A stretch of DNA of 39,558 nucleotides from a virus: positions 1 to 39,558 of the IMG/VR virus record IMGVR_UViG_3300034072_001808. One strand, written 5' to 3'. Of the stretch, positions 1 to 39,558 are shown piece after piece. Within the stretch, counting starts at the first letter, position 1; each line of letters opens with the position of its first letter. The notes under the pieces were generated by a model that ran no database searches, was not told the DNA's origin, and saw only the letters and a list, made by a program, of their open reading frames with translations. Made by a program: the position numbers and the translations under genes.

Positions 1-109
1 GATAAAGCGAATGCAACATTCTATTTCATATCATCGAGACTGCATTGAATATTGTGAAACTGATATTTCTGAACTTCAAGAAAAACTAAATAAATCAAAG
101 GAGAAATAA
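1..109 (+). CDS. C-terminal fragment of zinc-ribbon protein (partial)
   Basis: The reading frame is open from base 2 to a TAA at 107-109 and encodes the last 35 residues of the protein seen whole at 38246-38548. The zinc-ribbon part lies off the left edge. The remaining sequence is the charged helical tail. It is cut by the window, not a pseudogene. The next gene starts two bases downstream, with an AAGGAG ribosome-binding site inside this gene's end. Confidence 0.85.
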   Translation, partial: IKRMQHSISYHRDCIEYCETDISELQEKLNKSKEK

Positions 110-110
110 A

Positions 111-317
111 ATGAATCATTTAGAACTCACAAAAGAAATAATAAAATGGAATAAAATACCCGACATCTTAGAATTTAGGATTAATTATTGCCACGGCTGG
201 GCTGAAAAACATAAAATAAATGGTCACGACGAAGACCACAAATTTTATTTAAATGAGTTCAAAAGACTTGTTGAAATAAAAGAATGTATAAAATTATTAA
301 AAGAAAATTTAAAATAA
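111..317 (+). CDS. Conserved small protein, 68 aa (copy 1)
   Basis: I do not recognise a family. The protein is small, soluble and predicted mostly helical, with a central WAEKH segment and a Lys-rich end. It is one of few genes here with a good Shine-Dalgarno sequence (AAGGAG, about 8 nt before the ATG). The near-identical copy at 38550-38756 differs at only a few residues, which argues for purifying selection on a real protein. In this copy it is followed by the YopX gene; in the other copy it is followed directly by the membrane coiled-coil gene. Confidence 0.8.
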   Translation: MNHLELTKEIIKWNKIPDILEFRINYCHGWAEKHKINGHDEDHKFYLNEFKRLVEIKECIKLLKENLK

Positions 318-329
318 AAATAAAAATAT

Positions 330-710
330 ATGAGAGAAATAAAATTTAAATTCTTTAACAAAATTAAAAAAGAAATGTGGCTTATTGAATCAATCAATTG
401 GCAAACAAAAGAAATTAGCAATGGTTCACATATCGCTAATATAGATGATGGGGTTTTGTTTCAATTTACAGGCTTAAAGGACAAAAACGGAAAAGAGATT
501 TTTGAAAATGATATTGTTTGCTGGACATTTAACGATAAACAAAAAAATCAAATAGTTTTTCATGAGGGTTGTTTTGGGCATTTGAATTTTACAGGAATTA
601 ATAAAGAACATAGTGAGTTTATTCCAATCAATAAAGTGCGAGCTGAATACATGATTGTCTGTAGCAACATTTATCAAAATCCTGAATTATTAACCGCAAA
701 TTTAAATTAA
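330..710 (+). CDS. YopX-family phage protein
   Basis: This 126-aa protein carries the YopX hallmark FTGLKDKNGKEIFENDIV at about residues 46-63, a motif seen in many small phage and prophage proteins of unknown biochemical role. The N-terminus (a MREIKFKFF type opening) also fits the family, and the length is typical or slightly short. It starts with the A-rich AAAAATATATG context. The whole gene is absent from the second copy of this locus (38756-38763), so it is a recently gained or lost cassette. The flanking A-rich sequences (AAATTTAAAATAAAAAT before, CAAATTTAAATTAATATG after) resemble each other and could have recombined. Confidence 0.85.
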   Translation: MREIKFKFFNKIKKEMWLIESINWQTKEISNGSHIANIDDGVLFQFTGLKDKNGKEIFENDIVCWTFNDKQKNQIVFHEGCFGHLNFTGINKEHSEFIPINKVRAEYMIVCSNIYQNPELLTANLN

Positions 711-711
711 T

Positions 712-999
712 ATGAAAAATAATAAAAAAATAATTCTGGCGGTTGCGGTATTACTGCTTATCCCGACTTGCTCGTATCTAATCGATTTGCAAAAAAGCAA
801 GGTTGATTGTGATATAAAAATAAAGCAAGACCAGTCGATGACCGACCAGATTTTTTATCAATATGTTGATGAAAACGAAAAATTAAAAAATCAAATTCTG
901 GCTAACGAACTAGCATTAGAGCAAGCACATAAACAAATTATGTTGCTAAAAGTTCAATGCAAAAATTGTCAATATATATTAACTTCAAACGAAAATTAA
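712..999 (+). CDS. Membrane-anchored coiled-coil protein (copy 1)
   Basis: This 95-aa protein has a basic N-terminus (MKNNKK), one hydrophobic helix at about residues 7-25, then a coiled-coil rich in Glu, Lys and Gln to about residue 82 and a late CKNC pair. The shape suggests a small inner-membrane protein with a periplasmic or cytoplasmic helical tail. It resembles an inner-membrane spanin in outline, but it sits far from the lysis genes and no partner is visible. The 38763-39050 copy is nearly identical at protein level despite many silent changes. Function unknown. Confidence 0.8.
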   Translation: MKNNKKIILAVAVLLLIPTCSYLIDLQKSKVDCDIKIKQDQSMTDQIFYQYVDENEKLKNQILANELALEQAHKQIMLLKVQCKNCQYILTSNEN

Positions 1000-1001
1000 A
1001 C

Positions 1002-1181
1002 ATGAAAAGACTTCCGATTTATTTAATATCTTTATTATTTGGCTCATTGACACTCATATACTTGCCAAATTGGGTATTTTTAAGCTATATAGCTATTTAT
1101 ACAATTATTATTTATTATTTTGTGGTGCAATGTTGCAAAGAAATTGCAAAAGAACTTGACAATGATAATTTTGATGATTAG
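1002..1181 (+). CDS. Small two-helix membrane protein (copy 1)
   Basis: The protein is 59 aa if translation starts at the ATG at 1002 (MKRLPIY). A longer frame opens at 957 but overlaps the previous gene. Two hydrophobic stretches (about residues 5-22 and 25-44) are followed by a short acidic tail. Function unknown. The -35 box of the next promoter lies within its last codons and its TAG stop overlaps the -10, so the coding end and the promoter share sequence. Confidence 0.75.
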   Translation: MKRLPIYLISLLFGSLTLIYLPNWVFLSYIAIYTIIIYYFVVQCCKEIAKELDNDNFDD

Positions 1182-1184
1182 ATT
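1156..1184 (+). promoter_or_regulatory. Sigma-70 promoter for the structured leader
   Basis: TTGACA (1156-1161), a 17-bp spacer, then TAGATT (1179-1184). Both hexamers and the spacing are kept in the second copy (39207-39235). Transcription should start near 1191, at the front of the structured leader. Confidence 0.65.
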
Positions 1185-1190
1185 AATTAA

Positions 1191-1486
1191 TAAGTTAATA
1201 AGCAATATATAGTTCTTGGCGGTAGTTTTATTTCATATATTTTTCTACCGCCTCGCTCTCTTGTGATGATGATAAATCGGATGCTACAAAGTTTTATCAT
1301 CATCGCTGGAAAGCGAAAAACCAAGCCGATCGATAAATATAAACATTGGCGATAAATGAAGTATGCTATCCGAGTGCTAGTTTACTGAGGGCTAGCACTA
1401 TAAATTATTTAAATTGCGGGGGCGGTTTAAATAATTAACATCATGGTAGAGTCCCCCGACTCTACCACCAGACCGCAGGGGAACAT
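1191..1486 (+). ncRNA. Conserved structured leader RNA or ncRNA (copy 1)
   Basis: No gene lies between 1181 and 1487. The stretch folds into consecutive hairpins: 1218-1225 with 1245-1252; 1265-1276 with 1293-1304; 1373-1380 with 1392-1399; 1403-1413 with 1426-1436, whose loop is TTGCGGGGGCGG; and 1444-1453 with 1458-1467, loop CCCC. The ribosome-binding site AGGGG (1477-1481) of the next gene follows. In the second copy the first stem has different bases but still pairs (39267-39277 with 39302-39312), and a G.U pair in the second stem becomes A-U. The C-loop can pair with the G-rich loop or with AGGGG, so two alternative pseudoknots are possible. Candidate cis-regulatory RNA or processed small RNA; no known class recognised. 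Confidence 0.7.
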
Positions 1487-1834
1487 ATGACAGATACTAA
1501 AATTAGGGACTCAAAAGGAAATATTTATAATTCGTGCCCTTTTATCGACAAGATAATTGAATTTTTCGATACTCAAATTGAAAGTGCTAATGCTATTAAA
1601 GTTGAGTTAGAAAATGTTAGGTCAATTAATAGCGAGCTTAGGAAAGAATTGTCAGGGGAAGATTACAAAGATAAGCTTAAAATAGTTGAAGATTACTTGG
1701 GAGTTCATTTTGAAGGTCATTGGGAAAAATGGTTTGAATCAAATGTAAAAGAAATTGCTGATAAAATCAAAGAACTTGAAAAAGAAAATCAAGAACTAAA
1801 GGAAGAAATAAACAATTTGACTAACAAAAATTAA
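1487..1834 (+). CDS. Coiled-coil protein downstream of structured leader
   Basis: This 115-aa acidic protein of unknown family has a long Glu/Lys coiled coil from about residue 85 to the end and a predicted helical middle. It starts with MTDTKIRDSKGNIY. Its ribosome-binding site (GCAGGGG, 5 nt before the ATG) is unusually strong for this genome and lies directly after a stable hairpin, so translation may be controlled by the leader RNA. First gene of the replication-initiation segment. Confidence 0.8.
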   Translation: MTDTKIRDSKGNIYNSCPFIDKIIEFFDTQIESANAIKVELENVRSINSELRKELSGEDYKDKLKIVEDYLGVHFEGHWEKWFESNVKEIADKIKELEKENQELKEEINNLTNKN

Positions 1835-1842
1835 TAAATAAT

Positions 1843-2088
1843 ATGAAAGAGCAAAATAATTTTGCAAATACAGGAAATCGGAAAATGGAAAACATCTTTA
1901 TAAATTCACTAAAAGAAGAAATTGAAAGGCAAAAAAACAGACAAATAGCTAGACTATTTGATGATTTAAAAGGCTTCCCAATTCCCCCTTTGGTTGAAAA
2001 AAGAATTAAAGAAGCTGTTTACGAAATTCAAAACGAATTAACAAAATTTATACAGGAAAACGGTTATGACAAATCAAAACAAAACTAG
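1843..2088 (+). CDS. Small helical protein, 81 aa
   Basis: Unrecognised. Predicted helical and Lys/Glu-rich. The frame overlaps the start of the next gene by 23 nt, suggesting translational coupling. An internal ATG at about 1885 (MENIFINSLK) is an alternative start giving 67 aa. The upstream context AATAATATG is the SD-less type common in this genome. Confidence 0.65.
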   Translation: MKEQNNFANTGNRKMENIFINSLKEEIERQKNRQIARLFDDLKGFPIPPLVEKRIKEAVYEIQNELTKFIQENGYDKSKQN

Positions 2089-2830
2089 AGATAGTTTTAT
2101 CTTTTATCGCAGTTTTTTTTCTGCTACAAAACATTTAAATCAGGTCGAAAAAGCACAACTTTTTGAAGCTATTTGCTCCTATGCTTTAGATGGAAATTTA
2201 ATTGATTTACAAGGTATGTCTCAAGGTATGTTTGAGCTAATAAAACCGCAACTTGATGCTAATAGAAAAAGGTTTGAAAATGGTTGTGTTAAAAAGCAAA
2301 AAGGAAGCAAAAAGGAAGCAAAAAATAAGCAAAAGCGAAGCAAAGAGGAAGCTAATGTAAATGTAAATCATAATGTAAATGTAAATGAAGAATGTAAATC
2401 AGAATTAATAAATGAAAATTCTAATCTTATGAAAAACCATAACATTGAAAATAATTTTAAAGGTGCCGATTTCGACACGGTTAAAAATAATTTTGATGAA
2501 TTTTGGAATTTTTACACTCCAGTAGCTGGAAGGGATGGAAGTTTTACACCCAAAGGCAACAAATCAGAAGCTTTGCAGGTTTACAATAAAGCTATTCAAA
2601 AATTTACTCATGAAAAAATAATGGCGAATCTTGAATTTTATTTAAAAGATTGTCAAAAAAATGCAAGATTTACAAAACATGCCTGTTCTTGGCTAAGAGG
2701 AGCTTTAAAAGATAATTTTGAGTTTGAGGTGTCTTTGGCTATACAACCAGAGAAAACTCAACAGAAACTCACAAAAGAGGAATTCCAAGATAAAATAAAT
2801 GAGGAATTTCTAAAAAAATATAATAATTAA
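2066..2830 (+). CDS. Replisome organizer-like protein (DUF6291 N-terminus)
   Basis: This 254-aa protein is the probable replication initiator. Residues about 9-73 match the DUF6291 type of phage replication protein (RDSFIFYRSFFSATKHL, then LFEAICSYALDG and LIKPQLDANRKRFENG). A Lys-rich, then Asn/Val-repeat linker (about 74-110) separates it from a C-terminal domain (about 140-235) with FDEFWNFYTP and a terminal HACSWLRGAL segment, as in helicase-loader-binding ends of phage O-like and DnaD-like proteins. The DNA encoding the linker is repetitive and could be the origin. It lies upstream of other small genes and overlaps the preceding gene. By family logic it should open the origin and recruit host helicase. 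The role is inferred from family resemblance. Confidence 0.75.
   Translation: MTNQNKTRDSFIFYRSFFSATKHLNQVEKAQLFEAICSYALDGNLIDLQGMSQGMFELIKPQLDANRKRFENGCVKKQKGSKKEAKNKQKRSKEEANVNVNHNVNVNEECKSELINENSNLMKNHNIENNFKGADFDTVKNNFDEFWNFYTPVAGRDGSFTPKGNKSEALQVYNKAIQKFTHEKIMANLEFYLKDCQKNARFTKHACSWLRGALKDNFEFEVSLAIQPEKTQQKLTKEEFQDKINEEFLKKYNN
2292..2400 (+). repeat. Iteron-like tract inside replication gene; origin candidate
   Basis: Two perfect tandem GGAAGCAAAAA units (2303-2313 and 2314-2324) are embedded in about six looser AAGCAAA-type units from 2292 to 2354. They are followed by repeated AATGTAAATGTAAAT blocks to about 2398, a very AT-rich stretch. Several phages, such as lambda and lactococcal phages, keep the replication origin inside the initiator gene. 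That precedent and the repeat pattern make this the best origin candidate in the window. Confidence 0.5.
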
Positions 2831-2835
2831 AAAAT

Positions 2836-3198
2836 ATGATAAATGCAGGTATTTTCATAACTGGATTTAAAAAATTTCAGTTAAGTTTTGAATTTGATCC
2901 AAGTCGAGAATATCAAGATATGGTTTACAATGCCTTAAAAGACAAAATAAACGATGAGATTTTTATTGACACTTGCAGAAATATTTTAAAAACTACAACA
3001 AAACAAGAATGGAATGAGGCATATGGCTATAAAGGAAGACCCGCTTTAGCTGATTGGATAAATGCTTTTGTCCCGAAAATGCAGAAAACTGGCAATTTAG
3101 TAAAATGCAAAATAACTAATCAATTAGTCGATGAATATAAATATCCCGAGAACTATCAAAGATTTCTTGACAGTTCAAAACCTAAAACTTTAAATTAA
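2836..3198 (+). CDS. Hypothetical protein next to replication gene
   Basis: 120 aa, 5 nt after the replisome organizer gene. Mixed alpha/beta with a C-terminal RPALADWINAFVPKM segment, which faintly recalls small helicase-loader or DnaT-like proteins often placed here. I cannot support more than a replication-linked guess. It starts from an AAAAATATG context without Shine-Dalgarno. Confidence 0.7.
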   Translation: MINAGIFITGFKKFQLSFEFDPSREYQDMVYNALKDKINDEIFIDTCRNILKTTTKQEWNEAYGYKGRPALADWINAFVPKMQKTGNLVKCKITNQLVDEYKYPENYQRFLDSSKPKTLN

Positions 3199-3204
3199 AA
3201 ATAT

Positions 3205-3660
3205 ATGAAAAATTATGAACGAAAAGAACCAAAAAATATAATCGATTACGATTATTTTTTTAATCAAGTTGAAAGCTTGGTCAAGGAAAAGATAATTAAA
3301 ACTCCATTTCATACTTATGAAACCGCCAAAATTGAAGGGTGGTTAGGTTTTGAAACTAAAGTTGATGATTGGGGTAATATTAACAAAGCTGGCATAACTC
3401 TTGGTTTGCTTGGTTATTACCGAATGAATTTTGCTATTCAATATAAAATTTTAGCTAATGTAGATAATCGAGTGGCTATTTACGAACCAAGATTTGTAAA
3501 TTTTTTTCGCAGTTCTCCGTTTAAAGACCAAGTTTTAAAAAATGGCAAAGTGTCAAAAGAATTGGTAAAAAGTGAACATTTTGATATAATCAAATCTCAA
3601 TTTTATCATGTTAATTCATCTTTTAATTTTGATGAATTTGTTATTAACTTAAATAAATAA
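3205..3660 (+). CDS. Hypothetical protein, 151 aa
   Basis: Unrecognised soluble protein with many aromatic residues (a GLLGYYRMNF segment near the middle). It starts at AAAAATATATG and follows the previous gene by 6 nt, so it belongs to the same transcript. Confidence 0.75.
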   Translation: MKNYERKEPKNIIDYDYFFNQVESLVKEKIIKTPFHTYETAKIEGWLGFETKVDDWGNINKAGITLGLLGYYRMNFAIQYKILANVDNRVAIYEPRFVNFFRSSPFKDQVLKNGKVSKELVKSEHFDIIKSQFYHVNSSFNFDEFVINLNK

Positions 3661-3665
3661 AATAT

Positions 3666-4097
3666 ATGAAAACACAAGAAATAAAAGAATACAACCGCAA
3701 AAAGATTATTTGTGCTATTCATAAGATTGAGGATTATGAGGAAGCTTCAGTAAAAGAGTTAGGGGTCGGCTGTAAAATTAAGGTTAAAAATGACTTTGGT
3801 GAAAAAATGCTAATCATTGGTCAATATTGCGATTTATTTCTTACTTACATAAAGCCACCAGAATTTTCGGAATATTTTGAAATAACTGAAATTATTGGAA
3901 AGCCATTAACTCTTGACAAGGTTTTATTATCTTTAGAGCCATATTCTAACAATTACGGCTTTATTGCTGGCAATATTGCTAAAATTGATCGAAAAAAACA
4001 AACTTATAGTTTTATTTGCAAATGGGATTTAGAGAAAGAAGCACTTGAAGAACAAAGTGAAAAAACTCAAAAAGCAATTTATGAATTATTAAGTTAA
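3666..4097 (+). CDS. Hypothetical protein, 143 aa
   Basis: Unrecognised. The first half is beta-rich (VGCKIKVKNDFGEKMLIIG) and the C-terminus is a Glu-rich helix. It is preceded by the AAAATATATG start context and lies 5 nt after its upstream neighbour. Confidence 0.75.
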   Translation: MKTQEIKEYNRKKIICAIHKIEDYEEASVKELGVGCKIKVKNDFGEKMLIIGQYCDLFLTYIKPPEFSEYFEITEIIGKPLTLDKVLLSLEPYSNNYGFIAGNIAKIDRKKQTYSFICKWDLEKEALEEQSEKTQKAIYELLS

Positions 4098-4109
4098 TAA
4101 ATAAAATAA

Positions 4110-4424
4110 ATGTGTCTTTACGAAAATTCATTGCAAGAAATAATTTATAAAAAAGGGCATGAAGTCGGCTTTATTCATGCTTTTATGCACAAAAACGGCA
4201 TTTATGAAATTGAGTATGGAGTGCATGAAGAATATCGAAATAAAGGCATAATGAAAAAAGAATTTAAAAAATTTATCAAGAAAAACAAGCAAATAAAGAA
4301 AGCGGTATTGTTAATTCACGAAGACAATATACCAAGTCAGAAAGTGGCGATAAATGCTGGGTTTTTTGAGATAAAATTTTTAAAGGATAAAGATGTGTTG
4401 AAATATCTTTTTTATAGAGAATAA
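4110..4424 (+). CDS. Short GNAT-type N-acetyltransferase
   Basis: 104 aa with the GNAT core: a beta strand IYEIEYGVHEEYR, then an acetyl-CoA-loop-like segment RNKGIMKKEFKKFI (about 46-59), a strand AVLLIHEDN, and the late motif NIPSQKVAINAGF (about 71-83). The usual R-G-x-G loop is reduced to R-N-K-G-I-M. The protein is shorter than most GNAT enzymes (about 140-170 aa) because the N-terminal part is minimal. It would transfer an acetyl group to an unknown amine acceptor. Phages use such enzymes to modify host or phage proteins or small molecules; the target here is unknown. Confidence 0.75.
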   Translation: MCLYENSLQEIIYKKGHEVGFIHAFMHKNGIYEIEYGVHEEYRNKGIMKKEFKKFIKKNKQIKKAVLLIHEDNIPSQKVAINAGFFEIKFLKDKDVLKYLFYRE

Positions 4425-4438
4425 TTTAATAAAAAAAC

Positions 4439-4927
4439 ATGAAAAATGAATTAGCAATTTTACTAAATGATATAAAATTTTATGATAATAATTTTAAAAA
4501 TCTTAAAGTAAGTGATGAAATTATGGATTTATTAAAAATAAATAATGTTAATTTTTGCATAACTCCCCCTCATAATAATACAAAGCCTCATTTAAAAAAA
4601 ATAATTTCAAAAACTGATGTTTTGATTAGTTATCTTACTGCCAAAAATCCCGATATTAGGTCTGGTGGAATTTATCGTAATTGTTGCCATATAAATTCTT
4701 CTAATGCAGAAATTTCTGTTTATGATATTTGTATTCATTTTAATTTTCCACAAATTTTAAAAAATATACGATTTGGCAGGAACCTATATAGAAGATTTCA
4801 AAAATATCCGCACATAGCAATTCATATTTCTAACCTAAAATGGAGAGCAAAGTTATATAAAAAAGGCTTGTATAATCCAAAGGATATAAATAATAATTTG
4901 TTAGATGTGGCTGGATATAAAAATTAA
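4439..4927 (+). CDS. Hypothetical protein, 162 aa
   Basis: Unrecognised basic protein with a Cys pair (RNCCHI) and a C-terminal basic helix region. It is the last gene before the promoter at 4952 and the RNA/tRNA region. No membrane segment is visible. Confidence 0.7.
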   Translation: MKNELAILLNDIKFYDNNFKNLKVSDEIMDLLKINNVNFCITPPHNNTKPHLKKIISKTDVLISYLTAKNPDIRSGGIYRNCCHINSSNAEISVYDICIHFNFPQILKNIRFGRNLYRRFQKYPHIAIHISNLKWRAKLYKKGLYNPKDINNNLLDVAGYKN

Positions 4928-4951
4928 AATAATTATTTTTAAAAATAATGC

Positions 4952-4978
4952 TTGACATTAAAAAAAGCCTTGTATAAT
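4952..4978 (+). promoter_or_regulatory. Strong sigma-70 promoter for RNA/tRNA region
   Basis: TTGACA (4952-4957) and TATAAT (4973-4978) are both perfect consensus. The spacer is 15 bp, or 17 bp if TAATAT at 4975-4980 is the functional -10. The upstream TTAAAAATAATNCTTGAC block is shared with the promoter at 9762. The expected start is near 4985, at the front of the structured RNA. Confidence 0.8.
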
Positions 4979-4984
4979 ATAGGT

Positions 4985-5265
4985 TGCGAGAGTCTGTAAA
5001 AAGACTTTTAAAAATAAAAAAGTCAAGCTTTAAGACTTAATTTAAAATAAAAGCAGAATACGATTTATTTATAAATCGGAGCGGGTAAGCGTCTGTATCG
5101 AAAGATAAGAATTAATAAACCTTACTAGTTTTTAATTTACCAGCCGATGGATTTCGGCATGAGGGAATATTGAGGGCAAGACAAAGCGGTTATGGAGTTA
5201 TTCTTTTAATCGTGAGGTGCAGTAAGAAATCTCGAAAGAGTATGCGGGGCTTTGTTATAAAATCG
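4985..5265 (+). ncRNA. 5' part of candidate large ornate RNA
   Basis: No credible gene lies here. Hairpins include 4988-4994 with 5003-5009 (several G.U pairs, loop TGTAAAAA); 5020-5024 with 5034-5038; 5061-5067 with 5072-5078; 5096-5099 with 5104-5107 capped by a GAAA tetraloop; 5143-5147 with 5154-5158; and a longer-range stem 5181-5187 with 5249-5255 enclosing CTC-GAAA-GAG at 5231-5240. GC-rich islands in an AT-rich genome, GNRA loops, a consensus promoter and adjacency to tRNAs fit a functional phage RNA. Together with 5526-6020 it gives roughly 800 nt of non-tRNA sequence, about the size known for GOLLD RNAs. Class assignment is inference. Confidence 0.6.
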
Positions 5266-5272
5266 TAAATAT
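5259..5272 (+). repeat. Direct repeat left of tRNA cassette
   Basis: AAAATCGTAAATAT, repeated exactly at 5512-5525 on the other side of the three tRNAs. It may mark insertion of the tRNA block into a pre-existing RNA. In addition, TAAATAT at 5266-5272 can pair with ATATTTA at 5522-5528 to close a stem around the tRNAs. Confidence 0.7.
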
Positions 5273-5276
5273 AAAT

Positions 5277-5352
5277 ATCAGATTAGCTCAGGGGTTAGAG
5301 CAAAACACTCATAATGTTTGGGTCGGTGGTTCAAATCCATCATCTGATACCA
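5277..5352 (+). tRNA. tRNA with CAT anticodon (Met, or Ile2 if modified)
   Basis: Complete cloverleaf of 76 nt: acceptor 5277-5283 pairs with 5342-5348, the D stem is GCTC/GAGC, the anticodon loop is CTCATAA, the T loop is TTCAAAT with GGTGG/CCATC, and CCA is encoded at 5350-5352. The acceptor lacks the first-pair mismatch of initiator tRNA, so it is an elongator Met, or an Ile tRNA if lysidine-modified; sequence alone does not decide. Confidence 0.92.
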
Positions 5353-5360
5353 TAAAATAT

Positions 5361-5436
5361 TGGCGGATAGCTCAGTTGGTAGAGCGTAGAGCTGTTAACT
5401 CTAATATCGTAGGTTCGAGTCCTACTCCGTCAGCCA
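5361..5436 (+). tRNA. tRNA-Asn (GTT)
   Basis: Complete 76-nt cloverleaf. The acceptor TGGCGGA pairs with TCCGTCA (one G.U), the anticodon stem is TAGAG/CTCTA with loop CTGTTAA, the T arm is GTAGG-TTCGAGT-CCTAC, and CCA is encoded. It begins 8 nt after the first tRNA and ends one base before the third. Confidence 0.95.
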
Positions 5437-5437
5437 T

Positions 5438-5512
5438 AAGTCAATAGTTTAATTGGTAAAACATTGGTCTCCAAAACCAAAATTATTAGTTCGAGTCTAA
5501 TTTGGCTTGCCA
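5438..5512 (+). tRNA. tRNA-Trp (CCA)
   Basis: Complete 75-nt cloverleaf. The acceptor AAGTCAA pairs with TTGGCTT, the anticodon stem is TTGGT/ACCAA with loop CTCCAAA, the T arm is ATTAG-TTCGAGT-CTAAT, and CCA is encoded. A single base separates it from tRNA-Asn, so a shared precursor needs processing. Its last A begins the right direct repeat. Confidence 0.95.
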
Positions 5513-5525
5513 AAATCGTAAATAT
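5512..5525 (+). repeat. Direct repeat right of tRNA cassette
   Basis: AAAATCGTAAATAT, identical to 5259-5272. Its first base is the final A of tRNA-Trp. Confidence 0.7.
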
Positions 5526-6020
5526 TTAAATGGCTAGTGTTGTGGTGGAATAAGACACTAACTTTTGAGTGAAAAACTCAATACACTACTTGAAAAGTGT
5601 GCCGACGAATACACAACCCACGAAATCGGAACTCCGCAAGGAATGAATAGCGATAATGAGTTGTAATGCAAAGGTGAAAGTCCTTTGCCAACACTAGCTT
5701 TTTGAATATTTAACTCGGCACGGGTAAAGATGAGTGCGAAAGTAAGTTTTTCGACTGGAAGGGTTTCTGTTATTGAAATAAAAAAACCGCAAAGTGACCC
5801 TCGGGAAAGTCCGACCAAACCTAGCCTAGGTAAAGATGAAGGCAAAAATATTAGACAACGAAAGTTGAGCTAGTTAATCCTCGAAAGAGGTCATTAATCA
5901 AGCGGTTAAGTTTAGTTAATTATATTTAATACTAAACCTCTGGAACGAGCAACCTCACTTACTTTCATCGCTTAAGTAAGTTTAAAGAGTGAGGCAGTTA
6001 TCCCTTCTGTAAAAAGGGAA
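5526..6020 (+). ncRNA. 3' part of candidate large ornate RNA (GOLLD/ROOL-like)
   Basis: This is 495 nt without a credible gene and densely paired. Stem 5533-5542 with 5689-5698 (10 perfect pairs) encloses hairpins 5565-5570/5576-5581 (loop GAAAA), 5583-5587/5596-5600 and 5668-5674/5682-5688. Further hairpins are 5762-5766/5784-5788, 5801-5804/5811-5814, 5819-5823/5827-5831, 5879-5882/5887-5890 (GAAA tetraloop), 5910-5916/5931-5937, 5953-5957/5990-5994 around 5958-5964/5974-5980, and 6001-6006/6014-6019. GGTAAAGATGA occurs twice (5723-5733, 5829-5839). GOLLD and ROOL are giant phage-associated RNAs often beside tRNAs; the match is by size, setting and complexity, not by a consensus search. Confidence 0.62.
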
Positions 6021-6045
6021 TTATTAACTTAAAACAAAAAAATAT

Positions 6046-6321
6046 ATGAATATTGTCTTTGGAAACTTCGAGGCAGAAACAAGAAAACAATTAATCAATC
6101 AAATTGTTGATTATGCTTGCGATAATGAATTTTCTATACCCATTATCAATGAAGGTTTTATTGTTTATAAAAATGGCATTAAAAAAACACTATGCCAAAA
6201 AGCAATCAATAAAATCAATTTAAAAATCGAAAAAGCAGTTGAATCGGCAGAAAAAGAATATAATGAGTCTAAAGCCGAAAAAATGGCGGTGAATAATGAT
6301 TATTTTAGTAATTTAATTTAA
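6046..6321 (+). CDS. Hypothetical protein, 91 aa
   Basis: Unrecognised; predicted helical, with a Lys/Glu-rich C-terminal coiled coil. It is the first gene after the RNA/tRNA region and has the full A-rich leader (ATTAACTTAA, then AAAAATATATG). It is probably expressed by read-through from the 4952 promoter. Confidence 0.75.
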   Translation: MNIVFGNFEAETRKQLINQIVDYACDNEFSIPIINEGFIVYKNGIKKTLCQKAINKINLKIEKAVESAEKEYNESKAEKMAVNNDYFSNLI

Positions 6322-6327
6322 AAAAAT

Positions 6328-6726
6328 ATGTCTAGATACTATTATACATGCTTGATTAAGGTTCTTTATATGCACGCTTATTTCGGTGTAAAATTTGAGA
6401 ATGCGGTAATAAACATGCAAAGTGCAAAAACTGGAGGAGTGGAATTGACACTTATTGGAAATCTCGGGAAAATAGACTCTATAAACTATAAAAAAATCTA
6501 TGTCGCCAAAGAATCAGAAGAAATATTTAAACCTATAAATAATGATTTAGCTCAATTTACTAGAGATGATGGTATTTCAACTACTGCACAATATGATGAA
6601 GTAAAAAAAACTTTCATAAACGGAAATTTTAAAATTTTAAAAAAATATAATCCAAAAATAATAATGCGAGACAACAAACAATTTTTTATGCCAGAGGTAG
6701 AAAATGACTACAACAACAAATTTTGA
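6328..6726 (+). CDS. Hypothetical protein, 132 aa
   Basis: Unrecognised; mixed alpha/beta with no membrane helix. It starts 6 nt after the previous gene (AAAAATATG) and overlaps the next by 23 nt, indicating coupled translation. Confidence 0.72.
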   Translation: MSRYYYTCLIKVLYMHAYFGVKFENAVINMQSAKTGGVELTLIGNLGKIDSINYKKIYVAKESEEIFKPINNDLAQFTRDDGISTTAQYDEVKKTFINGNFKILKKYNPKIIMRDNKQFFMPEVENDYNNKF

Positions 6727-7015
6727 AATATCAAAAAAGCTTGCAGAGATTGGGTTTTCAAGGCAAGCATTTTGGGTTTGGACTTCTAAAGGTTGTTGCT
6801 GTCCATTTGAAACATACCTTGATGGATTTAGAGCTTACGATTTAGAAACTTTGCTTGATGCTTTGCCTAAAAATTATTTAGTTAAAAATGATTGGCTAGA
6901 ATGTTTTCTAAACAGAGATTTTAACGGAACAAAAAGATTAGAAAACGAATCACTAGCCGACACCGCGGGTAGGTTGATTATTAAACTTCATGAAAAAAAC
7001 TTAATTAAATTTTAA
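6704..7015 (+). CDS. Small conserved-looking phage protein, 103 aa
   Basis: It contains a LETLLDALPKNYL segment and a late ESLADTAGRLIIKLHEKNLI helix, an arrangement I associate with small phage proteins of unknown function that accompany recombination or replication genes. A CCC cluster lies near residues 29-31. It overlaps the upstream gene by 23 nt. Function unknown. Confidence 0.72.
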   Translation: MTTTTNFEISKKLAEIGFSRQAFWVWTSKGCCCPFETYLDGFRAYDLETLLDALPKNYLVKNDWLECFLNRDFNGTKRLENESLADTAGRLIIKLHEKNLIKF

Positions 7016-7020
7016 AATAT

Positions 7021-7398
7021 ATGAAAAACGATTTAGAGCAAAAAATAGAGGAAATTAGAGAGCTTTCAAATGACATAGCAAAAGAAAGGGAAAACTGGAT
7101 TTATTCGGAAGGCGAACGATGCGATCGTGCTAGTCATCAAGCTAGAATTGAATTAGCAAAAGAAGTTATTTTGATTATTGATGAGTTGCAAAAAGAAAAT
7201 AAAGAGGGATTTGTTTTATTAGATAGAGCAATGATTGGTTGGAGAGAATCATCAAAACTGCCTAGGGAGTTAGCACAAGATATTGTTAAGCTAAGGGACG
7301 AGATTGATTTAGCAATTGAAACTTTAAGATATTATGCAAAATCCGATAATTGTGAATTAGCAAAAGAAACATTAATTAAATTAAATGCAAGTTTATGA
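7021..7398 (+). CDS. Helical protein, 125 aa
   Basis: Unrecognised; strongly helical and Glu/Lys-rich with likely coiled coils at both ends. It starts at AAAATATATG and its stop overlaps the start of the HicB-like gene (ATGA type, 4 nt). Confidence 0.72.
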   Translation: MKNDLEQKIEEIRELSNDIAKERENWIYSEGERCDRASHQARIELAKEVILIIDELQKENKEGFVLLDRAMIGWRESSKLPRELAQDIVKLRDEIDLAIETLRYYAKSDNCELAKETLIKLNASL

Positions 7399-7631
7399 AA
7401 AAATACATAGCAGTAATTGACAAAGATTTTGGAATAATATTTCCAGATTTTCTTGGCTGTGTCTCGGTTGGCGACAATATAGATGATGCAATGATAAAAG
7501 CTCAAGAGGTCTTGGAATTTCATATTCAAGGCATGCGGGAAGATGGCGAGGAATTACCTAATCCAAAAAGTTTGGAAGAAGTAAAAAAAGAATATCCTAA
7601 TCAATTTTATTTTATTTTCGAAATATGTTAA
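7395..7631 (+). CDS. HicB-family antitoxin-like protein (orphan)
   Basis: 78 aa matching the HicB partial RNase-H-like fold: an N-terminal strand KKYIAVIDKDFGIIFPDF, then GCVSVGDNIDDAMIKAQEVL and LPNPKSLEEV. HicB antitoxins normally bind HicA, a small dsRNA-binding RNase toxin, and repress their operon through a C-terminal HTH or RHH. Here the protein ends right after the HicB core with no DNA-binding domain, and neither neighbour looks like HicA. It may neutralise a host HicA or have been repurposed. It overlaps both neighbours by a few bases. Confidence 0.8.
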   Translation: MKKYIAVIDKDFGIIFPDFLGCVSVGDNIDDAMIKAQEVLEFHIQGMREDGEELPNPKSLEEVKKEYPNQFYFIFEIC

Positions 7632-7924
7632 AACAAAAAGAAACAAAAACAGCTTGGATATTAGCTAAAATCAAAACTAGAGGTTTTGTTGAGGCTAAAA
7701 ATGTCAATCAACTTGCCAAAGATTTACAAGAAAAGGCTGAAAATTTGAGGTATATTATTACTTTTATCGAAATAAATGAACAAGGTAATCATAACTTTCA
7801 AGATTATTTTTTTGAAAAAAAAGGTAGAAATAAAAACCAAAAAGTAATTGTTGGCTATAAATGGGCTGATGATAGCAAAAGTGTTTTGAGTGATAAATTT
7901 AAAGAAATTAAAGCAATTAAATAA
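7625..7924 (+). CDS. Hypothetical protein, 99 aa
   Basis: Unrecognised basic protein immediately after the HicB-like gene (7-nt overlap). It could be checked as an unusual HicB partner, but it lacks the HicA GSH-type motif, so I do not call it a toxin. Confidence 0.68.
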   Translation: MLKQKETKTAWILAKIKTRGFVEAKNVNQLAKDLQEKAENLRYIITFIEINEQGNHNFQDYFFEKKGRNKNQKVIVGYKWADDSKSVLSDKFKEIKAIK

Positions 7925-7925
7925 T

Positions 7926-8402
7926 ATGAAAGGAAAAATTTTTACAGCACAAGAAGTGCAAGCAATAATTTCGGGGAATAAAAGAATGTTCAGGGAGGTG
8001 ATTAAATCAAAACCTCTAATAAAAAGAGGAGATGATTATTTATTTGATGATAATGGAAAATTAGTGTCTCAAAAAGATTGTTGCCCCTATCAAGTAGGAC
8101 AAAAGATTTTTGTAAAAGAAATATGGGGAATTGGTAGCAGACCTGACCCGTGGGGAGGGTATCAAGGGATTGAATACAAAGCAGATAAAGCTATGATTGA
8201 TAAGGGGGATAGCTTGCCGTGTTATGAAATTGATATTGATAAAATTCCCGCTGGTGTTTGTTTAGATGATTTTAGCTCAAGTTGGCAAAATGCTAGAATG
8301 ATGCCTCAATGGGCTTCAAGAATAATCCTGCAAATAAAAGAGATTAAGGTTGAGAAAGAAAATAATTTATGGGTTTGGGTAATTAATTTTGAGGTAATAT
8401 AA
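7926..8402 (+). CDS. ASCH-like phage protein, internally shortened
   Basis: 158 aa if started at the ATG at 7926 (MKGKIFTAQEVQAI). The longer frame from 7890 overlaps the previous gene. The order of motifs fits phage ASCH-type proteins: an N-terminal MF-REV segment, YQVGQKIFVKEIWG, then MMPQWASRIILQIKEIKVE and WVWVINFEV. ASCH domains are RNA-binding-like beta barrels. Relatives I know have roughly 50 extra residues between the VRVE-like and WVWV-like motifs, so this copy seems internally shortened. Function unknown. Confidence 0.68.
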   Translation: MKGKIFTAQEVQAIISGNKRMFREVIKSKPLIKRGDDYLFDDNGKLVSQKDCCPYQVGQKIFVKEIWGIGSRPDPWGGYQGIEYKADKAMIDKGDSLPCYEIDIDKIPAGVCLDDFSSSWQNARMMPQWASRIILQIKEIKVEKENNLWVWVINFEVI

Positions 8403-8403
8403 T

Positions 8404-8661
8404 ATGGAAAATATGAATCCACCAAAATTTAAAAAAGGCGAAATGGTTATAGTTAATTTTAATTTCTCAGGAGAGGTTTGTTTATATGAACCTCAAGAAA
8501 TAGTAAAAGTTATTTATAGAAAAAATCGCTGGGTTTACAGATTGAAAGGAATAAATATATACGGAACAGAATATTTTGAGGATATGGAAGAAAGCGATAT
8601 TGTATCAAAAGACGAGGCTAAGCAAATCCTTTTAAATTATATAAACAAATTTATGAGTTAA
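8404..8661 (+). CDS. Small beta-barrel-like protein, 85 aa
   Basis: The N-terminal KFKKGEMVIVNF segment and alternating hydrophobic strands suggest an SH3/KOW-like barrel, followed by a helix. It starts 1 nt after the preceding stop. Function unknown. Confidence 0.68.
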   Translation: MENMNPPKFKKGEMVIVNFNFSGEVCLYEPQEIVKVIYRKNRWVYRLKGINIYGTEYFEDMEESDIVSKDEAKQILLNYINKFMS

Positions 8662-8666
8662 ATAAT

Positions 8667-8849
8667 ATGATAAAATATATATTTTTTTTAATTATATTAG
8701 TTGGCTTTCATGTCATTTTTTCATATAACTTGTGGCTTTTATTGAAAAAAGGAGCTGATAAACTTAGTTGGAAGGATGGGTTTAGTTTCGCAATATCTAC
8801 AAATGTTGTTTTTCATTTTTGGATTAAATTTTTTACTTATTTAACATAA
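8667..8849 (+). CDS. Small membrane protein, 60 aa
   Basis: Two hydrophobic segments (about residues 4-26 and 41-58) around a short charged loop. Function unknown. First of several small membrane proteins in a row, all started from AATATG-type contexts without Shine-Dalgarno. Confidence 0.65.
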   Translation: MIKYIFFLIILVGFHVIFSYNLWLLLKKGADKLSWKDGFSFAISTNVVFHFWIKFFTYLT

Positions 8850-8850
8850 T

Positions 8851-9096
8851 ATGAAAATTAAAATATTTAAAGAATATAGCGAAGGTGTAAAAAAGCCTTG
8901 GTATATTGGGTTTGTTATTCACAAACCAGAAAAAATTAAATCGCAATTATGCACCTTTTTTGTCTTAGCTTTTATTTTAAGAGTTTTTATAAATATTTAT
9001 CTTTTTATCCAGTTATTTGGTTTAAGATATATGTATAAAATTCAAGGAAAAATTAAAATGATTAAAGAGAAAAATAAATATTATAAAGATTTTTAA
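8851..9096 (+). CDS. Small membrane protein, 81 aa
   Basis: One long hydrophobic segment at about residues 32-55 between basic ends. Function unknown. Adjacent to the previous gene with 1 nt between stop and start. Confidence 0.6.
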   Translation: MKIKIFKEYSEGVKKPWYIGFVIHKPEKIKSQLCTFFVLAFILRVFINIYLFIQLFGLRYMYKIQGKIKMIKEKNKYYKDF

Positions 9097-9098
9097 AT

Positions 9099-9128
9099 AT
9101 GACAAAAAAAATTTTGGGGGTTAAATAA
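9099..9128 (+). CDS. Nine-codon minigene MTKKILGVK
   Basis: ATG at 9099 is followed by nine codons and a TAA that shares its last base with the next ATG (TAATG). Its last residues (LGVK) and their DNA (TTTTGGGGGTTAAATAAT) repeat the end of the next gene (FLGVK, 9546-9563). It may be a remnant of a deleted gene copy or a translated leader coupled to 9128. Low confidence as a functional peptide. Confidence 0.35.
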   Translation: MTKKILGVK

Positions 9129-9562
9129 TGAAAATAAAAAACATAGAAATAAAAACAACATCTAAAAAATTTTTTTTAGTAAGGGAGAAAGATGATAAAG
9201 ATGGATTAAGAAAAAAACAGTTAGAGGCAATTGAGGAATTTAAAAGAAATAATGTTGTTATTAAAGAAGATAAAAAAGATTATACTTTTCAAGATAGTGA
9301 AGTTGAAATTATTTATTATCATGGATCAATTGCATTTTTCCCAACGGAAACTGAAGAAGCTAAGTTAATTTTACAAGTAAATGCAGATAAAGCGATGTTA
9401 GAATTGATAATGTCTTTATGTCTTGAAAATGTTGTTGAGGTTTGCGATAAACAAACAAATTTGTTTAAAGAAATGTTTGTTAAACATGTTAATGAATCGC
9501 AAAATAGTGTAAATACAAAAATAAATAATTCTTTCTTAGGAAAATTTTTGGGGGTTAAATAA
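9128..9562 (+). CDS. Hypothetical protein, 144 aa, flanked by repeats
   Basis: Unrecognised soluble protein with a basic N-terminal third, a beta-rich middle and a C-terminal helix. It is bracketed by nearly identical TTTTGGGGGTTAAATAAT sequences (about 9112-9129 and 9546-9563), suggesting it arrived, or was duplicated, as a unit. Translation is probably coupled to the upstream minigene through TAATG. Confidence 0.72.
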   Translation: MKIKNIEIKTTSKKFFLVREKDDKDGLRKKQLEAIEEFKRNNVVIKEDKKDYTFQDSEVEIIYYHGSIAFFPTETEEAKLILQVNADKAMLELIMSLCLENVVEVCDKQTNLFKEMFVKHVNESQNSVNTKINNSFLGKFLGVK

Positions 9563-9563
9563 T

Positions 9564-9752
9564 ATGAAATATTTTACTTTTATTGGAATATTTACTCACA
9601 TAGTATTTTTTCTTTATTTACTTTTTTCTCTCTACAATACAAGTTTTAATGTAGCTGATTGGGGAACTAATGTTGATGGTTTTATAGCATTATTGATAAT
9701 TGTAGGATTTGTATCGGGAATTACAATTTTTCTTGATGATAAAGATTTTTAA
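9564..9752 (+). CDS. Small membrane protein, 62 aa
   Basis: Two hydrophobic helices (about residues 4-24 and 38-56) and a short acidic tail. Function unknown. Last gene before the promoter at 9762. Confidence 0.65.
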   Translation: MKYFTFIGIFTHIVFFLYLLFSLYNTSFNVADWGTNVDGFIALLIIVGFVSGITIFLDDKDF

Positions 9753-9761
9753 AAATAATTC

Positions 9762-9790
9762 TTGACTATTAATTTAGCTAGTATTATTAT
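9762..9790 (+). promoter_or_regulatory. Sigma-70 promoter for recombination operon
   Basis: TTGACT (9762-9767), a 17-bp spacer, TATTAT (9785-9790). The upstream block TTAAAAATAATNCTTGAC is shared with the promoter at 4952. It should drive the RecT/exonuclease genes, with a leader starting near 9797. Confidence 0.75.
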
Positions 9791-9799
9791 ACTTCCAAG

Positions 9800-9845
9800 C
9801 ACCACAAAAAAACCTTTTTAAAAATATTAACTTAACTAAAAATAT
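9800..9845 (+). repeat. Repeated 5' leader unit (copy near 9846)
   Basis: It begins CACCACAAAAAAACC and ends ATTAACTTAACTAAAAATATATG at the next start codon. The same arrangement precedes the genes at 35543, 35776 and 36221. Confidence 0.6.
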
Positions 9846-10025
9846 ATGAATAAACAATTGATAGAGTCAACAGATAATATAACTTTTAATTGCGGTAAAT
9901 TAGCTGTTATAATAGACGACCTTAACAACAAAGCTGGATATGAAGACTTGCGAGGACTTTTAATAAATATTCAAAAAGATTTATTTTTTATTAGAAATAC
10001 ACTCCGCAATTTGTCTAATGAATAA
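9846..10025 (+). CDS. Small helical protein, 59 aa
   Basis: A continuous frame from ATG 9846 to TAA 10023-10025 in the first position after the 9762 promoter, with the repeated leader before it. Predicted helical (VIIDDLNNKAGYEDLRGLL). Family unknown. Supported by position, start context and lack of another gene in the gap. Confidence 0.65.
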   Translation: MNKQLIESTDNITFNCGKLAVIIDDLNNKAGYEDLRGLLINIQKDLFFIRNTLRNLSNE

Positions 10026-10073
10026 CAATTAACAATAAAACTTTAAAAACAATATTAACTTAATTAAAAATAT

Positions 10074-10298
10074 ATGGACAAACAATTAATTATAACCAAT
10101 CAAATTATTCAAGATTGGATTGATATTGAAAAGCAAATGGCAATATATGATGGTGATGACCATCCAGCCGTTATATCTCATAATCATATCGGAAAAGTTA
10201 TTTTTGGCGATAATTTAAGCAAAGCAAAGGCTTTTATTTACGAAAATTCCGAGAAACAAATATCTCAAGAAGATTTACAAAATTTAATCAATAATTAA
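10074..10298 (+). CDS. Small acidic protein, 74 aa
   Basis: Unrecognised; its N-terminus (MDKQLIITNQ) resembles that of the previous gene (MNKQLIESTD), hinting at leader-proximal duplication. It precedes recT with the ATTAACTTAA plus AAAAATATATG start context. Confidence 0.7.
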   Translation: MDKQLIITNQIIQDWIDIEKQMAIYDGDDHPAVISHNHIGKVIFGDNLSKAKAFIYENSEKQISQEDLQNLINN

Positions 10299-10309
10299 CT
10301 TAAAAATAT

Positions 10310-11170
10310 ATGTCAAAAGAATTAACGACAACTAAAGAAATTGAAAAAACATTATTAGAAAAATTGCCTCAATTTTATAGTGGTGATGCCAATAAATATA
10401 TAAAATCAGTATTATTAGAAATAGTTAAAAGCAAATCTGATCCAGATAAAGATTTATCAAAATGCACACCCTCTTCAATTTTTACTGCAGTAAAACAGGC
10501 GGTAGATTTAGGGCTTGAAGTAGATGCAAGGCAACATTGTCATTTGGTAAAACATGGTAATTCAGCAATCTTAAGAATTGGCTATCGTGGATATATTCAT
10601 AAAATCAAAGAACATTATCCAGATGCAAATTTTGTTGTTGGTTTGGTTCGTGCTGGCGATACATTTTCAATTAACAAAACCGATGAAAATGATAGCTTCA
10701 CACACAAAGAAGCAAATCCCTTTGATTCGAGTTTAAATAATATTATTGGTGGTTATTGCTACATTACCTATACTCTTGGAGGTAGAAAAATTAGCAGAAT
10801 AACCACAATGTCAAAAAGCGAAATAGATAAAATTAAAGATGTTGCAAAAATGAAAGCTATTTGGAACACTTGGTTTGAAGAAAAAGCGAGGGTCGCTATT
10901 ATTAGACGGGCTTGTAAACTTATATTTGCTGGCTTGACTCAAAAACTAGATGAATTTAATAATGATGAATTTGATTTAAATAAACCAAAGCAAGAGCCAA
11001 TTATTATTAATGATTTACCGCCTGCCGATTTTGGCGAACCAGAAACAATAGACCAACCTGAAACTAAAAGCGAAAGTGAATTAACACCCGAAGAAATCGA
11101 AGCCATCAATAAAGTAGAAGCTGAAGATTTAAAGAATAACGAATATAAGAGGGCTAAAGATGGAGAATAG
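10310..11170 (+). CDS. recT: RecT-family single-strand annealing protein
   Basis: 286 aa, normal length for RecT. The core runs from about residue 15 to 215: CTPSSIFTAVKQAVDLGLEVD, then CHLVKHGNSAILRIGYRGYI, and a late WFEEKARVAIIRRACKLIF. The tail is acidic and Glu/Pro-rich. RecT coats single-stranded DNA and anneals complementary strands. It works with a 5'-3' exonuclease, here encoded by the next gene, whose start overlaps by 11 nt. Together they would give recombination, end repair and concatemer formation in the cytoplasm. Family assignment is firm. Confidence 0.95.
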   Translation: MSKELTTTKEIEKTLLEKLPQFYSGDANKYIKSVLLEIVKSKSDPDKDLSKCTPSSIFTAVKQAVDLGLEVDARQHCHLVKHGNSAILRIGYRGYIHKIKEHYPDANFVVGLVRAGDTFSINKTDENDSFTHKEANPFDSSLNNIIGGYCYITYTLGGRKISRITTMSKSEIDKIKDVAKMKAIWNTWFEEKARVAIIRRACKLIFAGLTQKLDEFNNDEFDLNKPKQEPIIINDLPPADFGEPETIDQPETKSESELTPEEIEAINKVEAEDLKNNEYKRAKDGE

Positions 11171-12179
11171 AACCTACAATATAGGAGCCAGCGAAGTCGC
11201 TGGACTCCTAAAAGAATATGCTGGTAATTTATTAAAAGAAAAGGTAATTGGCGATGAAATTCACGATAAATTGGTCTCTATGCCAAATTATCTTGATACC
11301 GCTTATTCTATTAATAAAAAACTAAAATTCACCGCTAAGCAAAAAGAAGGTTATTCTGAATTTGCTTATTCTAAATTGATGAAGCGAGGACACGAAGTAG
11401 AAGATATGATAAAAAATGTCTTTTTACTTGAGAATGCCAATCATCAAGTTGTCGAGTCTCAAACTAGAAAAACAAAGCAAATTGAAGGTTGCAGGTTTCC
11501 ACTCGTTGCAGTAATTGATTATAAATTAGCTGACGGCACGATTTTAGAAGTAAAATCAACCGATGCAAACGAGTATAATTGGAGTAAAATTAATGAAGTT
11601 GCTTTTAGTTATTATATCCAAGTGCAATGCCAATTATGGTTGCATGAGGCGACTAATGCTATTGTATTTTATGGTGCGGTTAGTTCAAATGGTGATAATC
11701 ATCAAATAATCGACACTAAAAGCTACAAAGTTGTAATTGACAAAGAAATAATTAATGCAATATCTCAATCAATTAAATGGTTTTGCTATCAATATGGCAA
11801 GGGTATTTTAGATGTTAAAGATGAAAGCCTTAAAACTTCTAAAGATATTCAAGTCGATGAATTTCTTAAAAAAGATGCTCAAACGATCGAAATTATCGCC
11901 GATGCTGATTTATCAAGTTTAATCAATAGAGTTCAAGAGTTGCAAGCTCAAGTTGATGAATATGATGATTTGCAAAAACAATTAAAAGAAATTGTAAAGG
12001 AAAAAATCGCAGGCAACAAAACTGCTATTATAAAAACAAATCAATTCGAGGTTTCGGCTAATTATTCTAAAGCAAGCTTTTATGATGAGGAAAGTAGGCA
12101 AGAAGCAATTAGGAAAGCTCAAGAAATTGAGATTGGTAGTGTTAAATCGGCACCAAAATTAACAATTAAAATAAAATAG
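11160..12179 (+). CDS. YqaJ/lambda-exonuclease-like nuclease
   Basis: 339 aa of the YqaJ viral recombinase type (PD-(D/E)xK nuclease). Visible elements are the N-terminal IGASEVAGLL, GHE at about 77-79, the catalytic D120 and E130-V-K132 in the segment IDYKLADGTILEVKS, and a QxxxQ pair at about 154-158. A coiled-coil tail follows (about 250-290). It should degrade 5' ends of double-stranded DNA to give 3' tails for RecT. It overlaps recT, as usual for these pairs. Confidence 0.93.
   Translation: MENRTYNIGASEVAGLLKEYAGNLLKEKVIGDEIHDKLVSMPNYLDTAYSINKKLKFTAKQKEGYSEFAYSKLMKRGHEVEDMIKNVFLLENANHQVVESQTRKTKQIEGCRFPLVAVIDYKLADGTILEVKSTDANEYNWSKINEVAFSYYIQVQCQLWLHEATNAIVFYGAVSSNGDNHQIIDTKSYKVVIDKEIINAISQSIKWFCYQYGKGILDVKDESLKTSKDIQVDEFLKKDAQTIEIIADADLSSLINRVQELQAQVDEYDDLQKQLKEIVKEKIAGNKTAIIKTNQFEVSANYSKASFYDEESRQEAIRKAQEIEIGSVKSAPKLTIKIK
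12161..12178 (+). repeat. Direct repeat, left of zinc-ribbon gene
   Basis: The 18-nt AACAATTAAAATAAAATA, which forms the end of the exonuclease gene, recurs exactly at 12511-12528. The pair brackets the gene at 12190-12480 and suggests a cassette insertion or deletion by recombination. Confidence 0.7.
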
Positions 12180-12189
12180 GAGGTGGTAA

Positions 12190-12480
12190 ATGTCAGTTAA
12201 ATGCAAACTATGCCAAGATCCAATTCCTGAAGAATATTCTTCGGATTATGAGACATGTCCAGAGTGTGATTGGGAATTATCTCATCAAGATAATTATGAT
12301 AAATCTAACTATAATGATTGTGATGATAAAAGGGCGAATGAAGAATATTACGAGAAACAAAAGGCGGATGAAAAATATGAGGAATATCGTAGATATGGAG
12401 GAGAAAATCCATTAGGAAAATCAGATGATTATTTTTCTTCATCTTACAATTATATTCACGGAAACATTAATCCTTATTAA
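12190..12480 (+). CDS. Zinc-ribbon protein, 96 aa
   Basis: Two cysteine pairs (C5-K-L-C8 and C23-P-E-C26) form a rubredoxin-like knuckle. The rest is acidic and Tyr-rich with no known domain. Its start is preceded by AGGAGG, a canonical ribosome-binding site, unlike its neighbours. The gene is bracketed by an 18-bp direct repeat. Both facts suggest separate origin. It might bind DNA or a replication protein; function unknown. Confidence 0.8.
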   Translation: MSVKCKLCQDPIPEEYSSDYETCPECDWELSHQDNYDKSNYNDCDDKRANEEYYEKQKADEKYEEYRRYGGENPLGKSDDYFSSSYNYIHGNINPY

Positions 12481-12510
12481 TCATGCAAATAATTAGAAGA
12501 CCATAATATA

Positions 12511-12528
12511 AACAATTAAAATAAAATA
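12511..12528 (+). repeat. Direct repeat, right of zinc-ribbon gene
   Basis: Exact copy of 12161-12178; it leads directly into the start context of the gene at 12532. Confidence 0.7.
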
Positions 12529-12531
12529 AAT

Positions 12532-12948
12532 ATGAAATTCTGGCAAAAATACAAAGCTAAAAGAGAGTTAGAAAGGAAATTAAAAAAAGCTAGATTTATT
12601 AATTTTTATGGAGTTTTTGAAATTGATTTTAGTCTCGGTGAAATTAAAGAAACGATTAAACTTGATCTTATTGCAGAAGATACTTATTATAATGAATATT
12701 GGATTGTTATTAAATATGAGAATTTTGTAAAAAGAAAATTTTATATTTGTCATGGTAGATTCTCGGCAACAAGAGATAGATATTATGAAGAACTTCTTGA
12801 TTTTCTAAATAGTGAAAAATATACAGAAAGATTAAACTATTACAATCAATTAAAATATGGTCAAGATGTATCTAAATTAGAATTGGTATCAAAAAAAGAC
12901 ACGGGAACAAATGAGGGCAATATTATTAACTTAAGTGATTATAGATGA
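12532..12948 (+). CDS. Hypothetical protein, 138 aa
   Basis: Unrecognised; a basic helical N-terminus, then a beta-rich middle with many aromatic residues. Its last bases overlap the VRR-NUC gene start (ATGA), so the two are co-translated. Confidence 0.75.
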   Translation: MKFWQKYKAKRELERKLKKARFINFYGVFEIDFSLGEIKETIKLDLIAEDTYYNEYWIVIKYENFVKRKFYICHGRFSATRDRYYEELLDFLNSEKYTERLNYYNQLKYGQDVSKLELVSKKDTGTNEGNIINLSDYR

Positions 12949-13541
12949 ACTATTATAGAAAAAAACCAGTTATAGCAAATAAAACAACCGAATATATTGA
13001 TATTAAAAATATTGATAAATTAGTGCCAAAAGAATTTTTGCCAAAAATTAATTTATTGTTTAATAAAGATATTCCAAAAGAGCCTAAAACGGCTGATGAT
13101 TTACTTATTTATGAATTTGCAAAATCAAAAGAAAGCGATATACAACAATATTTTTATAATGAATCAAAGCTATTACAACAAGAGTTAAAGCAAATAAGTA
13201 AATTTAACGAATTTGAATTTGTGCAAAATGATAATGGCGATAGCTCGGCTGGTAATCTAAGTCAAGTTCAAAGAATAGCTTTGTTTAAAAGAAAAAAAGC
13301 TGAAGGTTCAAGAAAAGGTTTTCCAGACATTTCAATGTATCTCTATAATAATAAATTAACTTTTAGAGATACTATTTTTTGTGAAGTAAAGAAAATTGGA
13401 TCGCCGAGCGAGATACATTTAAGCAAAGAGCAATTGGATTGGTTTTTAAAGCTAAATTCAATGAGTTTCGATGCTTACATTACCAATAACCCTATTTTCT
13501 TTAAAAATGTGGTTCTTGGTGAAATTAAAAAAAATTTTTAG
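12945..13541 (+). CDS. VRR-NUC domain nuclease
   Basis: 198 aa. The C-terminal half shows a VRR-NUC pattern: E64-SDIQQYF, N97-G-D, GFPD (125-128), then E147-V-K149 and LSKEQLDWF. These are restriction-enzyme-fold nucleases, including Holliday-junction resolvases, which cut branched DNA with a metal ion. About 50 N-terminal residues are extra. Next to RecT and the exonuclease it would resolve recombination or replication intermediates before packaging. Confident on fold, less on exact substrate. Confidence 0.85.
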   Translation: MNYYRKKPVIANKTTEYIDIKNIDKLVPKEFLPKINLLFNKDIPKEPKTADDLLIYEFAKSKESDIQQYFYNESKLLQQELKQISKFNEFEFVQNDNGDSSAGNLSQVQRIALFKRKKAEGSRKGFPDISMYLYNNKLTFRDTIFCEVKKIGSPSEIHLSKEQLDWFLKLNSMSFDAYITNNPIFFKNVVLGEIKKNF

Positions 13542-13549
13542 AGGTTTAA

Positions 13550-13810
13550 ATGGAAAAATTAAAATATTATTTAAAAAAAATAAAAAATAATGCAAAAGTT
13601 TTTTATGATGAAAAAACTTATGAAAAAGAATCTAAAGGCTATAGTTTGGTCGCTCTTGCACCTTTGGTTTGTACAACGATTGGGGTAATCACACCATTAA
13701 CAATAATTTCATATAATATTTTAAATGGGGAACCATTATTATATGCTTGTTGTATATTTTGGGCTTTGGTGTTATGCTGGATTTTAGCAATCCTTTTTCG
13801 CGATTTATAA
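13550..13810 (+). CDS. Small two-helix membrane protein, 86 aa
   Basis: A basic, helical N-terminal third is followed by two hydrophobic helices (about residues 33-54 and 60-82). It has AGAGG upstream of the ATG, a modest Shine-Dalgarno. It lies between the nuclease and the possible toxin-antitoxin pair. Function unknown. Confidence 0.68.
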   Translation: MEKLKYYLKKIKNNAKVFYDEKTYEKESKGYSLVALAPLVCTTIGVITPLTIISYNILNGEPLLYACCIFWALVLCWILAILFRDL

Positions 13811-13873
13811 TTAGAGATTTAACCATAGAGACAAATTATTTTGTTTCTACAAATGCAATTATTTATAGAGACA

Positions 13874-14011
13874 ATGAAATATATTATAGAATACAAAGAG
13901 CGAGGTTATAAATATACAACCGAAATAAAGGTGACTTCTCAAAGGGAGGCGATGGAAATTTTTGCAGAAAAATATCCAAACGGTAAAATTTTAAATATAA
14001 AAAAATTATGA
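13874..14011 (+). CDS. Short protein, 45 aa
   Basis: A frame from ATG 13874 to TGA 14009-14011 whose stop overlaps the next start (ATGA), good evidence that it is translated. The sequence begins KYIIEYKERGYKYTTEIKV, with alternating strand-like residues followed by a helix. Family unknown. It opens a three-gene coupled block (13874, 14008, 14234). Confidence 0.65.
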   Translation: MKYIIEYKERGYKYTTEIKVTSQREAMEIFAEKYPNGKILNIKKL

Positions 14012-14247
14012 TATTATATTTAATAAAGGGATATTGTGATTTAATTTTAGATAAGCAAAACACCATTTATTGGAACATTAAAAAAAACGAGGCATTTTTT
14101 TTAAATCATAGAGAAATAATTTTTTTTTATGATATTATTGAGTTTGTAGATTTTTTTTTATATTTAGCAAAACAAAAAGATAGAAAAGTTTCTAATTTTG
14201 GAGCCAGTATTTTAAAAGAATTTTACAAATATTATGACGAGATATAG
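14008..14247 (+). CDS. Possible toxin partner of Panacea-domain protein
   Basis: 79 aa, unrecognised, aromatic and hydrophobic in the middle (IIFFYDIIEFVDFFLYL). It overlaps the Panacea-domain gene by 14 nt and the 45-aa gene by 4 nt. Panacea antitoxins pair with many unrelated small toxins encoded next door, so position alone makes it a toxin candidate. The hydrophobic stretch would fit membrane action. Not demonstrated. Confidence 0.5.
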   Translation: MILYLIKGYCDLILDKQNTIYWNIKKNEAFFLNHREIIFFYDIIEFVDFFLYLAKQKDRKVSNFGASILKEFYKYYDEI

Positions 14248-14698
14248 CTCATTGCATGTTGCTAATAAGATTATCGATTTAGCTCATGAAAAAAAGGAAG
14301 AAATAGCACCCTTAAAATTAATTAAGCTTGTTTATATTTGCCATGGCTGGTGTTTAGCCTTAAATAATAGACCCCTTATTTTTGAAGATGTAATGGCTTG
14401 GAAATATGGCCCAGTTATACCAGAATTATATAGAGAGGTTAAAAAGTATAAAGTTGACAATATCACTCAAAAAATAGACCTAAACGACAATGTTAAATTT
14501 ATAGATGAAGATAATGATTTAATTGAAGAAGTTTACCACAAATATTCTAAATTTAGTGCGGTTGAATTATCGGCAATGACTCACAAAAAAGATACACCTT
14601 GGTATTTAATTTGGAATAGAAATAATTGGGGGATTATTCCTAATGATAAAATTAGAAATTATTATATTAATTTACTAAAATCTTGTGAAAGCTTGTGA
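14234..14698 (+). CDS. Panacea (DUF4065, SocA/GepA-like) antitoxin-type protein
   Basis: 154 aa showing the DUF4065 signature: VANKIIDLA, LKLIKLVYICHGWCLAL, then FEDVMAWKYGPVIPELY, and late LSAMTHKKDTPWYLIW. In this family GepA-like proteins act as antitoxins and Caulobacter SocA delivers its toxin SocB to ClpXP. It lies at the end of the rightward operon next to the convergent junction, a common place for accessory genes. Family identification is strong; the toxin partner is uncertain. Confidence 0.88.
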   Translation: MTRYSSLHVANKIIDLAHEKKEEIAPLKLIKLVYICHGWCLALNNRPLIFEDVMAWKYGPVIPELYREVKKYKVDNITQKIDLNDNVKFIDEDNDLIEEVYHKYSKFSAVELSAMTHKKDTPWYLIWNRNNWGIIPNDKIRNYYINLLKSCESL

Positions 14699-14979
14699 GA
14701 GTAGGTCGCAATTAAATAAAAATCGCACAAAATCATATTTAAAAACACTGCCAAGCCAATAAAATCAAGGGTCTGATTTTACTAATTTTTACTAATAATT
14801 GGAATTTTTTTGGATTCAGTATTTGCAAGGGTTGGAAGGGGTTTTATTACTTTTTTATTCTTTTTTTTTACCCTATTTTACCCTATTTTATTCTTTTTTT
14901 TAGTAATAAATTTCTTGATTTTTTATTTTTAAAGTGCAAAATATTAATCAATAGTGCCTGCCACCGCTTCTTGATAAAA
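14699..14979. other. Convergent intergenic junction
   Basis: 281 bp between the rightward operon and the end of the leftward late operon. It holds a hairpin (AAAATCA at 14761-14767 with TGATTTT at 14774-14780), long T runs and a doubled ACCCTATTTT unit near 14870-14890. No gene is seen. It probably contains termination signals for one or both strands, but no textbook terminator stands out. Confidence 0.5.
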
Positions 14980-15516
14980 CTAGCGCACCAGGGCAGGACA
15001 TTTTTCTAATATATTATCAATAACTATCCTCTCTCTATCATCAATTGACAAGCCCCATTCTTGCTTAATAATAAGCCATCGCTTGATATATTCGCAATGA
15101 TATTCTCTATTAGCTGGCAACCAATCGGCTGGGTCTTTATCACCTTTTGACCTGTTTTGCTTAAGACTAACCGCAATTAATGTCTCTTTGTTTTTTAAAT
15201 CATTTGCATAAGCTTGTTTTTTTTCTTTAGTCCATTTATCACCCCCACTTCTGTCAACCTCCGCAAGTGGCACAAAATGGTCAATATCGAGTTGTTTTGG
15301 ATTTGTGAAAGACTCACCAGAATACTGGTCGTCCCAATATCCAGAAATAACCTTGCAACCTTTTTTGTCGAGTATCGGAGTTATTTTGCTTTGTCTAATT
15401 AATACTTCTTGTCTAGTGTCTTGACAATCTTTGTCAGCATCAATCCACGAGCCATAATCGGCACGGGTAAAGCCCATTAGTAATAAAATAATTGCCAAAA
15501 TCATTGATATTTTCAT
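14980..15516 (-). CDS. Exported HNH nuclease (DUF1524-type)
   Basis: 178 aa from the ATG at 15516, which overlaps the endolysin stop as TAATG; a start 7 codons upstream is possible. An N-terminal hydrophobic signal sequence (about residues 2-18) precedes the mature part. The nuclease core has D-I-D-H (77-80), VPLAEV, ANDLKN, N121-R-S-K-G-D and DPADW (128-132), matching secreted HNH nucleases with His80 as probable general base and Asn121 in the motif. Four or more Cys residues fit an exported protein. Found at the end of the lysis genes, it may act in the periplasm or on released DNA at lysis. Confidence 0.85.
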   Translation of the reverse strand: MKISMILAIILLLMGFTRADYGSWIDADKDCQDTRQEVLIRQSKITPILDKKGCKVISGYWDDQYSGESFTNPKQLDIDHFVPLAEVDRSGGDKWTKEKKQAYANDLKNKETLIAVSLKQNRSKGDKDPADWLPANREYHCEYIKRWLIIKQEWGLSIDDRERIVIDNILEKCPALVR

Positions 15517-15974
15517 TATAATTTTTTTAATTCCCATTTTTTAGTTTCTTCGTTGAATTTAGCAAATGCCACTTCGTAGCGGTTTAGCTCGTCTCTTATT
15601 TTTATACCAAAATGTAAAACATTATTTTCAATCAATAATTGATCAAAACTAATACCAGTTGAAACAACAAGCTCACAAGACTCTTGCGGGGTCTTTCCAG
15701 AAAACAAGAAATCACAAGCTAAACCTTGGCAGTGTGCGGATTTTGGCGAACCTTTTATTGCTTTGTTTAACTCGTGGCTTCGATAAGCAGAAGTTATGAT
15801 AATTGGCAAGTTTATTTTATCTCTTAAAAACTGCATTTTATCAGCTAATTTCATTAAACAAACCCTTGCCGATTGTGGCGGGATATTATTTATTTTTAAC
15901 CTATTAGCGGTTGCGGATTTATAAAAATCATCTGGATTAAAATTTTTTCTTTGCAAATCTTTTAATTCTAGCAT
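15516..15974 (-). CDS. M15-family peptidase endolysin
   Basis: 152 aa with the M15A zinc-peptidase pattern: SAYRS (62-66), S-A-H81, G84-L-A-C-D88, and L-H121-F-G. H81, D88 and H121 should bind zinc. These enzymes cut peptide cross-links in peptidoglycan. No signal peptide is visible, so it should need a holin to reach the wall. It lies just downstream of the spanin pair and before the exported nuclease. Confidence 0.88.
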   Translation of the reverse strand: MLELKDLQRKNFNPDDFYKSATANRLKINNIPPQSARVCLMKLADKMQFLRDKINLPIIITSAYRSHELNKAIKGSPKSAHCQGLACDFLFSGKTPQESCELVVSTGISFDQLLIENNVLHFGIKIRDELNRYEVAFAKFNEETKKWELKKL

Positions 15975-15975
15975 T

Positions 15976-16248
15976 TTATTTTTTAATATAATTATTAAAA
16001 CATTTATCTCTTGCTACATTATCAACAATACAACCACATCTTTTAACTGCTCTCATATTGATTAAAGCACTAAAAGTCTCAACACTTATCTTGCTTGTAT
16101 CTTTTCTTAATTGGCTTATTTCTGGCACAATTAACAAATCGCAAAAACCTTCGCAACCATTACTCACTAGCTTCGATTTGGTCGAGCAACTCCATACGAT
16201 ACTTAATATCAGGATTAGCAATAATTTTTTTTTCAATAATTTTAACAT
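15976..16248 (-). CDS. Outer-membrane spanin-like lipoprotein (Rz1-type)
   Basis: 90 aa. A basic start and hydrophobic segment (residues 9-19) lead to a lipobox I-V-W-S-C with the acylated Cys at 21. The mature part is short, with four further Cys. It overlaps the Rz-like gene by 89 nt in another frame, the classic Rz/Rz1 arrangement. The pair would span the periplasm and fuse the membranes in the last step of lysis. The mature part lacks the Pro-rich stretch of lambda Rz1. Confidence 0.78.
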   Translation of the reverse strand: MLKLLKKKLLLILILSIVWSCSTKSKLVSNGCEGFCDLLIVPEISQLRKDTSKISVETFSALINMRAVKRCGCIVDNVARDKCFNNYIKK

Positions 16249-16411
16249 TTTCTTTTGAATTTTTTATTAAATTTTTGTTTTGAATTTCAATTTGTTTAAA
16301 AGCCTCTAAATCAGCTTTGCACTCTTCGGCTTTTAATACATATTCTAAACCCATCTTAATAATTGATAGGGCTAAAGCGACAATAATTCCTGCAATAATT
16401 TTATTTCTCAT
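16160..16411 (-). CDS. Inner-membrane spanin-like protein (Rz-type)
   Basis: 83 aa with one N-terminal transmembrane helix (about residues 5-26) followed by a Lys/Glu-rich coiled coil. This is the topology of inner-membrane spanins, though shorter than lambda Rz (153 aa). Its 3' half contains the start of the lipoprotein gene. The start overlaps the 55-aa membrane gene by 11 nt. Confidence 0.75.
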   Translation of the reverse strand: MRNKIIAGIIVALALSIIKMGLEYVLKAEECKADLEAFKQIEIQNKNLIKNSKENVKIIEKKIIANPDIKYRMELLDQIEASE

Positions 16412-16568
16412 GTTTTAAAAAATTTTCGATATTTTTAATATTGTTTAATAAATGTTCATATTCTCTTTTTTGTCCAATTTTTAATTTACAAATTTCGATG
16501 TAATTATAAACTGCCAACATCGTGCCAGTTGTAAGAATTAAAAATATAGAAATTAAAATCAAGTTCAT
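16401..16568 (-). CDS. Small membrane coiled-coil protein, 55 aa
   Basis: ATG at 16568 overlaps the upstream stop (ATGA) and the frame ends at 16401. It has an N-terminal transmembrane helix (MNLILISIFLILTTGTMLAV) then a helical charged tail. It lies inside the lysis block. It could be a second holin-type or accessory lysis protein. Assigned from position, coupling and the membrane segment only. Confidence 0.65.
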   Translation of the reverse strand: MNLILISIFLILTTGTMLAVYNYIEICKLKIGQKREYEHLLNNIKNIENFLKHEK

Positions 16569-17230
16569 TTTTTTATCGGCAAATTTTCTTTAAATTTATT
16601 AAGCAAATATTTTGCATTTTCGCAAGGTTCTTTACTCCAGCTGGTTAATGATACTGAATAAATAATATTCTTCTCATAATTATTAACTGCTGTTAAAAAT
16701 AAATATTTCATCTCACCATTTTTATAATGTATTGATTTTTCTAATAAAGCCTTGATTGTCGGGTAATTATCAAGGTCAAATTCAGGTAAATAAATTTTTT
16801 CGGCATCTTCTTGATTAGCTAATTTTTGCAAATAAGCATAAGTTTTTGAATCGACTAAATAATCGCCAGCAAATGGGAATTGATCGGCGGTTAAATCAAC
16901 AATGCAGTTGCTTGGATTAATCTTAAAGTCGCAACTCATTATTTCTTTAAATTTGGCATAATAGTCAGTTTTAATGTCTGTTGATATTGTAGATATACCG
17001 ATTGCATGTTTATTGCCACATTTTGATAAAACTTGCTTAATGCCCTCTTTTATTGTTGTATCTTCTTTATTATCCTTGTAAATCGAATTGTCAGCATAAA
17101 TTGATAATCCTTTATATAACAAAAAAACACTAAACAAGAAAATAGAACAGATAATTGAAACTATTTTGTATTCTTTAAAATATTTTAAAAGCGAAAAAAC
17201 AATATTGATTTTTGTTAAAATTTCAAACAT
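16565..17230 (-). CDS. Single-pass membrane protein in lysis block, 221 aa
   Basis: One transmembrane helix at about residues 25-47, then a roughly 170-aa domain with several Cys, probably periplasmic. I do not recognise the domain. It overlaps both neighbours by one or a few bases, so it is part of the lysis operon. Confidence 0.75.
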   Translation of the reverse strand: MFEILTKINIVFSLLKYFKEYKIVSIICSIFLFSVFLLYKGLSIYADNSIYKDNKEDTTIKEGIKQVLSKCGNKHAIGISTISTDIKTDYYAKFKEIMSCDFKINPSNCIVDLTADQFPFAGDYLVDSKTYAYLQKLANQEDAEKIYLPEFDLDNYPTIKALLEKSIHYKNGEMKYLFLTAVNNYEKNIIYSVSLTSWSKEPCENAKYLLNKFKENLPIKK

Positions 17231-17844
17231 TATTCAAATATATCTAATTTAATTAATTCATTTGGCGAAATAATGCCACTTGGAATTTGCTTAATTACTC
17301 CCATTTTTTTATAGCAATGTAATATGTGCATCGAACAAATATTTTGCTTGCTTTTACCTAATTTTTTTAAAATAAATTTTGGCAAAATTTTCTCAAAAAA
17401 TTCAGCGGCGAAGAAAAATTGAAGATAGTTATATTTCTTGCCCACTTGTGATTTAGCATCTTCAATGCCGATTTTGATTTGGTCGGCTGTTAATGGTGTT
17501 TTAAGATTTTTAAGAATTATATCTTCATAATTATTTAAGCGATCAGCGAGCCACAATTCTTCATCGGTGATGCCAGAAAAAAAGAGATGATCGTTAAATT
17601 TAACAATTTTAACTCGAATATACTTGCCATTGCTAAAGCCATTTTCTGACAAGTAAAACTCGCATGAATTTTTTTCGCGATTAATATTTAAACATAATCC
17701 AACATGCACTGGCGGGTTCTCACCTTTAACTTCTTGCGAAAAAAAAGGAATAATTTTTGTATACCATTTTTTCTTAGAATAAAAAGCGAGGGTTGTCCCT
17801 TCTTTTAACTCTTCTGCAATCTTTTTAATTTTATCCATTTCCAT
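17230..17844 (-). CDS. Permuted NlpC/P60 (YiiX/LRAT-like) hydrolase
   Basis: 204 aa from the ATG at 17844 (MEMDKIKK). A longer frame reaches 17904 but overlaps the holin gene more. The circularly permuted papain-like pattern is visible: an N-terminal P-V-H47-V-G-L segment and a C-terminal N-I-C170-S-M-H segment, giving a His/Cys pair. Such proteins (YiiX/YebB group) can cleave amide or ester bonds in cell-wall peptides or lipids. Position between holin and spanins suggests a second envelope-degrading enzyme, or an acyltransferase. Confidence 0.72.
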   Translation of the reverse strand: MEMDKIKKIAEELKEGTTLAFYSKKKWYTKIIPFFSQEVKGENPPVHVGLCLNINREKNSCEFYLSENGFSNGKYIRVKIVKFNDHLFFSGITDEELWLADRLNNYEDIILKNLKTPLTADQIKIGIEDAKSQVGKKYNYLQFFFAAEFFEKILPKFILKKLGKSKQNICSMHILHCYKKMGVIKQIPSGIISPNELIKLDIFE

Positions 17845-18100
17845 TGTCTTTATTTTTAAATCTTTTTTCAAAAATTGTTGAGCCGACAAGCCCAACACCA
17901 CCATAAATCAAATCTCTAATTAATGTTGTATTGTTGGCTTGAATTTCTTTCTCAGATAAACAAGCATTGTAAATTAGATAACCTGCTAAACTAATCATTA
18001 GAAAGCCCGTTAATCGCTTACTAGACAATGTCCCTTGCGGACTTACAAATAATGAGAATATTGTTTTAAAGAATTTTTTTAGTGCATTTGCAAAATCCAT
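17831..18100 (-). CDS. Probable holin
   Basis: 89 aa from the ATG at 18100, which shares a base with the upstream stop (TAATG) and has GGGAG about 9 nt upstream. The N-terminal helix (MDFANALKKFFKTIFSLFV) is amphipathic. Two hydrophobic segments follow (about 27-44 and 56-74), with a basic tail. Size, topology and place directly before the lysis enzymes fit a holin. A second in-frame ATG five codons upstream (MGEKI) gives a dual-start layout like lambda S. Confidence 0.65.
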   Translation of the reverse strand: MDFANALKKFFKTIFSLFVSPQGTLSSKRLTGFLMISLAGYLIYNACLSEKEIQANNTTLIRDLIYGGVGLVGSTIFEKRFKNKDNGNG

Positions 18101-18627
18101 TATTTTTTCTCCCATTTGATTGCTTCAACTTCTTCAATTGTTTTAGCATCATTTATTTTTGCCAATAGTTGGTCTCTATATTGAAAATTACTTGTATTTC
18201 TTAACGATAAATGAGCGACAATGTTTTGAGCAAGGGCTGGAGTCAATTGAATTGCAATTTGCTCGCCAGTTTTGGCATTTTTAGTGGAGTATCGAGTGTT
18301 AATTTTACTCATAAGAGTTGAAAATAAAATAGTATTCGGATCGCTTGCTGGGTTGCTCGGGTGTCTTGTTGTTTTAAACTCAAAACTAACCAATTCACCA
18401 AGCGAACCATTTTCGTTCATCAAATATCCCTGATTAATAGTTGACTCAATGTTTTTTTGGTCGTTAATTGCTTTTATTTCAGCAATTTTTTCATTTTTTG
18501 CTTTTTTGAGTAAATAACTTTTACCTTCTTCGGTATTTGAAATATCAATCCAATCATTAAAATAATCGCCTAATATTTCAGTATCAGAAAATTCTTTTAT
18601 TTCGTTTCCTTTTTTTAATATTTTCAT
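18100..18627 (-). CDS. DUF4376-type tail-fibre-associated protein
   Basis: 175 aa. The C-terminal half has the DUF4376 pattern: IQLTPALAQNIVAHL, then YRDQLLAKINDAKTIEEVEAI. Proteins of this kind sit next to phage tail fibres and are thought to be fibre-associated or assembly proteins. It directly follows the fibre gene. Confidence 0.75.
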   Translation of the reverse strand: MKILKKGNEIKEFSDTEILGDYFNDWIDISNTEEGKSYLLKKAKNEKIAEIKAINDQKNIESTINQGYLMNENGSLGELVSFEFKTTRHPSNPASDPNTILFSTLMSKINTRYSTKNAKTGEQIAIQLTPALAQNIVAHLSLRNTSNFQYRDQLLAKINDAKTIEEVEAIKWEKK

Positions 18628-18633
18628 ATTCTA

Positions 18634-19995
18634 TTATTTTATGTTATTATCGATAAATCCATTTAATTTTATTTCAAATATTCCTGTTGTGGATGTGTCC
18701 GTTGAAGGAGTTATTGCATCTACTGATTTGTATTGAAATTGACCAGATGAATTTAAACCTATTACAACATCAGGAACGGTGGCATAAGATGTTATTGAGG
18801 TATTTCTTAGGGTTATAACCTGTTTTTCTTGTAAAGACACTAAATCTTTAAATTTAATACTTCTACCATTTGTTTCGGATGACGGAATATTAAAATTTAA
18901 ATTTGTTATTGCTTCAATATTATCTTTTAACGGAACATTTGAAGAAGTCAAATTTGTGTAAGTTGAAGCAACCGTTCCACTAAATTCAGTTATTTGGCTA
19001 GCAAACAAAAATTTATTTTTATTTTGTTTAAAAGCAAGAATATTTCCACTTGAATCAGTTTTGACCATTCCACGATAAGAACCTTTATAACCAGCGGGAA
19101 TGTTTGCACCTGTAGGGCTTATGTCAAAACCAGCATCATTTATCGTGCCGTTTGTTATTGCAAATTCATAGTATTTTGTAGAATTTGCTTTTGTGCCAGA
19201 AAATAAACCGCCTTGATTTGTGCCAGCGACCCAAGAAGCATCTAGTCTTTTAATTAGAGTTGATGATAACAAAACTTGACCCGAACCATCATCAAGAGGG
19301 GCATTACCCGCACTAAAATCAAGGTCATTATTTGCATCACTAGCATTATTTGCAACGGTGATTGGGTTGTTGAGATAAGAAACACCTTGGTTGGTGGTGG
19401 TGGCTTTTGTTAAATTAGTAGCATTAAAATAAGCTTTTTCAGGATTTAATACAATCCAAGCATCGTTGGCAGAATTTCTTTGAAAATGATAAATACCATT
19501 AATAAATAAATCACTAGTTTCAACTGCAATTTCAGTTTTAGTGGCACTTAGTTTTTTAATAACTGCTGTAGTTGTTGGATTGGCAATTCCACTTATTTGT
19601 AAATAAGGGGTTGTTGTGGTGTTGGTTGCACTTATTTTAGCGGTAAATTGTTGAGTTGTTGCATAGGCAGTTATTGATGGAGAGGGTGTTAATGTATAAG
19701 CATCAGCTGTGCCTCCAGTTGTTCCTAAATAGGTAAATTGACCATCTTGCACTTGACCTAAAGCAATTGAGTCAGTTCTTGTTGTTCCATTTCCTAAGCC
19801 AGTAAATTTATAATTTGCCATTGGTATATTGGCAGAAATTGTAGTTTGCCCGTCTTTTGTAATACATTGAGATAAGCCAGTTGCTATTCCATCAAACTCA
19901 TTATCCATTCGACTTGCCATAATTTTAAAGCCGTTAGCCTTATCATTAACCCAGTTATAAATTCTATTAAATGTTCCTGATCCGTTAAATGCCAT
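18634..19995 (-). CDS. Tail fibre / receptor-binding protein
   Basis: 453 aa. Residues 1-60 match a common podophage fibre N-terminal module (FNGSGTFNRIYNWVNDKANG, then SRMDNEFDGIATGL and CITKDGQTT). The rest is Thr/Ser/Asn-rich and beta-repetitive, as in fibre shafts and tips. It should bind the host surface. It overlaps the ejection-protein gene by 11 nt. Confidence 0.88.
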   Translation of the reverse strand: MAFNGSGTFNRIYNWVNDKANGFKIMASRMDNEFDGIATGLSQCITKDGQTTISANIPMANYKFTGLGNGTTRTDSIALGQVQDGQFTYLGTTGGTADAYTLTPSPSITAYATTQQFTAKISATNTTTTPYLQISGIANPTTTAVIKKLSATKTEIAVETSDLFINGIYHFQRNSANDAWIVLNPEKAYFNATNLTKATTTNQGVSYLNNPITVANNASDANNDLDFSAGNAPLDDGSGQVLLSSTLIKRLDASWVAGTNQGGLFSGTKANSTKYYEFAITNGTINDAGFDISPTGANIPAGYKGSYRGMVKTDSSGNILAFKQNKNKFLFASQITEFSGTVASTYTNLTSSNVPLKDNIEAITNLNFNIPSSETNGRSIKFKDLVSLQEKQVITLRNTSITSYATVPDVVIGLNSSGQFQYKSVDAITPSTDTSTTGIFEIKLNGFIDNNIK

Positions 19996-22000
19996 TGTTA
20001 TTTTCCTCTTTTAATTGTTCTGTTGCTTGAGACCTACCTAATCCCGCTGATATAGGACTAGTAAAATTCCTGTTTGCTAAATTTTCAGCAAATTTTTGTA
20101 TTAACATTTTTTCTTGCGGTGTTTGTGCTTTTTGATAAATGCGGTTCAACACTTCAACTGATTTTTGTGGATTAACAATAATAATAGCTAATTCTTTTGC
20201 CGTTTGTTCGTTTAATCCATAATATCTTTTTTTGATTGCATCAGCAGAAGCAAGGATTATATTTGAAATTCCAAATGTTTTGGCATTTACCGCACCTTTT
20301 GCAACCTTATCTAATAATTCAGCACCTTCTTGAATATTAAAATCGGTTCTTGAGCCACCAACAATTCTTTGTTTTGTATCAAAAACTCTTATTTCATCAT
20401 CCATTCTGCGAGCAAAATCATTAAATTCTTTTGGATTATTGAATACAGCTTTGATTTTTTCCCTCTCAAGCGGTTGTGAGAATATTTTTCTAGCAGATGA
20501 ATTTGCATCGCCAGTTTTCATAACTTTATCCAGTAAATAATCCTTAACCCCTATTTTATAAGTTTCTTTTTCGCCGTCAGTAAGGGTGTTTAAATATCTT
20601 TTAACTTCTTCGCCATTTCTTAATTTACCAATGTTTAGACCTTCTTCTTGTGCATTTTTTAATGCAGACAAACCAGCAAAGGTTTTATCAGCTTGTTTCA
20701 TTGTTGGGGCAACATCATAAATTACATTATTTAATTGTTGTTTTAAATTGATATAGCTTCTGGCTTTGTTATTTTCGCCAGCCCTCTTGGCGGTGTTTAT
20801 AATATCATCAACAACTTGCCTTGCTCCATGTAAACTTTCAATAGAAACATCAGGAATATCTTGATTAATTCCGTAATCTTGTCTTGCTTTTGCAATAACA
20901 TTTTTTATTCTATCATCATTAACTAACTCTCTAATTTTACCGACCCTTGTATTATTCAATGTTGAAGTCATAGCTTGATTCAAAGCAATGTTTCCCTCTT
21001 CATAACCTTTTTTAAATAGCGGTGAAGCAATTTCGCTTCTTGTTTTAATAATATTGTCAATACTATCAAAATAGTTTTCGCTACTAATGTTTTTGTTTAT
21101 TAAATCACCAACTCTTTTTGATGATGTTATAGATTTTTTGTTTATGTAATCAGCAATAACTTTATTGCTACCTTGGGTTTTGCCAAGTAGTCTAGTTAAA
21201 CCTAAAATATTTTCATCGCCCTGTTCAGGTAATGCGGTAATTCTTCCTTGTTCTATTTTAGTTGCTAATTTACTAGCTTGTTTACCCGCTTCTTCAGGGG
21301 TAATAACTTTGGATAAAACTTTTTCAGGGGTATTTGGTTTAAATCTTTGAATAACTTGTGGTAATGCCTGACTTGCTTTGCCTAATGCTTTGCCCGCTTG
21401 CTGTCCCGCAACTCCACCAACTCCGCCCAATAATGCACCAGCTCCTAGGTCTGTCAATGATTGCGGTAAATTACTTATATCTCTAGTTTCTCCTAATGCA
21501 GTCGTTCCTCCTAAAATTGCACCACCAGCCAAAGCTTGTTTTGCAGTATTAGCAATCAAGCCTAAACCTTTTAATGCTACTCCACCAGTTGCAACATCGC
21601 TTGCTAATTGACTTGCAAACGATTGTTTGGGATATTGCTCTCTTGCTTGCCTTAATTTTGTTAATTCATTACTTAAGGCTTCATCGTAAAATTGAGATAT
21701 TGGCTCGTTTTCACCCATTCCTTTTGCATATAATGCACTCAATCCCGCTTTAATTCTTGGTGCAAATGGTATATTAGTTGCTGTAGTTAATAAAGCTTCT
21801 TTTCGACTTAAAGGTTGTGGTTCTATGTTTTTTTCAACATATTGTGTGGGTTGAGTAGGTGTTCTTGGCTGGGCTTGTTGTGGTTGTTGTTCGCCAAATT
21901 GATTATTAGCAAATTGCATAACCTCATCAGGAGTCGTGCCATCTGGAACTTCAAACCTTGCTATTCTACCATCTTGTAATTGAACTTTAGCTATTGGCAT
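19985..22000 (-). CDS. Probable internal virion / DNA-ejection protein
   Basis: 671 aa. The N-terminus has the motif RIARFEVPDGTTPDEVMQFA, often at the start of phage internal virion proteins, then a Gln/Pro linker, a Gly/Ala-rich hydrophobic region (about 140-200: GGAILGGTTALGE, GALLGGVGGVAGQQAG) likely to insert in the host membrane, and a long helical C-terminal half. Role inferred: it leaves the capsid with DNA and builds a channel through the host envelope. Confidence 0.75.
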   Translation of the reverse strand: MPIAKVQLQDGRIARFEVPDGTTPDEVMQFANNQFGEQQPQQAQPRTPTQPTQYVEKNIEPQPLSRKEALLTTATNIPFAPRIKAGLSALYAKGMGENEPISQFYDEALSNELTKLRQAREQYPKQSFASQLASDVATGGVALKGLGLIANTAKQALAGGAILGGTTALGETRDISNLPQSLTDLGAGALLGGVGGVAGQQAGKALGKASQALPQVIQRFKPNTPEKVLSKVITPEEAGKQASKLATKIEQGRITALPEQGDENILGLTRLLGKTQGSNKVIADYINKKSITSSKRVGDLINKNISSENYFDSIDNIIKTRSEIASPLFKKGYEEGNIALNQAMTSTLNNTRVGKIRELVNDDRIKNVIAKARQDYGINQDIPDVSIESLHGARQVVDDIINTAKRAGENNKARSYINLKQQLNNVIYDVAPTMKQADKTFAGLSALKNAQEEGLNIGKLRNGEEVKRYLNTLTDGEKETYKIGVKDYLLDKVMKTGDANSSARKIFSQPLEREKIKAVFNNPKEFNDFARRMDDEIRVFDTKQRIVGGSRTDFNIQEGAELLDKVAKGAVNAKTFGISNIILASADAIKKRYYGLNEQTAKELAIIIVNPQKSVEVLNRIYQKAQTPQEKMLIQKFAENLANRNFTSPISAGLGRSQATEQLKEENNNGI

Positions 22001-23187
22001 TATTCAAACCCCAAAAATTTAATATTGCTAACTGGTTTTACTGCTTTTTGTCTTTGTTCGTTTCCCATTAATGTTGTTAAATCTAAACCCATTTGACTTG
22101 GATCTACATCTTGGTTATTTATTTGAGTTGTATATCTTTGATAACCTTCGCCCGCTCTTTTCTTTTGTCTTTCTACTGCTTTTTGAATTATTGTTTTCAT
22201 AATTTGTATATTTTTAAAGAATTCTTTTTCACTAATTCCTTCTCTTATGGCGGAGTGGGCATTTACAAATGCTCTACCTTCTTCGTTAGATACCGCACCT
22301 GTTCCGCTTCCTTTAAGAGTATTAAAAGCTTGAAGAAGTTGTTGTCCTTGGAATTGTTCTAATAATGCTTTTGCATTCGCCGCATTACTACCAGCAATTG
22401 GCTCTTTTTTGCCTACATAAGATAAAATTGCACCACCGCCCTTAGCACCAAATAAATCAGGAACACCTGGGTTAGTTTCTAAAGCATTTAATACATTTAA
22501 AATGTTATTACTTTGTGTTTCAAAATCTATTAATTTTTCTTGTGCCTCAACATCTTCTTTTGCTTTTTGTTCCGAATATGTTGTTTTACCTGCAATAAGA
22601 GGTTTATAAGTAAAATCACTAATATTTTTAGCGGTTTGCTCCATTCCTGCTTTTTGAGCACCAGCTTGTCCATAGCCACCTAATGTTTCAATGGCTCCAG
22701 TCGATCTAACTATACCACCCTCACCAGCAATATTTCTTTTAACACCTAAATATTGTGCTTGTTGTTCTGGCGGTAATGTTTTATAATATTCAAACTCTCT
22801 TATTGCTGATGGTATATTAGAATTTTGAGATTGTGGCAATATCATTGATAAATAATAAGCCTCTCTACTTTCGGGGCTTAATCTTGAGGCTATGCTTGCC
22901 AATTCAGGATTGCCTTTTTCAGTGGCAAATTGGGCAAAGGCTTCAGCATCTTCTGAATTTAATTGAGCTAATTTTTGTTGATTTTTATATTGAGCATATG
23001 CACCAATTCCCGCAGTCAATCCTTGAGCAATCGCACCAAATGCACCAGCTTGACCACTGCCAAAATTATTAGGATTCATTGCAAATTGACTAATACCTTG
23101 TGATTGAGCCAAAGCATTTTCTAGCAATTGTCTATTGACATTTTGCCCTTTGCGAGCTAATGTTTCGACTCTTACATTTTGTCTCAT
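22000..23187 (-). CDS. Probable internal virion protein 2
   Basis: 395 aa, rich in Ala, Gln and Gly, with a helical N-terminus and a Gly/Ala patch (about 46-66). Its place between the S74-ended protein and the large ejection protein, and its composition, suggest an internal or ejection protein. TAATG coupling to the upstream gene, with AGGAGG nearby. Confidence 0.65.
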   Translation of the reverse strand: MRQNVRVETLARKGQNVNRQLLENALAQSQGISQFAMNPNNFGSGQAGAFGAIAQGLTAGIGAYAQYKNQQKLAQLNSEDAEAFAQFATEKGNPELASIASRLSPESREAYYLSMILPQSQNSNIPSAIREFEYYKTLPPEQQAQYLGVKRNIAGEGGIVRSTGAIETLGGYGQAGAQKAGMEQTAKNISDFTYKPLIAGKTTYSEQKAKEDVEAQEKLIDFETQSNNILNVLNALETNPGVPDLFGAKGGGAILSYVGKKEPIAGSNAANAKALLEQFQGQQLLQAFNTLKGSGTGAVSNEEGRAFVNAHSAIREGISEKEFFKNIQIMKTIIQKAVERQKKRAGEGYQRYTTQINNQDVDPSQMGLDLTTLMGNEQRQKAVKPVSNIKFLGFE

Positions 23188-24158
23188 TAATTAACCCTCC
23201 TAAATTCTATACCAATTTTAGAGTAATCAACCATTTTATAACCCTCTGGACTAATTCCGACGGCTTCGGGATTGGTTTTTTCAACATCTTGAGCCATAAC
23301 TCCAATATATCTACCTTTTCCATGTTTACTATTTTTATACTCAAACGAATAAATAGGCAAGTGATTTATTACTTTGTTTTCAAATTTAATGTTGGTTTTT
23401 AAATCAATGTCGGAAAATGCACTAGCGATTCCACCTAATAAACTTCCTGCCGCTTGCCATTTCGCCGCTTGCACTTGAGCTTTAGCTTGTCTTCTTGCTA
23501 TTCCTTCTTGTGAAGCTCTATTTAAAGCCGCTTGTTCCGCTCCTATTAAATCTAACCCTTGGTAATTAGTTTGATATTGACCAAAATTAGTTCCAGCTCC
23601 AACTTGAGTTCTACCTAATAAAGATGATATTTCGTTAAATCTTGCGGCCCTTTGTGCTTCAGCGGTTTGAATACCAACCATTAAACTTTGTAAGGATAAT
23701 TGATTTAATTGTTCGCCTTGTTGTCTTTCAAATCGGTTCATTTCACTATTATAGGCATCGCTACCGATAGGTATTCCTCTATTTGCTAATTCAGTTGCTA
23801 AAGCTTGTCTTTGGCTCCTTAATTCTGGCTCTAATTGTTTTTTACCTAATTCAAAAGTAGCTTGTCTTACAGCTTCATTATCGGTTGTCGGTAAATTACC
23901 AGTTAATGAGCTACTTAGTTGCATTGCCAACTTTTCTTGGTCTAATCTTTGATTTTTAGTGAAATCAGACTCAAATAATTCTAAAGTGTTGGTGTATGGA
24001 TTGTATTTTTGCCCACCTTCTGGTGTGTAGATGTTAGGATTGTTTAAAAGTAAATCCTTTTTTTCTGTATTACTCAAAGAACTAAATAAATTTTCTTGTG
24101 TTATTGCTGGATCTGGTTGCGGATAAGATAAAAAATACTTACCTAATGTTACTGGCAT
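23187..24158 (-). CDS. Virion protein with C-terminal S74 chaperone domain
   Basis: 323 aa. The C-terminal 75 residues are an intramolecular chaperone of the endosialidase type (Peptidase S74): S249-D-I-D-L-K, LPIYSFEY, IGVMAQDVEKTNPEAVG and the final MVDYSKIGIEF. The front part is helical and Gln/Ala-rich, unlike a fibre, with an Ala/Gly segment before the domain. S74 domains help trimer folding and often self-cleave at the Ser. A short-tail or internal virion protein is most likely. Confidence 0.85.
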   Translation of the reverse strand: MPVTLGKYFLSYPQPDPAITQENLFSSLSNTEKKDLLLNNPNIYTPEGGQKYNPYTNTLELFESDFTKNQRLDQEKLAMQLSSSLTGNLPTTDNEAVRQATFELGKKQLEPELRSQRQALATELANRGIPIGSDAYNSEMNRFERQQGEQLNQLSLQSLMVGIQTAEAQRAARFNEISSLLGRTQVGAGTNFGQYQTNYQGLDLIGAEQAALNRASQEGIARRQAKAQVQAAKWQAAGSLLGGIASAFSDIDLKTNIKFENKVINHLPIYSFEYKNSKHGKGRYIGVMAQDVEKTNPEAVGISPEGYKMVDYSKIGIEFRRVN

Positions 24159-24163
24159 ATAAT

Positions 24164-25669
24164 TTATAAAATATTGTTGATATTTACACTATAGTCGGTT
24201 CTATACCAACTTAGCTGTTGTCCTTTTAAATTAGCTTCTATCCTCATTGACAATTCAACACCTTGTCCTGACGAATATACTAATTTATTTTGTGTTTGAT
24301 CCTCTATTGACCATTCTGCCTCGTCCCAAACAGCCTCGTCCCATAATGAGCCTAGGGCTTCTAATGAGTTTGATTGTTTACTACTATTTTTGCCATAGTC
24401 AAAATTTACTATAGCATTAACAACAGCAGACCCATCAATTTTAAATGTATTGCGATAAGAATTTAAAGTTTTTTCTTGAGGTGATCCTAAATTATTATAT
24501 GCAGTTTGAACCTTACAATTAATGTAATTATTGTTATCACTAAAGCCATTATCCATAAGATATACCGCTCCGTTTCCTCCAAAATATAAATTTTGATTAT
24601 ACAATCCCCAAGTTATAGCATTAACACCAGTAAATTTGAAAGCCGCTCCAGTAATGGTATTAAAACCATATTGATTATAAGTTTGATTAGTAGCAATCGG
24701 AACATTAAATACTAACCAAGCACCTTTAGGGTAATTGAAGACTTCCCAGCCTATATTATTACTATAATTCGTCACCAACTCTTGAATTATACCACTTAAC
24801 TTTGTATTTTGTGTTGTTTGACCTTCGTTTTGCAGGGCTGTTGAAAATAAAACAAAATCTTGATTGGTAAGTATTGCAACATCACCAGCAACTTTAGTTG
24901 TTGCCCTTATAGACATTGGAACACCTATTTTATATACACCAACCAAAGCCCATTGATTAGCTTTGCTAGGGTCATCGCCCTCATAAACAACCGCATAACC
25001 ATTTGACATAATAAAAGCACAATAATCATCAACACCAGCCCCGCCATCTCTTGTTATGGTTTCCATTCTGATTACATTGCCACCATTTGGACAAACATAA
25101 GACAAATCAAATCGAGAAAATGTCCCAGATATTGCATTTACTGGTCCATGCCAAAAATAAGGTTTTGTTGTATCCCAAACAAAAACCATGTTTTTAAATA
25201 TATTTATGCCATTTAACGAGCTTGCTGTTCCGCTTGACGGATTAATAGCATTGCTAGTGATTGTTGAGCCATCATATTTAATCGGTGAATCATATCCATT
25301 AACCAATAATGTATAACCATTAAAAGCAACATGTTCCCATTTATTACTTGAATAACCAGTGCCTAATTCTACAATAGAACTTGGATTAGTTATGTTGCTA
25401 ATTTTTCCGTTGTGGCAAGCTAAAAATTTTCTATTAGCCTGCGAGTAATGTTCTATTAAAGTTTCGACATAACCAACTAAACCCGTGCAGTATTCGGTAA
25501 AACCTTTTCTACTTTTTACTCCTCCTTGCTCTGGTATAAAATTTTCTAGGACAATTGCATCTGTTGGTTGCATGTTGCTTTCAGAGTCTCTAGTATTCAA
25601 ACCGCCATAAGGAGCTGGTATGTTAGTTCTTTGAGCTATGCCGTTTCTTTGCTGAACAATTTGTTGCAT
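24164..25669 (-). CDS. Tail hub/stabilisation protein (P22 gp10-like role)
   Basis: 501 aa. It opens NIPAPYGGLNTRDSESNMQP and DAIVLENFIPEQGGVKSRKGF, a form found in podophage structural proteins predicted as beta-propeller-like tail nozzle or hub components. Beta-rich throughout. It follows the gp4-like adaptor gene, as in P22-type tail modules. Role inferred from order and N-terminal pattern. Confidence 0.65.
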   Translation of the reverse strand: MQQIVQQRNGIAQRTNIPAPYGGLNTRDSESNMQPTDAIVLENFIPEQGGVKSRKGFTEYCTGLVGYVETLIEHYSQANRKFLACHNGKISNITNPSSIVELGTGYSSNKWEHVAFNGYTLLVNGYDSPIKYDGSTITSNAINPSSGTASSLNGINIFKNMVFVWDTTKPYFWHGPVNAISGTFSRFDLSYVCPNGGNVIRMETITRDGGAGVDDYCAFIMSNGYAVVYEGDDPSKANQWALVGVYKIGVPMSIRATTKVAGDVAILTNQDFVLFSTALQNEGQTTQNTKLSGIIQELVTNYSNNIGWEVFNYPKGAWLVFNVPIATNQTYNQYGFNTITGAAFKFTGVNAITWGLYNQNLYFGGNGAVYLMDNGFSDNNNYINCKVQTAYNNLGSPQEKTLNSYRNTFKIDGSAVVNAIVNFDYGKNSSKQSNSLEALGSLWDEAVWDEAEWSIEDQTQNKLVYSSGQGVELSMRIEANLKGQQLSWYRTDYSVNINNIL

Positions 25670-26373
25670 TATGAAATTAAAATAGGTTTAAAAGCACTTA
25701 TTTGTGCATTATAAATTTTTAATACTGGACTTGAATTAATTGTCCCCCTTGAGCCATTAGCTTTTATTCTTTCAGCAATCGCTTTTTCTGCAATATTCTT
25801 TTCGTCGGCATAGGCACGACCATTATTTTTTAACCATCTCCAAGTAATATCTAATCTTAAAATATATTCATCAATAACTGGAACATCAGTATCAGCTAAA
25901 AATTCAGTTTGTTCTACATTTGCTGAACTTTTAACTATATTTTTTGAAATGTATTCAAAAACATAATTTTCTACAACAGATGGGGTGTGATGAATAACAA
26001 TTTGATTATTTTTAATTCTGTAATATTCTACCGTTTCAGCTTGTGTTAATAATGAATTTTTTAATATTCTCCAATTTTCTGGTGTTATTCCACCGATCAT
26101 AGCCCAATTTTGACTAGCATTCCAAAATGTATTATCAATCATTCTGTCAAAATCAGATGGTAAATTGTATGTTGCTTGGTCTATTACACTAGAAAAACTA
26201 TGTTCTTTTTGAAGTTCTTGCCACTGATAATTTCTAGCAAGGTCGGTTATACTAGTTTTAACCACCTGTAGAATTTGCTGTGCAACATCATCATTGTTCC
26301 CAATTATAACATTAGGAACTGATGATGATTTTGTTTCTTTAACTATATCTGTGCAAATTGTTAATAAACTCAT
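25669..26373 (-). CDS. Head-tail adaptor (P22 gp4-like)
   Basis: 234 aa with the gp4-type layout: N-terminal helices (LLTICTDIVKE, VVKTSITDLARNYQWQELQ), then YNLPSDFDRMIDNTFW and ITPENWRILKNS, and later helices. These proteins bind the portal and extend it towards the tail. Stop and start codons overlap neighbours on both sides. Confidence 0.75.
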   Translation of the reverse strand: MSLLTICTDIVKETKSSSVPNVIIGNNDDVAQQILQVVKTSITDLARNYQWQELQKEHSFSSVIDQATYNLPSDFDRMIDNTFWNASQNWAMIGGITPENWRILKNSLLTQAETVEYYRIKNNQIVIHHTPSVVENYVFEYISKNIVKSSANVEQTEFLADTDVPVIDEYILRLDITWRWLKNNGRAYADEKNIAEKAIAERIKANGSRGTINSSPVLKIYNAQISAFKPILIS

Positions 26374-26825
26374 TATTCTAAATTATTTTCAGTTATTGTT
26401 ATTTCTTTTTTACTAGCATTTTTATTTTTCTCATCTTTTTTAATAGATTTTTGTAATTTTGCTAATTCTTGCTTTAAAAGATTTATTTCGTCGTCTTTGT
26501 TCATGTTAATATCTTGATCTTCTTTTCTTTTTTTATAAACTTTATATGCTCTTTCGTAGATTTCAGTATATTTAAATCTGTTTCTAATTCCATTTGCAAA
26601 AATAATTACATCGTTTTTTTCTACATTTTTGCAAACAACAGAAAATGGATCATCTTTATTAGAAATTTCAACATATAAATCATATATTGGCTTTTTGTTT
26701 TCATCTAAAACATCAATTGTTTCAAGAAAATCGTTGGTGATTTGTCTTTTTTTGTCAAAAAATTGGACTATAAGCTTATCCTTTTCTTCTACTCTATATT
26801 GATTAATTGGTTCTACGATATTCAT
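26373..26825 (-). CDS. Hypothetical structural-region protein, 150 aa
   Basis: Unrecognised. The N-terminal two thirds are beta-rich; the C-terminal third is a Lys/Asn-rich coiled coil. It lies after the terminator that follows the capsid genes and before the adaptor. Possibly a head-completion protein. Confidence 0.72.
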   Translation of the reverse strand: MNIVEPINQYRVEEKDKLIVQFFDKKRQITNDFLETIDVLDENKKPIYDLYVEISNKDDPFSVVCKNVEKNDVIIFANGIRNRFKYTEIYERAYKVYKKRKEDQDINMNKDDEINLLKQELAKLQKSIKKDEKNKNASKKEITITENNLE

Positions 26826-26845
26826 AATGTATAAATTAAATTAAA

Positions 26846-26871
26846 TTAAGGGGGCGATAAAACCCCCTTAA
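26846..26871 (-). terminator. Terminator after capsid/decoration genes
   Basis: Perfect 9-bp stem TTAAGGGGG/CCCCCTTAA with an 8-nt loop. On the minus strand it is followed by TTTAATTTAATTT. It would reduce transcription past the highly expressed capsid genes. Confidence 0.75.
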
Positions 26872-26881
26872 CAATAAAAAG

Positions 26882-27385
26882 CTAAGCAGCTAAACCATCA
26901 TCCACAAATGGACGATCAATTTCAAACTCAGCTAATCCAGTTGATGGAGTTCCAACTGCAGAAGCACCTTTTGCATTTTTAACTCTATCGCCAGCAACTA
27001 CAGCATCGTCAATCGACCCAGCAGTTGAAGTTGAATAAACATTAGCATTATCTACAAAGCCTGTTAAAGCTTTTCCGACAGCCTTTCCTTTAATTTGATA
27101 CCAACCATAATTACTAGCAACACAATTGGACATTGCAATAGCAACAGAACCAATATCATTAGCGACTAATAAAGATGTTGAATAATCATCAGGATTATAA
27201 AGAACCCAAGAACCAACAGCAGTAGAAGCTACTCCTTTTAAATAAATAAATTCACCAGCACCATATGCAGTAGTGTCTTTATCGTTGGCTCTAATAATTT
27301 TTCCAAGAGGAAAATTTTGAGTTGTTGAAGTTTCATCAAGTTTTTGATTGATGATTTCTTGTTCCATTGAAACAAAATTAGACAT
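26882..27385 (-). CDS. Probable capsid decoration/stabilising protein
   Basis: 167 aa, Gly/Ala/Val-rich, beta-type, with VGSWVLYNPDDY and YGWYQIKGKAVGKAL. These recall small capsid-associated proteins encoded beside the major capsid gene. It is followed by a strong terminator, as for an abundant virion protein. Confidence 0.65.
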   Translation of the reverse strand: MSNFVSMEQEIINQKLDETSTTQNFPLGKIIRANDKDTTAYGAGEFIYLKGVASTAVGSWVLYNPDDYSTSLLVANDIGSVAIAMSNCVASNYGWYQIKGKAVGKALTGFVDNANVYSTSTAGSIDDAVVAGDRVKNAKGASAVGTPSTGLAEFEIDRPFVDDGLAA

Positions 27386-27400
27386 ATTTTCTCCTTAAAA

Positions 27401-28372
27401 TTAGTTTTTAGCAACACCATGAACTCTAGCAGAGCTAATAGTCAAATTACCATATAAATATATTGGTGTTATATAGTATAGTTGATTTACTGGTCTTTGA
27501 GTCTCGCCTTTTGTAAATAATGGATTATTTAAATGTTGAAATTTAACATAATTAGTATTTATAAAATACATATGATTAGCAGGACAATTTGGATCGTAAA
27601 CAACCGCAGATGATTTATAAGCTAATTGCTCAAAACCTAATTTACCTTCTCCAGTAGTTGTAATTCTTTGGATTTGTTGTAATGAATTTTCAAAAAATGA
27701 AAAATAGTTAGTATCCGCAAGAATTAAGTCAGGAAAAGAACCTTCTTGAACTTGGCAAGCCAAATAAAGACTATTCATACCTGCTTGAATATTAGTTGCG
27801 GAAGCATTACCACCAGCTGAAGTAGAAAAATCATAAACTTGGTTTCTCCAAAAAGTATTGCCAGAGGTTGCACGGTCAATACCGCCTACCGCTCCAGTTG
27901 TTGGGTCATCAGCAATTAACAATTGTAAACCACCGATGGTTTTACCACCTGAACCAGTTCCATCACCAAATAAAGCAGAGCCTAATTGATTTTTTAAACT
28001 ATCAAGCAAAACTTGTCTTTTTCCTTCTAAAAGATTAAAAATTCTTGATTCTCCAGCATTTACCAAAAGTTCTTTTTCAGAAATTTGGTCAGTTCCTGAT
28101 ATGAATTTTGGAGAAAATACCGCAGTGGTAAATTCATCTTGTGGAGTTGTGTCTAACAAGTCTGTTGGGTCTTCCCATTGAACGGTTGAGTTTGATGAAT
28201 AAGCGATATTTTCATCAAAATTTTTACCGCCATTTTCATGGATAATTCTACCTTTGTTTTGTAAAGCTTTAAGTAGTGCATTATTACCAATTACAGAAGA
28301 GGTAATTTTATCTTTCATAAACTTATCTAAAGTTGATGAAATAAGGTTAGTATAATTTGGATTTCCAGCCAT
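27401..28372 (-). CDS. Major capsid protein (HK97-fold type)
   Basis: 323 aa. Features are an N-terminal arm (NPNYTNLISSTLDKFMKDKI), an E-loop-like region with WEDPTDLLDTTPQDEFTTAV, a spine helix with GKRQVLLDSLKNQLGSALF and a following TIGGLQ, and beta-rich C-terminal segments. Placement between scaffold and decoration genes supports the call. Assignment from context and sequence pattern. Confidence 0.85.
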   Translation of the reverse strand: MAGNPNYTNLISSTLDKFMKDKITSSVIGNNALLKALQNKGRIIHENGGKNFDENIAYSSNSTVQWEDPTDLLDTTPQDEFTTAVFSPKFISGTDQISEKELLVNAGESRIFNLLEGKRQVLLDSLKNQLGSALFGDGTGSGGKTIGGLQLLIADDPTTGAVGGIDRATSGNTFWRNQVYDFSTSAGGNASATNIQAGMNSLYLACQVQEGSFPDLILADTNYFSFFENSLQQIQRITTTGEGKLGFEQLAYKSSAVVYDPNCPANHMYFINTNYVKFQHLNNPLFTKGETQRPVNQLYYITPIYLYGNLTISSARVHGVAKN

Positions 28373-28404
28373 ATAATTAAATATTTAAGAATTTATAATG
28401 ATTC

Positions 28405-29337
28405 TTATAAATATTTTCGGATTAAAGCTTTTTGTTCTTCCTCATAAGTCATTGGCTTAGCATTAGAAACGGGTTTAACAATTTTTTGTTGCCTTTTAGC
28501 TTCATCAAATTTGTTTTTCCTTTCGCTGTTAACTTCAATTAGAATTTTGTTCCTAATTTTTTCTTCATAATCAGGTTGTAATCTTTCTAATAAAATATAA
28601 GCTTTTTTCATAGCTTCTAAGCGAGTTTTCTTTGGATAATATTCTTGCTGTCCATTTTTTGTCAATTCTTTGTTATAAAAATTGACAAATTCATTTTGAT
28701 TTTCAGCAATGAAATCCTCGTTGTGAGAAGGATCTTCCAAAAATTCCGCCAATAATTCTTTTGATTCTCTTTTATTAACTTCTTCCTGTAATAATCTATA
28801 AGATTTTTGTTCTATTTTTGCCGTTTCCTTTTTAACTATCTCTTCAGGAGTAAGATATAACTCATCTTGAACAGGATTTTGTAAGGCTAGTTGATTTAAA
28901 TCAAAACCAACTCTATTGGCTAAAGCTTTAAAAGTTTCAGCGGGGTTTGTTTCTATATTTTTTAACAAACCGCTTACATTTTCTAGCTCTTTTTTTGTGT
29001 TGCCTAATTGGAGATGTAGCCTGTCTTCTCTAGCACGCTGTTCCTTGGCAATTTTTATTGCTTTTTCCCTATCTTCAGGGTCTTTAAATGTTTTGACAGC
29101 TTCGATTAATTCCTTTGGCAATCCTGATAATTCTTTTTCAAGATTAACCTCTGGTTTTTGTTCTTCACTCTCTTTATTTTCGGTTTCTTCTTCTCGTGGT
29201 GTTTCTTCTATCTGATTTTCATCGTTAGAAGATTCTTCTACAATTTCGTTTTGATTTTCAACAGCTTCTGGCTCTTGATTATCAGAATTTTGCTTGATTA
29301 ACTCTAGCATTTCGTTTTTGTAGTTTTCTATATCCAT
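28405..29337 (-). CDS. Scaffolding protein
   Basis: 310 aa, highly charged. A very acidic N-terminal third (EEETENKESEEQKPEV) is followed by long helices and a basic C-terminal tail (about 290-310), which in scaffolds binds the coat. It lies directly upstream of the capsid gene. No protease motif is seen. Confidence 0.8.
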   Translation of the reverse strand: MDIENYKNEMLELIKQNSDNQEPEAVENQNEIVEESSNDENQIEETPREEETENKESEEQKPEVNLEKELSGLPKELIEAVKTFKDPEDREKAIKIAKEQRAREDRLHLQLGNTKKELENVSGLLKNIETNPAETFKALANRVGFDLNQLALQNPVQDELYLTPEEIVKKETAKIEQKSYRLLQEEVNKRESKELLAEFLEDPSHNEDFIAENQNEFVNFYNKELTKNGQQEYYPKKTRLEAMKKAYILLERLQPDYEEKIRNKILIEVNSERKNKFDEAKRQQKIVKPVSNAKPMTYEEEQKALIRKYL

Positions 29338-29377
29338 AATAAAATAGTTGGTTAATAATAATTGTCAATAAGTTTTG

Positions 29378-29617
29378 TTAATAATCTTTTATGTGGTGTC
29401 CTGTTTGTTTTAAGGCATCTAAATAACTTCGTTTAGAAGTATAATTTTTGCCGTCGGCATGGTTATAAATTGAACCATATTTATTAATATAACCATCAAT
29501 AGTCAAATCTTCTTTTTGAGCAGTTGGCAACTTTCTTTTTGCAACTGGGCTTATTTCAACCCATTTAGCTATTTTTTTGCCTTTTTTTTCAATATAAGTC
29601 AATCTTTTTGTTGTCAT
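29378..29617 (-). CDS. Small basic conserved phage protein, 79 aa
   Basis: It contains DGYINKYGSIYNHADGKNYTSKRSYLDALK. The HADGKNYTSK part recalls small phage proteins of unknown role near portal and scaffold genes. Strongly basic. Start and stop abut the neighbour. Confidence 0.72.
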   Translation of the reverse strand: MTTKRLTYIEKKGKKIAKWVEISPVAKRKLPTAQKEDLTIDGYINKYGSIYNHADGKNYTSKRSYLDALKQTGHHIKDY

Positions 29618-29884
29618 TTAACAATCCCATTTTTTTAAAGCTAATGCTTTTCTGGTCGGTTTACCATTTTTTGCCATAGGACCTTTAACTCCTGACATTC
29701 TAGCACAAAATGATTTTCTTCGATTTGCATCACTAGGGCTTTTTTGAGCTTGTTTTGCACTCACTGGCGGTTTTAAATTACTGCCAGTAGCATTGTTATA
29801 TTTTGCTCTACCTTTGGCGGTTAAACCTCCAGTTGGGGATTTTTCGCCTCTTCCTAAACTTAAACTAACAGATTTTTTTGGCAT
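29618..29884 (-). CDS. DUF6321-like small basic phage protein
   Basis: 88 aa. SLSLGRGEKSPTGGLTAKGR, YNNATGSNLKPPV and RRKSFCARMSGVKG followed by LKKWDC form a pattern common to many podophage genomes near the portal gene. Very basic, probably nucleic-acid binding or virion-associated. Function unknown. Confidence 0.82.
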   Translation of the reverse strand: MPKKSVSLSLGRGEKSPTGGLTAKGRAKYNNATGSNLKPPVSAKQAQKSPSDANRRKSFCARMSGVKGPMAKNGKPTRKALALKKWDC

Positions 29885-29886
29885 AA

Positions 29887-30018
29887 TTATTTCTTTTTAG
29901 ATTTACCCGCTTTAGATAATGCAATTGCAATAGCTTGTTTTTGTGGTTTTCCCGCTTTTATTTCTTTTTTAATATTAACAGAAATCACTTTCTTTGATGA
30001 ACCTTTTTTTAATGGCAT
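29887..30018 (-). CDS. Tiny basic conserved phage protein, 43 aa
   Basis: ATG at 30018 to TAA at 29887-29889. The sequence [20 protein letters not shown] plus [16 protein letters not shown] matches a tiny protein seen again and again beside podophage portal genes. It overlaps the preceding gene by 44 nt in another frame. Function unknown. Confidence 0.8.
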
Positions 30019-30283
30019 AAAATATAGTTTTTAATTTTGATTTATTTATAAATAAGTTGCTAATTACATCATCAACAACAGCTTTATTTGTAAGCTCTTG
30101 TTTAATTAATGTCTCAATAATTTCTTTTCCGTCGCATCTAAATATAAGTTCAATATATCTATCAATTAAATCTGAATTAGAAAATTGTTTTAAAAATTCA
30201 TAATTCATTTCGTTTTTATCGTCAAAATAGATTGCGAGCATTTTTCCTTTGTTTGGGCAAGTAAAATAACTAGTTTCTATCAT
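29975..30283 (-). CDS. Hypothetical protein after portal, 102 aa
   Basis: Unrecognised; helical, with an [13 protein letters not shown] segment. It overlaps the portal stop by 4 nt (ATGA) and the 43-aa gene by 44 nt, so it is tightly packed in the late operon. Confidence 0.7.
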
Positions 30284-32496
30284 ATTTGTGTTGGTTGGTT
30301 AGCATTTCGGATTTGTTCATTAACAATTTCCGTTCCAGCTTTTACTTTTAAATCAAGTCTTTTAGATTCTCTATCAGCTTGTCTATTAATATCCTCAAAT
30401 TCTAGTTTTGTTTCAAATTCGTTTTGTTGATTTAATAATTTGGCTTTTTCAATGTCAACTTTTTGTTGATCAATTTGAAGTTTGCCCATGATTTCTTGTT
30501 GTTTTAACTGAAATTCCTGTTGTTTTAATTGCATTTCCATTTGAGCAACCATTTCACCAGCAGTTGGCTGAGACTCTTCATCTGTTCTTAAAAAGTTTTC
30601 TAAGTTTCGACCCACTTTAAATGGTTTTGAGGCAAAAATAATAAACTCATTTAAAGCATCTTTTGAGACTACCCCGCTTTGAACTACTGGAGCCATTGCT
30701 TGAACCATATTTGATATTGTAGTTATATAAGCAATTCTGTCTTGTTTTTCTTGGTTTTGATCAATTTTTATAGTTGAGTCTGTTTCTATATCAATATTAA
30801 CACATCTTAACTTATCAGATTTTAACATCTTATCAAGTTTGTTAAGGTTTTTGTATTCAATGGCAAATCCTTTTAAATCCTCTTTAATTTTATCCATTGT
30901 TTTTTTATAACCAGCTTGTGCTTGTTGTGAAAGCATCATGAGTTTTTCTTGATATTGTGGGTCTTCAGGTTTAAGTTGTGCCTTGGCTTCTTCAACTGTT
31001 ATTTGTAAATTTTTTTGAGTGGCTTCTGCTATTGCCTCAACATCATGAATTTTTAATCCAGTTATTTCCATTAACTCTAGCATTGACATTTTTTCAACCG
31101 CCAATTCTGCCAATAATCTTATGGTATCTCTGATGGTAAATTCAACTTCTTTTTGTAGTGGTTGAATACGAGAAATTGCAAAATTACCCTTTAATTGTTG
31201 TGCCGTTGCTGTTTCGGAAGCTACAGAATAACCTCTAACAATGTCGCTTAATCCTGTGATTTCTTGAATATCTGCTTTTAGAGATATTTTTTCCTGCCTT
31301 AAAGTTGTAATTGCATTTACAATTTCGGCAATAGGTTTAAATACAATCAATTTTCTTGCATCGTCAATATTAGAGGTGGTTTTAAGTGGTTTAAATTCGC
31401 CATCTTCACCATTCATTATTCCTTCAACATCACTTTGTTCGGCTAGTGAGTTATAAACACCAGTAAACTTAACTTGTTTAATTAAGCTAGCTATTCTTTC
31501 GTCAATTTCGCTTAAATTTTCAGCATGGGTCTTGTATTGTTTATAAAGCGGTTGCGGTAATAATCTTTTTGAGTCATTTAAGCCCATCGGCATGGGTATT
31601 GGAAAGAAATTTTTTAGGTTGTAGCCATCTTTTTCTTTGTCTAATAAATATCCATCACCAGCAAATGTCATAAAATAACACATCCTATTTTCTCTATCCC
31701 ATATTTCCCACACTTCACAAAGTTTATATAGGTCGGTCTCTTCTTCATCTAAATATTCATATTTCTTATTATTTAAAGGAACTTTTTTACCCTTATTTCC
31801 AAAATATTCAATTAACTCTCTTCTTGAATAATATTTTCTAAAAGCAATCCAACGAACTTTTGACCATTCTTTTTCTGTTGATTTTAAAAAATCTTGATAA
31901 TCAACAAATTCAATTTTAAATGATTTTTTTGACTCATCTACATCGTAAATTGATTCTTCTTCCATGTCAGAATTTTCGCCTTCTGCCATATCTTCGGACT
32001 CATTATAATCATCTTCAATTTCCGGCTTTTCTTTTTTCTTTTTAATTTTAGTTTCGATTGGCTCGGGCGGGATAAATACGATTCTCGGTATTCCAATGCC
32101 TTCCACCAAATAACCATCTCTTGTTTTTTCAAATTGATTTTCTGCATCTGATTCTTTTAATAAATAATTTAACAATCTCTCAATTAATTCGCTAGCTATT
32201 CTTGCAATCTCATCGTTGTTATAATTTGCTTGAGCTATGTTGATTTTTGGTAATTTACTAAACAAAAGCGGTTTTAAAACTTGTGTATTGCTCCAAAAAA
32301 TTGGATAAGCACTTGAGCTATAATTTTTTTCGCTTTCTTGCTTTTCATAAATTTGTTGAAATTCTTTTGCAGTTTCTTTTGATTTTTCGTGATAAACTTT
32401 GGCATTATCAATTTCTCTTCGCCAAATGTCGACCAAAGCTTTGTCGCCCTCGTATGATGTTAAATCTTCTTGTAGCTCGACTTGTTGAATTGTCAT
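30280..32496 (-). CDS. Portal protein (large, P22-type size)
   Basis: 738 aa. Typical segments are AYPIFWSNTQVLKPLLF, an acidic insertion (about 150-185), IEFVDYQDFLKS, EVWEIWDRENRMCYF and FFPIPMPMGLNDSKRLLPQP, then a long helical and Gln-rich C-terminus (about 640-715) that may form a barrel. Twelve copies would form the packaging pore at one capsid vertex. It overlaps terL by 4 nt. Confidence 0.9.
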   Translation of the reverse strand: MTIQQVELQEDLTSYEGDKALVDIWRREIDNAKVYHEKSKETAKEFQQIYEKQESEKNYSSSAYPIFWSNTQVLKPLLFSKLPKINIAQANYNNDEIARIASELIERLLNYLLKESDAENQFEKTRDGYLVEGIGIPRIVFIPPEPIETKIKKKKEKPEIEDDYNESEDMAEGENSDMEEESIYDVDESKKSFKIEFVDYQDFLKSTEKEWSKVRWIAFRKYYSRRELIEYFGNKGKKVPLNNKKYEYLDEEETDLYKLCEVWEIWDRENRMCYFMTFAGDGYLLDKEKDGYNLKNFFPIPMPMGLNDSKRLLPQPLYKQYKTHAENLSEIDERIASLIKQVKFTGVYNSLAEQSDVEGIMNGEDGEFKPLKTTSNIDDARKLIVFKPIAEIVNAITTLRQEKISLKADIQEITGLSDIVRGYSVASETATAQQLKGNFAISRIQPLQKEVEFTIRDTIRLLAELAVEKMSMLELMEITGLKIHDVEAIAEATQKNLQITVEEAKAQLKPEDPQYQEKLMMLSQQAQAGYKKTMDKIKEDLKGFAIEYKNLNKLDKMLKSDKLRCVNIDIETDSTIKIDQNQEKQDRIAYITTISNMVQAMAPVVQSGVVSKDALNEFIIFASKPFKVGRNLENFLRTDEESQPTAGEMVAQMEMQLKQQEFQLKQQEIMGKLQIDQQKVDIEKAKLLNQQNEFETKLEFEDINRQADRESKRLDLKVKAGTEIVNEQIRNANQPTQI

Positions 32497-33962
32497 TTTC
32501 TTTTTTTGTTTAATAATTCATTTTCTTTTTTTATGTTATCTATTAATTTTTTAATTTCAAGCTCTTTTTTGATTGATTCTTCCAAAGTCATTGGTTTTTT
32601 AATTTCAGCGGGAACAATTGGTTTAGTCATGCACAAATAACGGAGAGTGTCAACCGCATGATCTTCCATTTCTGTGTTTAAATCCTCGGGTTTGCTATTA
32701 TCATATTGCATAAGCGGAAGGGTTCTAAGTAAATTTTTACAATTTTTAGTTATGTATAAAAGTGGCTGTCCGTCCTCATTGCCCGTCAATCTCGCTCTTA
32801 TCTGTTGCCAGCCCGCTACTCGTTTGTTGTCAGCTGGTAGCCAACCGATGTTTTGAGCTTCAAACTGATTTGCGATTGATTGACCGCTTGAGACATCGAA
32901 TATCGCGGGGTCTGCTCTCATCTCGTCCATTTTTTCGCCAAGTTGTAGCTCTTTTATAGTTTTAGCAATTTCAGCGGTTCCCATTTTTAAGCCTTCGTTT
33001 GCTTTGCCAGTGCAACCATAGAACTCACGATAAATAATAATCGCACCCCGTGGAAAGCTTCTTTTTATACCTCCGCAATCAACAAGCGAGCCGTCAGAAA
33101 CCGCACCCCATAGCACACAGAACGGCTTAGAATAACCCCAATCGAAAGCCCTTATTTTATACCAAGAATGAGGCACATTGACATAATCAACGACATGTTT
33201 TGAAGCATCGAAAGTATCGAAATAAGCCCCTTCGATAGCATCCCAATCACCTTCCAACATTGCCTTTGCTAATGCTCCGCCAAGCCCTAGAAGTTTCTCA
33301 GCATAGAGTGGATCATTTTCAGTCATTGTCGGATTGTCAGAAAGCTTGGCTGGTATGAATTGGCGAAGCATCCCGCCCTCCTCTTTACTCATTTGATAAA
33401 TTTTCATCGGTTCTTTATTTTCAATGAAATAAGATTTAACAAACTCATGCCCGACACCGCCTGGATTACTAGAAGATATAATTTTAGGTAAAGATTGTTT
33501 TAAATTATTAGGAATTATTAAACCCCCTAATCTTACACGACTTCTTAAGAATTTATAAATATACTCGCTAAAATGAGTAAGCTCATCAATCAACAATAGA
33601 TTAATTTCAACCCCTTGATATTTTAAGACATCTTTATCATATTGACAATGACATAAATTAATCTTTGAACCATTTTGAAACACAATTTGAGCAGTCGATA
33701 AATTTACACGACAAAACCCGCTGTCAATATATTCTGCAAGCAAGCTAGTAAAGCCCGAAGAGCCGTCAAGATGGTTTTTCTTTAAATCTTCTGACAATCT
33801 TCTAAATAAGTAAATTTGAATTTTTGGAACACTTAGAGCATAGAATATCGCAATTACTCGCATGCAATGAGACTTGCCCCCGCCAGCACTCCCGCCGTAA
33901 AGAATTTCAGTCGCTTTACTCGTAAATGCTTGCGACTGCTTAGCATGTAAACTTATTTGCAT
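32493..33962 (-). CDS. terL: Terminase large subunit
   Basis: 489 aa from the ATG at 33962 (MQISLHAKQSQAF). A TTG 7 codons upstream is possible but lies deeper in the previous gene. The ATPase has Walker A GGSAGGGKS (about 23-31) and Walker B-like NLLLIDELTHF. The RNase-H-like nuclease follows, with RAFDWGYSKPFCVLWG, MRADPAIFD and a late DHAVDTLRYL. It cuts concatemers and drives DNA into the head. A 10-nt overlap with the Cys-rich peptide gene. Confidence 0.95.
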   Translation of the reverse strand: MQISLHAKQSQAFTSKATEILYGGSAGGGKSHCMRVIAIFYALSVPKIQIYLFRRLSEDLKKNHLDGSSGFTSLLAEYIDSGFCRVNLSTAQIVFQNGSKINLCHCQYDKDVLKYQGVEINLLLIDELTHFSEYIYKFLRSRVRLGGLIIPNNLKQSLPKIISSSNPGGVGHEFVKSYFIENKEPMKIYQMSKEEGGMLRQFIPAKLSDNPTMTENDPLYAEKLLGLGGALAKAMLEGDWDAIEGAYFDTFDASKHVVDYVNVPHSWYKIRAFDWGYSKPFCVLWGAVSDGSLVDCGGIKRSFPRGAIIIYREFYGCTGKANEGLKMGTAEIAKTIKELQLGEKMDEMRADPAIFDVSSGQSIANQFEAQNIGWLPADNKRVAGWQQIRARLTGNEDGQPLLYITKNCKNLLRTLPLMQYDNSKPEDLNTEMEDHAVDTLRYLCMTKPIVPAEIKKPMTLEESIKKELEIKKLIDNIKKENELLNKKRK

Positions 33963-34117
33963 CTCATTTTCATCGAATAGCAATCAATTTTGAAGTCAGT
34001 AGAACTATCGCACATTCTTACAGCTTGCGAGTTCATGCAAAGACATCGACACTCTGCAAAAGCATTAGAGTTTATTAAGAATAGTGATAAACTAGTTATT
34101 AGTAATATTTTTAGCAT
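33953..34117 (-). CDS. Exported cysteine-rich peptide between terS and terL
   Basis: 54 aa, ATG at 34117 to TAA at 33953-33955. A signal sequence (MLKILLITSLSLFLINSNAF) ends at A-F-A, leaving about 33 residues with six Cys (ECRCLC, MCD, DCY, RCK). It overlaps terL by 10 nt. Family unknown. The mature peptide could form three disulfides in the periplasm, or be released at lysis. Confidence 0.65.
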   Translation of the reverse strand: MLKILLITSLSLFLINSNAFAECRCLCMNSQAVRMCDSSTDFKIDCYSMKMRCK

Positions 34118-34123
34118 AATTTA

Positions 34124-34561
34124 TTAATTGTTATTAAGAATTATTTTAAGTTCTGGCACAACTGCTTGCTGACTTTCTTGTTCGCTTCTAATCATCGCAA
34201 TTTGATAATTTTCATTAAAAATTTTCGGCGATGTAGTTCTTGCGAGCCATCTCAAATTTTCAACTTTCAATTTTTGTTTTGCGACAAAAGAATTGCTTGA
34301 ATCTTCGCTTATTTTTTCGATCTCTTCGCCGATTTGATTCACATAATTGACGGCTCTTGCTTCTAATATCTTTTGATTTTCTTCTTTAAATTCGTCGCTA
34401 TTAACTATTTTTAAAATATCGTATAATTTTAAGTCGTATTTTTTAGCTAACTGCGAATAGCTAAGTAAATTATTTTTATAGTCCTCAAAAATTTCTTGCT
34501 TTTTTTTGTCGATTATTTCATTTCTTCGAGCTATATCTATTAAATCGTAATTGTTTGACAT
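34124..34561 (-). CDS. terS: Terminase small subunit
   Basis: 145 aa. An N-terminal HTH-like part (LLSYSQLAKKYDLKLYDILK) is followed by coiled-coil helices and the segment AKQKLKVENLRWLARTTSPKIF, typical of small terminases. It should recognise packaging sites and control the large subunit. First gene of the late operon. Confidence 0.82.
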   Translation of the reverse strand: MSNNYDLIDIARRNEIIDKKKQEIFEDYKNNLLSYSQLAKKYDLKLYDILKIVNSDEFKEENQKILEARAVNYVNQIGEEIEKISEDSSNSFVAKQKLKVENLRWLARTTSPKIFNENYQIAMIRSEQESQQAVVPELKIILNNN

Positions 34562-34580
34562 AAAATTTATTGTTAAGTGA

Positions 34581-34594
34581 AGTCGCGCGCGACT
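34581..34594. promoter_or_regulatory. GC-rich palindrome upstream of terS
   Basis: AGTCGCGCGCGACT is a perfect 14-bp palindrome 20 bp before the terS start, strikingly GC-rich for this genome. Candidates are an operator, a packaging-site element or an RNA hairpin in the late leader. Confidence 0.6.
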
Positions 34595-34825
34595 ATTAAA
34601 AGTTAAGAAAGCAATCGCTTAAAGTCAACCCCTTTTTTTATTTTACCCAAATTTTCTTTTATATTTTACTATAATCTATTAACTTACAATAACAATTATT
34701 ATATTTTACTTTCATTAAAATAATTGCATTTTTTCTAAAAAATCAATAAAAAAAAGTAGCAAAAAAAATTAGGACACACACCAATTCAGAAAGAATTTTT
34801 TTATTTATTTTTCTTTTTTAAAAGC

Positions 34826-34843
34826 GGGTTTTCTCTAAAACCC
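34826..34843. terminator. Hairpin with T run (terminator-like)
   Basis: GGGTTTT-CTCT-AAAACCC followed by C and seven T on the plus strand is a textbook terminator shape, yet no plus-strand gene ends there. On the minus strand it would lie about 20 nt into the late transcript and be followed by GCTTTT, so it may act as an early pause or attenuator. Confidence 0.55.
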
Positions 34844-34870
34844 CTTTTTTTGTTTTGTTTGTTTTTTTTT

Positions 34871-34898
34871 ATCTTACCACATGATTTCACTTTGTCAA
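34871..34898 (-). promoter_or_regulatory. Leftward promoter for the late operon
   Basis: On the minus strand: TTGACA (34898-34893), a 16-bp spacer ending in TGG, then TAAGAT (34876-34871), giving an extended -10. Transcription would begin near 34863, about 300 nt before terS. Confidence 0.6.
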
Positions 34899-35125
34899 GT
34901 TTTTATATTATATATCTTTTATTAACTTTTATTATTTATTTTGATACATTTTCATTAATCCTATTAAATTTTTTCAAATATTTCTTGACACTATTTTTTA
35001 CATATTATTTTCCAATAATTTATTTATCTTATAATATTTTTAATAGCTTTTAATTCACAAATCTTTTTTAAAATATTTTTATTTTTTTTTAAATTATTTC
35101 TTATAAATCCATTTTGACACACTGC

Positions 35126-35155
35126 TTGAACCTTTGATTTTATTGATTGTATAAA
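35126..35155 (+). promoter_or_regulatory. Possible upstream rightward promoter
   Basis: TTGAAC (35126-35131), an 18-bp spacer, TATAAA (35150-35155). Weaker than the promoter at 35194. Confidence 0.4.
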
Positions 35156-35193
35156 CATTTTATAATTATCTTAACATTTTATTAAAATAATTA

Positions 35194-35222
35194 TTGACAT
35201 GTTATTTTTTTAATGTTATTAT
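35194..35222 (+). promoter_or_regulatory. Rightward early promoter
   Basis: TTGACA (35194-35199), a 17-bp spacer, TATTAT (35217-35222), preceded by AAAATAATTA as in the 4952 and 9762 promoters. It should drive the early genes from 35282. Confidence 0.75.
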
Positions 35223-35281
35223 TGTTTTCAGAAAATTAAATTAGATAAATTTAATTATATTAACTTAAATAAAAAAAATAT

Positions 35282-35491
35282 ATGAAAATAGAAAAAGGTT
35301 TTATAACTAAAGTTCCCTTAGAGCATCAAATAGAAGAAAATGCGGTCGCTTTTCAAAAAGTAAAAATAACATTTGAATATTTTGGCCAAACAATATCAGA
35401 AATTTTTGACACAAGAATTTTGGAAAATGGAGAGCAAAGGGTTATCGGCGGGAATAACTTTATTAAACATGATTCTTTAATTACTAACTAA
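35282..35491 (+). CDS. First early protein, 69 aa
   Basis: Unrecognised beta-rich protein (VKITFEYFGQTISEIFDT). First gene after the strong rightward promoter, so probably made at once on infection. It starts from ATTAACTTAA plus AAAAATATATG. Confidence 0.75.
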   Translation: MKIEKGFITKVPLEHQIEENAVAFQKVKITFEYFGQTISEIFDTRILENGEQRVIGGNNFIKHDSLITN

Positions 35492-35500
35492 TTACTAACG

Positions 35501-35542
35501 ACACCACACAAAAACCCGCTTATTAACTTAAAATAAAAATAT
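35501..35542 (+). repeat. Repeated 5' leader unit (before 35543)
   Basis: ACACCACACAAAAACCCGCT, then TATTAACTTAA and an A-rich tract ending at the ATG. Shared with 9800, 35733 and 36181. Confidence 0.7.
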
Positions 35543-35725
35543 ATGAATTTAAAAAAAATGGAAAAGATTCTATCAGAAAGAATGGAATGCTTGCTTAACG
35601 AAAAAAAAATAAATCAAAAATACAATTCTTTTAAAAATCAAACTGAAGCTGAAAATTGGCTAACATGGCTTGCGATTTCTACTTTATGTTTAAATAAGAA
35701 CCAATTAAATAAGAATAAAAACTAG
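35543..35725 (+). CDS. Small early protein, 60 aa
   Basis: Unrecognised, basic and helical (EAENWLTWLAISTLCL near the middle). Bracketed by two copies of the leader unit, so it could move as a cassette. Confidence 0.68.
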   Translation: MNLKKMEKILSERMECLLNEKKINQKYNSFKNQTEAENWLTWLAISTLCLNKNQLNKNKN

Positions 35726-35732
35726 ACCAAAC

Positions 35733-35775
35733 ACACCACAAACAACCCGCTTTTATTAACTTAACAAAAAAATAT
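35733..35775 (+). repeat. Repeated 5' leader unit (before 35776)
   Basis: ACACCACAAACAACCCGCTT, then TTATTAACTTAA and the A-rich tract. Nearly the same as 35501-35542. Confidence 0.7.
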
Positions 35776-35874
35776 ATGACTATTCAAATTCTCACAGAAA
35801 TTCAATTAATTTTAATTATTCTTTTATCTTTATTCACTATTAGCTCATTAGCTTATTTTATCAATAAATTATAA
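35776..35874 (+). CDS. Tiny membrane protein, 32 aa
   Basis: ATG 35776 to TAA 35872-35874. A single hydrophobic helix (about residues 8-29, LIQ then ILLSLFTISSLAYFI) in a 32-aa protein. Supported by the leader unit before it and lack of another gene in the gap. Function unknown; such peptides often act on host membrane proteins. Confidence 0.6.
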   Translation: MTIQILTEIQLILIILLSLFTISSLAYFINKL

Positions 35875-35901
35875 TAATTATTAACTTTAATAAAAAAATA
35901 T

Positions 35902-36171
35902 ATGAAATACATTACTTACAAAATTGCAAGCTTTATTTGCGGACAAGATTTAGAAAATTTTTTCAATTATTCATCTGCTAGAGACGAGTATTATTACGAA
36001 TTAGAAACTAAAGACGAAAAAATTGGACACATTCGCGAAGTAGCTGAAAATTTATTTAGTCAAGAAATTGGAAATAAAACAGCTACTAGAATTTATAATT
36101 TTTTAGAAGCTGATTACGATGATCAAAATGAGCGATATTATCAACTTAAATCTTTAAAATATCGCAAATAA
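35902..36171 (+). CDS. Small early protein, 89 aa
   Basis: Unrecognised; acidic, with many Tyr and Asp/Glu residues. ATTAACTTTAAT plus AAAATATATG start context. Confidence 0.72.
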   Translation: MKYITYKIASFICGQDLENFFNYSSARDEYYYELETKDEKIGHIREVAENLFSQEIGNKTATRIYNFLEADYDDQNERYYQLKSLKYRK

Positions 36172-36180
36172 TTAAACAAA

Positions 36181-36220
36181 ATCACCAAAAAACCCGATTA
36201 TTAACTTAAAATAAAAATAT
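36181..36220 (+). repeat. Repeated 5' leader unit (before 36221)
   Basis: ATCACCAAAAAACCCGATT, then ATTAACTTAA and AAAAATATATG. A slightly diverged member of the leader family. Confidence 0.65.
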
Positions 36221-36415
36221 ATGAAAAAAAACAAAAACAAAAATAATAAAACTCCTAGTTCTATAACTATAGAAGTTTATAATCATAATGGATTGTTATT
36301 GTATCAAGAAAATTTGGTTCCGGGATTAATTTATTTTCATGGAATAACAAGAATTAAACAAAAATTTGATAATAACAAAAATGTTATAAAACAAATTCCA
36401 AAATTTACTTATTAA
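36221..36415 (+). CDS. Small basic early protein, 64 aa
   Basis: Unrecognised; a Lys/Asn-rich N-terminus, then a beta-rich stretch (SITIEVYNHNGLLLYQENL). Could bind nucleic acid, but no motif supports it. Confidence 0.65.
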   Translation: MKKNKNKNNKTPSSITIEVYNHNGLLLYQENLVPGLIYFHGITRIKQKFDNNKNVIKQIPKFTY

Positions 36416-36433
36416 CAATTAATTTTAAACAAC

Positions 36434-36619
36434 ATGATAAACAAAAAGCAAAAAGTCCTTAGAAAAAATTGTATTCAATTTAACCCGTCTGCCGACATGC
36501 TCGAGCAACTAACGACCATAAAAAAAACAACTAAGCAATCGCTTGCTTACATCGTGCGAGAGCTTGTAAGCATTGGCTTAAAAGAATATAATTCTCAAAA
36601 CGAAACAAATAAAAAATAA
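36434..36619 (+). CDS. Ribbon-helix-helix (CopG/Arc-like) regulator
   Basis: 61 aa. A basic lead-in and strand (RKNCIQFNPSADML) is followed by two helices (EQLTTIKKTTKQSLAYIVRE and LVSIGLKEY), the ribbon-helix-helix layout that dimerises and puts a strand in the DNA major groove. Likely an early transcriptional repressor. A composite hairpin or inverted repeat lies just downstream (36637-36669) and is a candidate operator. Codon use looks less AT-biased than in its neighbours, with more Cys/Arg/Leu GC-ending codons. Confidence 0.8.
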   Translation: MINKKQKVLRKNCIQFNPSADMLEQLTTIKKTTKQSLAYIVRELVSIGLKEYNSQNETNKK

Positions 36620-36636
36620 ATAAAAAAAATGTTTGT

Positions 36637-36669
36637 TTTTAGTTTTAAGCTAGAAACTAGCGACTAAAA
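36637..36669. promoter_or_regulatory. Composite inverted repeat after RHH gene
   Basis: TTTTAGT (36637-36643) pairs with ACTAAAA (36663-36669), and inside it GCTAG (36649-36653) pairs with CTAGC (36657-36661). No T run follows, so an operator or RNA structure is likelier than a terminator. Confidence 0.5.
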
Positions 36670-36702
36670 TAAAAATAATTATTAACTTAAATTAAAAAAA
36701 AT

Positions 36703-36915
36703 ATGAATATTTTTAAACTCGGTAAAAAAGTCCTTTCTGGAAACTTATCAAAAAATGATTTATTAATTGACTCAAAAATTTTAATAAATGCAGGAATACA
36801 ATATTATAAAAAATATGATGATGAATATTTAAATTGTTTAGAATCAAATAAAGGCTGGTTTGAAATTTGCACAATATCTCATATAGCTGAATATATCAGA
36901 CAAATCAAAAAATAA
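36703..36915 (+). CDS. Small early protein, 70 aa
   Basis: Unrecognised; helical, with KAAxN-poor, Tyr-rich middle. It starts from an ATTAACTTAA plus AAAAAATATG context after the composite inverted repeat. Confidence 0.68.
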   Translation: MNIFKLGKKVLSGNLSKNDLLIDSKILINAGIQYYKKYDDEYLNCLESNKGWFEICTISHIAEYIRQIKK

Positions 36916-36940
36916 TTATTAACCTTAAATTTAAAAATAT

Positions 36941-37288
36941 ATGTCAAATCAAAATAAAATAAATCAAATCACAAAAATCAGGTCGCAAATTAGCGACTTG
37001 GTAGAGTCTTTAAACGAACTTTCTTTTAGCTTGCAAGCTGAAGAGAAAGGCTTAATTACTAACGACGAAATTAAGCCCGAGATAAAATTTTTAGAAATTA
37101 AAAAAAATGCAAAATTTAATTTAACAGATTATAAATCAAACGAAAGAAATTTTATCGAAGACTTGGAAAGATATATTAATTATGTCGCTAATTACAAAAA
37201 TGAAGTTTACAACGACGAAACAAGCGACGAGCGATTAAATCAAATTCAAATTGAAGTCGATAATTTTATTAACAAAATGGAGAAATAA
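36941..37288 (+). CDS. Coiled-coil early protein, 115 aa
   Basis: Almost entirely helical, acidic, with heptad-like spacing at the N-terminus (ITKIRSQISDLVESLNELSF). Function unknown. Starts at AAAAATATATG. Confidence 0.72.
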   Translation: MSNQNKINQITKIRSQISDLVESLNELSFSLQAEEKGLITNDEIKPEIKFLEIKKNAKFNLTDYKSNERNFIEDLERYINYVANYKNEVYNDETSDERLNQIQIEVDNFINKMEK

Positions 37289-37290
37289 AC

Positions 37291-37671
37291 ATGAAAGACT
37301 TAAACAATATACAAATTGAGATTAAAAAAGAGCTAGGCGGGGAGAGTTTAAATCATTTAATGAATTATGCTACTTTAGCTTATAAAAAACACATAGATTT
37401 TTACTTTCATGTTTCTGGTTATTCTCCCCTTTTTTCCTATATAGCAAAAGGTAAAATTAAATTAATTTTCGCTCGTGTTAACGAAAAAATATATGAAGAT
37501 TTTTTTATTTTACTCAACGACCAAAACCAACTATTAAACATTTTTGACCAGTCGGAAAAATTCCAAAAAAATCTTTATGAAGCAATCCAAATTATTAAAA
37601 ATTGGGAAAGCAACTCCAAACGATATTACGAAGCAATGAAGATTATTAAAAAATTTCGCGATTATGAATAA
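37291..37671 (+). CDS. Hypothetical early protein, 126 aa
   Basis: Unrecognised; helical ends and a beta-rich, aromatic middle (FYFHVSGYSPLFSYI). It follows the previous gene by 2 nt. Confidence 0.7.
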   Translation: MKDLNNIQIEIKKELGGESLNHLMNYATLAYKKHIDFYFHVSGYSPLFSYIAKGKIKLIFARVNEKIYEDFFILLNDQNQLLNIFDQSEKFQKNLYEAIQIIKNWESNSKRYYEAMKIIKKFRDYE

Positions 37672-37696
37672 ATATTTTAACAATAATAAAAAACAT

Positions 37697-37933
37697 ATGA
37701 AAAAAATCTTAAAAATAATTGCAATTATAATTTTATTAATCGGAACAGCGATTAATTTAAACAAAATTGCTAAAAAAATTATAGAAATTAACAACGAGAA
37801 CTTCAAACAATCAATCGCGGAGGAGCGATATTATTACAATAAATATTGCTCTGGCGAACGATACAACATTGACCCGCTAATGTGCGAGACGATTTATAAC
37901 GAGCTTAAACATTATAAAAACTGGATTAATTAA
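37697..37933 (+). CDS. Small single-pass membrane protein, 78 aa
   Basis: The ATG at 37697 (MKKILKIIAIIILLIGTAI) gives a clean signal-anchor. A longer frame from 37664 overlaps the previous gene and adds only polar residues. The tail has three Cys and many Tyr/Asn and probably faces the periplasm. Function unknown. Confidence 0.68.
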   Translation: MKKILKIIAIIILLIGTAINLNKIAKKIIEINNENFKQSIAEERYYYNKYCSGERYNIDPLMCETIYNELKHYKNWIN

Positions 37934-37948
37934 CTAAATAAAAAATAT

Positions 37949-38233
37949 ATGTTCAACTACAAATTTGAAACTGAAGTTATAAAAACCTATAACTCGAACG
38001 AAAAAAATCGGGAATTAGTCAAAAATACATACAAAATTAACGATTATGACTTGAATTATATTCTCGATAAAAAAGTATCAAAATATGAAAAAAAGAAAAA
38101 ATTTAATGAAACAAATTTTTTAAGTATTTTATATGATAGCAAAAATTTAGCCGAGGCGGCCAGAAGGGTAAAAATTCACTATTCAACTGCGAGAAAATAT
38201 GTTGAAATGAATAATATTGTTTATCAAAATTAA
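37949..38233 (+). CDS. Putative HTH DNA-binding protein, 94 aa
   Basis: The C-terminal part (NLAEAARRVKIHYSTARKYV, about residues 67-86) has the spacing of a helix-turn-helix. The N-terminal part is basic and charged. Possible early regulator of the same operon. Moderate confidence. Confidence 0.65.
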   Translation: MFNYKFETEVIKTYNSNEKNRELVKNTYKINDYDLNYILDKKVSKYEKKKKFNETNFLSILYDSKNLAEAARRVKIHYSTARKYVEMNNIVYQN

Positions 38234-38245
38234 ATTAAAAAATAT

Positions 38246-38548
38246 ATGACTAAAAAAGAAAAATTTTCAACTATAAATCGAGATGATATAGTGTGTCCAT
38301 ACTGCGGTCATGAACACGAATACCAAGGCGAGTCTGGACCTTATTTTAAGTGCCATGGGTGCGACAAAGAATTTACATATCAAATTGAAAGTCAACCAAT
38401 ATTTACGAGTCAAACTCTCGAAGAGTATTTAAAAGATGAGATAAAGCGAATGCAACATTCTATTTCATATCATCGAGACTGCATTGAATATTGTGAAACT
38501 GATATTTCTGAACTTCAAGAAAAACTAAATAAATCAAAGGAGAAATAA
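38246..38548 (+). CDS. Zinc-ribbon plus coiled-coil protein
   Basis: 100 aa. C17-P-Y-C20 and C35-H-G-C38 form a zinc ribbon with a beta hairpin between them, followed by a charged helical tail from about residue 55. Could bind nucleic acid or RNA polymerase. Its last 35 codons reappear at the left edge of the window (1-109). Confidence 0.8.
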   Translation: MTKKEKFSTINRDDIVCPYCGHEHEYQGESGPYFKCHGCDKEFTYQIESQPIFTSQTLEEYLKDEIKRMQHSISYHRDCIEYCETDISELQEKLNKSKEK

Positions 38549-38549
38549 A

Positions 38550-38756
38550 ATGAATCATTTAGAACTAACAAAAGAAATAATTAAATGGAATAAAATTCCC
38601 GACATCTTAGAATTTAGGATTAATTATTGCCATGGCTGGGCTGAAAAACATAAAGAAAATGGTCGCGAAGAAGACCACAAATTTTATTTAAATGAGTTCA
38701 AAAGACTAGTTGAAATAAAAAAATGTATTGAATTATTAAAAACAAATTTAAAATAA
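38550..38756 (+). CDS. Conserved small protein, 68 aa (copy 2)
   Basis: Second copy of 111-317, with a few amino-acid changes (for example a REEDHK stretch in place of HDEDHK). Same AAGGAG ribosome-binding site. In this copy the membrane coiled-coil gene follows at once. Confidence 0.8.
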   Translation: MNHLELTKEIIKWNKIPDILEFRINYCHGWAEKHKENGREEDHKFYLNEFKRLVEIKKCIELLKTNLK

Positions 38757-38762
38757 AAATAT

Positions 38763-39050
38763 ATGAAAAATAATAAAAAAATAATTCTGGCAGTTGCGGT
38801 ATTACTACTTATCCCGACCTGCTCTTATTTAGTCGATTTGCAAAAAAGTAAGGTTGATTGTGATATTAAAATTAAACAAGACCAGTCGATGACCGACCAG
38901 ATTTTTTATCAATATGTTGATGAAAATGAAAGATTAAAAAATCAAATTTTGGCTAATGAACTGGCACTGGAGCAAGCACATAAACAAATTATGTTGCTAA
39001 AAGTTCAATGCAAAAATTGTCAATATATATTAACTTCAAACGAAAATTAA
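38763..39050 (+). CDS. Membrane-anchored coiled-coil protein (copy 2)
   Basis: Second copy of 712-999, differing at two residues I can see (Ile to Val in the SYLVDL part, Lys to Arg in ENERLK) despite many silent changes. The YopX gene that precedes copy 1 is missing here. Confidence 0.8.
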   Translation: MKNNKKIILAVAVLLLIPTCSYLVDLQKSKVDCDIKIKQDQSMTDQIFYQYVDENERLKNQILANELALEQAHKQIMLLKVQCKNCQYILTSNEN

Positions 39051-39052
39051 AC

Positions 39053-39232
39053 ATGAAAAGACTACCGATTTACATGCTATCCTTATTATTTGGCTCATTA
39101 GCACTCAAATACTTGCCGAGCTGGGTATTTTTAAGCTATATAGCTATTTATACAATCATTATTTATTATTTTGTGGTGCAATGTTGTAAAGAAATTGCAA
39201 AAGAACTTGACAATGATAATTTTGATAATTAG
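39053..39232 (+). CDS. Small two-helix membrane protein (copy 2)
   Basis: Second copy of 1002-1181 with several conservative changes. The following promoter again overlaps its end. Confidence 0.75.
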   Translation: MKRLPIYMLSLLFGSLALKYLPSWVFLSYIAIYTIIIYYFVVQCCKEIAKELDNDNFDN

Positions 39233-39235
39233 ATT
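39207..39235 (+). promoter_or_regulatory. Promoter of structured leader (copy 2)
   Basis: TTGACA (39207-39212), a 17-bp spacer, TAGATT (39230-39235), the same as at 1156-1184. Confidence 0.65.
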
Positions 39236-39240
39236 AATTA

Positions 39241-39541
39241 GTAAGTTAATAAGCAATACATTGTATCGAGGTGGCGGTTTTTAATCTTCATATATTTTTA
39301 CCCGCCACTTCGCCTTCTTGTGATGATGATAAGCGGATGCTACAAAGTTTTATCATCATCATTGGAAAGCGAAAAACCAAGCCGATCGATAAATATAAAC
39401 ATTGGCGATAAATGAAGTATGCTATCCGAGTGCTAGTTTACTGAGGGCTAGCACTATAAATTATTTAAATTGCGGGGGCGGTTTAAATAATTAACATTAT
39501 GGTAGAGTCCCCCGACTCTACCACCAGACCGCAGGGGAATT
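39241..39541 (+). ncRNA. Structured leader RNA (copy 2)
   Basis: Same hairpin series as 1191-1486. First stem 39267-39277 with 39302-39312 has new bases but pairs fully; second stem 39321-39332 with 39350-39361. The last three hairpins, the G-rich loop, the CCCC loop and the AGGGG site are unchanged. Confidence 0.7.
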
Positions 39542-39558
39542 ATGACAGATACTAAAAT
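39542..39558 (+). CDS. Start of leader-controlled gene (copy 2, partial)
   Basis: First 17 nt (MTDTK) of the gene seen whole at 1487-1834, cut by the window edge. Confidence 0.8.

Follow-up and report, generated by a model that had tools for sequence, protein, structure and literature searches.

The window analysed here is the whole of IMG/VR record IMGVR_UViG_3300034072_001808, a stretch of 39,558 bases with a G+C content of 30%, whose gene content (terminase, portal, amidase and RecT/RecE-like genes) is that of a tailed dsDNA phage. The terminase is 46% identical to those of Acinetobacter phages, matches of other proteins are weak, and RecT, used as a host marker, found no match in 84,980 prokaryote genomes. 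The locus of interest is a leader that fills the space between the end of an ORF at 1181 and an ATG at 1487. The features to which we refer are the following.

1156..1184, + strand: promoter-like site, TTGACA-N17-TAGATT (equivalent in haplotype 2 at 39207-39235)
1191..1486, + strand: structured leader RNA of 296 nt, haplotype 1
1487..1834, + strand: first gene behind the leader, encoding a coiled-coil-like protein of 115 aa, the occupant of the slot discussed below
39243..39541, + strand: haplotype 2 of the leader RNA, within the overlap between the contig ends
5277-5512: three clustered tRNA genes (Met, Asn, Trp)
3631-3671, 6011-6051, 35247-35287, 35497-35565, 35866-35906, 36175-36243 and 36667-36707: copies of a recurring A+T-rich gene-start leader

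The last entry is an observation separate from the structured leader: an A+T-rich sequence (about TTATTAACTTAAAATAAAAATATATGAA) without a Shine-Dalgarno site recurs ahead of many window genes, and might serve as a translation or promoter signal in this group of phages.

A first-pass annotation of the window, made from the sequence alone, had described two copies of the structured leader. Both sequences are indeed present, but the contig ends (1-1503 and 38440-39558) align end to end, with ~94-96% identity within genes, a 126-aa gene (330-710) being present in the left end and absent from the right copy. The overlap runs from the first base to the last, as would be expected where a circular or permuted genome has been closed imperfectly, and the copies are therefore most probably divergent haplotypes of one locus rather than a duplicated leader. 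The true genome is likely to be ~38 kb, circular or permuted.

The haplotype 1 leader has a predicted folding energy of -101.6 kcal/mol, compared to -65.9 +/- 4.5 kcal/mol for shuffled sequences (z = -8.0), and none of 100 shuffles folded as well as the natural leader; the haplotype 2 leader gave z = -5.7. The first hairpin, which had been claimed to be built from different stem bases in the two copies and still to pair, behaves as described: GGCGGTAG (1218-1225) with CTACCGCC (1245-1252) in copy 1, and GAGGTGGCGG with CCGCCACTTC, which are other bases, in copy 2, with all bases paired in each. The loops and the ribosome-site region also lie at the positions annotated for them, as do all the other features that the annotation named. 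The haplotypes differ at 1 of 175 sites in 1309-1483, whereas 33 of 479 sites differ in 712-1190, which flanks the leader (Fisher p = 5e-4), so that the claim of a nearly invariant last ~175 nt amid variable surroundings held between the haplotypes. The label "hyper-conserved", however, does not extend to the family, since hairpins P4 and P5 within that stretch vary strongly in relatives, with compensation.

The first-pass annotation had also called for a covariance-model search for homologues. Here relatives were found, in other viral contigs, by protein and DNA pattern searches, and a covariance model then confirmed them. The 115-aa protein encoded next to the leader, used as a query, led to six contigs, each with a related leader; further relatives were found with DNA patterns drawn from the leader, and a pattern for the stretch from P5 to the 3' arm gave an additional, more diverged group. 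Hits of looser patterns (L026 and L030-L037) lay in unrelated coding DNA and were rejected as chance, and most of the extra hits from the P5-to-arm pattern were judged to be chance as well. When seven relatives, without the window, were used to build a covariance model, it recovered the window leaders (E ~1e-16, for haplotype 1, and 3e-19) and the diverged group (~7e-30 or better). The resulting set comprised 19 distinct leaders, the two window haplotypes and 17 from other viral contigs; a truncated pair with the 3' end cut (L011 and L014) was used besides these.

At their gathering cut-offs the Rfam 15 covariance models matched nothing but tRNAs, both in the window and in five loci that carry relatives, and at permissive E values up to 10 or 5 no leader match came near any cut-off. 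A sensitive blastn search of annotated phages and plasmids gave short A+T matches or nothing, and no leader relative, and the exact leader pattern had no match in the same 84,980 prokaryote genomes. The leader is an RNA family so far undescribed and absent from Rfam. Three leader-bearing records near full length (36.6, 37.6 and 39.2 kb) contain no detectable relative of the window terminase, and the leader therefore crosses phage lineages.

In the alignment of the 19 leaders, 97.0% of 910 cells in P1-P5 were paired, and 24 of the 51 pairs had changed on both sides (120 cells). When the partners were slid by 1-3 columns as a control, only 36-48% of cells were paired and 4-7 pairs had changed on both sides. 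The covariation score was 0.399, compared to 0.155 for shuffled letters and 0.03-0.08 (maximum 0.081) for slid partners. Unique strand pairs on the + strand included 25 G-U against 4 A-C, an excess indicating that selection acts on the transcribed RNA. The leader therefore has a conserved structure at the RNA level, and the requirement that a cis-regulatory leader show conserved structure with compensatory changes in the transcribed strand is met; the absence of covariation in a larger alignment, which the annotation had named as grounds for refutation, was not what we found. The structural elements upstream of the arm are as follows.

1218..1252 (1218-1225 / 1245-1252), + strand: hairpin P1; both sides changed in 6 of 6 core pairs (unique relatives), 100% paired
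1253..1316 (1253-1275 / 1294-1316), + strand: long hairpin P2; both sides changed in 11 of 21 pairs, 96% paired
1325..1350 (GCCGAT 1325-1330 / ATTGGC 1345-1350), + strand: hairpin P3; both sides changed in 4 of 6 pairs, 99% paired
1365..1371, + strand: conserved GCUAUCC, a possible partner of the P2 loop
1373..1399, + strand: extra hairpin AGTGCTAGT / GGCTAGCACT, from the predicted fold, in the window type only
1405..1434, + strand: hairpin P4 with loop CGGGGG (1417-1422); stem 100% paired, loop complementary to the P5 loop in 4 of 4 alleles
1445..1466, + strand: hairpin P5 with loop CCCCCG (1453-1458); both sides changed in 6 of 8 core stem pairs, 100% paired

Within P2 an internal element, CUU opposite UGG, is invariant, and the stems on either side of it vary (e.g., UCGC/GCGA to UCAC/GUGA and GUGAUG/CAUCGC to AUUCUC/GAGAAU); the hairpin ends in the loop GGAUGC (1279-1284). 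This loop is complementary to GCUAUCC in the window with one bulge, but relatives have U-U mismatches and there is no support from covariation, and a second pseudoknot here remains no more than a possibility. In L061 P3 and its loop are replaced entirely with the stem retained, and several relatives have two small GNRA-loop hairpins (GGA-GAAA-UCC, and CAGUC-GCAA or GUAA-GACUG) inserted between P3 and P4. The weakest-supported hairpin is P4, with a single pair changed on both sides. Two further pairings were dropped: that of the 5' end GUUCU with GGGGAAC, which occurs in the minimum-energy fold of copy 1 and is missing from copy 2, and a closing stem GGC/GCC around the leader RNA, which is broken in L006 and L015.

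The P5 loop has two potential partners, the P4 loop, with which it would form a kissing contact (the kiss), and an arm just ahead of the start codon, with which it would form a pseudoknot. Both pairings use one register of the P5 loop in all four alleles found, and are therefore mutually exclusive. Given that automatic alignments that included the window misplaced its P4, these pairings were counted on strands set by hand. The arm and the alleles (in the order P4 loop / P5 loop / arm) are as follows.

1478..1482, + strand: 3' arm GGGGA, separated by 4 nt from the start codon, the alternative partner of the P5 loop
CCCCCG allele (window): CGGGGG / CCCCCG / GGGG(A)
CGCAC allele (L001, L002, L004, L006, L050): GUGCG / CGCAC / GUGCGG
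AUCCAC allele (L010, L012, L038, L047, L056, L057, L060, L061, L062): GUGGAU / AUCCAC / GUGGAG
CUCCAC allele (L015, L049, L054): GUGGAG / CUCCAC / GUGGAG or GUGGAA

For the kiss 95.8% of cells were paired and 5 of 6 pairs had changed on both sides; for the pseudoknot, in which the arm (GGGG, GUGCGG or GUGGAG) covaries with the P5 loop, these values were 90.0% and 3 of 6. Random re-pairing of alleles matched the observed pairing in 0.04-0.05 of trials for each contact, and with only four independent loop alleles this test cannot fall far below 0.04. The sixth pair of the kiss is U-A in the AUCCAC allele and G-C in the CUCCAC allele, and the matching arm base is G in all members but one; since this pair varies while the arm base stays G, the kiss is supported independently. 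In the window the kiss is predicted to be the stronger pairing (-11.5 compared to -8.7 for a short pseudoknot of 4-5 pairs), whereas in relatives the prediction favors the pseudoknot (about -14 to -17.5 compared to -8.5 to -10), and neither state is therefore obviously the resting one.

In every intact leader 2-6 nt separate the end of the arm from the AUG. It had been annotated as a ribosome-binding site, which is right as to position but not as to sequence, since no Shine-Dalgarno motif is conserved in the arm, and a Shine-Dalgarno-like site precedes just 11 of the 51 window ORFs. The more general proposal, that of a structured leader in which the P5 loop could switch between its neighbor loop and the ribosome site, is supported in that both alternative pairings covary across the four alleles; the switching itself has not been shown, and an effect on translation is inferred.

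Of the 19 leaders checked, among them the truncated L014 (L038 is incomplete on its 5' side), 17 have a sequence of the form TTGA[CT]-N15-19-TAnATT no more than 130 nt ahead of P1, compared to 1% of random windows. The site resembles sigma-70 and Bacteroidota promoters alike, and with it the leader also meets the second expectation for a cis-regulatory element, that of a 5' UTR with a promoter ahead of it and a start codon at its end.

The gene that follows the leader differs between phages. The 115-aa protein of the window matched no family model above curated cut-offs, and the other occupants are unrelated small proteins of no known family and, in L050, an HNH endonuclease (L050:8831-9220, 129 aa, a relative of the PtuB/Cas9 HNH domains). 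Because the flanking neighbors are conserved on both sides, the position behind the leader is an exchangeable gene slot. Two slot genes are stacked in L001, L023, L050 and L060, and ahead of the second lies a remnant of the arm, CGTGGAGCATATG; the tandem arrangement is as follows.

L023:136-370, L001:5349, L050:9222 and L060:3202: tandem slot genes with the separator TTTGACTAACAAAAATTAA or a near copy, then (C/G)CGTGGAGCATATG

In L001 and L050 the remnant is of a foreign allele, mismatched to the P5 loop of the same leader, and therefore looks like a scar of recombination. As a side observation, the stacking is integron-like, and no recombinase was identified. In L011 and L014 one deletion has removed the 3' side of P5, the arm and the slot gene and left the 5' domain in place (about 970-1180 and 775-985, respectively), and L020 has a slot gene without a leader.

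Comparison with known systems identified partial likenesses only. By analogy, the closest mechanism would be that of the IncI-alpha/IncB/IncL-M rep leaders, exemplified by ColIb-P9 repZ, in which a loop-arm pseudoknot near the start decides translation and a competing loop contact opposes it; in those leaders, however, competition comes from an antisense RNA and a leader peptide takes part, whereas the competitor in the phage leader is its own neighboring hairpin. No plasmid sequence match, replication gene or antisense RNA was identified, and the downstream ORF is not a rep gene. The mechanism of the repZ pseudoknot is taken here as general background; references to it are collected in PMC10724649, one of which describes the pseudoknot in its title as a molecular switch for translation. 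Translational riboswitches of the preQ1-II and SAM-II type likewise cover the ribosome site with a loop-arm pseudoknot as the expression platform, but the phage leader has no Rfam match and fails the expectation of a conserved aptamer with a consistent downstream pathway, the P3 loop being replaced in L061. Since the downstream genes are unrelated and form no pathway, a metabolite ligand is unlikely. The T4 gene 32 leader is also a phage mRNA leader in which a pseudoknot controls translation, but there the gene's own protein binds the leader, and given that the protein behind our leader differs from phage to phage, autogenous control is unlikely.

In portability the closest known elements are the PeSL cassettes of T4-type phages (PMC4503421), which place a portable promoter and stem-loop between shuffled small early genes. 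PeSLs, however, are short units of promoter and terminator that recur throughout a genome, whereas the leader described here occurs once in a genome, as a multi-hairpin RNA of ~250-350 nt that lacks a terminator and has its loop-arm pairing at the AUG; the PeSL definition of a promoter with a terminator-like stem-loop in many copies is not met, as the window genome has one leader and no U-run follows its hairpins. The dicistrovirus intergenic IRES is similarly a compact RNA of several pseudoknots, the last adjoining the start codon, but it belongs to eukaryotic RNA viruses and acts by decoding mimicry without a spacer, and the phage leader has no covariance match to this or any other Rfam family. 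Group I introns, the IscB omega RNA (HEARO) and other RNAs of RNA-guided nucleases also gave no Rfam match, and the HNH gene follows the leader only in L050.

We lean, with moderate confidence, toward the view that the leader is a portable cis-acting 5' translational switch serving the exchangeable slot. The leader would be transcribed from its own promoter-like site and fold into P1-P5. In the kiss state the P5 loop would sit on the P4 loop, leaving the arm ahead of the AUG free and allowing the ribosome to load, whereas in the pseudoknot state the P5 loop would hold the arm and close the ribosome landing site. Given that P4 and P5 are transcribed ahead of the arm, the kiss could form first, and the balance between the states may be set by folding time, an unknown ligand, a protein or ribosome traffic. 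We prefer the pseudoknot as the OFF state because the arm lies inside the ribosome footprint, and because the leader precedes many unrelated small genes we consider that it serves the slot rather than sensing the product of any one gene. The formation of both states, their control of translation, the pseudoknot as OFF and any trigger are all inferred, without transcript or expression data. Weighing against this view are the small number of independent loop alleles, the pairing energies that favor different states in the window and in relatives, the shortness of the window pseudoknot, the survival of the 5' domain without slot gene and arm in L011 and L014, and the slot gene of L020 that has no leader.

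An alternative with the opposite sign is that the leader is an activator resembling an IRES, in which the P5-arm pseudoknot is the ON state and either recruits the 30S subunit or presents it at a position 2-6 nt ahead of the AUG, the kiss being the OFF state or a folding intermediate. The constant proximity of the pseudoknot end to the AUG, the scarcity of Shine-Dalgarno-like sites and the added GNRA-capped hairpins of some relatives, which are typical of RNAs with tertiary structure, would all be consistent with this proposal, and the repZ pseudoknot of ColIb-P9 does activate translation. On the other hand, the spacing to the AUG varies naturally from 2 to 6 nt, a three-way complementarity is superfluous for a pure activator, and pairing within the ribosome footprint usually represses; we therefore consider activation unlikely. 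In its boldest form, which is less likely still, the leader would be the first IRES-like element of prokaryotes, carried by a DNA phage, a portable RNA whose terminal pseudoknot would alone bring ribosomes to the AUG and could be gated by a kissing loop; were it true, any captured gene would be expressible in a host making little use of Shine-Dalgarno sites.

We also doubt that the leader is an independent noncoding RNA that is made from a promoter of its own, works in trans on RNAs or proteins of the host and lies next to a gene only incidentally. The promoter-like site, the tertiary look of the 5' domain and the survival of that domain in L011 and L014 despite loss of the arm and slot gene favor it, but inspection of the sequence found no terminator-like U-run after the leader RNA, covariation between the arm and P5 is found directly at the AUG in all intact members, and an ORF always occupies the slot. 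The weakest proposal, a DNA site (a hairpin recombination, origin or packaging site that captures adjacent cassettes, as the swapped and sometimes stacked genes with their arm remnants and shared end might suggest, and of which the annotation had raised the replication and packaging forms), is very unlikely in view of the G-U bias of the + strand, of an arm that keeps its place just ahead of the AUG and of a promoter-like site preceding 17 of the 19 leaders, and given that no recombinase was identified beside the leader and that homologous recombination between shared flanks by the phage RecT and RecE explains the exchange.

The leader is portable, being used by phages whose packaging genes do not detectably match, and the gene that it precedes is the most variable one in the region. 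If the proposed translational switch works, a newly captured phage gene would be put under ready-made translational control. A switch geometry in which three elements covary is rare, and here it belongs to an undescribed RNA family with strong covariation. Should it function as proposed, it would be a compact natural switch whose states could be tested by exchange of the natural alleles.
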